Source: Gammaproteobacteria bacterium
GTDB lineage: Bacteria > Pseudomonadota > Gammaproteobacteria > JAJPIJ01
NCBI GenBank assembly: GCA_022071965.1
Contig: JAJVIQ010000030.1
Coordinates: 1-53,407 of the forward strand
DNA length: 53,407 nucleotides
Reading direction: 5' to 3'
Shown here: piece by piece, positions 1 through 53,407 of the stretch
Layout of the letters: every line of letters begins with the position of its first letter
How positions within the stretch are numbered: position 1 is the first letter of the stretch
Notes under the pieces: generated by a model
Databases searched by the model: none
The model's input: only the letters and a program-made list of their open reading frames with translations
What the model was told of the DNA's origin: nothing
Made by a program: the position numbers and the translations under genes

Positions 1-144
1 GGGAACTGGGGCAACGGGAACAACGGTAACGGCAACGGGAACTGGGGCAACGGGAACAACGGCAACGGCAACGGGAACTGGGGCAACGGGAACAACGGTA
101 ACGGCAACGGGAACTGGGGCAACGGGAACAACGGTAACGGCAAC
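1..144 (+). repeat. Tandem 36-bp repeat, four copies
   Basis: Four head-to-tail 36-bp units encode GNWGNGNNGNGN. Copies differ only at a wobble position (GGT versus GGC in the ninth codon). The array probably continues upstream of base 1. It lies inside the Asn/Gly-rich coding region and keeps its frame. Confidence 0.95.
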
Positions 145-519
145 AACGGTAACGGCAACAACGGGGGCAACAACGGGGGCAACAACGGGGGCAACAACGG
201 GGGCAACAACGGGGGCAACAACGGGGGCAACAACGGGGGCAACAACGGGGGCAACAACGGGGGCAGCACCGGAGGCAGCACCGGGGGCAGCACCGGCGAT
301 CAGGGCGGCGGTACCTCCGGCGGGTCGGATTCGACCGGTGGCGCGACGGGCTCCGGTACGGGCTCCACCTCGGGCTCCGGATCGGGGACTTCCTCGGCGC
401 CTCCGAGCGGGCCTTCGACCTTCACGTTCTGTCCCGCTGGCTCCAGCGGTAAGATGGGCCGCATGGTGACCCTGTCGCTGACCGGACACGTGTCGACGAG
501 CTCGGTGGTCTGCGATTAG
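1..519 (+). CDS. Asn/Gly-rich tandem-repeat protein, C-terminal part (5' end outside window)
   Basis: The open frame enters at base 1 in frame 1 and stops at TAG 517-519, leaving 172 residues; no start is visible. It begins with four copies of a 12-residue unit (GNWGNGNNGNGN), continues with nine NNGG units, then three STGG-like units, a Ser/Thr/Gly/Pro linker, and a short non-repetitive tail (about residues 141-172) starting FTFCPAGSSG and ending SSVVCD, with one Cys near each end. The composition and the Cys-bounded tail suggest an exported or surface-exposed low-complexity protein, but I recognise no named family. The repeats are near-identical at DNA level, so copy number is probably unstable and could be collapsed in an assembly. 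Function unknown. Confidence 0.75.
   Translation, partial: GNWGNGNNGNGNGNWGNGNNGNGNGNWGNGNNGNGNGNWGNGNNGNGNNGNGNNGGNNGGNNGGNNGGNNGGNNGGNNGGNNGGNNGGSTGGSTGGSTGDQGGGTSGGSDSTGGATGSGTGSTSGSGSGTSSAPPSGPSTFTFCPAGSSGKMGRMVTLSLTGHVSTSSVVCD
157..264 (+). repeat. Tandem 12-bp repeat, nine copies
   Basis: Nine uninterrupted copies of aacaacgggggc encode NNGG. They are followed by diverged units encoding STGG (265-297). The perfect identity of the nine copies points to recent expansion by slippage. Confidence 0.95.
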
Positions 520-1140
520 TCGGTGCGACGCGGACACAGAGGCGCGCGGAGCGTTGCCGGCGCCTGCATCAGGAAGGGCGTCCTTGGAGGTTTCAGTGCG
601 CGGAGGGCTGCCAGCCCTCCACGCCGGTCATGTCCTGCAGGCACTGAGCAGGCCCTTGTGACAGCCATGGCAGGTCTACTCGTCCGAAGGGTGGTCGGTG
701 GCATGCGCCGGCCCTCGGACCCCGGGGCGTGAAGTCCATATAGGCGAAGTCGCAGCAGTTGCGGCTCCCGGTGACTCGTTCGTCCTGGATGGGGCGAGCA
801 CACGGCTGGCAGCACAGAGACGCGCAATTCCCCTCGTTCCTCCAGCTCCTGCTCCGCGCCCGTTGCCATGGTCGCACTGGCGCCGCCGGTTGATGGCGAG
901 TGTGTATCCGGGAGGCCCGGCGGCCCGCAATGATCTGCGTCGGGCAGCGCCGGCGTCCGTTGCGGCGGTGCGCCATGTCTGGCGCGCCGCACGACCGTCG
1001 TCCGCACCGTGGGCGCGCCGCCGCCACCGCAGCGCACGCTCCGCGCCACGCTGGCGCCAGGCCGCAATCTGGTGGCAGACTACCGCGGACACGAGGGCCA
1101 TGCGCCGCGGCGACGGCATCTTCGCCACGGGGAAACCACA
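520..1140. other. Intergenic region without a convincing gene
   Basis: About 620 bases. Several frames are open on both strands, but none has a ribosome site, family similarity or coding-like composition. A CHGCH-like run on the minus strand at 658-672 sits between stop codons and is too short to support a cytochrome. Apart from the hairpin at 602-620 I see no recognisable feature. Confidence 0.5.
602..620. terminator. Hairpin, possible terminator
   Basis: GGAGGGCT and AGCCCTCC form a perfect 8-bp stem with a 3-base loop about 85 bases after the repeat-protein stop codon. No T-run follows, so the terminator role is an inference. Confidence 0.35.
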
Positions 1141-1659
1141 ATGACATCGAAGATCGTGGCGGCCGCGCTGCTGGCGGCGGTCGGCGCCTGGTTCTACATG
1201 ACGCCCTACAGCGCCTATTCGGCGATGGCGAAGGCGGCCGAGAACCGCGACGCCACCACCTTGGCCCGGTACGTGGACTTCGCGGCCCTGAAGGAGAGCG
1301 TGAAGGCGAACCTCGGTGCGAGGTTCGGCGCCCACGTCGTCCGCCAGGGCGAGAGCGATCCGGCCGCCGCGCTCGGCGCCGCCTTCGCCTCGGCACTCAT
1401 CAACCCGATGGTCGAGGCGATGGTCACGCCCGACAGCCTCACCGCCATGATCCGAAACGGCGTGCCGCCGAGCGGCGACGCCGCGGGAAACCCGGCGGCC
1501 GCGGAATCCCGGACGGAGACCACCCGGGGCTACGAGGGTTTCAACCGCTTCGTGGTCAAGGTGCGGCAGCTCGACCGCGATCGCGAGCCGGTTGTCTTCG
1601 TGTTTCACCGTGAGGGCCTCATATCCTGGAAGCTCTCCGCCATGCGCCTCCCGTTCTAG
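1141..1659 (+). CDS. DUF2939 family protein
   Basis: A 172-residue protein beginning MTSKIVAAALLAAVGAWFYM, a single N-terminal hydrophobic helix that should anchor it in, or export it across, the inner membrane. The following SAYSAMAKAAENRDATTLAR and the YVDFAALKESVKANL stretch are typical of DUF2939, a small periplasm-facing family of unknown function; the C-terminus is a short beta-rich segment ending in SWKLSAMRLPF. The frame is open further upstream, but the upstream residues are Arg/Pro/His-rich and the hydrophobic start fixes ATG 1141; only a weak GGGGAAA precedes it. It stands alone, 411 bases from the next gene. Family assignment is from memory of the sequence pattern. Confidence 0.8.
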   Translation: MTSKIVAAALLAAVGAWFYMTPYSAYSAMAKAAENRDATTLARYVDFAALKESVKANLGARFGAHVVRQGESDPAAALGAAFASALINPMVEAMVTPDSLTAMIRNGVPPSGDAAGNPAAAESRTETTRGYEGFNRFVVKVRQLDRDREPVVFVFHREGLISWKLSAMRLPF

Positions 1660-2070
1660 AGGACCGGCGGGTAGCGCATCCGAATCCGACGGGCTTGCCC
1701 CGCCGCCTCGCCCGCCGGAACCGCGACATGCGACTGTGCCCTGCGCCGCATGCCGGCGGCGCCGCTCGCCGCCGTGCGTGGCGCCGGCGCCAGGGGTCCC
1801 CTCCATCGCGCCTCGCGGCGCGCGCCGTAGCCCAAGGCCCGCACGCGCAGGCCGGCGGAGATTTTCGCTTCGACACCGACGCCTGATATCTCTGTCGGCG
1901 CCTTCCCCGGGCGACGCGTCCCGTGAAGCGTCCAAGGCTCGAGCCAGCGCCTTCCGGGACCCGCTCAGGCTCCGGACCGGCGGGGGGAGAGGCCCCGCCC
2001 ATGGACGCCGCCGCGCTCATCGGCTAAAAACTCAGGCAGACCGGGTCGCACGGCGCGGAGGGCATCGAAC
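1660..2070. other. Intergenic region, no clear feature
   Basis: About 410 GC-rich bases. The last part (about 1985-2055) contains GGGGAGAG, GCCGCCG and AACTCAGGCAGACCG, which recall pieces of a glycine riboswitch in the right order, but the diagnostic core is absent. I see no gene here. Confidence 0.4.
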
Positions 2071-2448
2071 ATGTCGAAATCGACCGTCACGTACTGGAAT
2101 CCGCTGGATCCGGCCAACAGCGGGCACTGGCAGCCCGTCGCCGGGCTCGAGGGCCTGGCCGAGGAGCTGACCCTCAGCATCGACGAGGACACCGGTGAGT
2201 ACACGCGGCTGACGCGCTTTCACCCTGGTGCCGATACCGCGGCCTTCGGTCCCAAGTCGCACGCATATCCCGAGGAGGTGTTCATCGTCAGTGGCCGCCT
2301 CCACGACCGGACCTTCGATGTGTGGCTGGCGGCCGGACACTACGCGAGCCGGCCGCCGGGGGAGTTTCACGGACCGTTCCGGACCGATGTCGGCTGCGTC
2401 GTGCTCGAGGTGTCGTTTCCGAATCGACGCCCCGGCGAGGCCGGGTAG
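2071..2448 (+). CDS. Cupin-domain protein
   Basis: A 125-residue single-domain protein. The sequence shows a cupin barrel: PEEVFIVSGRLHDRTFDVWL followed by AGHYASRPPGEFHGPF, where the second motif supplies a His in the metal-site position. It resembles the ChrR-like cupin group, which bind a metal and often act as small sensors or dioxygenase-like enzymes; the substrate cannot be told. GGAGGG at 2057-2062 places the start at ATG 2071. The next gene begins 134 bases downstream on the same strand, so co-transcription is possible but not shown. Confidence 0.75.
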   Translation: MSKSTVTYWNPLDPANSGHWQPVAGLEGLAEELTLSIDEDTGEYTRLTRFHPGADTAAFGPKSHAYPEEVFIVSGRLHDRTFDVWLAAGHYASRPPGEFHGPFRTDVGCVVLEVSFPNRRPGEAG

Positions 2449-2582
2449 CGCCGCCGCGCGCCCGGGACCCCAAGTCGCATGGAGGATCGCGGGTCCGTTC
2501 CGCGCCGCCGTCCTGCGGCGGCCGGCGCGCTGGCAGACTTCTTGCTGCCGCCTCGCCAACGGACAGGCAGTCGGGGGTGCGC

Positions 2583-4091
2583 ATGCTGGAAGGGCTGGAC
2601 GGGGCACTCGTGCTGACGCTGAGGGTGGTGGCGGCGCTGATGGCGTTCGCCTTCATCGCCCTGGTCGTGTCCGTCGTCGTCATGTACGTGATCGACGTGA
2701 CGCAGACCCGGCACGCGGTGCGGCGCAACTACCCGGTCATCGGCCGCTTCCGTTACTTCTTCGAATACCTGGGCGAGTTCTTCCGCCAGTATTTCTTCGC
2801 GATGGAGCGCGAGGAACTGCCCTTCAATCGCGCCCAGCGCTCCTGGGCCTACCGCGCCGCCAAGAACGTCGACACCACGGTGGCGTTCGGTTCCACGCGC
2901 GACCTGCGCACCCCGGGCACCGTCATCTTCGTGAACTGCCCCTATCCGACGCTCGAGCAGGACGCGGTGGAGGCCCCGCCGATGCTGATCGGTCCGCACT
3001 GCCGGCTGCCATACCTGGCGCGCTCGTTCTACAACATCTCCGCGATGAGCTACGGCTCGATCTCGCGGCCGGCCGTCCTGGCCCTCTCGCGCGGCGCCCG
3101 GCAGGCCGGCATCTGGATGAACACGGGCGAGGGCGGCCTGTCGCCCTACCACCTCGAAGGCGGCGCCGACATCGTCTTCCAGATCGGGACCGCGAAGTAC
3201 GGCGTACGCGATCTCGACGGCGGTCTCGACGACGGCAAGCTGGTCCAGGTGTGCGGCCACGAGCAGGTGAGGATGGTGGAGATCAAGCTGAGCCAGGGCG
3301 CCAAGCCGGGCAAGGGCGGCATACTGCCGGGTGCGAAGGTGACCGCGGAGGTGGCGGCCATACGCGGCATCCGCGTCGGCGAGGACTCGCTCAGCCCCAA
3401 CCGCCATCCGGACATCGACGGCAACGACGAGCTGCTCGACATGATCGGGTATGTCCGCGACCTGACCGGCAAGCCCGTCGGCTTCAAGGCGGTGATCGGC
3501 GATCCGGACTGGCTGGACGACCTCTTCACCGCCATCCTGCGCCGTGGCGCCGCCAGCGCGCCGGACTTCATCACCATCGACAGCGCCGAGGGCGGCACCG
3601 GCGCGGCGCCCCTGCCGCTCATCGATGACATGGGCCTGCCGTTGCGCGAGAGCCTGGCGATGGTGGTGAACAGGCTGTACGAGTACGGGCTGCGCGAGCG
3701 CGTGCGCGTCGTCGCCTCCGGCAAGCTGGTGACGCCGGCGGATGTCGCGTGGGCGCTGTGCATGGGCGCGGACTTTTGCGTCTCGGCGCGCGGCTTCATG
3801 TTCGCGCTGGGCTGCATACAGGCGCTCCAGTGCAACAGGAACACTTGTCCCACCGGCATCACGACCCACGATCACAAGCGCCAGCGCGGGCTGGACCCCG
3901 GCGACAAGTCGCGGCGCGTGGCGAACTATGCGCGCCGCATGCTGCAGGAGGTCGGCATGATCGCGCATGCCTGCGGCGTGGTCGAGCCGCGGCAATTGCA
4001 GCGGCGTCATGCGCGCATCGTCATGCCCAACGGCATCTCGGTGCCGCTGAGCGAGCTGCACCCCGTGGCACGCCCGCGGCGGGTCGCCTGA
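2583..4091 (+). CDS. FMN-binding glutamate synthase-like protein, membrane anchored
   Basis: 502 residues. A single transmembrane helix (about residues 10-34, LTLRVVAALMAFAFIALVVS) is followed by a GltS/GOGAT-type TIM barrel. Recognisable family segments are FYNISAMSYGSIS, NTGEGGLSPYH, FQIGTAKYG, KLSQGAKPGKGG, TIDSAEGGTGAAP and a Cys-rich block CIQALQCNRNTCPTG that in glutamate synthase carries the iron-sulfur cluster. No glutaminase domain is present, so the protein belongs to the stand-alone FMN-binding glutamate synthase family, whose physiological reaction is not established. The frame is open far upstream, but the hydrophobic N-terminus and GGGGG before ATG 2583 mark the start. Confidence 0.88.
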   Translation: MLEGLDGALVLTLRVVAALMAFAFIALVVSVVVMYVIDVTQTRHAVRRNYPVIGRFRYFFEYLGEFFRQYFFAMEREELPFNRAQRSWAYRAAKNVDTTVAFGSTRDLRTPGTVIFVNCPYPTLEQDAVEAPPMLIGPHCRLPYLARSFYNISAMSYGSISRPAVLALSRGARQAGIWMNTGEGGLSPYHLEGGADIVFQIGTAKYGVRDLDGGLDDGKLVQVCGHEQVRMVEIKLSQGAKPGKGGILPGAKVTAEVAAIRGIRVGEDSLSPNRHPDIDGNDELLDMIGYVRDLTGKPVGFKAVIGDPDWLDDLFTAILRRGAASAPDFITIDSAEGGTGAAPLPLIDDMGLPLRESLAMVVNRLYEYGLRERVRVVASGKLVTPADVAWALCMGADFCVSARGFMFALGCIQALQCNRNTCPTGITTHDHKRQRGLDPGDKSRRVANYARRMLQEVGMIAHACGVVEPRQLQRRHARIVMPNGISVPLSELHPVARPRRVA

Positions 4092-4164
4092 GGCCGTTCG
4101 CCGCGATGCATGAATCGCCGCCGCCTTTCCTCGAGCACGACGGGCGGCGGTACTTGCGGGTACG

Positions 4165-5037
4165 CTAGAAGCGGCCGGCCTGGTAGTCGGCGATGGCCTG
4201 CGTGATCTGCTGCGCGGTGTTCATCACGAAGGGGCCGTGCTGCGCGATCGGCTCGTTGAGCGGCCGGCCGGCGACGAGCAGCAGCCGCGTCTCTGCCCCG
4301 GCACGGATGCTCACGCCGTCGGCGAGCGGGTCGTTGGTCAGCACCGCCAGCCGCTGTGCGCCCACCTTGCGCCGCTCACCGCCGACCTCCACCTCGCCGG
4401 CGTAGACGTATAGGAACGCGTTGTGGGTGGCGGGCAGCTCCTGCGCACCGGCGCTGCCCGCCGGCATGTGCAGATCCAGATACAGGGGCTCCGTGGTCTC
4501 GCGCGCGACCGCGCCGGCGACGCCCAGCGTGCGGCCGGCGATCACCTTCACCCGCACGCCTTCCGGCGTCGTCAGCTCCGGGATCCCGGACGCCGCGATG
4601 TCGCGATAGGAGGGCGCGATCATCTTGTCGGCCGCGGGCAGATTGAGCCAGAGCTGGAAGCCGTGCATGAGCCCGTCCTTCTGCTCCGGCATCTCCGAGT
4701 GGATGATCCCGCGCCCGGCCGTCATCCACTGCACGCCGCCGGCATCCAGCAGTCCCTGCCCGCCGTTGTTGTCGCGATGGCGCATTTGCCCGGCGATCAT
4801 GTATGTGATTGTCTCGAAGCCGCGATGCGGGTGATCCGGGAACCCCGCGAGATAGTCGTCGGGGTCATCGGATCGGAATTCATCGAGCATCAGGTACGGA
4901 TCGAGACGGCGCTGCAGCTCACGCGTGAGCACGCGCGTCAGGCGCACGCCGGCGCCGTCGGAGGTCGGCTGGCCCACGACCAGGCGCTCGACCTCGCGGG
5001 AACGCAGGGTGTCGATGGAACGCGATTCAGTCTGCAT
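4165..5037 (-). CDS. Pirin family protein
   Basis: 290 residues with the bicupin pirin architecture. The N-terminal cupin has the full metal site: H69 and H71 in FPDHPHRGFETITYM, and H113/E115 in GRGIIHSEMPE, matching the iron ligands of human pirin. The C-terminal half is the second, metal-free cupin. Bacterial pirins act as iron-dependent quercetin dioxygenases or redox-responsive modulators; which applies here is unknown. GGAGG lies just upstream of ATG 5037. It starts 25 bases after the nitroreductase gene and probably shares its transcript, so the pair may respond together to the divergent LysR regulator. Confidence 0.9.
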   Translation of the reverse strand: MQTESRSIDTLRSREVERLVVGQPTSDGAGVRLTRVLTRELQRRLDPYLMLDEFRSDDPDDYLAGFPDHPHRGFETITYMIAGQMRHRDNNGGQGLLDAGGVQWMTAGRGIIHSEMPEQKDGLMHGFQLWLNLPAADKMIAPSYRDIAASGIPELTTPEGVRVKVIAGRTLGVAGAVARETTEPLYLDLHMPAGSAGAQELPATHNAFLYVYAGEVEVGGERRKVGAQRLAVLTNDPLADGVSIRAGAETRLLLVAGRPLNEPIAQHGPFVMNTAQQITQAIADYQAGRF

Positions 5038-5062
5038 GTGTGCCTCCGGTCAATGATAGCCG

Positions 5063-5710
5063 CTAAACGATGCTTGCCGCCTCGGCAAAGCTCAGCCGCG
5101 GGCTGCGCGGATGCAGCCTGCTCCTGTCGCCATAACCGAGGTTCACCAGGAAATTGGATCTCACCGTGCCGCCGGGGAAGAACTCCGCATCGACCATGGC
5201 GTTGTCGAAGCCCGACATCGCGCCCACGTCCAGGCCAAGGGCGCGCGCCGCCAGCATGAGATAGGCGCCCTGCATTGAGCCGTTGCGAAACGCCGTCGCC
5301 TCGATCAGCGGGTCGTTGCCGGCGAACCACGAGCGCGCATCGACATGCGGGAACAGCTTCGGCAACTGCTCGTGGAACGCAAGATCGTGCGCCACGATCG
5401 CCGTGACCGGCGCCGACATGGTCTTCTCGACGTTGCCCGGCGCCAGCGCCGGCAGCAGGCGCTGCTTCGCGGTCCCGCTCTTCACGAATACGATGCGCGC
5501 GGGACTGGAGTTGGCGCTGGTCGGCGCCCACTTCATCAGGTCGTAGATCTGCGCCAGCAACTCGTCACTGACCGGCCGTGGCAGCCAGCCATTGTGGGAG
5601 CGCGCCCTCCTGAAGAGCAGGTCGAGCGCGTGCGCCTCGATGCGTGCGATACGGGCGGCGGGCTGCGTCGAACGCTCGGTGAGCGGCATGCGGTTGGGAT
5701 TCACGGCCAT
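5063..5710 (-). CDS. Nitroreductase family protein, RutE/malonic semialdehyde reductase type
   Basis: 215 residues of FMN-dependent nitroreductase fold. [17 protein letters not shown] and [20 protein letters not shown] are characteristic of the RutE/HadB branch, and [20 protein letters not shown] is the usual second conserved block. RutE reduces malonic semialdehyde to 3-hydroxypropionate in pyrimidine breakdown, but no rut genes lie nearby, so a general quinone or nitro-compound reductase is equally possible. AGAGGAG precedes ATG 5710. It is the first gene of a likely nitroreductase-pirin operon and is divergent from the LysR gene. Confidence 0.85.
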
Positions 5711-5758
5711 GTTCGGTCTCCTCTTCGATGAATACGCGTTTGCCTGGCTGCCAAGGTA

Positions 5759-5774
5759 TTACTGTTGCCAGTAA
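5759..5774. promoter_or_regulatory. Inverted repeat, candidate LysR operator
   Basis: TTACTG-N4-CAGTAA is a perfect 6+6 palindrome spanning 16 bases, centred about 57 bases upstream of the nitroreductase start. T-N-A dyads between a LysR gene and its divergent target are the usual binding sites of this family. Confidence 0.55.
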
Positions 5775-5792
5775 CGCACTAGTCACCGACAA

Positions 5793-5809
5793 TGCAACTT
5801 AGCGTTGCA
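5793..5809. promoter_or_regulatory. Second inverted repeat, candidate LysR autoregulatory site
   Basis: TGCAAC-N5-GTTGCA is a perfect 6+6 palindrome ending 12 bases before the LysR start codon. Its position just before its own gene would suit autorepression. Confidence 0.5.
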
Positions 5810-5821
5810 GCGGGAGGGACA

Positions 5822-6730
5822 ATGGATCTCAACCGGGCCGAGCTCTTCGTGCGGGTCGTCGAGGCCGGCAGCTTTACCGCCGCGGCGCGTCAGCTCGAGC
5901 TGCCGAAGTCCTCCGTCAGCCGTGGCGTGGCGGCGCTGGAGAAGGCGCTCGGCGTGCGGCTCCTGCAGCGCACGACCCGCAAGCTCAGCCTGACCGACGC
6001 CGGCCGCGTATATTTCGAGACCGCCGCGCAGGCCATCAACGGGCTGCGCGAGGCCGAGAGCACGCTGTCGTGCATGCAGGAGGAGCCGCGCGGGACGCTG
6101 CGCATCACCGCCTCGCTCGATGTCGGCGTCATGCTGCTGGCGCCGGTGGTGGCGCGTTTCGTGAGCATGTACCCGGGGGTGCGCGTGGATACCGTGCTGA
6201 CGCCGCGCAACGTCGATTTCGTGCAGGAGGGCATCGATCTCGCATTGCGGGCGGGAAGGCTCGCCGACAACACGCTCGTGGCCCGTCCGATCGGACTGTT
6301 GCGGTCGGGGCTGTTCGCGGCGCCAGGATACATCAAGGGACACGGCAGACCGAGATCGGTGGCCGAGTTGCGCGATCATCGCTGCCTGACGTTCCGCGCC
6401 GGCGGCGGCGCGACGCGCTGGGAGCTCATCGGGCCGGCCGGGATAGAGCGCGTCGAGGTGACAGGCACGATCAACGCCGATGGCTTCGAGTTCCTGCACG
6501 AGATGGTCGTGCGGGGGCTGGGGGTCGGACTGCTGCCGTTGTACCTCTGTCCGAAGCTGGGGGGGCGTCCTGGCCTGACGCGCCTGCTTCGGGATTACGC
6601 GACCACGGGCGCGCCGCTGCACGTGGTCTATCCCGGCGCGCGCTTCCTGCCCAAGCGCGTCACGCTGTTGCGCGACATGCTGCTCGAGGCCCTGCCATCG
6701 CAATTGGCCGACGGCGCCGCGGCAGGCTGA
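5822..6730 (+). CDS. LysR family transcriptional regulator
   Basis: 302 residues. The winged-helix N-terminus reads MDLNRAELFVRVVEAGSFTA and LELPKSSVSRGVAALEKALG, the recognition helix of LysR regulators, followed by RLLQRTTRKLSLTDAGRVYF. The rest is the two-lobed effector domain. It belongs to the AaeR/DmlR-like subgroup, which often sits next to a reductase it controls. GGGAGGG before ATG 5822 supports this start over one 30 bases upstream. The divergent nitroreductase-pirin operon is the likely target, with two dyads in the 111-base gap. The effector is unknown. Confidence 0.92.
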   Translation: MDLNRAELFVRVVEAGSFTAAARQLELPKSSVSRGVAALEKALGVRLLQRTTRKLSLTDAGRVYFETAAQAINGLREAESTLSCMQEEPRGTLRITASLDVGVMLLAPVVARFVSMYPGVRVDTVLTPRNVDFVQEGIDLALRAGRLADNTLVARPIGLLRSGLFAAPGYIKGHGRPRSVAELRDHRCLTFRAGGGATRWELIGPAGIERVEVTGTINADGFEFLHEMVVRGLGVGLLPLYLCPKLGGRPGLTRLLRDYATTGAPLHVVYPGARFLPKRVTLLRDMLLEALPSQLADGAAAG

Positions 6731-6747
6731 TCGGCGCGGGAACGCGC

Positions 6748-6769
6748 CGCGCCGCCGGCTGGCGGCGCG
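6748..6769. terminator. Hairpin between convergent genes
   Basis: CGCGCCGCC and GGCGGCGCG form a perfect 9-bp stem with loop GGCT, between the convergent LysR and YgiW-like genes. There is no T-run, so terminator activity is plausible but unproven. Confidence 0.4.
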
Positions 6770-6782
6770 GGCGTGTCGGGCT

Positions 6783-7169
6783 TTATTGCGTGACCGTCGT
6801 GCCTTCGACCGGCGCTGCCTGCGCGTCGATGATCAACACGCGATCGACGTCGATCTCGGGGCTCATCATGAAGTCCTTTTCGACTTCACCGTAGATCTCG
6901 ACGACGGTCTCCGGGCCGATGCGGTGCCTGGGGAAGATGTCTTCATCGATCTCGACCCGGATCTCCCCGCTGCCATCCGAGAACATGTACTTCTCGCTGC
7001 TGACCTGGCTGGTCAGACTGCCGCGCAGGACGACGTACTGATCGTCGACCGAATTTTCGAGCACGGCCTTCACGTTTTGCGTCGAACCCTTTGCGCCGGG
7101 GCCGAAATACTGCGCGGACGCGAACGGTGCAACGGCGAGCAGCGTGGCAAGTGCGATGGATCGTTTCAT
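6783..7169 (-). CDS. YgiW/YdeI-like exported OB-fold (BOF) protein
   Basis: 128 residues with a signal peptide (MKRSIALATLLAVAPFASAQ, cleavage about residue 19). The mature part reads STQNVKAVLENSVDDQYVVL, KYMFSDGSGEIRVEIDEDIF and ETVVEIYGEVEKDF, the typical bacterial OB-fold of the NirD/YgiW/YdeI stress-tolerance family. E. coli members are periplasmic and linked to peroxide, cadmium and acid stress; their ligand is unknown. An AGGAGG-type site lies just upstream of ATG 7169. It is convergent with the LysR gene and not obviously part of an operon. Confidence 0.85.
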   Translation of the reverse strand: MKRSIALATLLAVAPFASAQYFGPGAKGSTQNVKAVLENSVDDQYVVLRGSLTSQVSSEKYMFSDGSGEIRVEIDEDIFPRHRIGPETVVEIYGEVEKDFMMSPEIDVDRVLIIDAQAAPVEGTTVTQ

Positions 7170-7475
7170 CGTGAGTCCTCCTGATGTGAAGTATGGTTGC
7201 AGATGCTAGCCGAGCTTTATGAAACGAAGCTTAGCGGCGCGCGGCGGAGGAGTGCGGTGCCGCGGATCACGGCCGCTGCCCCGCGCATCGCGGGGAGGTG
7301 TCCTGGCGGCCATGTGTACCTGTGCGCCGCAGGTGCGATGAAGCGCCCGCCCCGGAGGATGATGGCGTGGTGATGGCGGCTGGAGTCCGGGCGCAGGTTC
7401 GGCATGCATGGAGCCCGATTGCGATCGGCCGGCGTCAGGACGTCACGGCGCCGGCGACATCTCCGGCGCACAAAT
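7170..7475. other. Intergenic region between the YgiW-like gene and the pqqA terminator
   Basis: About 300 bases. The open frames here are Pro/His/Arg-rich and lack ribosome sites. In particular I see no pqqB, pqqC, pqqD or pqqE sequence downstream of pqqA. Nothing else recognisable. Confidence 0.5.
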
Positions 7476-7502
7476 GACAAGGGGGCCCGGAGGCCCCCTG
7501 TC
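7476..7502. terminator. Strong hairpin terminator after pqqA
   Basis: GGGGGCC and GGCCCCC (7481-7487 and 7492-7498) form a 7-bp GC stem with loop CGGA, extended by GACA/TGTC outside a one-base bulge. It begins 28 bases after the pqqA stop on the minus strand and would separate pqqA from anything downstream. The downstream T content is moderate on both strands. Confidence 0.6.
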
Positions 7503-7529
7503 AATATTCAGGATGAATACGGGTGTCGC

Positions 7530-7604
7530 TTAGCGGTTGCTGATGTACATCGTGACTTCGAAGCCAAAACGGACATCGCTGAAAGCAGGGGTTTCCCAGG
7601 ACAT
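7530..7604 (-). CDS. pqqA: Coenzyme PQQ precursor peptide PqqA
   Basis: A 24-residue peptide beginning MSWETPAFSDVRFGFE and continuing VTMYISNR. It matches the PqqA pattern (W, P-A-F, R-x-GFEVTMY, N-R): E16 and Y20 of the EVTMY core are the Glu and Tyr that PqqE and later enzymes cross-link to make pyrroloquinoline quinone, the cofactor of periplasmic alcohol and sugar dehydrogenases. GGAGG lies 8 bases before ATG 7604; an in-frame ATG at 7610 would give 26 residues but with too short a spacing. Only a terminator-like hairpin follows; no pqqB-E genes are in this window, so the rest of the pathway must be elsewhere if PQQ is made. Some genomes carry extra pqqA copies. Confidence 0.88.
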   Translation of the reverse strand: MSWETPAFSDVRFGFEVTMYISNR

Positions 7605-7887
7605 GTTCATAACCTCCGGTCGAATGTATCGTTGAAAATCGCTGGTGCTCACTTGGACTTGGTGCAGCCCGTGTGCCAGCTTCGAGAGTCCGCGACGGCA
7701 TCACGCAATACCAGTGAGTTATCAATGTGTTGAGTTGCCACGATGACACGGCTGCCGGCCCCCCTTCACCCCGGCCCGGCCGCCGGTTGGCTGCGGAGAA
7801 CCAGCCATGTGGATCCCTGGAGCCAGTCTAAGCACCCCTGGATGCGTCCTTGATATCGCGTTCCAACCCGTCTGCAAACGCCGCCGG

Positions 7888-10440
7888 CTACTTTTTCAGG
7901 ACGCCTTCGATGCCGCCGGCGATCAGGGCGGCGATGTCGGTCAGCACCAGGAGCGGACCGAGCCCGCGGCCCGTGACGAGGTAGCGCGGCTCCCAGACGG
8001 GATCGAATTTCTCCTTGAAGGCGCGCAGTCCGTGGAAGTTGTAGAAGTGCTCGCCGCGGTTGTAGAGCAGATGGCCGAAGCGATGCCAGAGCGGCGCGAG
8101 CGGGTGCCGTTCCATGCCCGACAGCGGCGCCACGCCCAGGCAGAAACCCTCGTAGCCCTCGGTCTTGAAGTGCAGGATGAGCCGGAGCAGCAGGAACATC
8201 ATCGCATCTTCCGGCGCATCGGCCGCGTGTCGCATCAGGTCGATGGCGGCCTGCTGCCGCGTGCCGGTGGTGAGCAGGTTGGCGAAGGCCACCGCGCGCC
8301 CCCGGTGGCGGAGCACCGCGACATCGAAGTGGGCAAGGTAGTCGGCGGCGAAGGCGCCCAGTGAAAAGCGCTTCTCGCGCGTGTTCTTCAGCGCGAGCCA
8401 GGCGTCGGAGATCGCGCCCAGTTCCCCGATCCGCGGCGGGACCGCGGCGCGCGGGATGATCTCCAGTTGCAGGCCCTCGCGCTCGCCGTGGCCGAGAATG
8501 TAGCGCATGCCCTTGCGGCGGGAGCCTTCGAGGGAGAACTCATGCAGAGGTACCGTCGCATACTCACCGATCTTCAGCGGCATGAGCCCCATGTCGAGAT
8601 ACGCGGGCAGGCTGGCCGGCCTGGTCTGGTAGAAGGCGACGCGGCCACCGTGCGCATCCGCGAGCTCGCGAAACCGCCAGCCGAGCTCCTCCATCGCACC
8701 GGCGGGGCCGACCGGATCGCCCAGCGCGATCCAGCTGGTGCCGCGGACGCCGTACATGAGGAAGGCGTCGCGGCTGTCCGGGAACAGCAGATGCTTGTCC
8801 CCCATCAGCACCACGTTCGCGTCGACGCCGGACTGCGCGCGCACGATGCCCTCGGCCAGATCCAGCTCCCCGGCGGTGGGCAGCGCGGGGCGCGGCGGCG
8901 GCGGTCGCAGCAGCCTCGCCGTGGCGATCAGCAGCAGGACCACCCCGGCGCCGAACACCGCCCGCAGCGATCGCGACGCCTCGGCGTCGTACTCGAAACG
9001 CCACCACAGCGTGTCGGCGTACTCGACGTGCTTGTAGGAGAATTGCGTGAACCAGACGACCGTGATCACCACGGCCACGATGGAAACCACCGTGCCGGTG
9101 GAGAACGGCGCATCGAGCAGCGCGGTCTTGCGATAGAACTGCCGGCGGCTGGCGTACAGCGCCGCGGCGCCCGCGGTCAGCAGCGACGCCTCCTCGTAAT
9201 CGAAACCTTTGAGCAGGGCGAAGACGCTGCCGGCCAGGCACAGGAGCAGGGCGAGCACGTAGGCGCCGTTGAGCTTGCGGTACACGCCGCGGGCCACGAT
9301 CAGCAGCGCCGATCCGGCGAGGGAGGCAAGCAGGCTCGAGGCCTCCACCAGCGAGAGCGGCACGAATGAAGGGATGAGGTGCATGCGGTGCGGGACGCCG
9401 GGCGTGGCGGTGGACAGCAGGAGCACCACGCCGTTGACGAACATGGTGGCGCCCAGCACGCTCGGGATCAGCCGGCGCCCGGCGGCGGCGAGCTGGCGTG
9501 CCGTGGCGGTGACCGGCTGCAGGTGCGGCGCGACCTCGCGCCAAGCCATCAGCATGGCGGCCAGCACCAACGGCACGAGGTAGTAGATGATGCGGTAGGC
9601 GATCAGGGACGCGGCGAGCGCGCCGGGGGCAACGGAGCCGTGCAGCCCGGCGAGCACGACGGCCTCGAAGGTACCGAAGCCGCCGGGGACCTGGCTCAGT
9701 ATTCCGGCGAGCAGGGCCACCGCGTAGACCGACAGGAACGCGGCAAACGGTATCTCCGGCCCTATCAGCACGTACAGGCAGGCGCCGGCGCAGCAGATGT
9801 CGACGACCGAAACGACCAGGGGCAGCGCCACATCGATCGGGCGTGGAAGGCGGACCGACCGGTTCGACAGGCGCAGGGAGCCGCCCGTGAGCCCGGCGAC
9901 GGCGACGATGGCGCCCACCGCGCACAGCAGCGCGTAGGCAAGGATGGTGAGCCCGGGCGCTGGCAGCCGCAGGAAACCCGCGACCAGCCCCGGATGCGCG
10001 AGCGTCGCGAACACGAAGACGGCGAGCAGTCCGAAGCTCAGGCAGATGAAGTTGTAAAGCGCGATCCGCGCGACGTCCGAGGCGTCGATCCCCGCCGGAC
10101 CGTAGAAGCGATAGCGCACCGAGCCGCCCGTCAGCGCGCCGAACCCGACGGTGTTGGAGATGGCATAGCTGCAGAAGGACACCAGCATGACGAAGCGCCA
10201 TGGCAGTTCGCGCCGGACATAGCGCAACGCCAGCCAGTCATAGCCGCTGAGGGCCGCGAAGCTGCCGAGCATGAAGGCGAGCGCCGCGAGGGCGCGCCCG
10301 ACCGGGATCGCCTGGACCTCGGCGAGCAGGGCGTGATAAGAGACGCTCGCCAGCATGCGGTGCAGGGCGAGGCCGGCTGCACCGAGTATCAGCAGTGACA
10401 CGAGGGGCGCCAGGCGCTGCCAGTGGAGGTCAGGGCGCAT
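7888..10440 (-). CDS. mprF: Bifunctional phosphatidylglycerol aminoacyltransferase/flippase MprF
   Basis: 850 residues. The N-terminal two thirds is a multi-helix flippase domain (for example ISNTVGFGALTGGSVRYRFYG and LLAGILSQVPGGFGTFEAV, conserved in MprF). The C-terminal part, from about residue 545, is the DUF2156 GNAT-like synthetase domain with DSRDAFLMYGVRGTSWIALGDP, RFSLGAFAADYLAHFDVAVL and FLLLRLILHFKTEGYEGFCLGVAPL. The enzyme moves Lys or Ala from tRNA to phosphatidylglycerol and flips the lipid outward, giving resistance to cationic peptides. The open frame starts 43 codons earlier, but those residues are not membrane-like; ATG 10440 gives the usual family length. No strong ribosome site is visible. 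Confidence 0.9.
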   Translation of the reverse strand: MRPDLHWQRLAPLVSLLILGAAGLALHRMLASVSYHALLAEVQAIPVGRALAALAFMLGSFAALSGYDWLALRYVRRELPWRFVMLVSFCSYAISNTVGFGALTGGSVRYRFYGPAGIDASDVARIALYNFICLSFGLLAVFVFATLAHPGLVAGFLRLPAPGLTILAYALLCAVGAIVAVAGLTGGSLRLSNRSVRLPRPIDVALPLVVSVVDICCAGACLYVLIGPEIPFAAFLSVYAVALLAGILSQVPGGFGTFEAVVLAGLHGSVAPGALAASLIAYRIIYYLVPLVLAAMLMAWREVAPHLQPVTATARQLAAAGRRLIPSVLGATMFVNGVVLLLSTATPGVPHRMHLIPSFVPLSLVEASSLLASLAGSALLIVARGVYRKLNGAYVLALLLCLAGSVFALLKGFDYEEASLLTAGAAALYASRRQFYRKTALLDAPFSTGTVVSIVAVVITVVWFTQFSYKHVEYADTLWWRFEYDAEASRSLRAVFGAGVVLLLIATARLLRPPPPRPALPTAGELDLAEGIVRAQSGVDANVVLMGDKHLLFPDSRDAFLMYGVRGTSWIALGDPVGPAGAMEELGWRFRELADAHGGRVAFYQTRPASLPAYLDMGLMPLKIGEYATVPLHEFSLEGSRRKGMRYILGHGEREGLQLEIIPRAAVPPRIGELGAISDAWLALKNTREKRFSLGAFAADYLAHFDVAVLRHRGRAVAFANLLTTGTRQQAAIDLMRHAADAPEDAMMFLLLRLILHFKTEGYEGFCLGVAPLSGMERHPLAPLWHRFGHLLYNRGEHFYNFHGLRAFKEKFDPVWEPRYLVTGRGLGPLLVLTDIAALIAGGIEGVLKK

Positions 10441-10772
10441 GGCCGGACGGATCTCGCGTGGGCATGGTGGGATCAGTATCCGCCAGATGATCATGGTCTG
10501 TCGCCATGACGCTGCGTCCCCGCCTGCCGCCGGATCGTGCCGGGCCGCAGGCACGACGGCGCAGGCCATGGCCTATCATGGCCAGGCTCTGATCCTGCAC
10601 GCGCGCCTGTGCGGCAATGAGGCGGCGCCGGTGACGCCGCTGGTCGCCGCCCCGCGTCGATGCGGCGCGTCTGGTGCCGGGATGGCGGGTGTGGGTGCAG
10701 ATGGCCGGTCGCCAACGGCCGGATCCCGACAGAACAGATCGGCATCGAGAACGAGTTCGTGGGGGGGCGCTG
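10441..10772. other. Divergent intergenic region upstream of mprF
   Basis: About 330 bases between mprF (minus) and the next plus-strand gene. The mprF frame remains open to 10569 but I treat that as leader. I see no conserved promoter or operator that I would defend. Confidence 0.4.
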
Positions 10773-11252
10773 ATGAGCAAGCCCATCGTCCCGTCTCCGG
10801 AGGCGGCCTTCGGGCCGGCACCGAACTGCGTAGGCATCGCGCAGCGATTGCGCGCCATGGACCACAATCCGATCTTCGTCTGCGACAATGGCTTCAGGGG
10901 CGTCTTCGGGAGGTACGGCTTCGAGGGGAACCCGGTCGACATGTCCGGCGGCATGCCGGAGGAGGAGACTGCGAGGTTCCGGGCCGACTTCATCGCCGGG
11001 AAGCTGCCGCACCTCCGCCTCTCGCCGATCGAACGGCCGCCGACCTGCGTCATCCCGGTCTGGAAGGCGATCGTCGACTCGGCCATCATCGCCGCGGGCG
11101 TGGCGGGTGCGGGGACCATCACGCGCGACGCGGCGTCTGCATGCTGCGATAGGAGAGATCGAGAAGTGACGACACCCGTACTCTACGACCCGTGTCCCGA
11201 CGACTTCCATGCCGGGCGCGGCGGGCGCCTCGGGGACGGGACATCATCGTGA
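10773..11252 (+). CDS. Hypothetical protein, coupled to the FAD oxidoreductase
   Basis: 159 residues from ATG 10773, preceded by GGGGGGG. The N-terminal two thirds reads like a folded cytoplasmic protein (NPIFVCDNGFRGVFGRYGFE, GGMPEEETARFRADFIAGKL, PPTCVIPVWKAIVDSAIIAA), while the last 40 residues are polar and less ordered. I recognise no domain. Its TGA overlaps the GTG start of the following FAD oxidoreductase (GTGA at 11249-11252), which implies translational coupling and a shared pathway. The repeated Cys residues near residues 38, 96 and about 130 do not form a standard metal motif. Confidence 0.6.
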   Translation: MSKPIVPSPEAAFGPAPNCVGIAQRLRAMDHNPIFVCDNGFRGVFGRYGFEGNPVDMSGGMPEEETARFRADFIAGKLPHLRLSPIERPPTCVIPVWKAIVDSAIIAAGVAGAGTITRDAASACCDRRDREVTTPVLYDPCPDDFHAGRGGRLGDGTSS

Positions 11253-12601
11253 AGCATATGTATCACGACAGCGCCCTCGACCCGGCCACACCGGTGAAGA
11301 GCTGGTGGGCCGAAACGCTGCCCGGCGTGACGTGCTATTCCGCGTTGACCGGCGACGTCGAGACGGAGGTCGCCATCATCGGTGGCGGCTACACGGGACT
11401 GTCGGCCGCCTATCACCTGGCGCACGATCACCAGATCGACGCGGTGGTCCTCGAGCGCGCGTATCCCGGCTGGGGCGCCTCGGGCCGCAGCGCCGGCTTC
11501 TGCTGCATGGGCTCGGCCAGGCTGCCATGGGACAAGATCGTCGCGCGCTACGGACTGGATGAGGCGCGGCGTTTCTGGCGCAGCCAGGAGGCCGCCGTCG
11601 AACTGGTCGCCGGGTTGATCGCGCACGAGGGCATCGACGTGGAGAGGACCGGGAGCGGGGAGATCACGCTCGCGCACCTGCCCTCGCGCGCGCAGTCCAT
11701 CGAGGAGGAGGCCGATTATCTCGATACGACCTTCGGCGCGACCCACGTCTTTCTCTCGAAGCCGGATCTCGTCGAACGCGGTATGAACTCACCGCGTCTG
11801 CACGCGGGCGTGCAGAATCCGGTGGGGTTCGGCCTGAATCCGTGGAAGTACGTCAACGGGCTGGCCGCGGCGGCGCGGGCGGCCGGCGCGCGCATCCACG
11901 GCGGCACGGAAGTCGTCCACTGGACGCGCAACGGCGGCCGACACGAGTTGATGACGCCGGCCGGACGCGTGCGCGCCGCGAAGGTACTGATCGCCACCGC
12001 CGCGTACACGCCGGAGGATCTGCACGATGACTTCGGGGGCCGCGTGCTGCCGGCGTTGTCCTCCATCGTCGTGACGCGGCCGCTCGCGCGCGATGAACTC
12101 GAACTGCAGGGCTGGTCGGACACCACGCCCGCCTGCGACTGCCGCCATCTGCTGAACTACTTCCGACTGCTGCCCGATGGCCGGTTCCTGTTCGGCGGGC
12201 GAGGGGGCGTGTCCGCGGCACCCGGAATGCTGGCGCGCCAGCTCGCGCGGATCGAGGCTGCCTTTCGCCGATATTTTCCGGCCTGGGCCGGCGTCGAGGT
12301 CACGCACCGATGGTCGGGACTGGTTTGCCTGGCCGCCGATCTCGTTCCGCATGTCGGCGCCTGGCCGGAGCAGCCAGGCGCACATTTCGCCCTGTGCTAT
12401 CACGGCAACGGCGTGGCCATGGGCACGTGGTCGGGACGCGCCGCGGCCCGGCTCATCGCGGGGGTGCCGGGAAAAGGCGGGGAAGACGAACGCGCCGACT
12501 TCATCCGCCGGCCGCCGCCGCGTTTCCCGCTCGCGTTTCTGCGGCCGCTGTACCTGCGCGGTGCCTACCTGAAGTATGGGCTGGACGACATCATGCCGTG
12601 A
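11249..12601 (+). CDS. FAD-dependent amine/amino-acid oxidoreductase (DAO family, PuuB-like)
   Basis: 450 residues. The Rossmann FAD-binding motif VAIIGGGYTGLSAAYHL lies at residues 41-57, followed by ERAYPGWGASGRSAGFC, the typical second motif of gamma-glutamylputrescine oxidase-like enzymes. The C-terminus has HRWSGLVCLAADLVPHVG and CYHGNGVAMGTWSGRAAARL, the FAD-closing segment of the DAO fold. The family oxidises amines or N-methyl amino acids with release of peroxide; the substrate here is unknown, and no other putrescine genes are adjacent. GGGGACGGG lies 8 bases before GTG 11249, which overlaps the upstream stop codon; ATG 11258 is a weaker alternative. Confidence 0.85.
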   Translation: MKHMYHDSALDPATPVKSWWAETLPGVTCYSALTGDVETEVAIIGGGYTGLSAAYHLAHDHQIDAVVLERAYPGWGASGRSAGFCCMGSARLPWDKIVARYGLDEARRFWRSQEAAVELVAGLIAHEGIDVERTGSGEITLAHLPSRAQSIEEEADYLDTTFGATHVFLSKPDLVERGMNSPRLHAGVQNPVGFGLNPWKYVNGLAAAARAAGARIHGGTEVVHWTRNGGRHELMTPAGRVRAAKVLIATAAYTPEDLHDDFGGRVLPALSSIVVTRPLARDELELQGWSDTTPACDCRHLLNYFRLLPDGRFLFGGRGGVSAAPGMLARQLARIEAAFRRYFPAWAGVEVTHRWSGLVCLAADLVPHVGAWPEQPGAHFALCYHGNGVAMGTWSGRAAARLIAGVPGKGGEDERADFIRRPPPRFPLAFLRPLYLRGAYLKYGLDDIMP

Positions 12602-12631
12602 TCTTGCCGCGGGCCACGCTGCCGCGCGGGG

Positions 12632-13042
12632 TTACTCGGTGATGCCCTCGCAGGTGTAGCCGAGCGCGGACAATCCGTCCTCGAGATAGTTGGCGATCAA
12701 CGGTGTCGCGATGATGTAATCGGCGGTGTGCGCGCTCAGGCGCTCGCTGGCCTCCTGCAGCGCCTCGCTCCACTCTTCGGTCGAGAAATCGCCGCGCCCC
12801 AGCCACATCAGCGCCACCAGGTTGATCTGTTCCTCCAGGTCCATGGCGTCGATGAGCTCGTGCAGTTCCTGATAGCTGGGGTCGTCGCGGTGATCGGCGA
12901 GCACCTGCCGCGCCCAGTCCTCCGCCGAACCCATCGGCTCCTCCGGGATCACCACGTCTTCCTTGGCATGAAACTCGCGCGCCTTGCCGATGAGAAAGCA
13001 CACCTTGTCCGGGCTGACAGCCAGTTCCGGTTGATCGCTCAT
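12632..13042 (-). CDS. DUF3775 family protein
   Basis: 136 residues, acidic and helical. DKVCFLIGKAREFHAKEDVV followed by DDPSYQELHELIDAMDLEEQ and INLVALMWLGRGDFSTEEW is the typical DUF3775 signature; the function of the family is not known. AGAGGGGGAATCGAAG precedes ATG 13042 and fixes the start well inside a longer open frame. It is convergent with the FAD oxidoreductase (30 bases apart) and divergent from the DUF1840 gene. Confidence 0.85.
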   Translation of the reverse strand: MSDQPELAVSPDKVCFLIGKAREFHAKEDVVIPEEPMGSAEDWARQVLADHRDDPSYQELHELIDAMDLEEQINLVALMWLGRGDFSTEEWSEALQEASERLSAHTADYIIATPLIANYLEDGLSALGYTCEGITE

Positions 13043-13260
13043 CTTCGATTCCCCCTCTTCTGCGCCTGCGGGCACGGGACCCATCGTACCGCAAGCAGCG
13101 CAGGGCGAGGACCGCGGCCCGGCGTTGACCGCCGTCGGCTCGCATCCTGCCAGGCTGCCGGGGCAGGATGGGCGCACCTCTGCCATATGTATAGTAGATT
13201 TGTCGCCCAGGGCGGCGGGTGGAGTCCATTCGGCCGCCCACCCCGAACCAGGAGGAATCA

Positions 13261-13581
13261 ATGCTGGTACGTTTTCGCAGCAAGGAGTCGGCGGAGTTCG
13301 TCATGCTCGGCGACATCGCCGTCAAGCTCATACAGCTCATGGGACACAGCGGCACGATTCCCGGCGCGATTGCCTCGGAGGGTGTGCCGGCGGCCTTGCA
13401 GCGCCTGCGCGAGGCCCTGGAGACACAGGGCGCCGAGCCGGCTCCCGCCCCGGAGAGCGGGGAGGAGGAGGAACCCGGCGAACGGGGGCCGCGCGTGACG
13501 CTGGCGAACCGCGCCTATCCGCTGATCGAGATGCTGAAGGCCGCGGCGGCCAACGATTCCTACGTGATGTGGGACCGGTGA
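13261..13581 (+). CDS. DUF1840 family protein
   Basis: 106 residues. MLVRFRSKESAEFVMLGDIA and KLIQLMGHSGTIPGAI are the conserved N-terminal half of DUF1840; after an acidic Glu-rich linker (about residues 55-75) the C-terminal helix reads LANRAYPLIEMLKAAAANDS and ends YVMWDR. The family is small, cytosolic and of unknown function, common in Betaproteobacteria and some Gammaproteobacteria. AGGAGG lies 6 bases before ATG 13261. A TATAGT at 13190-13195 could be its -10 element, but I see no matching -35. Confidence 0.88.
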   Translation: MLVRFRSKESAEFVMLGDIAVKLIQLMGHSGTIPGAIASEGVPAALQRLREALETQGAEPAPAPESGEEEEPGERGPRVTLANRAYPLIEMLKAAAANDSYVMWDR

Positions 13582-13784
13582 GCCGCGGCGCGTGGGGGCG
13601 CACCGCCGCCGGTGCGGCCACGAAGCAGTCGCGTGCTGCCGGTGCAGCGTCTATAGTTGATCGGGACGGCGCCGGCGCCACGGTGCGATCCTCGCCGTGA
13701 TTGCGTGCGGTGGTTCCCGCGCCAGTGTGCCGCTGCGCCGCCGCGGATTGGCCCGGCGCCAATCGCACGACGGAGGAGACAGCC

Positions 13785-14156
13785 ATGCCCCTCGACACCA
13801 CCTCGTACGCGGACTTCGCGAAGATCTACGCCCAGGGACTGGAGCTCAATCTCCGCGCCAGCAAGATCATCCAGACCGCCTGGGAGCGCGCAATACACGA
13901 GTACCAGTCGCTCATGGAGAGCTCGCTCCGGCAGTTCGCGCCGTTGGCCGGCGGCGACCTGCCCAGGGACCCGATGGCGGCGCAGACCGCCATGCTCGAT
14001 GCCGAACGCGAGACCATCGCGCGGGTGTCGCAGAACCTGCAGACGATCCAGCAGGAGAGCATGGAACAGCTCGGGGCGCTGATGCAGGAAAGCCTGGAGA
14101 TGTTCGCACGCCTGAGCCCGTTCGCAGACGCACCGCGGGCCCCCGGGAAGGAATGA
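13785..14156 (+). CDS. Phasin family protein
   Basis: 123 residues, almost entirely amphipathic helix (for example ELNLRASKIIQTAWERAIHE and RVSQNLQTIQQESMEQLGAL). Size, helix content and the start DTTSYADFAKIYAQGLELN fit the phasin-like proteins that coat polyhydroxyalkanoate granules. No PHA synthase or depolymerase is in this window, so the granule link rests on family resemblance only. GGAGGAG lies 7 bases before ATG 13785. Alternative: an unrelated coiled-coil protein. Confidence 0.6.
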   Translation: MPLDTTSYADFAKIYAQGLELNLRASKIIQTAWERAIHEYQSLMESSLRQFAPLAGGDLPRDPMAAQTAMLDAERETIARVSQNLQTIQQESMEQLGALMQESLEMFARLSPFADAPRAPGKE

Positions 14157-14563
14157 ACGCCTCGCCCGCCGGCGATGACGGGCCGGGGAGGGGGCTTTCG
14201 ACGCGCACCGTCCCGCACGCGAGCCGGTGCTGCACGACAGCCGCCATCTCGCGGACGCACGCGATCCGTATGCCAGAGATGTCGGGAACCGTAGGGCCCT
14301 CGGTGAGCGGCCGGGATCCTGGTTGAGCACGCCGCTGCGGACCTTCGACGCGCGCCCGCGCACGCTCCCGCGCGGCGGAAGATGCGTGCGCCGGATCGTG
14401 TGCCGGAACGCCCTCCTCCCGTAATCGCGTGCCCTTCGCCTATACTGCTGACCGACGGCATCCCGGGGCCAGGAACCGCAGCATCGCGCGATGGGGCAGC
14501 GCTGCGGTTACGCGAAGGCGACGCCGGCCTTGCATTCCTTCAGACTGACAGAGGCGCAAATCC
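14157..14563. other. Intergenic region upstream of dodecin
   Basis: About 400 bases with no supported gene. TATACT at 14441-14446 could be a -10 element for dodecin, but no good -35 lies 17 bases upstream. Open frames are short and Arg/Pro-rich. Confidence 0.35.
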
Positions 14564-14770
14564 ATGTCCGAGCATACTTACAAGGTGGTGGAGCTGGTCG
14601 GCTCCTCTCAGACCAGCATCGAAAAAGCCATTGAGAACGCCGTCTCGCGGGCATCGAAGACATTGAAGAATCTCGACTGGTTCGAAGTCGTGGAGACCCG
14701 CGGCCATCTTCAGGACGGCAAGGTCGCGCACTACCAGGTCAAGCTGAAGGTCGGATTCCGCCTGGAGTAG
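14564..14770 (+). CDS. Dodecin, flavin-storage protein
   Basis: 68 residues, full length for dodecin. [40 protein letters not shown] and [17 protein letters not shown] cover the whole beta-alpha-beta-beta fold. Dodecins assemble into hollow dodecamers that bind FMN or riboflavin between tryptophans; W39 is the stacking residue. The protein buffers free flavin, which fits the several flavoenzymes nearby, though that link is only contextual. CAGAGG lies about 10 bases before ATG 14564. Confidence 0.92.
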
Positions 14771-14866
14771 CCTTTCGAAGGCGCCGGGTGCTGCCGTCCG
14801 GACACGGTGCGCGCGTGCCGCCCGGCCGCACACCGTGCCACCCGATCTCCGGGTCTGCGGCGCCGC

Positions 14867-17166
<2,300 letters not shown>

Positions 17167-17170
<4 letters not shown>

Positions 17171-17631
17171 GATGCACCTCCCATGGCGGCGGCGGCCCGT
17201 TTGATGGCGGCGCGTATGCGGGTGTAGGTGCCGCAGCGGCAGAGATTGCCGCTCATGGCGGCATCGATGTCCGCGTCCGTGGGGTCGGGCGTCTGGCCGA
17301 GCAGCGAAGCCGCCTGCATGATCTGTCCGGTCTGGCAGTAGCCGCACTGGGCGACATTCAGATCGCGCCATGCGACCTGCACGGGGTGCGTGCCATCGGG
17401 GGAGAGTCCCTCGATCGTGGTGATCGCCCTGCCGGCCGCGGACGACACCAGCGTGACGCAGGCGCGCACGGCGGTGCCGTCCAGATGCACCGTGCAGGCG
17501 CCGCACAGCGCCATGCCGCAGCCGAACTTGGTTCCGGTAAGTCCGATGACGTCGCGCAGCACCCACAGCAATGGCATGTCATCGGGAACGTCGGCCTCGT
17601 GCGTTCGGCCGTTGATCTGCAAGGTCACCAT
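17167..17631 (-). CDS. (2Fe-2S)-binding small subunit of the molybdenum hydroxylase (IorA-like)
   Basis: 154 residues with both clusters of the family. C38, C43, C46 and C58 ([18 protein letters not shown]) bind the plant-ferredoxin-type cluster; C96, C99, C131 and C133 ([30 protein letters not shown]) bind the second. It passes electrons from the molybdenum centre to an external acceptor. No signal peptide is present, so it would be carried out of the cell interior with the Tat-targeted large subunit. A very strong GGGGGGAGGAG precedes ATG 17631; the reading frame upstream of it is not used. It is the first gene of the two-gene operon. Confidence 0.93.
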
Positions 17632-17929
17632 GATCGACTCCTCCCCCCGGGTTGCGTCCGGGACTCTTCGGAAGATTGGTTTGAGCACCGGTCCCTTCCG
17701 GACCACATTCTATCGGGTATGCGTGCGTCATGGCGCATCGGTGTGGCGCTCCACGACGGCACGCCGGCGTGCGCCGGTCTTCCGTTCATGATCGTCACAG
17801 GCGGAGGGCGCCGCGGCCAGGGCTCCACCATGCGGCCGAAGGCCATTGGTCGCATGCCACAGGGGGTTTATCATTCATGTTCATGCGATTGATTTTTCCG
17901 GAGCATGGCGGCGAGGGAAGGGGGCTTCG

Positions 17930-18367
17930 ATGGCACGAATGACGGGTGGCCTGCAGACGGCCGGAGCCGAGGCGGAGGACTGGGGCAAGCTGGTGCTGCG
18001 CATCACCCTCGGCGTACTGGTCCTCCTGCACGGTATCGCCAAGGTGATGGGTGGACCGGCCTTCGTCATGGAACTGCTGGCCAAGCACGGCATGCCGTTG
18101 CAGGCGGGCTACCTGGTGTACGTCGGCGAAGTGCTGGCGCCGTTGCTGGTCATCATCGGGCTGTGGACGCGTCCGGCCGCGCTCATTATCGTGGTGAACA
18201 TGGTGGTGGCGTTCGCCCTGGTCCACATGCCCGCGCTCCTGACGCTCTCGCCGACCGGCGGCTGGGCGCTCGAGCTGCAGGGGATGTTCCTGTTCGGCGC
18301 GCTCGCCGTGTCCCTGCTGGGGGCCGGCCGCCTGAGTGTCGGCGGCATCTGGGGCCGCTGGAATTAA
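17930..18367 (+). CDS. DoxX family membrane protein
   Basis: 145 residues with four predicted membrane helices. LVLRITLGVLVLLHGIAKVM is the hallmark first helix of the DoxX/SURF4-like family; AGYLVYVGEVLAPLLVIIGL and AALIIVVNMVVAFALVHMPA are the next two and LELQGMFLFGALAVSLLGAG the fourth. Members are linked to quinone or thiol redox at the inner membrane, but their exact role is mostly unknown. GAGGGAAGGGGG precedes ATG 17930. It is followed 70 bases later by an APC permease on the same strand. Confidence 0.88.
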   Translation: MARMTGGLQTAGAEAEDWGKLVLRITLGVLVLLHGIAKVMGGPAFVMELLAKHGMPLQAGYLVYVGEVLAPLLVIIGLWTRPAALIIVVNMVVAFALVHMPALLTLSPTGGWALELQGMFLFGALAVSLLGAGRLSVGGIWGRWN

Positions 18368-18437
18368 CACGGGTTCGCGACGGTCCGCTCCCGCGCGCCG
18401 GGTGCAAGGGGGAGGAGAAAAAGGTCGGGTGACGGCG

Positions 18438-19955
18438 ATGCGCGAGACATCGGAAGGGGACACGACGCAGGAATCCAGCCGCCACGTCGACAAGGAGACG
18501 GGTTTCGTTCGCGGTCTCGGGCTGCTCGACGGCACCATGCTGGTGGCCGGCAACATGATCGGCTCCGGTATCTTCATCGTCTCCGCCGACATCGCCCGCC
18601 AGGTCGGCTCCCCCGGCTGGCTGCTGATGATCTGGGTCATCACCGGTCTGTTCACGCTCGCCGCCGCGGTGAGCTACGGGGAGCTCGCCGCGATGTACCC
18701 GCGCGCCGGCGGCCAGTACGTCTACCTGCGCGAGGCCTTCGGGCCGATGTGGGCCTTCCTCTACGGCTGGGTGCTGTTCCTCATCGTGCAGACCGGCACG
18801 ATCGCCGCGGTATCCATCGGCTTCGCGCGTTTCGCCGGCGTGATCTGGCCGGCGATCTCACCCAGCAGCCTGCTCTTCGATTTCGGATTGCTGCCGGTGC
18901 CCGGCGTGGGCGATCTCTCGCTGTCGCTGTCCACGCAGCAGTTGACCGGCATCCTGGCCACCGTGCTGCTGACCTGGCTCAACCTGCGGGGCCTGTACAC
19001 CGGCAAGCTCATCCAGGACGTCTTCACGCTGACCAAGATCGGCGCGCTGCTCGCGTTGATCGGGATGGGTCTCGCGTACTTCGGCCGCGACCCGGCCGCG
19101 GCCATCCACGCGCAGGACTTCTGGACGCCGCGCGCCAACGGCGAGGCGATTGGGGCGCTGGCGTTCCTGCCCGTCATCGGCACCGCCATGGTCGGCGCGC
19201 TCTTCGCCTCGGAGGCCTGGAACAACGTCGGCTTCGCGGGCGACGAGATGAGGAATCCGAGGCGCAACCTGCCGCTCAGCATGGCGCTGGGCGTGCTGCT
19301 GACCACGGCCCTCTATCTGCTCGCCAACGTCGCCTATCTGTTCACGCTGCCGCTGGAGGCTATCCAGAACGCGCCGCACGATCGCGTCGGCGTGGCCTCG
19401 GCAAAGGTCGTGCTGGGCCAGTACGCGGAGATCCTGATGGCCATCGGCATCATGATCTCGACCTTCGGCTGCATGAACGGCATCATCCTGGCCGGCGCGC
19501 GCGTGTATTACTCCATCGCCAGGGACGGACTGTTCTTCGGGCCGGTCGGCACGCTGAATCGCAGGCACGTGCCCGGCGTCGCGCTCGTCCTGCAGGGGCT
19601 GTGGATCATCGTGCTCACCCTGCCGCGCACCTACGACGGCGCGACCCGGACCTACAGCAACCTCTACAGCAACCTGCTCGACTACATCGTCTTCGGCGTG
19701 ATGGTGTTCTACATCCTCACCATGACGGCGATCTTCGTCCTGCGCCGCAAGCGGCCCGACGCCGAACGCCCCGTCCTCGCCTGGGGATATCCGTGGCTCA
19801 CGGCGCTCTATATCGTCATCGCGATCGGCATCTGCCTCGCCCTGCTCTGGTCGGAAAAGACCCGCCTCAATGCCATCCTTGGCCTGCTGGTGATACTGGC
19901 GGGCCTGCCGGTGTATTGGTGGTGGCGCGGTCGCAATAGACGCCGGGCAGGGTAA
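18438..19955 (+). CDS. APC superfamily amino acid permease
   Basis: 505 residues with about 12 membrane helices. GLGLLDGTMLVAGNMIGSG is the substrate-binding unwound first helix of the APC fold; LAAAVSYGELAAMYPRAGGQ and FASEAWNNVGFAGDEMRNP are further signatures of the LAT/SteT-like amino acid exchangers. It imports or exchanges amino acids across the inner membrane; specificity cannot be told from sequence alone. GGAGGAG lies 20 bases before ATG 18438; GTG 18429, 11 bases from that site, is a credible alternative start. Confidence 0.9.
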   Translation: MRETSEGDTTQESSRHVDKETGFVRGLGLLDGTMLVAGNMIGSGIFIVSADIARQVGSPGWLLMIWVITGLFTLAAAVSYGELAAMYPRAGGQYVYLREAFGPMWAFLYGWVLFLIVQTGTIAAVSIGFARFAGVIWPAISPSSLLFDFGLLPVPGVGDLSLSLSTQQLTGILATVLLTWLNLRGLYTGKLIQDVFTLTKIGALLALIGMGLAYFGRDPAAAIHAQDFWTPRANGEAIGALAFLPVIGTAMVGALFASEAWNNVGFAGDEMRNPRRNLPLSMALGVLLTTALYLLANVAYLFTLPLEAIQNAPHDRVGVASAKVVLGQYAEILMAIGIMISTFGCMNGIILAGARVYYSIARDGLFFGPVGTLNRRHVPGVALVLQGLWIIVLTLPRTYDGATRTYSNLYSNLLDYIVFGVMVFYILTMTAIFVLRRKRPDAERPVLAWGYPWLTALYIVIAIGICLALLWSEKTRLNAILGLLVILAGLPVYWWWRGRNRRRAG

Positions 19956-20069
19956 CGAGGCGACGAATCGCACCGGTGCCGGCCGGGCCCTGGTTCGGAA
20001 GACGATGTCAGACCCATTGTCAGCCCTCGTAACGAACGGCTACCGCCTCGTCCTCAGCCGGAGCTTGCC

Positions 20070-20401
20070 ATGCCATCACCGCAGGAAATAACACTGCGCC
20101 TGGTCTTTCCGCAGTGGCAAGGCGACAATGACCTGCCTTACTGCTTGTCGATCTTGATGTGCTTGACCCCTCGATGTCTGGGGCGTTGTTGTTCGCCAGG
20201 CCGAACGTGCCCGCCGATACCTTTGACGGTATTGCGGAGGGGAACCTGACGATGGACGGGATCGTACGGTTGCTGGGCGATGTCGCGGCGGCTGCCGATG
20301 TGGTCGGTCCCGGCATTGCCGAGCATCTGCCCTGGAATGCGCTGGCGCTGAAGAACATGCCGGCGAAACTGCCGCTGATCGGAGCACCTGTCAGAGCCTG
20401 A
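20070..20401 (+). pseudogene. Arginase-family gene with its middle deleted
   Basis: From ATG 20070 the sequence encodes ITLRLVFPQWQGDNDLPY, the N-terminus of a bacterial arginase-family protein of about 290 residues. At about 20139 the homology jumps to another frame, LLVDLDVLDPSMSGALLFAR continuing to IAEHLPWNALALKNMPAKL, which is the C-terminal quarter of the same family with its DLDVLDP manganese-site motif. Roughly 190 codons in between, including the first metal-binding motifs, are missing, and the two pieces are out of frame. The remnant cannot encode an active ureohydrolase. It borders the HEAT-hydrolase module. Confidence 0.8.
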
Positions 20402-20425
20402 TCCAATGATTAGAGGGAGGCTGCC

Positions 20426-21577
20426 ATGTCGCGCTATCCGTACATCGAAAAGCCGCTGAAAGGTGTCGCCAGCTTCTCCAGGGTCGGCGAGGACAGCTCC
20501 CAGTCACAGGCCGCCGTGCTCCTCATGCTTGGCCGCCAGCTACGCGGCGACGACGCTGCAACAGTCGCGCGCGCTCGCGCGGCCTCCGCGCACGGGAAAC
20601 TCGATGTCATTGGTCTGAAGAGCGAATCCGAATTTCCGGTGCCCAGGCTGCGGCCATCACCCGTGCGCCTGCTCAGTGCTGCCCGTCAGCAAAACCTCAG
20701 AAAAATGCACGGTGCCGGCGCGCTCACGGGGGAAAGTGAAAAAGCGTATCTGGATTGCGCCACACGGCTATACAAGAAACCGACAGTGGAGACGGCCGCT
20801 GATCTGTTCGAAATGTGCCTGAGGCATCCGCTGCCATTGGTAAAGATCGCGGCTGCCACCGCGTACTTTCCGGTTAGCGCCGAACCTGGACGGCTAATCA
20901 GGATCCTCAAGGCCGGCGTACGAAGCGAGGACTTGCTGGAGCGCGATATCGCAGCCACCGCCCTGGGCCGCATCGACCCGGCCTCCTCGGCACTGCGATT
21001 CCTGACACGCGCCAGACGAGCGCGGAAGAAAGGGGCTGCGAAAAAGCACACGGTCATGCTGGTCCACGGTACCTGGGCGGGTGACGCGGGATGGTGGCAG
21101 CCTGGTGGTGACTTTCACACTTTCATCAAGCGCCTGCGTTCGGATTTGTACAGCGCCGCGGATCGCTTCGAGTGGTCGGGCGGCTATAGCGACTTCGCGC
21201 GTTCGCAGGCCGCCGGTCACCTGAAGGCATGGGTCGATGATCACGCAGAGAGCGGCCTCGACCTGATGGGCCACAGTCATGGCGCCAACGTAATCATGCT
21301 TGCCACGTCCAACGGCACGAGAACCGGCAGGCTCGTCCTCCTCAGTTGCCCGGTCCATGTGGACAAGTACTTCCCGGATTTCGGCAACTGCGCCAGCGTA
21401 TGCTCCGTTCGGGTAAAGCTGGACCTGGTCATTCTCGCGGACCGCGGTGGCCAGAAGTTCACCGATCCCCGCATTAAAGAGAATGTCCTGCCGATCTGGT
21501 TCAATCACAGTGCTACACATGATCCCGCGGTCTGGACGAAATACAACGTCGCCGCAAAGATCGGGTTGCGATCGTGA
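20426..21577 (+). CDS. HEAT-repeat/alpha-beta hydrolase fusion protein
   Basis: 383 residues. About residues 90-205 are helical repeats (LFEMCLRHPLPLVKIAAATA, DLLERDIAATALGRIDPASS) that look like HEAT or PBS-lyase repeats. From residue 209 a lipase-like alpha/beta hydrolase follows: VMLVHGTWAGDAGWW supplies the oxyanion strand, LMGHSHGANVIML the nucleophile elbow with S284, and D339 and H361 or H365 are candidate triad partners. No signal peptide is seen. The ribosome site AGGGAGG precedes ATG 20426. Base composition is visibly lower in GC than the flanks (34 of 60 in 20701-20760 by my count). The next gene begins directly after the stop. Substrate unknown; phospholipase or esterase are possibilities. 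Confidence 0.7.
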   Translation: MSRYPYIEKPLKGVASFSRVGEDSSQSQAAVLLMLGRQLRGDDAATVARARAASAHGKLDVIGLKSESEFPVPRLRPSPVRLLSAARQQNLRKMHGAGALTGESEKAYLDCATRLYKKPTVETAADLFEMCLRHPLPLVKIAAATAYFPVSAEPGRLIRILKAGVRSEDLLERDIAATALGRIDPASSALRFLTRARRARKKGAAKKHTVMLVHGTWAGDAGWWQPGGDFHTFIKRLRSDLYSAADRFEWSGGYSDFARSQAAGHLKAWVDDHAESGLDLMGHSHGANVIMLATSNGTRTGRLVLLSCPVHVDKYFPDFGNCASVCSVRVKLDLVILADRGGQKFTDPRIKENVLPIWFNHSATHDPAVWTKYNVAAKIGLRS

Positions 21578-21916
21578 ATGAAACTGTGTGAGGCATCCAA
21601 GCTGTTTGCCGCACACTGCCTGTGGCGGGCCACTGGCGCGAAATATGCGGGCCGCGTTCTTGTCCGTGGGCTGACTTCCAGCGACGAGAACAATCGACTT
21701 GTCGCTGGCATGCTGCTGGTGCGTAGCGGAGGCAGGGCTCGTCCTCTTTACCGTGAGGCGCTCGAGAGTGGCTCGCCGTCAGCGCTCCTGTTGCGTGTGA
21801 TCGGCGATAGCGGAATCCGAGACTTGAAGTCGCAAGTCGCACGCTACGTCGACAGTGACGATCCGAACGTGGCGCGGGCCGCTGCATACGCCCTGGACGC
21901 GCTGGGTCGGAGTTGA
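21578..21916 (+). CDS. Small HEAT-repeat-like protein
   Basis: 112 residues, helical. Segments such as LVAGMLLVRSGGRARPLYRE, ALLLRVIGDSGIRDLKSQVA and DPNVARAAAYALDALGRS are two to three HEAT-type repeats. Its ATG follows the TGA of the hydrolase gene with no gap, so the two are almost certainly co-translated and probably interact. The pair resembles an enzyme with a partner or inhibitor, but nothing here proves that. It could also be a separated C-terminal part of the hydrolase protein. Confidence 0.6.
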   Translation: MKLCEASKLFAAHCLWRATGAKYAGRVLVRGLTSSDENNRLVAGMLLVRSGGRARPLYREALESGSPSALLLRVIGDSGIRDLKSQVARYVDSDDPNVARAAAYALDALGRS

Positions 21917-22034
21917 TATTTGCCGCCTCCTCGACGGAGCCGGTCGTTCAATTCGCGCTCGGCGCATCAAGGCAGCCGGCCGTGGCGCCGGAGGCAAAAA
22001 GGGCGGTCCTGGAAAGGCTTGGGCTGGCCGGGGA

Positions 22035-22310
22035 TCAGCGGCCGTTCTCGTACGTCGAGGGAGTGATCCGGGCGCGGGCGAGGTACTCGCGCAGGTGCCG
22101 GACTTCCTGCCGATCGAGCACGTTGCTGTGATGCGGGTGGTGCAGTACGCCTTCCGCGCCATTGAGCAGCACTCGCACGCGGGCGCCGGAAAGCTGCTCG
22201 ATGGTTGCCCCCAGATGACTCAGCAGGGACTCGACCTCCCGCCAGTGGATGTTGCCACTGATGGGGTCGTGGAAGATGGCGCGGATCAGCTTTTCGTGCT
22301 TATGGCTCAT
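22035..22310 (-). CDS. Solitary HicA-like toxin-family protein
   Basis: 91 residues. HKHEKLIRAIFHDPISGNIH, WREVESLLSHLGATIEQLSG and ARVRVLLNGAEGVLHHPHHS give the short dsRBD-like alpha-beta-beta-beta-alpha fold of HicA mRNA interferases, in the lineage usually annotated as HicA family and often without a HicB. The canonical catalytic His region (GSHH) is not clearly conserved, so activity is doubtful. I see no convincing HicB-like antitoxin on either side; a 72-codon Arg-rich frame overlapping the start by ATGA does not look coding. Function uncertain. Confidence 0.6.
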   Translation of the reverse strand: MSHKHEKLIRAIFHDPISGNIHWREVESLLSHLGATIEQLSGARVRVLLNGAEGVLHHPHHSNVLDRQEVRHLREYLARARITPSTYENGR

Positions 22311-22537
22311 CGGTGTCGCTCACGGCCGGGGACGGGCGCCGGCACAGGATACCTCACCTGCCGCGCGGGCGATCCGTGCGCTCGGTGATCCAATTCAGCG
22401 CGGCCGCACGCGCTTCGTTCCCCATGGAGGCCGGAGCGGCATCGTCCGGATCGTCGCGCCCCCCAGGCGCAGAGCGTGCCCGCCCGGCTTGCCCGTGCCG
22501 TCGGCAGATCGTCGACGCCAGCCATGACACTTTACGG

Positions 22538-22553
22538 CGCCCCGTTCGGGGCG
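22538..22553 (+). terminator. Hairpin with short T-rich tail
   Basis: CGCCCC-GTTC-GGGGCG (6-bp stem) followed by ATTCTTGATT. No plus-strand gene ends close upstream, so its origin is unclear. Confidence 0.35.
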
Positions 22554-22557
22554 ATTC

Positions 22558-22571
22558 TTGATTGGCGTCAA
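22558..22571. promoter_or_regulatory. FNR/Anr-type dyad upstream of the PAS gene
   Basis: TTGAT-TGGC-GTCAA matches the FNR consensus TTGAT-N4-ATCAA at 9 of 10 positions, centred about 80 bases before the PAS gene start. If used, it would place that gene under oxygen control; no clear -10 was found. Confidence 0.4.
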
Positions 22572-22644
22572 TGCCGATTCCGGCAAGCGATCTCCAATCC
22601 GTTCTCATCGGCGACCCCGGCCGCCGGCCGAACGTGGAGATCGC

Positions 22645-23055
22645 ATGCAGCCCATCTTTTCCAAGGTCATCGCCCCCCTGCTGGATGCGCTCCCGGATGC
22701 GATCCTGCTCGTCGACGAGCGCGGTCAGATCATGTTCGCGAACCTGGCGGTGCGAGACCTGCTCGGATACGAACCGCCCGGGCTCGTCGGTCAGCAGGTC
22801 AGCATGCTCGTACCTGCACACTCCCGCGCTCCGCACCAGCGGCTGATGGCCGCGTTCTGGCAGGAGCCCAGGCGCCGCGCCATGACCACCCGACCCTTTC
22901 TGCATGCACTCTCCAGGGCCGGCGAGGAGGTGCCGGTCACCATCTCCCTGGCGCCGATTGTTCTTTCAGGGACGCGGTGTTGTGTCGCGGCATTGCGCGA
23001 TGCGTCCCCCATGCAGGATCGGATCACCAGCACCTCGGGCGGGATCGGGCTCTGA
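22645..23055 (+). CDS. Stand-alone PAS-domain protein
   Basis: 136 residues, essentially one PAS domain: LLDALPDAILLVDERGQIMF, ANLAVRDLLGYEPPGLVGQQ, then HALSRAGEEVPVTISLAPIV and CVAALRDASPMQDRI. There is no histidine kinase, GGDEF or methyl-accepting domain attached, so it is either a free sensor module or the remaining N-terminus of a larger signalling gene; the sequence after residue 125 (STSGGIGL) is short and unstructured. GTGGAG precedes ATG 22645. Neighbouring remnants of an EAL gene at 24069 make a truncated GGDEF/EAL origin conceivable, but no such link is visible in the sequence. Confidence 0.75.
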   Translation: MQPIFSKVIAPLLDALPDAILLVDERGQIMFANLAVRDLLGYEPPGLVGQQVSMLVPAHSRAPHQRLMAAFWQEPRRRAMTTRPFLHALSRAGEEVPVTISLAPIVLSGTRCCVAALRDASPMQDRITSTSGGIGL

Positions 23056-23287
23056 TACGCCGCGGACCGGGGTTCCGGGCCCGCCTTCGTCCACGCTCGC
23101 CGGTTGGGCGAGAACCGGTACAGGGGGTCGAGCCTAAAAGGGGCCGAGACGCGCAGGCGTGCAGCGCGGATCGAATCGATTTACTCCTGCCCCATGTGCC
23201 GGGATGGCTTGCCGTGCAGGCGGCAGGCGCCTAACCTTGCGAAAAGGGGCGGCAAGGCAGTCGTCACCCGGCCCCGGGGGGATCCGC

Positions 23288-23635
23288 ATGGCGAGGCGAA
23301 CTGTCATGGCGCTGGTGGTACTCATGCTCGCACTCGCCGCGTGGGGGGTGTTCTTCGAAAACAATGCCATCTCGATCGTGATCGACGGGAGGGAGATCAC
23401 CGGCCCCATGAAAGGGGCAATCGGGGCGGGCGGGATGCTGGTCGCGTTGATCGCGCTGATCTGCGCGGCGACGCTGCTCGTGTTCGTGGTCACCGGGCTG
23501 GGGATCATCGTGCTCGGGATCCTGATCCTTTTCGGCGCAATCGGGCTGGCCACCGCGTCGCCGCTGCTGCTGACCCTGCTGATCCCGGTGGCCGTCGTCT
23601 GGCTCGTCGTCGCCATGACGGGTCGCAAGGTCTAG
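23288..23635 (+). CDS. Small integral membrane protein
   Basis: 115 residues with three strong hydrophobic helices: MALVVLMLALAAWGVFFENN, GMLVALIALICAATLLVFVV and a long C-terminal ILGIL/LLTLLIPVAVVWLVVAM region. A short polar loop DGREITGPMKGAIG lies between the first two. GGGGGGATCCGC precedes ATG 23288. No family is recognised. It lies in the decayed region but has an intact frame. Confidence 0.65.
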   Translation: MARRTVMALVVLMLALAAWGVFFENNAISIVIDGREITGPMKGAIGAGGMLVALIALICAATLLVFVVTGLGIIVLGILILFGAIGLATASPLLLTLLIPVAVVWLVVAMTGRKV

Positions 23636-23640
23636 CCGCG

Positions 23641-24003
23641 CGCGGCAAGTACTTCAATCCGCCGACGATACTCACGAGCAGCTTCGAGAATGGCCCTGAC
23701 GGGCCGCTCGTGCCCGCGCTGCGGGACATGTTCCCGAATACGCCGTACATCGCCCGCCCCGGCAACATCAAGGCCCGGGATACCGATGCCTCGGGCACTT
23801 TCAACGAGGTCACCCCTCACACCGCCCGGCTGAGGATGCATGCCGTCGGCGTGCAGTTGATGAACTGGTTCGGCATGGCATGCGAACCGCGCCGCGACTG
23901 GCGCAACGACACCGAAGGTCCCGGGACGCTGTTCTCCAATCACATACCGAACTACCGGGATCTCATGACCACCTACTTCATCCTCGCGGGCGGGAAGGCA
24001 TGA
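23641..24003 (+). pseudogene. C-terminal fragment of an unidentified gene
   Basis: In frame 1 a coherent protein stretch of about 120 residues ends at TGA 24001-24003: TSSFENGPDGPLVPALRDMF, NTPYIARPGNIKARDTDASG, MHAVGVQLMNWFGMACEPRR and NYRDLMTTYFILAGGKA. It starts abruptly just after the membrane-protein stop and has no own start with ribosome site, so it appears to be the 3' end of a gene whose front part was lost. I do not recognise the family. Confidence 0.5.
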
Positions 24004-24068
24004 AGCGCGGCGGGATCGATCCTGCCGACGGTCGCGCCCGCAGTCCGCTCCGGGCGGCCAGCGGCTGA

Positions 24069-24122
24069 ATGGCGCACAACCTGCGGCTGAAGGTCGTGGC
24101 CGAGGGCGTCGAGCCCGCCGCC
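24069..24122 (+). pseudogene. EAL-domain remnant
   Basis: MAHNLRLKVVAEGVEPAAA is the well-known helix-strand motif near the end of cyclic di-GMP phosphodiesterase EAL domains (usually LGLKVVAEGVET). An in-frame TGA stands immediately before it and homology stops within 20 residues, so only a scrap of the gene remains. Confidence 0.6.
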
Positions 24123-24170
24123 GCGTCCTGTGTCCCCGCCTCCGTGCGTGCGGGAGGCAGGACCGTAGAC

Positions 24171-24443
24171 TCAGGGCTGGTTCACCAGCACCAGTTGCGC
24201 CGGCATGGGCGTCGGAAATCCGCGCTTCGCCAGTGCCTCCTTGATCACGCGGTTGCCATCGAAATAGACCTGCCAGTAATGGTCGTTGTGGCAGTAGGGC
24301 CGCACGGCGAGCACCGGTCCGATCAGGTTGAACTCGAGGATCTCGACCTCGACCGGGGGCTCGGAAACGGCGTTGGGAACGGAGCCTGCCTCCTTACGCA
24401 GAAGCTCCATGGCCGAGACGTGATCGGCGTTGCCCGCCAACTG
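24171..24443 (-). pseudogene. C-terminal remnant of an MscS-family mechanosensitive channel gene
   Basis: On the minus strand the frame ending at 24171 encodes VEILEFNLIGPVLAVRPYCH, NDHYWQVYFDGNRVIKEALA and KRGFPTPMPAQLVLVNQP, the cytoplasmic C-terminal domain of small MscS channels, preceded by ADHVSAMELLRKEAGSVPNA. The membrane helices and the beta domain are absent: upstream of about 24443 the frame becomes Arg-rich and meets the 3' end of dacB. The remaining 90 residues cannot form a channel. Confidence 0.7.
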
Positions 24444-24548
24444 GCACAAGCGTTGTGAACTTCGATTGCGTTCTTGGCGAGGCTTTCGCTCACCGTGGAG
24501 CAAGCGCCTGACCGTCATGCGACACGAGCGTGAAGGCGGTGACCATTC

Positions 24549-25973
24549 TCAGCGCAGGCAGCAGCCCTCGTCGCCCTGCGACCACGCCCAGTCGACCACC
24601 GCATCGAGAAACGGCTGCGCGCGGATCGCGTTCTTGTGATTGACGATGCAGACCACGATCAGCCAGCGGCCGCGATAATCCTGCAGGTAGCCGGCGATGG
24701 CGCGAACGCCCTCGAGATAGCCGCTCTTCATGTGTGCCTTGCCGGCGGCCCCGGAGGACTTCAACCGACGACGCAGCGTTCCGTCCACCGCCGGGATCGG
24801 CAGGGACGCCAGGTATTCGGGCATCAGCGGGCTCTCCCAGCCGCGCTCCAGGATGCGGGCGAGATTGCCGGCACTGATGCGCTCCTCGCGCGAGAGCCCC
24901 GAGCCGTTCTCCAGCACGAGCTCCGGGATCTCCATGCCCGCCTGCCGCAGCCATTCGCGAACGGCGATGTCGGCGCTGGCGGTGGACGCCGACTGTGCGC
25001 CTGCGCTCAGGCCCAGGGTGAGGTAGAGCTGGCGCGCCATGACGTTGTTGCTCCACTTGTTGATGTCGCGGATGACTTCGGAGACGGGCGGGGACTGCCA
25101 CGTGCTCATCAGGCGCGCCGAGGCGGGGACGAACCCGTCGCGCACCTTGCCCCCGAACGTCCCGCCCAGTTCTTCCCACGTCTGCCCGAACACCGCCTCG
25201 AGATATTCATTGGGCGTCAGCAGGCTGAAGTTCTTGCTCTTCTCGCCGCAACCCCTGGGGAATCTCCCCTGGAAGACCAGTTGCGCCTGCTCCGCGTCCG
25301 CCTGAGGGTTCTCCGGCCAGTACTGGCATGACCCCTTGCCGAGGGAAAGCTGATTGACGATGCGGACCCCGGGGAGATCGGGCATCGAGGTGATCGTGAC
25401 CTTGCCGCTCGGCTCATCCGGGAGGAACTGCAGGCGCACGGACTTGAAGTTCAGCAGCAGGGCGTCCGGCGGGACGTTGTACGGGCGCGTGGGCCGGTTG
25501 TCGAATTGTCCCGGGTCGATGTCCTCCAGCGCGAAGAGGCTGCGATCGACGATGAGATCACCGCGTATGTCCTTCAGGCCGCGAGCACGCAGGTCCTTCA
25601 GGAGCAGCCAGAAGTTCTCGATCGTGAGCTTCGGATCGCCGCCGCCCTTGAACACGAGGTCGCCCTCCAGCACGCCGTCACGCAGCGGCCCATCGGCGTA
25701 GACCTCCGTCTGCCAGGTGTGGGCGGGGCCGAGCAGTTCGAGCGCCGCCAGCGTGGTGAGGAGCTTCATGGTCGAGGCCGGATTCATCGCACGGTCCTCG
25801 TTCCACGACAGGAGCGGCTGAGTCGCGCCGATCTCCTTGACGTGCAGCCCGACGGCCTCGGGTGGAACCTGGCTCGCGGCGAGCTTCGCGCTCAGGGCAG
25901 GCGGCCACTGCTGGGCATGCGCGGAGCCGGCCGCGATCAGCCAGACCAACACGACGAACAATCTTCTTCGCAT
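24549..25973 (-). CDS. dacB: D-alanyl-D-alanine carboxypeptidase/endopeptidase (S13, DacB/PBP4)
   Basis: 474 residues with a signal peptide (MRRRLFVVLVWLIAAGSAHA). The three penicillin-binding motifs are present: S67-T-M-K70 in NPASTMKLLTTLAA, S308-N-N310 in INKWSNNVMARQLYL, and K416-S-G418 in HMKSGYLEGVRAIAGY. PBP4-type enzymes trim and cleave peptidoglycan cross-links in the periplasm. Length fits the family. It stands alone; upstream is the divergent small exported protein gene and downstream the MscS remnant, so the normal neighbour may have been deleted. Confidence 0.93.
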   Translation of the reverse strand: MRRRLFVVLVWLIAAGSAHAQQWPPALSAKLAASQVPPEAVGLHVKEIGATQPLLSWNEDRAMNPASTMKLLTTLAALELLGPAHTWQTEVYADGPLRDGVLEGDLVFKGGGDPKLTIENFWLLLKDLRARGLKDIRGDLIVDRSLFALEDIDPGQFDNRPTRPYNVPPDALLLNFKSVRLQFLPDEPSGKVTITSMPDLPGVRIVNQLSLGKGSCQYWPENPQADAEQAQLVFQGRFPRGCGEKSKNFSLLTPNEYLEAVFGQTWEELGGTFGGKVRDGFVPASARLMSTWQSPPVSEVIRDINKWSNNVMARQLYLTLGLSAGAQSASTASADIAVREWLRQAGMEIPELVLENGSGLSREERISAGNLARILERGWESPLMPEYLASLPIPAVDGTLRRRLKSSGAAGKAHMKSGYLEGVRAIAGYLQDYRGRWLIVVCIVNHKNAIRAQPFLDAVVDWAWSQGDEGCCLR

Positions 25974-26157
25974 TCAATCCTCCCGCTTCGCATCGACCGT
26001 GGCGCGGTGCAGCTCGCGGGCCACGCCACGCGGCGGCCGCCTCGCAGCCGGCGACCGATGGACCGGCTCGCAGGCGAATTCTAGCGACTGATTGGCCTGA
26101 AGGCAGCCCGCATGACCGCGCGCGACAACGGCATCGGGGACGATCTAGACTCTGACG

Positions 26158-26667
26158 ATGCGTATGTGGATGCATGCAGCGCCTGCCATCACGGCTCTCG
26201 CCCTGGGAGGCGCGATCGCGGCCGGACGCGTGCCCGCTGTGCCGGTCGGACAGGACTTCGTGCTCGAGGTCGGGCAGGCGGTGCTGGTCGAGGCGGCGGG
26301 TTTCGGCGTCACCTTCGTGGCGGTCACCGAGGATTCGCGCTGCCCGGCGGACGTCACCTGTGTCTGGGCGGGCAACGCCGTGGTCGAGTTGAAGGTGAGC
26401 ATGACCGATGCCCCCGACACGACCGTGACTCTCAACACGGACCTGGAGCCGAAGTCCATGACAATCGGGCAACATGCACTGCGCCTGGTCGCACTTGCGC
26501 CGGCTCCTCGCAGCGACGCGCCGATCGGACCCGGCGACTATGCGGCGACACTGCGCGTCGAGAAGATCGAGTTCGACCCCGTCGCCGGTCGGGACGCAGC
26601 GGCCGAGCCCGGCGCGACCGCAGCAGCGTTTGCGGCCGATTTCACTACCGTGAAGGCGCGCCTCTGA
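26158..26667 (+). CDS. Exported protein of unknown function (Cys-pair beta protein)
   Basis: 169 residues with a signal-like start (MRMWMHAAPAITALALGGAI). The mature part has FGVTFVAVTEDSRCPADVTC then VWAGNAVVELKVSMTD, a conserved CPxDVxCxWAGxA motif found in many proteobacterial exported proteins; the two Cys probably form a disulfide. A second strand-rich part reads ALRLVALAPAPRSDAPI and DYAATLRVEKIEF. No enzyme motif is visible. The start has only a weak ribosome site. Confidence 0.75.
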   Translation: MRMWMHAAPAITALALGGAIAAGRVPAVPVGQDFVLEVGQAVLVEAAGFGVTFVAVTEDSRCPADVTCVWAGNAVVELKVSMTDAPDTTVTLNTDLEPKSMTIGQHALRLVALAPAPRSDAPIGPGDYAATLRVEKIEFDPVAGRDAAAEPGATAAAFAADFTTVKARL

Positions 26668-26707
26668 GCGCGGTGCGCGGGAAGGAACCGACGTGCGCGC
26701 CGGGCTC

Positions 26708-29700
26708 CTATTGGCGCAGCACCTTCACGTCGTCGATGCCGGCCTCCACGAGACTGGCGCTGCCGGCGTCGGCGGCCTCGATCAGCAGGCGCACGGTCTC
26801 ACCGGCATGGGCGTTCAGGCTCACGGAAGCCACGCCCCATGCCGCGTCCTGGTTGACCGCCGCGCCCAACTCCGCGAAGACCGTCGTCGTGGTCGTCGCG
26901 CCGACGACCTTCACGCGCAGGAAGTCGGCGTTGGTGCTGTTGCTTCCGTGGGCGAGGTAGTAGCGGAACGTGAGGCTCAGGGTCGCCCCGGCGGGCAGGG
27001 TGATCGCGGGCGAGCGGATCGAGGTCACGCCGCTGTCGATGTCGTGGGCGCCCGCGGACGCGCCGGCGAGCCGCCCGGTGACGAGGTCGTTGACGCCGCT
27101 CGTCGTGATGCCGAGCTGCTTCACGCCGAGAGAGTTCGTCGCCTCCGGATCGCCGCGTTCCCAGCGCCCGGTCGTGGCCGTATCCGTGCCGGCCGGGTTC
27201 GCGCTCCAGCCCTTGTCGGTCTCGAAGTCATCGGCGAACACCACCGGCTGGCCGGCCGCGCCGGTGGCGAACACCAGATCGTCGTGGTCCTCGTAGGAGC
27301 CGGGTCCGCAGGGCGCGGCGTCGCGCTGGTAGCGGAACCGCGCCCGCACGGCCTGCAGCGTGCCGGCGGGCAGCGTGTAGGAGGCCGAGAGGGTCTGCGC
27401 GCCGGGCACGGCCGGGGTCAACGTGGTGAGGTAGGTCCAGCTCGGGCTCCGGGCGTTGGCCGTGTAATAGAGATCCAGCTTGTCCGCGGATGGCGTCGTC
27501 CATGCCCACACGCCGGCATCGATGCGCACGCTCTTTCCGGGCGCAAGCGGCGTGCCGTCCGTGGTCGAGACGCGGAGGCTCTCGAGTGATTCGTCGACGT
27601 GGAAGGTGCCGGAGGTGCCGTCGGCGCAGGAGTTGTTGATCGTATTGGGCGCGTTCGGCTCCGGACCCTTGCCGTCGCGGCCGGTGAGCAGCGTGCCGGA
27701 GTCGCATGACTTCTCCACCGTGCCGCACATGGGCGCCTTCAGGGCGGCATCGTACGCGGCCTGGCCGCCGGCGTTGCTCACCGTCACCGTGACTGCCGCG
27801 CTGGCGCCGGCGTTGCCCGCGGCGTCGTAGGCCCTGGCGGTGATCGAATGCGCGGCGCTGCTGACTGTCGTGGTGTCCCACGGGAATTCATACGGCGCGG
27901 TGGAATCCGTGTGCACCAGCGTGCCGTCGACGTAGAGCTCCACCTGCGTCACGCCGACATTGTCGCTCGCCGTCGCACGCACCGTGGTCGTGCCGCTGAC
28001 CGTGGCGCCATTGGCCGGCTCGGTAATCGAGACGGCCGGTGCGGTGGTGTCGCCGCCCCGGCAGGCGGCCGGCACCGCGAAGCCGTTGGTGGGCGTGGTG
28101 CTGGCCGGACCGCCGCTCACGGCATCGGTGCCCAGTCCGAAGGCCGCGAAGGCCTGCCAGACCCGGCAGACGTCCTCGCCGCCGTGCAGATCGGTAGCGG
28201 CCTGGATGATGCCGTCGCGCACCTGCGTGAAGGTCGGATTGCAGGCGGTGTTCTTCAGCCCCTCGTTGACGTAGAGCATCGCGCGCTGGTTGCCGGCGCC
28301 GCCCGTCGCATTGTAGAGGTTCGCATCGAAGCCCCAGTGATCGACCAGCGCCCAGTACACCTCCCACGCGGCCTGCGCCCACACCGAGCCCACGCCGTGC
28401 GGGACCGCCATGCCGTTGATGCTGGCGTAGGTCCACGTGTTGATATTCGGATCGGTGCTGTAACGCTGGGTGCGGATGCCGCCGCCGCCCGGGGGCTGGT
28501 TGAAGGCGTAGGTGCCGATGCCACGCCCGTCCGTACCGCGATCGCCCGGCCGCGCCGTGTACGCCAGCGCCCACCAGTCGCTCAGTCCTTCGCCGGCCTG
28601 CTGGCGGTTGGTGAGGCAGGTCGTGTTCGACGGGCCGCCCACGAGCCGGTTGGAGATGCCGTGTCCGTACTCGTGGATGATGATGCCATTGTCGAAGTCG
28701 CCGTCGCGGTCCGGTGTGGGCGCCGACCACAGGTACATCTGCATGCGCGGCCGCGACCCATCGGGCGGGGTGGAGAAGTTGGCGTTGTTGGTGCCGGACC
28801 CATCCTGCGCCTCGGCGCGCACGTCGTCGTTGCCGAGACCGCCATGACCGTAGTTGTTGACCTGGAAGTTGCCGGCCGCCTCGTCGAAGCCGTACTGGTA
28901 CTGGATGTCGTGGATGAGGTTGTTCCAGTAAAAGAGGTTGGCCACGGCCGCGGGCCGGTAGGTGGCCGGCTCGCGGCCCAGGTCGACGGGGAGATCGAAG
29001 CTGCGGCTGGCGCCGCCGTCGGGACTGGAGCCGGCGTCGGGCGAGTTGTTGGCGTCGACGTCCGTATAGGCGTGCACGTTGTTGCCCTGCGTGGTGTTGA
29101 ACTCGGCGCCGGCCGCGCCGTTGGTGTCGTGCCAGCCATGCGGCGAGGCCGTGGAATCGGCCGGACTGGTCACCAGCACGCGACCGTCGGCGGGGGCCGG
29201 CGGCGTGGCGTGGCTCGGGCTCTGCACGGGTTGCGCGTACACGCGATACTGATCCGCGGCCGTCTGATCGAAGCGCGTCCACACCGTGCCGTCGGTGGCG
29301 TCGACGGTGAAGTCGTAGACGTGCTGCTCGTCGAGCGTGTGGATCTCGAAGTTCCACACCAGGTGCACCACTCCGCGGCGGATCGGCAGCCACATCAGGC
29401 GGCCGTTGATCGGGGCGAGCGAGATCTGATTGGGGTCGACGGCGGCGGCGCCGGGCACCCCCGGGCCCGCCTCGAGCGCCGCCGGCGGCGATGCGAGACC
29501 GATGCCGAGGTGCGCGGCGGCCCTGCCTACCGCCGTGGACAGATCGATGGGCGGCTGCCCTCCCCGATCGAAGAAGGCGTCGGTCGCGCTCACTGCCGCT
29601 GCCAGGTTCGGCATGAAGGCGTTGTTGACGCCGAGGATGCGGCCCTCGCGATTGACGTTCACCTGCAGCTGCGCGCCGTAGACCGGCCGCCCCTGGTGCA

Positions 29701-30154
29701 TCTGGCGCAGGTAGACGTGCGTGGCGCCGGTCACCGGCGAGTAGACCTCGTCGGTGACCTCGTAGCCCGCGAGGTCCTCGGGGCTGAGGGCGAGCGAGGC
29801 GGCGTTCGCCTCGAGATACTCCAGCGCGATCGTTTGCGCGTCCTTGCCCGGCTGCTCGTCGGTGAGATAGCCGCCCCGCCGCGACAGCGAACGCACCGCG
29901 CCGGTGAGATCGTCATAGGTGACCGCCAGATCGGGCGCCGCGCGCGCCATGTCCGCGACCGCGGCCTCCTGCACAGGCTGCGGCATCCGCCGGAAGCCGC
30001 GGTTGTAGCTGACGCGCGCGTCGTAGTGGCGATCCGCGGTGTCGACCTGCGCGACGGCCGCGGCGCGCGGATCCGCCGTCAGCACCGCGCCCTGCGCGGC
30101 GCCGAGCGCCAACGCGATCAGGAAGGTGCGCGCGGGCCTCGCAGGCACGATCAT
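26708..30154 (-). CDS. Secreted M36 (fungalysin-type) metallopeptidase with C-terminal domains
   Basis: 1148 residues from ATG 30154, where a signal peptide begins (MIVPARPARTFLIALALGAA). A propeptide (FTP/PepSY-like) is followed by the M36 catalytic domain with the zinc site HEYGH at residues 494-498 in IIHEYGHGISNRLVGG and a downstream Glu in GEGLSDWWALAY. About 703-793 is a bacterial Ig-like domain (PAVSITEPANGATVSG, GVTQVELYVDGTLVH), then a domain rich in beta strands, and about 975-1148 a second C-terminal beta domain (VVFADDFETDKGWSANPAGT). It degrades extracellular protein. An open frame continues upstream to 30247 but lacks a signal peptide there. Confidence 0.92.
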   Translation of the reverse strand: MIVPARPARTFLIALALGAAQGAVLTADPRAAAVAQVDTADRHYDARVSYNRGFRRMPQPVQEAAVADMARAAPDLAVTYDDLTGAVRSLSRRGGYLTDEQPGKDAQTIALEYLEANAASLALSPEDLAGYEVTDEVYSPVTGATHVYLRQMHQGRPVYGAQLQVNVNREGRILGVNNAFMPNLAAAVSATDAFFDRGGQPPIDLSTAVGRAAAHLGIGLASPPAALEAGPGVPGAAAVDPNQISLAPINGRLMWLPIRRGVVHLVWNFEIHTLDEQHVYDFTVDATDGTVWTRFDQTAADQYRVYAQPVQSPSHATPPAPADGRVLVTSPADSTASPHGWHDTNGAAGAEFNTTQGNNVHAYTDVDANNSPDAGSSPDGGASRSFDLPVDLGREPATYRPAAVANLFYWNNLIHDIQYQYGFDEAAGNFQVNNYGHGGLGNDDVRAEAQDGSGTNNANFSTPPDGSRPRMQMYLWSAPTPDRDGDFDNGIIIHEYGHGISNRLVGGPSNTTCLTNRQQAGEGLSDWWALAYTARPGDRGTDGRGIGTYAFNQPPGGGGIRTQRYSTDPNINTWTYASINGMAVPHGVGSVWAQAAWEVYWALVDHWGFDANLYNATGGAGNQRAMLYVNEGLKNTACNPTFTQVRDGIIQAATDLHGGEDVCRVWQAFAAFGLGTDAVSGGPASTTPTNGFAVPAACRGGDTTAPAVSITEPANGATVSGTTTVRATASDNVGVTQVELYVDGTLVHTDSTAPYEFPWDTTTVSSAAHSITARAYDAAGNAGASAAVTVTVSNAGGQAAYDAALKAPMCGTVEKSCDSGTLLTGRDGKGPEPNAPNTINNSCADGTSGTFHVDESLESLRVSTTDGTPLAPGKSVRIDAGVWAWTTPSADKLDLYYTANARSPSWTYLTTLTPAVPGAQTLSASYTLPAGTLQAVRARFRYQRDAAPCGPGSYEDHDDLVFATGAAGQPVVFADDFETDKGWSANPAGTDTATTGRWERGDPEATNSLGVKQLGITTSGVNDLVTGRLAGASAGAHDIDSGVTSIRSPAITLPAGATLSLTFRYYLAHGSNSTNADFLRVKVVGATTTTTVFAELGAAVNQDAAWGVASVSLNAHAGETVRLLIEAADAGSASLVEAGIDDVKVLRQ

Positions 30155-30846
30155 CCGCCACCTCGGCCTGCGTCGGGGGCACGGCGTTGCGGCAGCCTTC
30201 GCGCAGCCTTCTCGCATGGAATCCCTCTTCCCAGGGTTCGCGCGCATGGAGGGAGAGCTCCCGCCCTCCCTGGCCTGATCTGAACCTAGGCACCGGCCGC
30301 GCCCAAGTCAAGGCGACCGGGTTTCCTCGTCCCGGCAATTCGTGCCCGCGAGCCTCGCCGCCGCGGCATGCTGCATGGGGAGCACTTCCCTCTCTACAGA
30401 GGATATGGGCCTTCCGTCCGCGATTCTGCGACTGCTCCGCCAGTTCGCGCGCGGGCGTGGGTGGCCTAGACGGCTCGACGCACGGCCGTTCCGCACAAAC
30501 TGGAGCCGCCATCGCCGACACCTCCCGCGCTCACGCATTTCGCCTGCGGCATCGGCATGGTGACCGGTCGGCGGCAAGGCCGTCAGTCCTCGTCCCGAGA
30601 CGGGATCAGATCGCGCTGCTCGCGCATGATGCCGGTGAGGATGCATGCGGTCGCCGCCACGACCGGCAGCAGGTGGCCAGTGATCACGTCCGGCGTTGCC
30701 ACGCATGCGATGACGAGGCGCGGGCCCTCGCGGGCGCGCGTGGCCGGGCGGGGCCTGCGATATACTCCGCGGACCATCGCCCTGTCGGTTCTCGTTCCCC
30801 ACGTCCGGCCCGTGGCGATCGCCAGGTCATCAGATCCAGTCCACTC
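30155..30846. other. Intergenic region upstream of the M36 and phosphorylase genes
   Basis: About 690 bases. TATACT at 30761-30766 may be a -10 element for the phosphorylase gene. A minus-strand segment near 30589-30690 encodes a hydrophobic stretch (LLPVVAATACILTGIM) that could be a small membrane peptide, but there is no ribosome site. Otherwise nothing recognisable. Confidence 0.4.
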
Positions 30847-31641
30847 ATGAGCATGATCCGAAGCGATGCGGTATACGCGGAATCCTCGGCCTTCACCGCG
30901 GAGGGTCTGCTGCGCGAGGCCCGACGGCAGAAGGGTCTGCCGGCGGTGCCGGTGCCGCCGGTGTGCGTGCTCGATCCGGACGGCGATGTCGTGCGGATGC
31001 TGCGCGATTCGGGACACGCGCAGCGTGACGGCAACTGGCCCTGTTACCACACGGAGCTGTTCCGATCCCGGATCGACGGGGCGCAGGTCGGTGTGATCGG
31101 CTGCGCCGTGGGCGCGCCCTTCGCGGTGCTGGTGGCCGAGGAACTGTTCGCCTCGGGCTGCGAGTTGCTGATCAGCATCACCTCCGCCGGACAGCTTTCC
31201 ACGGGGTTCGGTCCCCCGCCGTATTTCATACTGATCGCATCGGCGTGGCGCGACGAGGGCACGAGTCATCACTACCTGCCGGCGGGCGACCGGGTGGAGC
31301 TCGACCCGGCGCTGTTCGAGTTCGCGCGCGGCGTGACTCGGCAGAACGGGGTGCCGATCTACGTCGGCGAGACCTGGACGACCGACGCGCCGTTTCGCGA
31401 GACCGCCTCGGCCATCGCGCACTTCCGCGACCGCGGCGCGGCGGCCGTGGAGATGGAGGCGGCGGCGCTCTATGCCTTTGCCCGCGCGCGCGGCCGCCCG
31501 GTCGTCTGCTACGCCCACGTCACCAACCAGATGGCGGCGCGCGACGGGGACTTCGAGAAGGGCCGCGACAACGGCGCGCACGACGCCCTGGAGATCGTTC
31601 GGTTGACGATGAAGGCGTGGATGGCGCGCCCGAGACCCTGA
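30847..31641 (+). CDS. Nucleoside phosphorylase family protein
   Basis: 264 residues. The PNP/UDP phosphorylase fold is shown by VGVIGCAVGAPFAVLVAEEL, LLISITSAGQLS, and AAVEMEAAALYAFARARGRP, where EMEAAAL is the nucleoside-binding block. DAPFRETASAIAHFRDRG fits the same family. The protein phosphorolyses a purine or pyrimidine nucleoside in the cytoplasm, though the start resembles the less-studied members without assigned substrate. The frame is open for 220 further codons upstream, but those are unlike the family; ATG 30847 is the natural start. Confidence 0.85.
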   Translation: MSMIRSDAVYAESSAFTAEGLLREARRQKGLPAVPVPPVCVLDPDGDVVRMLRDSGHAQRDGNWPCYHTELFRSRIDGAQVGVIGCAVGAPFAVLVAEELFASGCELLISITSAGQLSTGFGPPPYFILIASAWRDEGTSHHYLPAGDRVELDPALFEFARGVTRQNGVPIYVGETWTTDAPFRETASAIAHFRDRGAAAVEMEAAALYAFARARGRPVVCYAHVTNQMAARDGDFEKGRDNGAHDALEIVRLTMKAWMARPRP

Positions 31642-31871
31642 GGAAGGAAAATGCAATGGCGCCTCATGCCCGCGAGGCCATGTATCACGCGCCGCATGAG
31701 GAGCACCTGCCGACGTGGTACGCCCATGCGCGTCGACCTCGCCCGGGGAGCGTCCGGCATCGGGGCGCGGCTGCGCTTTCCGGTGTCCTGTACCTGTTCT
31801 AGACTGGCGGCGGACGTCGGGATGTTCCGCTTGCCGTTGCGGCAGCGGCTGCGTCCGTACAGGGAGTCGCC

Positions 31872-32675
31872 ATGTCGTTACTTTCGATGCTGCAGGCGGA
31901 GCACGGGAACCTGGCCAGGCTGCTCAACGTGGCCGAGGGCGAGTTGCTCAAGATCGAGAATGGAGGGGACTGCGATCGCGGCCTGCTGCGCGCCGTGGCC
32001 GAGTACTTTCGCGAGTATCCGGAGCAGTGCCATCACCCGAAGGAGGACCTCGCCCTCGCCAGGCTTCGACAGCGCGGCGTTCTCGACCCCGGGCTTGCCG
32101 AAGGCGTGGCCAGGGAGCACGAAGAGCTGCGCCTGCTCAACGAGTCGCTGGCACACGTGCTTGCCGGTGTCGAGGGACGGGAGCGCGGGGAGCTCGGGGC
32201 GGTCCTGCGCCGGTTCATCGATCGCAATCGCGATCACATGCAGCACGAGGAGCGTTCGTTTTTCCCGGTCATGCGCGAGTACCTGGCCGAGGAGGACTGG
32301 GCGGATCTGGAGTTCGATCTCTTCGACCGCGCGGACCCGGTCTTCCACCAGGCAGCAGAGAACAGGTACCGCGTCCTCCTCGATGCAATCCTGGCGATGG
32401 AGGAGCGGCGCGCCGCCGGATCGGATCCGGCGCGGGCGGCGGAAGTATTTCAGTCCGGCGCGATGGATAGGCTTGCGGAGATTACCACCGTGGCGCGGTT
32501 CAACGACCTCGTCGCCGCAGGCCTTCTGCCCGGCGATGCGCATCTGCGTCCGGAGTCGGAGAGGGGATATGTGCTGGAGCGCGGCGGGACGCCGATCATC
32601 ACCATCCCCACGGCCGACGAGCAGTGCGCGGCGTGGTGCGCGTGTTTCTACCTGCTCGGCGCCCATCGCGCGTGA
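31872..32675 (+). CDS. Hemerythrin domain-containing protein with C-terminal extension
   Basis: 267 residues. The N-terminal 150 form a four-helix hemerythrin: H11, H54 and H55 (EQCHHPKEDLALARL), H83 (AREHEELRLL), H122 and H125-E-E (DHMQHEERSFFPVM). Such di-iron bundles bind oxygen or nitric oxide or repair iron-sulfur clusters. About residues 190-267 form an extra domain, with Cys residues in DEQCAAWCACFYL near the end, which I do not recognise. The gene is monocistronic and ends at an inverted-repeat terminator shared with the convergent AhpD-like gene. Confidence 0.88.
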   Translation: MSLLSMLQAEHGNLARLLNVAEGELLKIENGGDCDRGLLRAVAEYFREYPEQCHHPKEDLALARLRQRGVLDPGLAEGVAREHEELRLLNESLAHVLAGVEGRERGELGAVLRRFIDRNRDHMQHEERSFFPVMREYLAEEDWADLEFDLFDRADPVFHQAAENRYRVLLDAILAMEERRAAGSDPARAAEVFQSGAMDRLAEITTVARFNDLVAAGLLPGDAHLRPESERGYVLERGGTPIITIPTADEQCAAWCACFYLLGAHRA

Positions 32676-32752
32676 ACCCGATTGCGAACGGGTCTCTCGT
32701 ATCCGGATGTGCGGGCGGCTGCGGCTGCGTCTGAGGGGAACACAGTCGCGGA

Positions 32753-32799
32753 GATGAGTAGAGGGATGCCGGCGGTTTCCGCCCGCACCCCTCTTCATC
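32753..32799. terminator. Long imperfect inverted repeat, bidirectional terminator
   Basis: GATGAGTAGAGGG/CCCTCTTCATC and GCCGGCGG/CGCCCGC pair across loop TTTC between the convergent hemerythrin and AhpD-like genes. Confidence 0.6.
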
Positions 32800-32856
32800 C
32801 GTCGGAGTCGCCGACCGGCGCGCGAGGCGACGGGTGATCACCGCATGACGGTGCCC

Positions 32857-33402
32857 TCAGGCCGCGACGCGCAGATCGACCCTTGGAAAATCGATCTCGG
32901 TGCCGGCGATGAGGTTGACGTAGTTCGTCAGCACGTTGATCGCGACGTGGGCGACGATCTCGAGGATGAGGCCGTCGTCGATTCCGATCTTTCGCAACGT
33001 CTCGATCTCCGAGGGCGCGACATTGCCGCGATCGCGTGCCACCTGCTGCGCGAAGGCGAGGATCGCAGCGTCCTTCGCGTTTCTGGCACTGCCGCGGCGC
33101 GCCTTGTGCAGTTCCGCTTCCGAAACGCCGAGTCCCTTGCCGAGGGCGGTGTGCGCGCTCAGGCAATAGCCGCAGGCGTTCTCCTGCGCGACGGCCACGG
33201 CGATCAGCTCACGCTGCTGCGCGGACAGGCGCCCGCCCGCGAGCGCCTCGCCGAACTGCAGGTAGCCGTTGAGCGCCGCTGGCGCATTGGCGAGCGTCGT
33301 GAACAGGTTCGGCAGCACGCCGAGCTTGCGCCTGACCTTGGCGAGGGTCTCCGCGGTCCGGGCGTCGGCCCTGGTCGGTTCGAGGGGATGGATGTTGGGC
33401 AT
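32857..33402 (-). CDS. Carboxymuconolactone decarboxylase/AhpD-like protein
   Basis: 181 residues. ELIAVAVAQENACGYCLSAH carries the AhpD-type active site C77-G-Y-C80 and H84, and the N-terminal TLAKVRRKLGVLPNLF and GLILEIVAHVAINVLTNYVN are typical for the peroxidase-like CMD family. Such proteins reduce peroxides with thiols or act in aromatic catabolism. AAAGGAGCC precedes ATG 33402. It is divergent from an AraC regulator; this gene pair is a common arrangement, and the regulator probably controls it. Confidence 0.88.
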   Translation of the reverse strand: MPNIHPLEPTRADARTAETLAKVRRKLGVLPNLFTTLANAPAALNGYLQFGEALAGGRLSAQQRELIAVAVAQENACGYCLSAHTALGKGLGVSEAELHKARRGSARNAKDAAILAFAQQVARDRGNVAPSEIETLRKIGIDDGLILEIVAHVAINVLTNYVNLIAGTEIDFPRVDLRVAA

Positions 33403-33460
33403 GGTGGCTCCTTTCATGGTGGAAGTGGACAGTGGAACGGTTTCGATACGCACGGCCATC

Positions 33461-33491
33461 TTGACAGGCGAGCGTGAACTTATGGCATCAT
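33461..33491 (+). promoter_or_regulatory. Possible promoter for the AraC gene
   Basis: TTGACA at 33461-33466 is a perfect -35 hexamer; the -10 is poor (TATGGC at a short spacing or CATCAT at a long one). It lies 58 bases before the AraC start. Confidence 0.3.
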
Positions 33492-33523
33492 CGCGTCTCG
33501 ATTCCGATACCAGGAGTCTCGCC

Positions 33524-34453
33524 ATGCAGGATCGACTGGCCGCCTTGCTCAGCCGTTTCGAGCTGCGTGCGCGGGTCTTCCAGACCGGGGCGCTCTGCCA
33601 GGCGGTGAGCTTCGATGCTGCCCGGGGGGTCGGGCACATCCACGTGCTCCGCCGCGGCGCGCTGAAGCTCGTCACCTCGGGCGCCCGCCCGCGAACGCTC
33701 GCCGAACCCAGCCTCATCTTCTTCACGCGCCCGGTCACGCACCGTCTCGAGCCGCTGGGGCCCGAAGGTGTCGACCTGGTCTGCGCAACAGTGGAGTTCG
33801 GGGCACCGATGCACAATCCATTGACGCAGGCCGTTCCGCCAATGGTCGTGCTGCCGCTGTCCCGACAGGGCACGTTGTCGGACGCATTGCACCTGCTATT
33901 CCGCGAGGCCACTGCGATCCACTGCGGGCGCCAGGCCGTGCTCGACCGCATGAGCGAGGTCGTGATCATCCTGCTGCTGCGTCACCTCATGGATCAGAAC
34001 CTGGTGAGCTCGGGATTGCTGGCGGGCCTGGCCGATCCGCGGCTGGCGAAGGCGATCAATGCCATGCACGCGCACCCGGCGCGGGCGTGGACGCTCGATG
34101 CTCTCGCGCGCGAGGCGGGGATGTCGCGCGCACGCTTCGCGGTCCGCTTTCGCGGCACCGTGGGGCAGACCTCCGGCAAGTACCTGGGCGAATGGCGTAT
34201 CAGCCTGGCGCAGTCGCTGCTGCGCAAGGGCAAGCCGGTGAAGGTGGTCGCGAGCGAGGTAGGTTACGAAAGCGCCTCTGCGCTGGCGCGCGCGTTCACC
34301 GGCAGGCTGCGGATCTCCCCGACGACGTGGGCGAAGCGGTGCGAGTCCGCGTCCGCGGCAGAGAGCAGGCAAATTGCTAATTCGGGAAAGGGCGAGGGTC
34401 CACGGCCTGCGACGAGGCCGCGGCGCCCGGTGGAGGCGGGCGGAAGGAATTGA
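33524..34453 (+). CDS. AraC family transcriptional regulator
   Basis: 309 residues. The N-terminal half is a cupin_6 sensor (VFQTGALCQAVSFDAARGVG, HIHVLRRGALKLVTSG) and the C-terminal half two helix-turn-helix motifs: WTLDALAREAGMSRARFAVR and KVVASEVGYESASALARAFT. These define the AraC subgroup that usually sits beside a redox enzyme gene. AGGAGTC precedes ATG 33524, which is inside a longer open frame; the upstream part is antisense to the AhpD-like gene. The last 40 residues (after RISPTTWAKR) are an extra basic tail. Confidence 0.9.
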   Translation: MQDRLAALLSRFELRARVFQTGALCQAVSFDAARGVGHIHVLRRGALKLVTSGARPRTLAEPSLIFFTRPVTHRLEPLGPEGVDLVCATVEFGAPMHNPLTQAVPPMVVLPLSRQGTLSDALHLLFREATAIHCGRQAVLDRMSEVVIILLLRHLMDQNLVSSGLLAGLADPRLAKAINAMHAHPARAWTLDALAREAGMSRARFAVRFRGTVGQTSGKYLGEWRISLAQSLLRKGKPVKVVASEVGYESASALARAFTGRLRISPTTWAKRCESASAAESRQIANSGKGEGPRPATRPRRPVEAGGRN

Positions 34454-34497
34454 GCAGCTACGGTCGTGGTGGACGCGACGGGGCCGGCGACAGGACC

Positions 34498-34740
34498 AGG
34501 ACGGTAGCAGCTCGAACACCGGCCGCTGCGGGTGGCTGACCCGATAGACGTAGTGCCCGCCCTCGATCCGATACAGCGGCCGTGTGGCAATCATGGTTTC
34601 GTGGATGAAACGACCGCATATTTCGTACACGGGGCGAGGCAAGCACTCCGGACGAAAGACATGCGCGTCGCGGATCTCGTACTCGCGCGCACCGGTCCCC
34701 GGGTTGCACAGTCTCATGCCGTCGTAGCGTTTTTCTTCAT
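34498..34740 (-). pseudogene. Probably frameshifted small gene of unknown family
   Basis: GGGGGGAACGC precedes ATG 34740, which begins MKKNATTA and stops. The stop overlaps ATG 34717 (ATGA) in another frame that reads RYDGMRLCNPGTGAREYEIR, DAHVFRPECLPRPVYEICGR and PLYRIEGGHYVYRVSHPQRP before losing coherence near the end of the AraC gene. A single-base change in the A5 run would join the two into one N-terminus, so this looks like a gene broken by a frameshift and cut short. A two-ORF leader arrangement is the alternative. No family recognised. Confidence 0.35.
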
Positions 34741-34940
34741 GCGTTCCCCCCTAGGCGCGCATGACTGCAGGATTGAATGCCCTGCGCGCTCCAAGGGGCG
34801 ATTTGACGCTGCAGCACGTTGAAGCGCCATCCGGCCCCTCTTGGGGAGGTCTGGGAAGATCGTACGTGGCTGCCTGAATGGCGGGCGCAAGCGTCGGGGA
34901 CCCTCGGCGCTCGCGATGCGCCGTTCCAGGCGACGCTGAG

Positions 34941-34956
34941 TGGTATGCAACTTGCT
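34941..34956 (+). promoter_or_regulatory. Sigma-54 (RpoN) promoter
   Basis: TGGTATGCAACTTGCT fits the -24/-12 consensus TGGCAC-N5-TTGCW with the obligatory GG-N10-GC spacing. It lies 38 bases upstream of the hybrid kinase start codon. A palindromic GGAGTACTCC follows at 34965-34974. It implies transcription that depends on an enhancer-binding activator. Confidence 0.65.
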
Positions 34957-34993
34957 CAGCTAAGGAGTACTCCCTCCTGCTGCGGGACGCGAC

Positions 34994-37486
34994 ATGCTAC
35001 CCGAGATCACGCACCTGCCGACGGCCGACGACACGGGCGGCGCGGAGCCCTTCCGCGGGCCGCGCGCGATTCCGCTCGCGGAGGCGCCGGAGCGCGCGCG
35101 CGAGGATCAGGATCTCCTGCGCAAACTTTCGCGGCAGGTCCCGGGCGTCATCTATCAATTCCGGCTGTACCCCGACGGGCGTTCCTGCTTCCCGTACGCG
35201 AGCGAGGCCATACGCGACATCTACGAAGTCACCCCGGAGCAGGTGTGCGAGGATGCCTCGGCGGTCTACGCGCTGCTGCACCCCGAGGACCATGCCGGAG
35301 TCGTGGCGTCAATTGCAGAATCCGCCGAAAAGCTGACGCCCTGGCAGTACGAATACCGGGTCATTCTTCCGAGGCAGGGCTTGCGCTGGCGTCGCGGCGA
35401 TGCGCGCCCCGAGCGGCTCGATGACGGCAGCGTCCTCTGGCACGGCTTCATCACCGACATCACGGATCGAAAGAAGGTCGAGCAGGAGCTGCGCGACAGC
35501 CAGGTGCGCTATCGCCTGGTTCTCGAGGCGACGCACGATCACATGTGGGTGTGGGACGTCGCCACGGACGAGATGCAATGGCCGCGCACCGCCATGGATA
35601 CCTCGGCCCTCGCGCCCGCGGAGGTGTGCACCCATGCCGCATTTCGCGATCGCATACATCCCGAGGATCGCGCCGGCTACGATGCGTCCATCAAGGCCGC
35701 CCTCGCAGGCACCGAGGATGGCTGGGAGTGCGAGTTCCGGCTGCGCCGCGCGCAGGGTGCGTACTACTGGATGCATGGCCGCGGCCGCGTCGTACGCGAT
35801 GAGCAGGGCAGGGCGGCCCAGATGATCGGCGCCACCGTCGACATCAACGGGCGGAAGAATGCCGAGGCGGCCCTGCGTGAGCGCGAGCAGCGCTGGCTGC
35901 TGGCGCTGGAGGGCTCGAACACCGGCGCATGGGATTGGGACGTGCCGAGCGGAGCGGTGATCTATGCGAGGCGCTGGAAGCACATCCTCGGCTATGCGGA
36001 GGAGGAGATCGGCAATACCCTGGAGGACTGGGAGAGGCTGGTGCATCCCGACGATCTCGATGCCGCGCGTCGCGCCGTGGATGCGGTTGCCAGCGGCCAG
36101 ACCGAGGAATACCAGGCCGAGCATCGCCTGCGCTGCCGGGACGGCACCTGGAAGTGGACCGCGGATCGCGGTACGACCATCGAGCGCCTGCCGGACGGCA
36201 GACCCAGGCGCGTTGTCGGCGCGCTCATCGACATCTCCGATCGCAAGCGGGCCGAGGCCGAGCGCGCGCAGCTGCAGGCGCAGCTCATGCAATCGCAGAA
36301 GATGGAGGCGATCGGACAGCTGACCGGCGGCATCGCCCACGACTTCAACAACATCCTGGGCATCATCATGGGCAATGTCGATCTGGCCATGATGCGTGCG
36401 AAGTCCGACCAAGGCGCCTCGCTCATCGAGTACCTCGCGGGCATACAGGAGGCCGGAGAGCGGGCGCGCGATCTCGTGAAGAAGATGCTCGTGTTCAGTC
36501 GCCGGCGGTCCGACGCCGATACCAGGGCGATATCGCTTCAGGCGATAGTGAATGAGGTGAGAACGGTCCTGGCGCGGACCTTCCCGTCCGGGATACAGAT
36601 TGCGGAACATGTCGACCCCGACGCGCCGTCGGTGTGCATCGACTCCACCGACATACACCAGGCATTGCTCAATCTTGCCATCAACGCGCGTGACGCCATT
36701 GGCGAGCACGGCCGGATCGACATGACGCTGCGGCACCGGCGCAAGACCGCCGAGGTCTGCAGCGCCTGCCGCGAGGAGGTCCGCGGGGAGTATGTCGAGC
36801 TCACCGTGTCGGACACCGGTGCCGGGATTGCCCCGGAAGACATCGCACGGATCTTCGAGCCGTCCTTCACCACCAAGGAGTCGGGAAAAGGCTCCGGCAT
36901 GGGCCTGTTCATGGCGCACGGTATCGTGCACAAGGCCGGCGGCCACATCCTGGTCGATACGGTTCCCGGGGCGGGCACGTCGGTGCGCATGCTCTTCGTC
37001 CCCGCGGCAGAGGGCACGGAGGAGGAGGCTACACTGAAGGTTCGCCGTACGCTTTCGCGCGCGGCGACCGGCCGCCGGGTGATGCTCGTCGATGACGAAC
37101 CGGCATTGGCATCGATCCTGGCCAGAACCCTGGAGAACTCCGGCTACCGCGTCAAGGTCTTCACCGACAGCGGGGAGGCGTTACAGGCCTTCCGTGCCGC
37201 GCCGGAGGCGTTCGACGTGGTCGTCACCGATCAGACGATGCCGGGACTGAGTGGCGATAGACTGGCCTGCGCCGTCATGGAAGAGAAGCCAGGCACTCCC
37301 GTCATTCTGTGCACGGGCTTCAGCAGCAAGGTGGATGAAGAAACGGCCATTGCCCTCGGCATCACCCGGTTCCTGCCCAAACCCGTATCGACCATCCAGT
37401 TGATCCAGGCCGTGCACCAGGCATTGACGACCGCACCGGAGCGGAACGCCGACGCGTCGTCAGCGGGCGCCGCGATGTCATCCTGA
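34994..37486 (+). CDS. Hybrid sensor histidine kinase with three PAS domains and a receiver
   Basis: 830 residues. Three PAS_3-type domains (about 45-155, 170-290, 300-420; each with a motif like IHPEDRAGYDASI or VHPDDLDAARRAV) are followed by an H-box GGIAHDFNNIL with phospho-acceptor H449, an HATPase domain (about 545-670; NLAINARDAIG, SDTGAGIAPED, GSGMGLFMAHGIVHKAGG) and a receiver domain (about 695-810) with D746 in VVTDQTMPGLSG. No transmembrane helix is present, so it senses a cytoplasmic signal. The C-x2-C in CSACREEV is typical of this kinase class. It is monocistronic behind a sigma-54 promoter; no separate response regulator is adjacent. Confidence 0.92.
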   Translation: MLPEITHLPTADDTGGAEPFRGPRAIPLAEAPERAREDQDLLRKLSRQVPGVIYQFRLYPDGRSCFPYASEAIRDIYEVTPEQVCEDASAVYALLHPEDHAGVVASIAESAEKLTPWQYEYRVILPRQGLRWRRGDARPERLDDGSVLWHGFITDITDRKKVEQELRDSQVRYRLVLEATHDHMWVWDVATDEMQWPRTAMDTSALAPAEVCTHAAFRDRIHPEDRAGYDASIKAALAGTEDGWECEFRLRRAQGAYYWMHGRGRVVRDEQGRAAQMIGATVDINGRKNAEAALREREQRWLLALEGSNTGAWDWDVPSGAVIYARRWKHILGYAEEEIGNTLEDWERLVHPDDLDAARRAVDAVASGQTEEYQAEHRLRCRDGTWKWTADRGTTIERLPDGRPRRVVGALIDISDRKRAEAERAQLQAQLMQSQKMEAIGQLTGGIAHDFNNILGIIMGNVDLAMMRAKSDQGASLIEYLAGIQEAGERARDLVKKMLVFSRRRSDADTRAISLQAIVNEVRTVLARTFPSGIQIAEHVDPDAPSVCIDSTDIHQALLNLAINARDAIGEHGRIDMTLRHRRKTAEVCSACREEVRGEYVELTVSDTGAGIAPEDIARIFEPSFTTKESGKGSGMGLFMAHGIVHKAGGHILVDTVPGAGTSVRMLFVPAAEGTEEEATLKVRRTLSRAATGRRVMLVDDEPALASILARTLENSGYRVKVFTDSGEALQAFRAAPEAFDVVVTDQTMPGLSGDRLACAVMEEKPGTPVILCTGFSSKVDEETAIALGITRFLPKPVSTIQLIQAVHQALTTAPERNADASSAGAAMSS

Positions 37487-37705
37487 CCACTCGGTCACCA
37501 CGTCGCCGGCCGTGGTCGCGCGCGCATCGATGAGGCGCGGCAATGCGGCCGGCCATCCGCACCAGCCCCGTCGCCGCGACTGAACCGGAGCTCACGCCGG
37601 CACCCTTTCCAGGCACGCGTCACCGTTGAGCCCGCGAGACATGCGTGGCCGGGCGCGCGACCTATCGCGAATTCCAGGAAGTGCCTGTATGCTATTGACA
37701 GGACG

Positions 37706-38932
37706 ATGAGATTCGATTGGACGAACATGCGGGCGCTGCTGGTGCTGTTGCTGACAGTGCCGGGAGCGGTTTTCGCTGAACCGGCGCTGCGGCCTTATCT
37801 GCATTTCCACTATGGCAAGGCCCTCTATACGCAGCCGGATGACACTCCGGGGCTCGAGCTCGAGTCGCCTTCCGAGGAGCCTTCACTGGGCACCGGTTTT
37901 GGCCTGGAGTTCGGCCGGCACTGGGCCTTCGAGTATTCGCTGGACTACGTGAAGACCAATCTGCGCGAGGCCGATGGGTCCAAGGCGGGCGACTATTCGA
38001 CGGCGACCATGCTCGGACAGATCATGTATCGCTACCCGCTCCGCAACGATCGTCTCGTGCCTTTCGCGATGGCGGGTGGGGGCGTGGGGTTGGGCGAGTT
38101 CGGTGGCCGCGAGGATTTCGCGTTCGACGGTGGCGGCAGCGACTACGACGCGCTCGGCGTGATCGGCGGCGGCCTCGATTACTTCCTCGCAGAGAACATC
38201 GCGCTCACGGCGCAGGCGAAGTACTACTTCGGGCTCGATCCGACCATCCGCTTCCAGGGCCGGCGTCCGGAGCTGTCGAACGACCAGGTCGTGCTGAGCG
38301 GCGGCCTGCGCGTCTATCTCGACAGCCTGGGCGCGGGCGAGCGGGCGCGGGCCTCGCGCGCCGATCCGGGCCGCGACAGCGACGCGATGCGCGGCTACCT
38401 CGCGCTGCGCGCCGGCAAGGCCTACTTCACCGATCGGCACACGGTCCCCGGGATCGCGATCGAACGATCGTCCGGACCGTGGGGCAACGGCGCGCTCGGC
38501 GTGAACTTCAACCGCTACCTCGGCGCGGAGCTCGCGATTGAGGGCGGCCGCTCGCAGATCACCTCGAGCACGCTGGGGAGCGTCACCGGTTACCCGGTAT
38601 ACACGGGCACGCTGCTGGGGCGGGTGCGCTATCCGATGTTCGGCGATCGCTTCAGTCCCTACGTGCTCGCCGGCGGCGGAGTCGGCTTCGGGGAGACCGG
38701 TGACCGCGATCAACCGTATTCGGTGACCGGATTCGGCGGCGGCAACGATGTGTCCGGCATCGCCGTCGTGGGCGGCGGCGCCGAGTATTTCCTGGAGAAG
38801 AACGTGGCTGTCGGCCTCGAGGTGAAGTACGCCACGCTGTTCGAGACCGAGGTCACGGTGAACGGGCAACCCGGCGAACTCGCCCCCGATTACGTGTCGG
38901 TCACCGCGGGCATCCGCATCTTCTACCCGTAG
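37706..38932 (+). CDS. Tandem outer-membrane beta-barrel protein (two OmpA/OmpW-like domains)
   Basis: 408 residues with a signal peptide (MRALLVLLLTVPGAVFAEPA, in-frame ATG 37727 could also start). The sequence is an internal duplication: residues about 25-205 and about 225-408 each hold an 8-strand barrel with the same landmarks, including YPLRNDRLVPFAMAGGGVGL/YPMFGDRFSPYVLAGGGVGF and GVIGGGLDYFLAENIALTAQ/AVVGGGAEYFLEKNVAVGLE. Each domain ends with an aromatic-terminated strand (GGLRVYL, AGIRIFYP). Two linked barrels in one chain are unusual for this family; the function may be a channel or structural. No gene partner is adjacent. Confidence 0.85.
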   Translation: MRFDWTNMRALLVLLLTVPGAVFAEPALRPYLHFHYGKALYTQPDDTPGLELESPSEEPSLGTGFGLEFGRHWAFEYSLDYVKTNLREADGSKAGDYSTATMLGQIMYRYPLRNDRLVPFAMAGGGVGLGEFGGREDFAFDGGGSDYDALGVIGGGLDYFLAENIALTAQAKYYFGLDPTIRFQGRRPELSNDQVVLSGGLRVYLDSLGAGERARASRADPGRDSDAMRGYLALRAGKAYFTDRHTVPGIAIERSSGPWGNGALGVNFNRYLGAELAIEGGRSQITSSTLGSVTGYPVYTGTLLGRVRYPMFGDRFSPYVLAGGGVGFGETGDRDQPYSVTGFGGGNDVSGIAVVGGGAEYFLEKNVAVGLEVKYATLFETEVTVNGQPGELAPDYVSVTAGIRIFYP

Positions 38933-39234
38933 TCGAGGCGCACCGCTGGAAACGTCCGTCCCGGGCAACAGGAGTCCGTGGACGGCGACGTGTCCTGTGC
39001 CCTGCCGTCAGGGGTCTGACGGTACATGTCGCGCGCGTGCGTGTCCGCTCGTGCGCAGGCCCTGCTGCAGGTCTTCGATTCTGCCGGCTTTTCCGCTCCC
39101 GCCTCGCACGAGCCGGGTCGCAGGTCGGCGGCGGAAAGGCCTGCGCGCGAGTCGGCACGGGGACTGCATGAGCCTGCTCGGGAGCCGTATACATCACGGC
39201 GAATTCTCAGGCAGCAGTGCGGCAGAGGTGGGCG
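38933..39234. other. Intergenic region with a hairpin
   Basis: About 300 bases. CCGTCAG-GGGT-CTGACGG at 39005-39022 is a perfect 7-bp stem 73 bases after the barrel gene, a possible terminator without T-run. Nothing else is clear. Confidence 0.4.
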
Positions 39235-39405
39235 ATGGCGCGGGCGACGAGGCGGCGGATGGTGATGAAGTTCCTGGCCGGCGTGGTGGCGCTGGCGCTC
39301 TACTTCATGGGCGCAATCGACACTCCGCAGCTCGAGGACGCCTCGCAGGTGCACTACGCCGCGGCGGGCGCCCCCTCCGGCGGACCCACGCCCGCCGACG
39401 GCTGA
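39235..39405 (+). CDS. Small exported or membrane protein
   Basis: 56 residues. A basic start (MARATRRRMVMKFLAGVVAL) leads into one hydrophobic segment ALALYFMGAI, then DTPQLEDASQVHYAAAGAP and a Pro/Gly tail. AGAGGTGGGCG precedes ATG 39235. It resembles small proteobacterial membrane-anchored peptides with no assigned function. Coding status is moderate, based on the ribosome site and signal-like N-terminus. Confidence 0.45.
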   Translation: MARATRRRMVMKFLAGVVALALYFMGAIDTPQLEDASQVHYAAAGAPSGGPTPADG

Positions 39406-39443
39406 GTCTCGCGGCGATCCCCTGATCGCCGGCAACGCGGTCG

Positions 39444-41012
39444 TCAAACACGGCGCGCGTGGAGCGGCCCCGCCAGGTAGCGGGAAACCGCGCCGGCATC
39501 GAGCTCAGTGCCCGCAAGCCCGATATATCCGTCAGGACGCAGCAGGTAGCAGGCAGGCGCAGCGATCCCCGCACGCGCCAGCGCCCTGGTATTGTCCGGG
39601 TCCGCGGGCACCGCATGGACCTGCACCAGATCGCCGTAGCCGGCCGCCGTACCCGCCGGCACCGGCTGTCCGAACACCAGCAGATGGAAGCGCATGTCGT
39701 CGAGCTGCTGATACAGATCCTCGGCCGCGCCGCCGGTACGCAGCCTCAGCTTCAACCAGGGAAAGCGATCGCCCGCGACCGGCGCGCCGCCCTTCGGTAC
39801 CGCGAGCGTCTGCGACAACGGGCTGCGCGGGTAGCGCACGCCGATCTGCGAGATCGTCCTGAAGGCGAGCCGGCGCACCCGCTCGAAGGTCATCGCCACG
39901 GCCGCGAGTCTCGCGATGACGCGCGTGCGCAGCAGGCCTGCCACGCGGCTGCGGGAGACCACCAGCGTGAAGGCATGGTCGGTGGTCCGGAGCAGGCGGC
40001 GCGCGACCGGCAGCCGTTCCTGCTCGTAGGAATCGAGGAGGCCGGTTTCAGCGCGGCCGCCGAGCACGAGGGCCAGCTTCCACGCGAAGTTGTAGGCATC
40101 CTGCAGGCCGGTGTTCATGCCCTGCGCGCCCACGGGGCTGTGGATGTGGGCCGCGTCGCCGAGCAGGAAGCAGCGCCGTTCACGGAATCGCTCCGCGGCG
40201 CGGTGATGTATGCGGTAGGTGGAGAACCAGCTGCACTGAGGGAATTCGAGCGCGGTGCCGGCCTCCTGCCGGATCGCGGGAATCACCTCCTCGAAGACGA
40301 GGTCGTCGCGGGCTCTAAGGTGCCGGGGCAGGATCCCGATCACCCGCCAGCGGTTCTCGCCGCGCATCGGAAAGAACAGGTGGAATCCGTCCCGCCACAG
40401 GTAGACGTTGAGCTCGCCCGGCTTCATGGGTCCGATTGCCGCGGTATCGGCGACGAAGAAGACCTGCTCGTACGGCGCGCCGGGGAAGCCGATGCCGTTG
40501 AGCTCGCGCACGGCGCTGCGTGCGCCGTCGCATCCCGCCACCCATGCCGCCTCGATCTCCGTCGTGCGTCCATCGGGCTGCCGGAGCGTGACCTCGACGC
40601 GGTCGGGATGTTGCCGCAGGGCGATGAGCTCGGTGTTCCACTGCACGGCCACGTCCCAGTCGCGCAGCCTCGCGCCCATGATCCGCTCGTTGTCGTCCTG
40701 CCCGAGCATCAGCACGAAGGGGTAGGGGCTGAGGTCCTTGCCCATGTCGCCGAGCGGGATGCGTGCCGTCCATCGGCCGTTGGCCCACATGTTGGCGCCG
40801 CCGGCCTGGAAGCCGAGCGCGAGCGCCTGGTCGATGATGCCGAGCTCCGCGTAGATCTCGAGCGTGCGCGCCTGCACGGCCATCGCACGGGTCTGCTGCG
40901 CAGGTCCGGAATGCCGGTCGATGATCAGCGCGCGTATGCCGCGGCGCCCGAGTTGATTCGCGAGCATCAGCCCGGTCGGTCCCGCCCCGACGATGAGTAT
41001 GTCCGTGTGCAT
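39444..41012 (-). CDS. FAD-dependent aromatic monooxygenase (PheA/TfdB-like)
   Basis: 522 residues. MHTDILIVGAGPTGLMLANQ is the GxGxxG FAD-binding motif at the N-terminus; GCDGARSAVRELNGIGFPG is the DG motif; CFLLGDAAHIHSPVGAQGMN is the GD motif, all of the flavoprotein hydroxylase family. The C-terminal about 100 residues are a thioredoxin-like dimerisation domain typical of phenol-hydroxylase-like enzymes. It hydroxylates an aromatic or polyketide-like substrate using NAD(P)H and oxygen. The open frame continues upstream, but ATG 41012 is the natural start. No pathway partners are adjacent, so the substrate is unknown. Confidence 0.88.
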   Translation of the reverse strand: MHTDILIVGAGPTGLMLANQLGRRGIRALIIDRHSGPAQQTRAMAVQARTLEIYAELGIIDQALALGFQAGGANMWANGRWTARIPLGDMGKDLSPYPFVLMLGQDDNERIMGARLRDWDVAVQWNTELIALRQHPDRVEVTLRQPDGRTTEIEAAWVAGCDGARSAVRELNGIGFPGAPYEQVFFVADTAAIGPMKPGELNVYLWRDGFHLFFPMRGENRWRVIGILPRHLRARDDLVFEEVIPAIRQEAGTALEFPQCSWFSTYRIHHRAAERFRERRCFLLGDAAHIHSPVGAQGMNTGLQDAYNFAWKLALVLGGRAETGLLDSYEQERLPVARRLLRTTDHAFTLVVSRSRVAGLLRTRVIARLAAVAMTFERVRRLAFRTISQIGVRYPRSPLSQTLAVPKGGAPVAGDRFPWLKLRLRTGGAAEDLYQQLDDMRFHLLVFGQPVPAGTAAGYGDLVQVHAVPADPDNTRALARAGIAAPACYLLRPDGYIGLAGTELDAGAVSRYLAGPLHARRV

Positions 41013-41326
41013 GGGATCCCTGCTGCCAGCCCGGCGTGCGTGGAGCGTCTGCGCGGCGTCCTCGCCGTGAGGGTGCGCGATGCGCGCATCATACGACGGC
41101 GCGCAGGCCGACGGGCTGTCGAGGCCCGGCAGGATCTCCAAGTTCCTCGGCAACGTTACCCGCGATCCCGCCACGCCGACGACGTGGTGGTTCCGGCCCT
41201 GGATTGTCGTCATCATCACCATCCTCATCGAACCGTGACTGCGGGATCCGGAATCCGGCATCGCGCACGGACGCGGCGCTGCAAGCTCCGGTCCGCGCCG
41301 CATTGCGGTCGACTCGGCGCGCGGTC
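41013..41326. other. Intergenic region between the monooxygenase and bestrophin genes
   Basis: About 310 bases. Open frames here lack ribosome sites. I see no regulatory motif I would name. Confidence 0.4.
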
Positions 41327-42250
41327 TCAGCTCAGGACGTAATCGACAGGTTGCAGCGGCGGCGGCGCGTCGGTCTCGCCCAGCGCCTGCCGCAGATCGA
41401 TCTCGATGGTGCGGCAGACCGCGGCGAGCGGCAGCGCGTAGGGCTGGGTGCCGAACGGCTCCTCGATCTGCGTGCCCACCGCGTCCAGGCCGAAGAAGGT
41501 GTACGCCAGGACCGCGGCGATCAGCGGCGTGGCCATGCCGCAGCTGTCGAGCAGACCGAAGGGTACCAGCACGCAATACACGAAGATGGTCCGGTGCATG
41601 AGCAGGGTGTAGGCGAACGGCACCGGCGTGGTCTTGATGCGCTCGCAGCCCGCCAAGGCAGCGCTCATGCCGGCGAGCTGGGTCTCCATCACGGGCGCCA
41701 GGACGGGATCGATCCAGCCCTGCTCGCGGCAGCTCTGCAGTTGCCGCGCGGTCTCGGCAATCAACGCCGTGGTGGGACTGCGCGTCGCGCACACCCTGCG
41801 CAGCGTGTCGGTGTCCACCAGCGGCTGCAGATCCCCGGCCGGCGAGCTGCCGCGCAGTTCATGGCGCATCGCATGGGGTATGGCGATGATGCGGTAGACG
41901 AGTCCGCGCGCGACCTCGATCTCGCTTGCCGGCAGCGCCATCAGCGTGGAGGCCTGGCGGGCGAGGTTGCGGCACGCGATCGCCAGGTCGCCCCACAGCT
42001 TGCGCGCCTCCCAGTAGCGGTCGTAGCAGACGTTGTTGCGGAAGCCGAGGAAGATGGCAAGCGTCATGCCGATGAGCGTGAAGGGCGCGACGTCCAGGTG
42101 CACCTTGACGCCCAGGATGCGGCCGCCGATCAGGGTGATCATCGCGGCTACCGCGATGCTGAACACGAGCGGTTTCCAGATGTCGCCCAGGATGGAACCG
42201 CGCAGGGTCAGCAGCAGGCGGATGGCGGAAGGACGGTCGCGGACGATCAT
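41327..42250 (-). CDS. Bestrophin family ion channel protein
   Basis: 307 residues with about four membrane helices. FTLIGMTLAIFLGFRNNVCY and DRYWEARKLWGDLAIACRNL are the family hallmark (the pore helix and the neck RN..YDRYWEARKLWG), and LVPFGLLDSCGMATPLIAAV, FGLDAVGTQIEEPFG are the later conserved helices. Bacterial homologues form pentameric ion channels in the inner membrane. ATG 42250 lies 20 bases after the permease stop, so it closes the three-gene ABC operon. Confidence 0.9.
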   Translation of the reverse strand: MIVRDRPSAIRLLLTLRGSILGDIWKPLVFSIAVAAMITLIGGRILGVKVHLDVAPFTLIGMTLAIFLGFRNNVCYDRYWEARKLWGDLAIACRNLARQASTLMALPASEIEVARGLVYRIIAIPHAMRHELRGSSPAGDLQPLVDTDTLRRVCATRSPTTALIAETARQLQSCREQGWIDPVLAPVMETQLAGMSAALAGCERIKTTPVPFAYTLLMHRTIFVYCVLVPFGLLDSCGMATPLIAAVLAYTFFGLDAVGTQIEEPFGTQPYALPLAAVCRTIEIDLRQALGETDAPPPLQPVDYVLS

Positions 42251-42270
42251 GGTCAGCTCATCGCGGGGTC

Positions 42271-43028
42271 TCAGGCCTTCAGGCGGTAGCCGGTCCGGAA
42301 GATCCACCAGACCGAGGCCAGGCACAGGAGGAGGAACCCCAGTGTCGCCGCCACGCTCAACGCAACGTCCACGTCGGCGATCTCGTAGAAGCTCCAGCGG
42401 AAGCCGCTCACCAGGTAGACGACCGGGTTGAACATGCTGATCGCCTGCCAGAACGGCGGCAGCATATTCACGGAGTAGAAGGTGCCGCCGAGGAAGGTGA
42501 GCGGCGTGATGACGAGCAGCGGGATCACCTGCAGCTTCTCGAAGCCGTCCGCCCAGATGCCGATGATGAATCCGAGCAGGCTGAAGGTGAATGCCGTCAG
42601 TACCAGGAACGCGAGCATCCAGACCGGATGCTCGATGCGCAGCGGCACGAACAGGCCCGCCGTGGCCAGGATGATGAGGCCGAGGATGACCGATTTGGTG
42701 GCGGCGGCGCCAACGTAGCCGAGCACGATCTCCGGCGGCGAGACCGGCGCCGAGAGCAGCTCGTAGATCGTGCCGGTGAAACGCGGAAAGTAGATGCCGA
42801 AGGAGGCATTGGAGATGCTCTGGGTGAGCAGCGACAGCATGATGAGGCCCGGCACGATGAACGCGCCGTAGCCCACGCCGTCGATCTCGGTGATGCGCGT
42901 GCCGATGGCGGCTCCGAAGACGACGAAATAGAGCGAGGTCGAGAGCACCGGCGAGACGATGCTCTGCATCAGCGTGCGCCACGCGCGCGCCATCTCGAAG
43001 TGATAGATCGCCCGTACCGCGTAGAGGT

Positions 43029-43032
<4 letters not shown>
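42271..43032 (-). CDS. ABC-2 type exporter permease
   Basis: 253 residues, six membrane helices. [40 protein letters not shown] and [20 protein letters not shown] are typical of the ABC-2 permease family that exports polysaccharides, drugs or lipids; specificity is unknown. Its ATG overlaps the ATPase stop codon (ATGA at 43029-43032). Works with the adjacent ATPase; each would normally dimerise. Confidence 0.92.
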
Positions 43033-43955
<923 letters not shown>

Positions 43956-44118
43956 GGCGGAGATTCTACCCGCAACGATCGCCAGGCGGGTGAGTTGACC
44001 CTCCGTGCGCGCGGGCGGGTGGCGGTCCTTGACGCGGGGTCCCGGACGTCTCCGGATCGCGCCGGCGCGCGTAGCGGGCCGGGCGGGCAGCGCACGCCGT
44101 GGTCGGCCCGAGGCGTCC

Positions 44119-44143
44119 AAAAAAAACGGCGCCGAAGCGCCGT
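44119..44143 (-). terminator. Rho-independent terminator of the beta-helix gene
   Basis: On the minus strand ACGGCGC-TTCG-GCGCCGT forms a 7-bp stem with a stable tetraloop followed by eight T. It lies 24 bases after the stop codon at 44167. Confidence 0.92.
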
Positions 44144-44166
44144 CTGTCTCCCGAGCGGTGGTTCGC

Positions 44167-46125
44167 CTATCTCCAGGCGATGCTCGCGTTCGCGGTGGAA
44201 ACCGCCGCGGACTTCGCACTCTCCGCGCCGGAGAGATTCACCGCGCTGACCGAGTAGCTGTGCGTGCCGCCTGCGCCCTGGTCGACGTAGAAGGTGCCGC
44301 CGCGGGTGGAGATGGGCAGCCTGACGCCGTCGCGATAGACGACATACTCGAGCACGTCGGCCTGGCCGTTGTCGTTCCAGGAGACGAGCCACGAATCCAG
44401 CATCTTCTGGATCTTCAGCCCGGTGGGTGCCGCCGGTGTGGACGCCGCAGGCGCGAACACCGCGTTGCCGGTGTTGGTGAGCGAGCCCACGGAGCCGGCG
44501 CCGGAGAGGAAGGTTGGGGCCTGGTACCTGTTGTTGAGCAGGCTGGCCTGCGTGGTCGAGGAGAACGCGAATGCAATCGGCCGATTGCCGCTGACGCCTC
44601 CATTGCGTGCGATCACCGTGTTGTTGCTGGCCACCAGGTTCGTCATGTAGGAGTCGGAGGAATCCGAGCCGATGAAAAAGCCGTTGATCGTGCCGGAGAT
44701 CCCGTTGGCCACCATGACGACGTTGCTGTCGAAGGCGTTGTTTCCGCTGCCGTAGCGATCGCGGATGCCGTAGATGTTGTTCTCGACATAGCCGCCGGAG
44801 GTCGCGACCGCGGAGTACTGCACGTCGATGCGGTTGCGGAACACCCGGTTGCCGTTGGCGCCGTTGGAGGTGCCGTTCTCCCAGCCGTCGAGGATGATGC
44901 CGCGGCCGTCATCCGAGACGATCTGGTTCTCGTAGATGTCGAAGTTGTCGGCCTTGGCCAGCAGGATGCCGTAGGGCGCCTTGCTGCCCTGGCTGCGCTT
45001 CTGCTGGATGCGGTTGCCATAGATGAGCGAGCGCGCCGTGCTCGCGGTGGTCGTGCCCGTATAGATGATCTGCATGCCGCGGTGACCGTTGACCAGGACG
45101 TTGTCGTGGATGCTGATGCCGGCCGTGCCGCCGCCGCCGCTCACGTAGATCGGATCCGCTCCGCTGCCGTCGAGCGAGGTCGTCCCGCCCAGCACCTCGA
45201 TGTAGTTGCGGAAGATCTGCGAACCCGTGAACTTGTAGCCCTGCGCGTTCATGATGCCGTTGGACTGGAAGCCCGTGGTGCGGATCACCATGTCATGTAC
45301 GAAGAACCTGCCCGGCGTGGAGGTCGAGCCCGTGAGGAAGACGGCCGGGGAGCCCGCCGTCCTGCCCGCGCCCTGCACCACCGTACCGTTCTTGATGGTG
45401 ATGTTGTCCGCGAACGTCGCCGTCTCGATGCCGCGGACGCGCGAGCTGCCCGCGGCGTTGTTGTAGGTGATGGTGTAGCCGTTGAGGTCGAAGGTGATGT
45501 CGCTCGCCGTGATCCGGACGGCCTGTCCCGCGGTCGTGAGATTGCCCGTCAGCTTGTAGACCTTGCCGGCCTGGTTCAGCGTCACCGCCGAGGTGCCACC
45601 CGGCACCGCGATCTCCGCGCCGGTGGGCGGCGGCGGCTCGGGCGTGGGTGTCGGCGTTGGGGTCGGTGTGGGCGACGGCGTCGGTGTAGGCGTGGGAGTC
45701 GGCGCCGGTGTCGGTGTCGGTGTAGGCGTGGGGGTTGGCGTCGGTGTCGGAGCCGGAGGGGGCGTCGGCGTCGAGGCGGCGACGAAGGTCGCCGTGACCT
45801 TGTTCGTCCTGGTCATGGTTACCGCGCAGGTAGCCGCCTTGCCCGCACAGGCACCGGACCAGGCCGAGAACGCATAACCGGCCTTCGGCGTCGCCTTCAG
45901 CGTGACGATGGTCCCGCCGGTGAAACTCTTGCTACACTCGCCGGCCAGCCACGAGCGGCCGTCGAGCGCGCCGCAATAGATCGCCTTCGGCGTCGAGGAG
46001 ACCAGCCCGGTCGTGGGCTTGGTGACGTTCAGCCAATAGGTTGCCGCATGGGCGCCCAGCGGCGCCAGCAGCGCCGCAGCGATTGCTGCCCGCACCGTGG
46101 TGGGGCGTTTGTGTTTTCTCGTCAT
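44167..46125 (-). CDS. Secreted right-handed parallel beta-helix protein with Thr-Pro linker
   Basis: 652 residues from ATG 46125. A signal peptide ([20 protein letters not shown]) is followed by an InlB-B-like domain ([36 protein letters not shown]; about 30-105), a Thr-Pro/Ser-Pro/Ala-Pro linker (about 107-165), a parallel beta-helix of pectate-lyase type (about 185-525, rich in N-V, G-N-R and D-N repeats, such as [11 protein letters not shown] and [13 protein letters not shown]) and a C-terminal Fn3-like domain (about 560-652, [20 protein letters not shown]). It probably binds or cleaves extracellular polysaccharide. Regulation may involve the CRP-type site upstream. A terminator with T-run closes the transcript. 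Confidence 0.9.
45624..45773 (-). repeat. Pro-Thr dipeptide repeat linker
   Basis: About 50 codons of alternating Thr-Pro, with occasional Ala-Pro and Ser-Pro, encode the flexible linker of the beta-helix protein. The DNA is a low-complexity run of GGTGTC-like hexamers. Confidence 0.85.
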
Positions 46126-46236
46126 GTGGGACCTGTCCTTCCTGAAGGAATCGTTGGGTGTATTCGAGCAGGCAATCAGCGGCCGGAGCTCTGCCGTGGG
46201 ATGCGTGCTCAGCGGTCCTTGGGTGAACGCGCGAGA

Positions 46237-46242
46237 CTTATA
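46237..46242 (-). promoter_or_regulatory. Candidate -10 element for the beta-helix gene
   Basis: TATAAG on the minus strand, 112 bases before ATG 46125. A TTGTCA hexamer lies 21 bases further upstream, too far for a standard -35, which fits a promoter that needs an activator. Confidence 0.35.
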
Positions 46243-46296
46243 GCGACCGGCTGTTGTTATGGTTGACAAGGCTACGGGAAGCGGTGGGCGGCATGA

Positions 46297-46312
46297 TGTG
46301 ATTGGAATCACA
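46297..46312. promoter_or_regulatory. Perfect CRP-type operator
   Basis: TGTGATTCCAATCACA (minus strand) is a perfect 16-bp palindrome matching the CRP/Vfr consensus TGTGA-N6-TCACA. Its centre is about 72-75 bases upstream of the start point predicted from the TATAAG element, a class-I activation distance. It could instead serve the plus-strand gene at 46617. Confidence 0.6.
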
Positions 46313-46616
46313 CGAAAGGCCGCCAATTTCCTGACGCGTAGGACATCGGATTTACGTTGCGAATCTGTGACTTGCGCATCCCGCACAGGACGCGACGCGG
46401 GCCTCGTTGCGCCCCCGCCTCCTACACGCCTTGGGCCCTGTAGGAGTCGCGCCGGCAGCGCGGCGCCGGGGCGCGCACGCGCATCGATCGCACCGGTGTC
46501 CCGTACTCTCTGGCCATCGCGCGTGCGGCGGGCGGGACAGGGCCGATGCAGGCGCGCATCTAAAGTTTCGCCGCGTTCGCGCCGATCACCTTACGAGGCC
46601 ATGGGTGATTGGCCAT

Positions 46617-47729
46617 ATGGGATATGAAATGAATGGGACTCGGAGCGACCCGGACAGGACTGCGATGAAAGGCCAGCGTGAGGAGGCACGGAAGGCGATT
46701 CCCCGGATCGGTGCACTCGTGACAGGGATCGGCGGTCACGGCATGGCATGCTGGATCACCGGGGTGACGGGCGATGAGATCTCGCTGGTCGTCGCCCACG
46801 ACGCGACACTCGGTGAAAGGGAAGTCAATGCGCACACGCTGCTCGTCAACCTCTCCTGCTTCACCGGGCGCAAGTGGCACCTGATCAGCCTGCGCGGCAG
46901 GGCTTCCGGGATCGCCGGCCGGGCGTTGAGGGTTCGCCTGGCGGCGCCTGTCGGCCCCGAGGTGCAGGCATACCTGCTGGCGTGCCTGTCCGGCGGCGCC
47001 GCACCGCTGGCCGGCCGCTCGGCGGTTGCCGAAGCGGCGCCCGTGGAAGGCGCGCCGGCTGGCGCCGGCTCAATCCCGCCCGCGGCCGCGAAGAGCCCCG
47101 CCCAGGTCTGCAGGGCGATCGCCGCCGAGCACGGTGCACGATGGATGCATGCGCTTTTCGCAGGGATCGACGAGGCGCTGATCGAGGAGGCCCGTGCGGA
47201 GAGGCACCCCGCCTTCCGGCGGCGGCTGGAGGAGGACCGCGCCACGCTCGCGCTGGGGCAGGCGGCGATCCAGGAGGAGGTGGCGGCGCAGTTTGCGGAA
47301 TCGGTGGACGACATGTTCAGTCCCACGCGCGACGTCGCCGCACGCGAGCGCACCATGGATCGGACCATGGGGCTCATGAACACCGCCGGACTCGCGGACA
47401 TGATGAGCTTCGTCGACGTGGTACAGGCCGTCGATCGCACCACGCACCCGCAGGTCCTCGCCCTCGAACGGCGCCTCTCGCAAATGCTGCAGAAGGCCGT
47501 CAACGAGGACAACAATCTCCTGCGTGCCGAGCGCCTGTGCGAGATCGTCCTCGGCGTCATCATCGACCGCTGGCCCGGTGGCGCGTCGAACCGCAAGGCC
47601 GTCACCGACGCCATAGGCGACACCGCGGCAATCCTGAACAAGGCCTATATGGCGATGAACGACGCCCTCGCGCCGCCGGCGACAGCGACCGCATCCGCAG
47701 CCATCGGGCTCCGCAGCGCAGCGAGCTGA
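46617..47729 (+). CDS. Hypothetical protein with a helical C-terminal domain
   Basis: 370 residues from ATG 46617; ATG 46629 and 46665 are alternative starts. The N-terminal about 110 residues (IPRIGALVTGIGGHGMACWI, GEREVNAHTLLVNLSCFTGR, RALRVRLAAPVGPEVQAYLL) look like a small beta barrel, possibly PilZ-like. A Pro/Ala linker follows, then a helical domain with EEARAERHPAFRRRLEEDRA, TMDRTMGLMNTAGLADMMSF, LSQMLQKAVNEDNNLLRAER and IIDRWPGGASNRKAVTDAIG. No enzyme motif is seen and I do not recognise the family. Isolated gene. Confidence 0.6.
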   Translation: MGYEMNGTRSDPDRTAMKGQREEARKAIPRIGALVTGIGGHGMACWITGVTGDEISLVVAHDATLGEREVNAHTLLVNLSCFTGRKWHLISLRGRASGIAGRALRVRLAAPVGPEVQAYLLACLSGGAAPLAGRSAVAEAAPVEGAPAGAGSIPPAAAKSPAQVCRAIAAEHGARWMHALFAGIDEALIEEARAERHPAFRRRLEEDRATLALGQAAIQEEVAAQFAESVDDMFSPTRDVAARERTMDRTMGLMNTAGLADMMSFVDVVQAVDRTTHPQVLALERRLSQMLQKAVNEDNNLLRAERLCEIVLGVIIDRWPGGASNRKAVTDAIGDTAAILNKAYMAMNDALAPPATATASAAIGLRSAAS

Positions 47730-48141
47730 GCGCTGCCACGGGTGGCATCGCCGCGTCCGGCCTCCGTGCGGCAGCAGGCCGGGCACGCCCGGCGAAGAAT
47801 CTCCAATTCAGATCGCCAGCGGCGTGGATTGAGCGCATGCGACCGAACCGGTCGCAGCCATGCGAGGGCTCCAGACGCCGGTCGCAGGCCGCTCGCGCAG
47901 CCGGCCACGCATCCCGTCAAACTGCCGGCGGATACTGCCGTCCGCTGAAGCGTCGTGTCATTTTATTGGCTATTCCTCCTGCAGTGTTGCCCGCCGTCCG
48001 TCCGTTCGCTAATTTCGTTGCGACCCGGTCCAGATGCGATGGTGGATCCGGCATCGATAGACCCCCGACCCTGTCAGGCGTGGCGGATCGTGGTGCCGGA
48101 TGCCGATCGTGCAGGGATTGCACTGACAAGAGGGAGGTTGC
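47730..48141. other. Intergenic region upstream of the sorting-signal protein
   Basis: About 410 bases. Short open frames only, no obvious promoter or RNA. No element named with confidence. Confidence 0.35.
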
Positions 48142-48810
48142 ATGCGTCACCTTCGTTCTCTCCTGCCGCTCGCCGCACTTGCGGGCTGTATTGCTACGAC
48201 GACCCACGCGGCATCGGTTTCGTATTACCTGGATCAATCCAACGAGAATGTCGCGCTTCCCGATGGCAACAACTATGCGGTCGTCACGATCGATGACAAT
48301 ACGGCCGGCTCGATCACCTTCACGGTAACGGCCCTGGCGGCGTTGACCGGCCTCACCCCGTTGTCGAATTTCGGCATCCAGGAGTTTGCCTTCAATGTCT
48401 CGGTCGCAAACACCATCGCCGATTCCGGCACGGTCGCGGGGCAATGGACACTACCGGCAGGCTGGGGCGGCAACGTACCGCCCCCGCCCATCAATGAAGA
48501 TGGTTTCGGAGCCTTCGAGGTGGTCGTCGCCGGCACCGGAGGCAGTCGTCAGGATCCCCTCGTATTCAGCCTGAACGCCACCGGTTTGACCATCAACGAT
48601 TTCGCCGAGCTGTCGACGGGAAACCCGGCCCAGGGCGGCGTATTTTTCGCCGCCCACATTGCGGGGTTTACCGCGCCGGGCACCCCGAGCGACGTCACGA
48701 GCGCGTGGTTCGGCGGTGCGACGCCAGTGCCGGTCCCGGCCGCAATCTGGCTGCTGGGCAGCGCATTGGCCGCCATGGGCGTCACGGGCCGCAGGAAGAA
48801 GAGGTCGTAG
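48142..48810 (+). CDS. VPxPA-type C-terminal sorting-domain protein (exosortase target)
   Basis: 222 residues. A signal peptide (MRHLRSLLPLAALAGCIATT) starts the protein; the body is beta-rich with many Asn/Thr and no Cys after the signal. The C-terminus has VPVPAAIWLLGSALAAMGVT followed by GRRKKRS: a VPxPA motif, a transmembrane helix and a basic tail, the tripartite signal recognised by exosortase-family enzymes. The protein would be cut and anchored or secreted at the surface. AGGGAGGTTGC precedes ATG 48142. No exosortase gene lies in the window. Confidence 0.88.
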   Translation: MRHLRSLLPLAALAGCIATTTHAASVSYYLDQSNENVALPDGNNYAVVTIDDNTAGSITFTVTALAALTGLTPLSNFGIQEFAFNVSVANTIADSGTVAGQWTLPAGWGGNVPPPPINEDGFGAFEVVVAGTGGSRQDPLVFSLNATGLTINDFAELSTGNPAQGGVFFAAHIAGFTAPGTPSDVTSAWFGGATPVPVPAAIWLLGSALAAMGVTGRRKKRS

Positions 48811-48839
48811 CGGGTGAGGAGATGTCTCGCGCGACGAGG

Positions 48840-48863
48840 CGGCCCTTCGGGGCCGTTTTTTTT
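48840..48863 (+). terminator. Rho-independent terminator of the sorting-domain gene
   Basis: CGGCCC-TTCG-GGGCCG stem with tetraloop followed by eight T, 30 bases after the stop codon. Confidence 0.92.
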
Positions 48864-48944
48864 GCACGGTGGTGGAGCGCGGCACCTTGACCGAGCGGGG
48901 CGGGCGGCGCGGCCGCGCGGCCGCCAGGCAGGGCCAGGCGAACT

Positions 48945-49350
48945 TCACGAGTAGGCGGGCAGGCCCGTGATCGCCGCTCCGAGCACGAGCAGATGGATGT
49001 CGCGCGTTCCCTCGTAGGTGCTGACGCTCTCGAGGTTGCACATGTGGCGGAAGCACTGGTGCTCGTCGAGGATGCCCACGCCGCCCAGGATGTCGCGTGC
49101 CGTGCGCGCCACCTCGAGCGCCATCTGCACGTTGTTCATCTTGGCCATCGAGATCTGCGGCGGCCGCAGCGAGCCCGCGTCCTTGAGCTGTGCCAGCCGC
49201 CACGCGAGCAGCTGCGCCTTGGTGATCTCCGTGGCCATGCACGCGAGCTTCGCCTGCACCAGTTGAAAGCCCCCGATCGGGCGGCCGAAGACGATGCGCC
49301 GCAGGGCGTACTGCCTTGCCTCCTCGAAACAGGCCATCGCGGCGCCGAGC
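48945..49350 (-). pseudogene. 3' part of an acyl-CoA dehydrogenase gene (glutaryl-CoA dehydrogenase type)
   Basis: The minus-strand frame ending at 48945 encodes only the C-terminal about 130 residues of an acyl-CoA dehydrogenase: ALGAAMACFEEARQYALRRI, FGRPIGGFQLVQAKLACMAT, ILGGVGILDEHQCFRHMCNL and ESVSTYEGTRDIHLLVLG. This pattern fits glutaryl-CoA dehydrogenase, which oxidises and decarboxylates glutaryl-CoA. The first about 270 residues, including the FAD-binding front, are missing: homology stops at about 49350, exactly where the CoA-transferase homology stops in another frame. The remnant cannot be an active enzyme. Confidence 0.75.
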
Positions 49351-50533
49351 GCGCCGCGTCGATGTCCGCCGCACTCAGTCCGAGCACTTCTTGCAGGACC
49401 TCCGCGGTGTGCTGACCGAGCAGCGGCGGCGGGCTCGCACCGGCGCCGTCGTTCGTGCCGAGCTTGATGGGCGAGCGCACCATGCGCAAGAGCCCGATCG
49501 TCGGATGCGGCAGGTCGATCACCATGCGGCGGGCCTTCACCTGCGGATCGGCAAAGGCGCGGTCCAGCGTGTTGACCGGACCGGACGGCACCTCCGCTCC
49601 GGCCAGGCGCGGCAGCCATTCCGAGGCCGCTCGCCCCGCCAGCACCTCCTCCAGCATCGGTATCAAGACCGTGCGGTGGCGCACGCGCAGGGGATTGGTG
49701 CGGAAGCGGACGTCCGCGGCAAGGTCGGGACGCTCGACGGCGGCGCAGAAGCGCTGCCACTGCCCGTCGTTGCCAACCGCGACGATGATGTGACCATCGC
49801 GGGTCGCGAACGGCTGGTAGGGCACGATGGTGGCGTGCGCGTTGCCGTAGCGCCGCGGCACCTCTCCGGTGACGAGGTAGGCCGAGCCGACGTTCGCGAG
49901 CCATGCGAGCGTGGAATCGAACAGCGAGATGTCGATGCGCTCGCCGGCGCCGCTGCGCTCCCGCGCGAGCAGCGCGGCCAGGATCGCGTGGGCGGCGAAC
50001 AGGCCCGAGGTGATGTCGGAGATCGCCACGCCGACCTTCATCGGCACACCGTCCGGTTCGCCGGTGATGCTCATCACGCCGGCCATCGCCTGGATCAGCA
50101 CGTCATAGCCCGGCACGTCGCGATACGGTCCGTCCTGTCCGAAGCCGGTGATGCTGCAGAAGATCAGCCGCGGGTTGATCGTGCGCAGCGACTCGTAGCC
50201 GAGCCCGGCGTCCTCGAGCGTGCCGGGCAGGAAATTCTCGATCAGGACGTCGCTGTTCGCGGCCAGCCCGCGGATGTAATCGCGGCCGCGATCCGACTTC
50301 AGGTTGATCGTGACGCTCTTCTTGTTGCGGTTGCAGCACAGATAGTAGGCACTCTCACCGCCCACGAACGGCGGTCCCCAATTCCGCGTGTCGTCGCCGC
50401 TGTCCGGGCGCTCCACCTTGATCACCTCGGCGCCGAGATCGCCCAGCACCATGGCGCAATATGGTCCGGCGAGGACTCGGGAGAGATCCAGCACACGAAT
50501 GTGCGCGAGCGGGAGAGCCATGGTCGAGGCCAT
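49136..50533 (-). CDS. CaiB/BaiF family CoA-transferase, 3' end fused to another gene
   Basis: The frame encodes 465 residues from ATG 50533; the first about 394 are a normal formyl-CoA transferase-like protein (VLDLSRVLAGPYCAMVLGDL, GAEVIKVERPDSGDDTRNWG, PGYDVLIQAMAGVMSITGEP with the conserved Asp at about 144, DISLFDSTLAWLANVGSAYL). It moves CoA between carboxylic acids, and beside a glutaryl-CoA dehydrogenase gene would be expected to act on glutarate. After LSAADIDAAR (about 49350) the frame runs into the acyl-CoA dehydrogenase gene out of frame, adding an unnatural Arg/Ser tail to 49136. Nearly the whole enzyme is present, so activity is possible. ATG 50521 is an alternative start. Confidence 0.8.
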   Translation of the reverse strand: MASTMALPLAHIRVLDLSRVLAGPYCAMVLGDLGAEVIKVERPDSGDDTRNWGPPFVGGESAYYLCCNRNKKSVTINLKSDRGRDYIRGLAANSDVLIENFLPGTLEDAGLGYESLRTINPRLIFCSITGFGQDGPYRDVPGYDVLIQAMAGVMSITGEPDGVPMKVGVAISDITSGLFAAHAILAALLARERSGAGERIDISLFDSTLAWLANVGSAYLVTGEVPRRYGNAHATIVPYQPFATRDGHIIVAVGNDGQWQRFCAAVERPDLAADVRFRTNPLRVRHRTVLIPMLEEVLAGRAASEWLPRLAGAEVPSGPVNTLDRAFADPQVKARRMVIDLPHPTIGLLRMVRSPIKLGTNDGAGASPPPLLGQHTAEVLQEVLGLSAADIDAARSAPRWPVSRRQGSTPCGASSSAARSGAFNWCRRSSRAWPRRSPRRSCSRGGWHSSRTRARCGRRRSRWPR

Positions 50534-50610
50534 GTTACTCGAAACGACGAGGGAATTTTCCCGACGATCGGCACCGCGCCTCGGGAGTGCTCCCGCGTGC
50601 CGGGGCGGTG

Positions 50611-51036
50611 CTATGGCGCCGCGATGCGCGCGGCGTCCTGCGGCTGCAGCAGATCGGCGAGCGTGTGCGCCTCCAGGTGAGCGAGGAACGCGCCCAGCGC
50701 CCCCGAGACGACACCTGCCAGCCGGCAATGCCCGCTCAGCGTGCAGCGGCTGCAGGTCTCGAAGCACTCCACCAGCGCGAAGTCCGGCTCGATCGCCCGC
50801 ACCACGGCGCCGAGGCTGATCTTCGCGGGGTCGTTCGCCAGCCGGATGCCGCCGCCCTTGCCGCGCAGCGTTTCCAGGAAGCCCGCGCGGCCGAGCTGGT
50901 GCGTGACCTTCATCAGGTGCGCCTCGGAGATGCCATAGGCGTGGGCCACCTCGGCGATGGTGCAAAGCCGCCCGGGGCGCTGGCCGACGTACATCAGCAG
51001 ACGCAGCGCATAATCGGTCATTACCGTCAGCCGCAT
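50611..51036 (-). CDS. nsrR: Rrf2 family regulator, NsrR-like nitric oxide sensor
   Basis: 141 residues. MRLTVMTDYALRLLMYVGQR and YGISEAHLMKVTHQLGRAGF, LETLRGKGGGIRLANDP are the winged-helix features of NsrR. C91, C98 and C104 (with C95) in ECFETCSRCTLSGHCRLAGV match the three cluster-binding Cys of NsrR (C-x6-C-x5-C here). NsrR represses genes for NO detoxification until NO damages its iron-sulfur cluster. The frame is open upstream in an unrelated Arg-rich region; ATG 51036 is the start. An NsrR-like operator lies 172 bases upstream, before the divergent DUF2249 genes. Confidence 0.88.
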   Translation of the reverse strand: MRLTVMTDYALRLLMYVGQRPGRLCTIAEVAHAYGISEAHLMKVTHQLGRAGFLETLRGKGGGIRLANDPAKISLGAVVRAIEPDFALVECFETCSRCTLSGHCRLAGVVSGALGAFLAHLEAHTLADLLQPQDAARIAAP

Positions 51037-51207
51037 GCGGGGGGCTCCAGGCCGGAGGGCGGCGCGTTCGTGGGGCTGCCCCGCACGGCGCCCGAGGCAT
51101 CCGGGCCGGCGGCGGCCACCGAGCGCGCGGCCCCCGCGGGCGGCCGGGCGGCCGATCCGGGATGCCTTGATCCAGGACAAGGCTGCGTGCGCCGTGCCGC
51201 GTTTATG

Positions 51208-51232
51208 TTAGATCTATTCCGGATACATCTTT
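51208..51232. promoter_or_regulatory. NsrR-type operator
   Basis: AGATCTATT and GATACATCTT, separated by CCG-type centre, form an imperfect palindrome that closely follows the NsrR consensus (AAGATGYATTT with its mirror). It sits 26 bases before the first DUF2249 start codon, where a bound repressor would block the promoter. Confidence 0.65.
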
Positions 51233-51257
51233 CATTGTCGCCCCAGGAGCCTGCCCG

Positions 51258-51509
51258 ATGAGCATCACCGTTGACGTCCGCACCGTCGCGCCGCCCGCGC
51301 GGCACCCGCTGATCTTCTCCACCTTCGACGGCCTGAAGGCCGGTGAGACGATGGAGCTGGTCAACGACCACGATCCCCGGCCGCTGTATCAGCAGTTGCT
51401 CGCCGAGCGCCATGGCCAGTTCAGCTGGGATTATCTCGAGCACGGTCCCGGGACGTGGCGGGTGCGGATCGCCAAGACCGGCCGCGAATGCTGCGGCCAC
51501 TGCGGCTGA
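51258..51509 (+). CDS. DUF2249 family protein, CxxC tail
   Basis: 83 residues. VDVRTVAPPARHPLIFSTFD, GLKAGETMELVNDHDPRPLY and WDYLEHGPGTWRVRIAKTG cover a DUF2249 domain, which is a TusA-related alpha-beta fold. The C-terminus is ECCGHCG, a Cys-rich tail that could carry metal or redox chemistry. DUF2249 proteins are often found with NO and nitrite genes; their biochemical role is not settled. AGGAGC precedes ATG 51258. First gene downstream of the NsrR operator. Confidence 0.88.
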   Translation: MSITVDVRTVAPPARHPLIFSTFDGLKAGETMELVNDHDPRPLYQQLLAERHGQFSWDYLEHGPGTWRVRIAKTGRECCGHCG

Positions 51510-51521
51510 AGGGGGCGGACC

Positions 51522-51782
51522 ATGAGCAACACTCACCTGCATCTTTCTGCCGATGCGATCTATCCGTTCGACGCGCGCGGCATCGCCAAGCGTTTCCGCC
51601 ACGCCGCCATCTTCGGGGCGCTGGACGCCCTGCGCCCGGGCGAGACCATGCGCTTTGTCAACGACCACGACCCGCTGCCGCTGCTGGAGCAGCTGGCGGC
51701 GCGTTACGGCGATGCGGTGACGATCACCTACCGCCAACGCGAGCCCGGCGCGATCGTCATCGACTTCCTGAAGACGGCGTGA
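51522..51782 (+). CDS. Second DUF2249 family protein
   Basis: 86 residues. DARGIAKRFRHAAIFGALDA, LRPGETMRFVNDHDPLPLLE and TITYRQREPGAIVIDFLKTA match the same domain as the preceding gene, including the shared NDHDP motif, but it lacks the Cys-rich tail. Diverged tandem duplication. It starts 12 bases after the first gene and its TGA overlaps the GTG of the next gene, so all three are probably one transcript. Confidence 0.88.
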   Translation: MSNTHLHLSADAIYPFDARGIAKRFRHAAIFGALDALRPGETMRFVNDHDPLPLLEQLAARYGDAVTITYRQREPGAIVIDFLKTA

Positions 51783-52198
51783 CGCGGTCCGCCGTCGTCC
51801 CGGCGCGGGCTGCGGTGAAGCCGCGGGCATTGCCGTATCATCTGCGCCTGCTCGCCTGGCGGGCGCTGGCGCTGGCGTGCGTAGGACTCGGCATGCTCGG
51901 GGTCGCGTTGCCCGGCCTGCCCACCGTTCCCTTCCTGCTCGTGGCCGCGTGGGCGGGCGGCCGCGGCTGGCCGGCGCTGGAGGTCTGGCTGCTCAACCAT
52001 CGCCGCCACGGACAGGCCATCCGCCGCTGGCGCGATCACGGCGCCGTGCCGCGACGCGCGAAATGGACGGCCACCGCGATGATGCTCGCCAGCGCAACCG
52101 TGCTCGCGCTCTCGGCGCTGCCGTCGTGGCTGCAGATCGCCGTGCCCGCCTTCATGGCCTGCGTCGCCGTCTGGCTCTGGCGGCGACCGGAGCTCTGA
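51779..52198 (+). CDS. YbaN/DUF454 family inner membrane protein
   Basis: 139 residues from GTG 51779, overlapping the DUF2249 stop (GTGA). LACVGLGMLGVALPGLPTVP, FLLVAAWAGGRGWPALEVWL, NHRRHGQAIRRWRDHGAVPR and AKWTATAMMLASATVLALSA, typical of the DUF454 family, whose E. coli member is YbaN. Several DUF454 genes in other bacteria are linked with heme or NO-related loci, but the function is unknown. The N-terminal RSAVVPARAAVKPRALPY is a short cytoplasmic lead. Confidence 0.88.
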   Translation: MTRSAVVPARAAVKPRALPYHLRLLAWRALALACVGLGMLGVALPGLPTVPFLLVAAWAGGRGWPALEVWLLNHRRHGQAIRRWRDHGAVPRRAKWTATAMMLASATVLALSALPSWLQIAVPAFMACVAVWLWRRPEL

Positions 52199-52260
52199 GG
52201 CGAAAGCGGGCGCCGCGCCGTTCCGGTCACCGGACCCTCTCCGTTGCAATGACACGACCG

Positions 52261-53407
52261 TCATGCCGGCGGCATCGCGGGCTGCGGCGCCGGCGTCGGC
52301 GTGAAGGCGTCGGAGAAACAGAACTGCTCGGCGAGGCCGTGGGTGAGAAAGTCCGGCACCGCGGCCTCCACCATCCGTGTCGAGCCGCAGGCATAGACCT
52401 CGAAGCCGGCCAGGTCCGGGTGGTCGGCCAGCAGCGCCTCGTGCACGAGCCCGCGGCGGCCGCGCCACTCGGTGTCGTCATCGGCATCCGACAGCACCGG
52501 CACGAAGCGGAAGTTCGGATGTTCTTGCTGCCAGCGCTCGGGCAGGTCGACCATGTACAGGTCCTTGCGTTGACGCACGCCCCAGTACAGCCACATCGAA
52601 CGGCGGATCCCGCGTCGAAACGCGTCCTCCACGATGCTCTTGATCGGCGCGAAACCGGTGGCGCCGGCGATGAACAGGATGGGCCGGTCGCTCTCGCGCA
52701 GCGTGAAACGGCCTATTGGCCCCTCGAACTCGATCGCGTCGCCCGCGCGCATGCGCTCGAAGACATGCGTGGTGAAACGTCCGCCGGGCACCAGCCGCAC
52801 GTGCAGCTCGATGCGGGCATTGTCGTGCGGCGGGTTGGCGAACGAGAAGGCGCGCCTGGCGCCGTCCTGGAGCACGATGTTGATGTACTGGCCGGCGGCG
52901 AAGTCCATGCGCCGCCCCTCGGGCAGCACTACCCACAGCCGCATCACGTCCGGGGTGAGCCGCTCCATGGTCTCCACGACGCCGTGCAAGCGCAGCGTCG
53001 CCTCCGCCGCGGACAGCGACGCGACGTCGACCTCGAGCTCGACGTCCTCGAGCGCGGTGGCGCAGCACATCAGCGTCTGGCCTCGCGCGCGCATCGCCTC
53101 GGTGAGCGCGGCCGGCTGGTAGTTGCCGTGATCCACGCGCCCGTTCAGCACCGTGCACACGCACACGCCACAGCCGCCGGCCCGACAGTCATAGGGCAGG
53201 GTGAGACCGGCGCGCAGGCCCGCCTCGAGCACCGTCTCGCCGGAGCGCGCCGCCACCGCCACCGCGCCCGGGTGCATCGTCAGGCGATGGGGCGCCGTCT
53301 CGCCGCCGCGCCGGGGCGGCAGCCAGGGCGCGGCCGCCAGCACTGCGGTGGCGCCGAGCACCGCCGCGCCCACGCCGGCCACCGGCCAGGCGTACACCAG
53401 CGGGTAG
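52261..53407 (-). CDS. Membrane-tethered 2Fe-2S/FAD reductase, 5' end outside window
   Basis: At least 382 codons, still open at the right window edge; a GTG at 53397 could start it. One hydrophobic helix (VAGVGAAVLGATAVLAAAPW) anchors it. Then a plant-type ferredoxin domain with C71-x4-C76-x2-C79 and C111 or C112 (numbering from 53397), an FAD domain (YINIVLQDGARRAFSFANPP; 165-245) and an NAD(P) domain (FIAGATGFAPIKSIVEDAFR, MWLYWGVRQRKDLYMVDLPE, FEVYACGSTRMVEAAV). It resembles the reductase components of phenol or CDP-glucose pathways and moves electrons from NAD(P)H to a partner. It is convergent with the NsrR regulon genes and separated by 62 bases. Confidence 0.85.
   Translation of the reverse strand, partial: YPLVYAWPVAGVGAAVLGATAVLAAAPWLPPRRGGETAPHRLTMHPGAVAVAARSGETVLEAGLRAGLTLPYDCRAGGCGVCVCTVLNGRVDHGNYQPAALTEAMRARGQTLMCCATALEDVELEVDVASLSAAEATLRLHGVVETMERLTPDVMRLWVVLPEGRRMDFAAGQYINIVLQDGARRAFSFANPPHDNARIELHVRLVPGGRFTTHVFERMRAGDAIEFEGPIGRFTLRESDRPILFIAGATGFAPIKSIVEDAFRRGIRRSMWLYWGVRQRKDLYMVDLPERWQQEHPNFRFVPVLSDADDDTEWRGRRGLVHEALLADHPDLAGFEVYACGSTRMVEAAVPDFLTHGLAEQFCFSDAFTPTPAPQPAMPPA

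Follow-up and report, generated by a model that had tools for sequence, protein, structure and literature searches.

A stand-alone additional pqqA gene in a gammaproteobacterium that carries a complete pqqABCDE operon elsewhere in its genome

Our analysis indicates that the short pqqA gene in the window, by which we mean the whole stretch of 53,407 nucleotides analysed here, is very probably an extra pqqA copy, functional and monocistronic, that would provide a second supply of substrate for synthesis of the redox cofactor PQQ. The gene, its signals and its neighbours are the following:

7604..7530, minus strand: pqqA, coding for a peptide of 24 aa, MSWETPAFSDVRFGFEVTMYISNR (TIGR02107 and PF08042 matches, translation)
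7617..7613, minus strand: ribosome-binding site GGAGG, located 8 nt 5' of the pqqA ATG and kept in G001:C46, contig C46 of a second species of the genus (read from the sequence)
7499..7480, minus strand: intrinsic-terminator-like hairpin AGGGGGCC-TCCG-GGCCCCCT, then TGTCATTTGT (terminator scan, folding)
7169..6783, minus strand: next gene downstream on the same strand, coding for a BOF (bacterial OB-fold) protein, non-pqq (PF04076, 69.7 bits)
10569..7888, minus strand: upstream neighbour, coding for an MprF-like lysyl-phosphatidylglycerol synthase, non-pqq (PF09924, 277.8 bits; PF03706, 41.8 bits)

The gene reads on the minus strand from an ATG at 7604-7602 to a TAA at 7532-7530, and its product belongs to the PqqA family by both models used, with 48.2 bits for NCBIfam TIGR02107 (cut-off 20, E 6.4e-13) and 42.5 bits for Pfam PF08042 (cut-off 21.1). 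Since the E-value is 3.1e-11 in a six-frame profile search of the entire genome, the match lies far beyond chance, and a chance match as the origin of the gene is ruled out by the profile scores. PqqE cross-links a Glu-Tyr pair of PqqA whose residues are four positions apart. The translated window peptide carries Glu16 and Tyr20 in an E-x3-Y arrangement (E16 VTM Y20), which we take to be the pair cross-linked by PqqE. Another in-frame ATG occurs two codons upstream of 7604, and it is the less likely start because it lies only about 2 nt from the GGAGG.

The earlier note had described an isolated PqqA gene with a good ribosome site, followed by a terminator-like hairpin and by no pqq gene, and this description was confirmed by the profile scores, the signals and a scan of the neighbours. 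The hairpin (7499..7480) forms 8 pairs 3' of the pqqA stop codon and is followed by a weak, T-poor tail; in the 800-bp region around the gene, 1 terminator-like site was observed versus 0.3 expected from shuffled sequences. A promoter scan of the region found no consensus promoter for the gene, and an alignment of the upstream regions of nine pqqA copies gave no clear common element. In the profile scan, no pqq gene adjoins the window copy, both same-strand neighbours being unrelated to the pathway, and the gene does not belong to a pqqABCDE operon, as what lies 3' of it is the terminator-like hairpin and then the BOF gene. We also considered an operon truncated by a contig end; the gene lies 7.5 kb inside the contig, flanked by two other genes, and it is therefore not the head of an operon cut by the assembly. 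The window copy thus has what defines a stand-alone extra pqqA: it is alone, it has its own ribosome site and terminator-like hairpin, and the full pathway is found elsewhere.

The source genome (G000; 3.56 Mb in 39 contigs, 98.7% complete) was searched for the remaining pathway genes and for PQQ-dependent dehydrogenases, and both were present. On contig C3, a pqqA is followed on the same strand by pqqB, pqqC, pqqD and pqqE, forming a complete pqqABCDE operon whose five genes, those of the processing enzymes included, all score above the cut-offs of their NCBIfam models. The operonic PqqA and the window PqqA differ at a single position, residue 9, which is Ala in the former and Ser in the latter. 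The genome holds three pqqA genes in total, the third being located on contig C11, where a divergent PqqA, MNWVDPAYCDLRLGFEVTAYVYVR (30.6 bits), heads a pqqADE cluster with pqqD- and pqqE-like genes next to it; neither pqqB nor pqqC was found beside this cluster. As for the users of the cofactor, the genome contains at least five PQQ-dehydrogenase-like genes, seen as five large PF01011 matches, and with the methanol/ethanol-type PQQ dehydrogenase model (cut-off 480) three of the four proteins scanned score above the cut-off (660, 672 and 647 bits) and one just under it (463 bits). Judged by its gene content, the source genome holds genes both to make and to use PQQ. Because it carries the C3 operon together with quinoprotein genes, the window pqqA is an additional precursor gene, and the suggestion of a surplus precursor gene made in the earlier note is borne out. 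That note had also named a pqqBCDE cluster with its own pqqA elsewhere, together with silence of the present site, as what would speak against a meaningful orphan gene; the cluster exists, on C3, and this is one half of that pair only.

The C11 cluster has features of its own. At this locus (L005, 5669-9790) the divergent pqqA and the pqqD-/pqqE-like genes are followed by genes for a small Urate_ox_N-like membrane protein, a class V aminotransferase and a DHODH-like protein, and the same type of cluster is conserved at G001:C1 (L052) and at G002:C23 (L048), G002 being a species of the sister genus. In G002, a second pqqC above the cut-off was seen at C23 119890-120576, about 12.5 kb from the pqqADE-type cluster, whereas pqqC was found once in the source genome.

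In the second species of the genus (G001), the window copy of pqqA is present on contig C46 between the same neighbours, so that the orphan arrangement does recur in a related genome, and the shared gene order covers 13 reading frames over about 16 kb, which match at 82-95%. The pqqA coding sequence is identical in the two species at 75 of 75 bases. From the ribosome site through the hairpin the identity is 0.8-1.0 per 30 bases, whereas in the flanks it is mostly 0.5-0.7 upstream and 0.2-0.7 downstream. The neighbouring genes differ from those of G001 at 21-36% of their fourfold-degenerate sites; because the window pqqA has only 8 such sites, the absence of silent changes in it is weak evidence if taken alone. 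The hairpin reads GGGGGCC-TCCG-GGCCCCC in the window and GGGGCC-TTCG-GGCCCC in G001:C46, that is, bases have changed and the pairing has been preserved. This conservation between the two species argues that the window copy is likely to be used.

Within the family, the pqqA copy number goes from 2 to 4, and the two genera carry their extra copies at different places. Two species of the sister genus (G002 and G003) share a lone pqqA at a site different from that of the window copy, and G001 also carries another lone pqqA, on contig C10. The latter (L050, 6230-9980) is a third canonical pqqA, placed shortly 3' of a 1012-aa frame that by eye resembles an M16-type peptidase. At the end of the family's lone copies stands a GGGGCC...GGCCCC hairpin, followed in 3 of 5 by T runs; in the operonic copies, a different strong hairpin lies between pqqA and pqqB.

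To what extent is this arrangement peculiar to the group? In a survey of 276 sampled genomes of the class, in which a pqqA was called separate when its distance from pqqC exceeded 5 kb or when pqqC stood on a different contig, 41 genomes bear pqqA, and every one of these 41 also has a pqqC above the cut-off. Separate genes make up 38 of the 72 pqqA genes of this sample; at least one is present in 21 of the 41 pqqA genomes, 12 have both kinds, and in 9 all copies are separate, counts that contig breaks may somewhat inflate. A scan of the genome contigs with an exact DNA pattern of the pqqA start gave no match. A looser pattern gave, in named genomes, 82 stretches with 83 scored pqqA copies, drawn from many gammaproteobacterial genome bins; 33 of these copies are lone, 24 lie with pqqB, 9 have pqqCDE directly downstream without pqqB, and 17 could not be judged. 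Because this looser pattern favours one subgroup, the count in the 276 genomes is the fairer one. Three genomes of the survey stood out for other reasons: G150 has nine pqqA genes on several contigs and a single pqqC; G247 has a pqqC above the cut-off (C1 2486653-2487363) and no pqqA match, so that its PqqA is either divergent or was missed; and in G099 a pqqC match (C1 3097333-3098031) contains one in-frame TGA, which may mean that the gene is broken, that the sequence has an error or that the codon is recoded.

Stand-alone or multiple pqqA genes have already been published for Methylophilaceae, Hyphomicrobium (the genus of strain FJNU-6), Methylosinus and Methylorubrum, and the window copy adds one more case to an arrangement already known; because of these cases, and because 21 of the 41 sampled PQQ genomes have lone copies, the unusualness implied by the earlier note does not hold. 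Strain FJNU-6 combines pqqABCDE and pqqADE with separate pqqA genes, three in number (pqqA3-5), the same three kinds as in our source genome, and expression was highest for the operonic pqqA and one separate copy, pqqADE being nearly silent (PMC9851590). Its three lone copies have known expression, whereas the source genome has one lone copy, known from sequence. In Methylosinus trichosporium OB3b, pqqA is, like the window copy, short, monocistronic and separate from pqqBCDE, and it is transcribed far above pqqBCDE; there it is the only pqqA found, whereas the window copy is additional (PMC3615186). In the Methylophilaceae, one pqqBCDE set is accompanied by 3-12 pqqA copies, versus 3 in total in the source genome, and one of their genomes has a divergent pqqDE with an adjoining pqqA (PMC4109929). 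Several pqqA genes per pqqBCDE, as in the source genome, are also described for Methylovorus MP688, where PqqA supply is reported to be rate-determining (Ge et al. 2015, as cited in PMC11317620). In Methylorubrum extorquens AM1, the orphan pqqA2 and pqqA3 are, like the window pqqA, lone copies with the full pathway elsewhere; their response to the lanthanide source has been measured, in contrast to the window copy, and the authors suggest that orphan pqqA may take part in lanthanide uptake (PMC11317620).

The full operon on C3, which includes a pqqA, and the variable number and position of the extra copies in the family could also be explained if the window gene were a redundant, functionless duplicate, the remnant of a duplication before decay. 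We consider this unlikely, because the ribosome site, the coding sequence and the hairpin form an island of conservation in diverged intergenic DNA; the hairpin has in addition retained its pairing despite base changes in G001:C46, and lone copies recur in about half of the PQQ genomes sampled. A scattered pathway, in which the window gene would be the main or only copy and serve a distant pqqBCDE, was among the options of the earlier note, and such genomes do exist, as judged by the 9 of 41 with all pqqA genes separate (to which contig breaks may add). In the source genome, however, the C3 pqqA directly precedes pqqB, pqqC, pqqD and pqqE, and this complete operon refutes the scattered arrangement there, leaving it next to no probability.

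The lanthanide response of the two Methylorubrum extorquens orphan genes (PMC11317620) would fit a peptide, or a cross-linked product, with a role other than PQQ synthesis, such as signalling or the handling of lanthanides. The earlier note had left room for another role, and we found no positive support for it: the window peptide is almost the same as the PqqA of the operon and keeps the features of a PqqA substrate, none of the 41 pqqA genomes has pqqA without pqqC, and the MprF-like and BOF neighbours give no pointer to such a role, which we regard as very improbable. We would give an equally slim chance to the related idea that the cell retains the lone PqqA, or this peptide in cross-linked form, for metal handling or for regulation of the pathway and for that reason regulates it apart from the operon.

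We therefore favour an extra copy that serves PQQ synthesis. In such a scheme, the window pqqA would be transcribed from its own putative promoter and translated from the GGAGG, and its transcript would be ended by the hairpin at 7499..7480. As a substrate, the peptide would then feed the PqqD-PqqE complex and, after it, the PqqB and PqqC of the C3 operon, which also encodes PqqD and PqqE, its use by PqqE being presumed. In PQQ synthesis one peptide is consumed per cofactor, and the enzymes are reused; for this reason a separate supply of PqqA makes sense in a cell with several quinoproteins. A separate short transcript could raise the supply of precursor independently of the enzymes, and the extra dose may serve the several PQQ-dependent dehydrogenases.

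What does this gene mean for PQQ synthesis in the class? The principle of a separate precursor supply is already published, and the case in the window matters mainly as annotation: pqqA is far below the usual gene length cut-offs and is often missed, so that counts of PQQ precursor genes easily come out too low. About half of the pqqA genomes in the class sample have a lone pqqA, which suggests that a separate supply of precursor is widespread, beyond methylotrophs.
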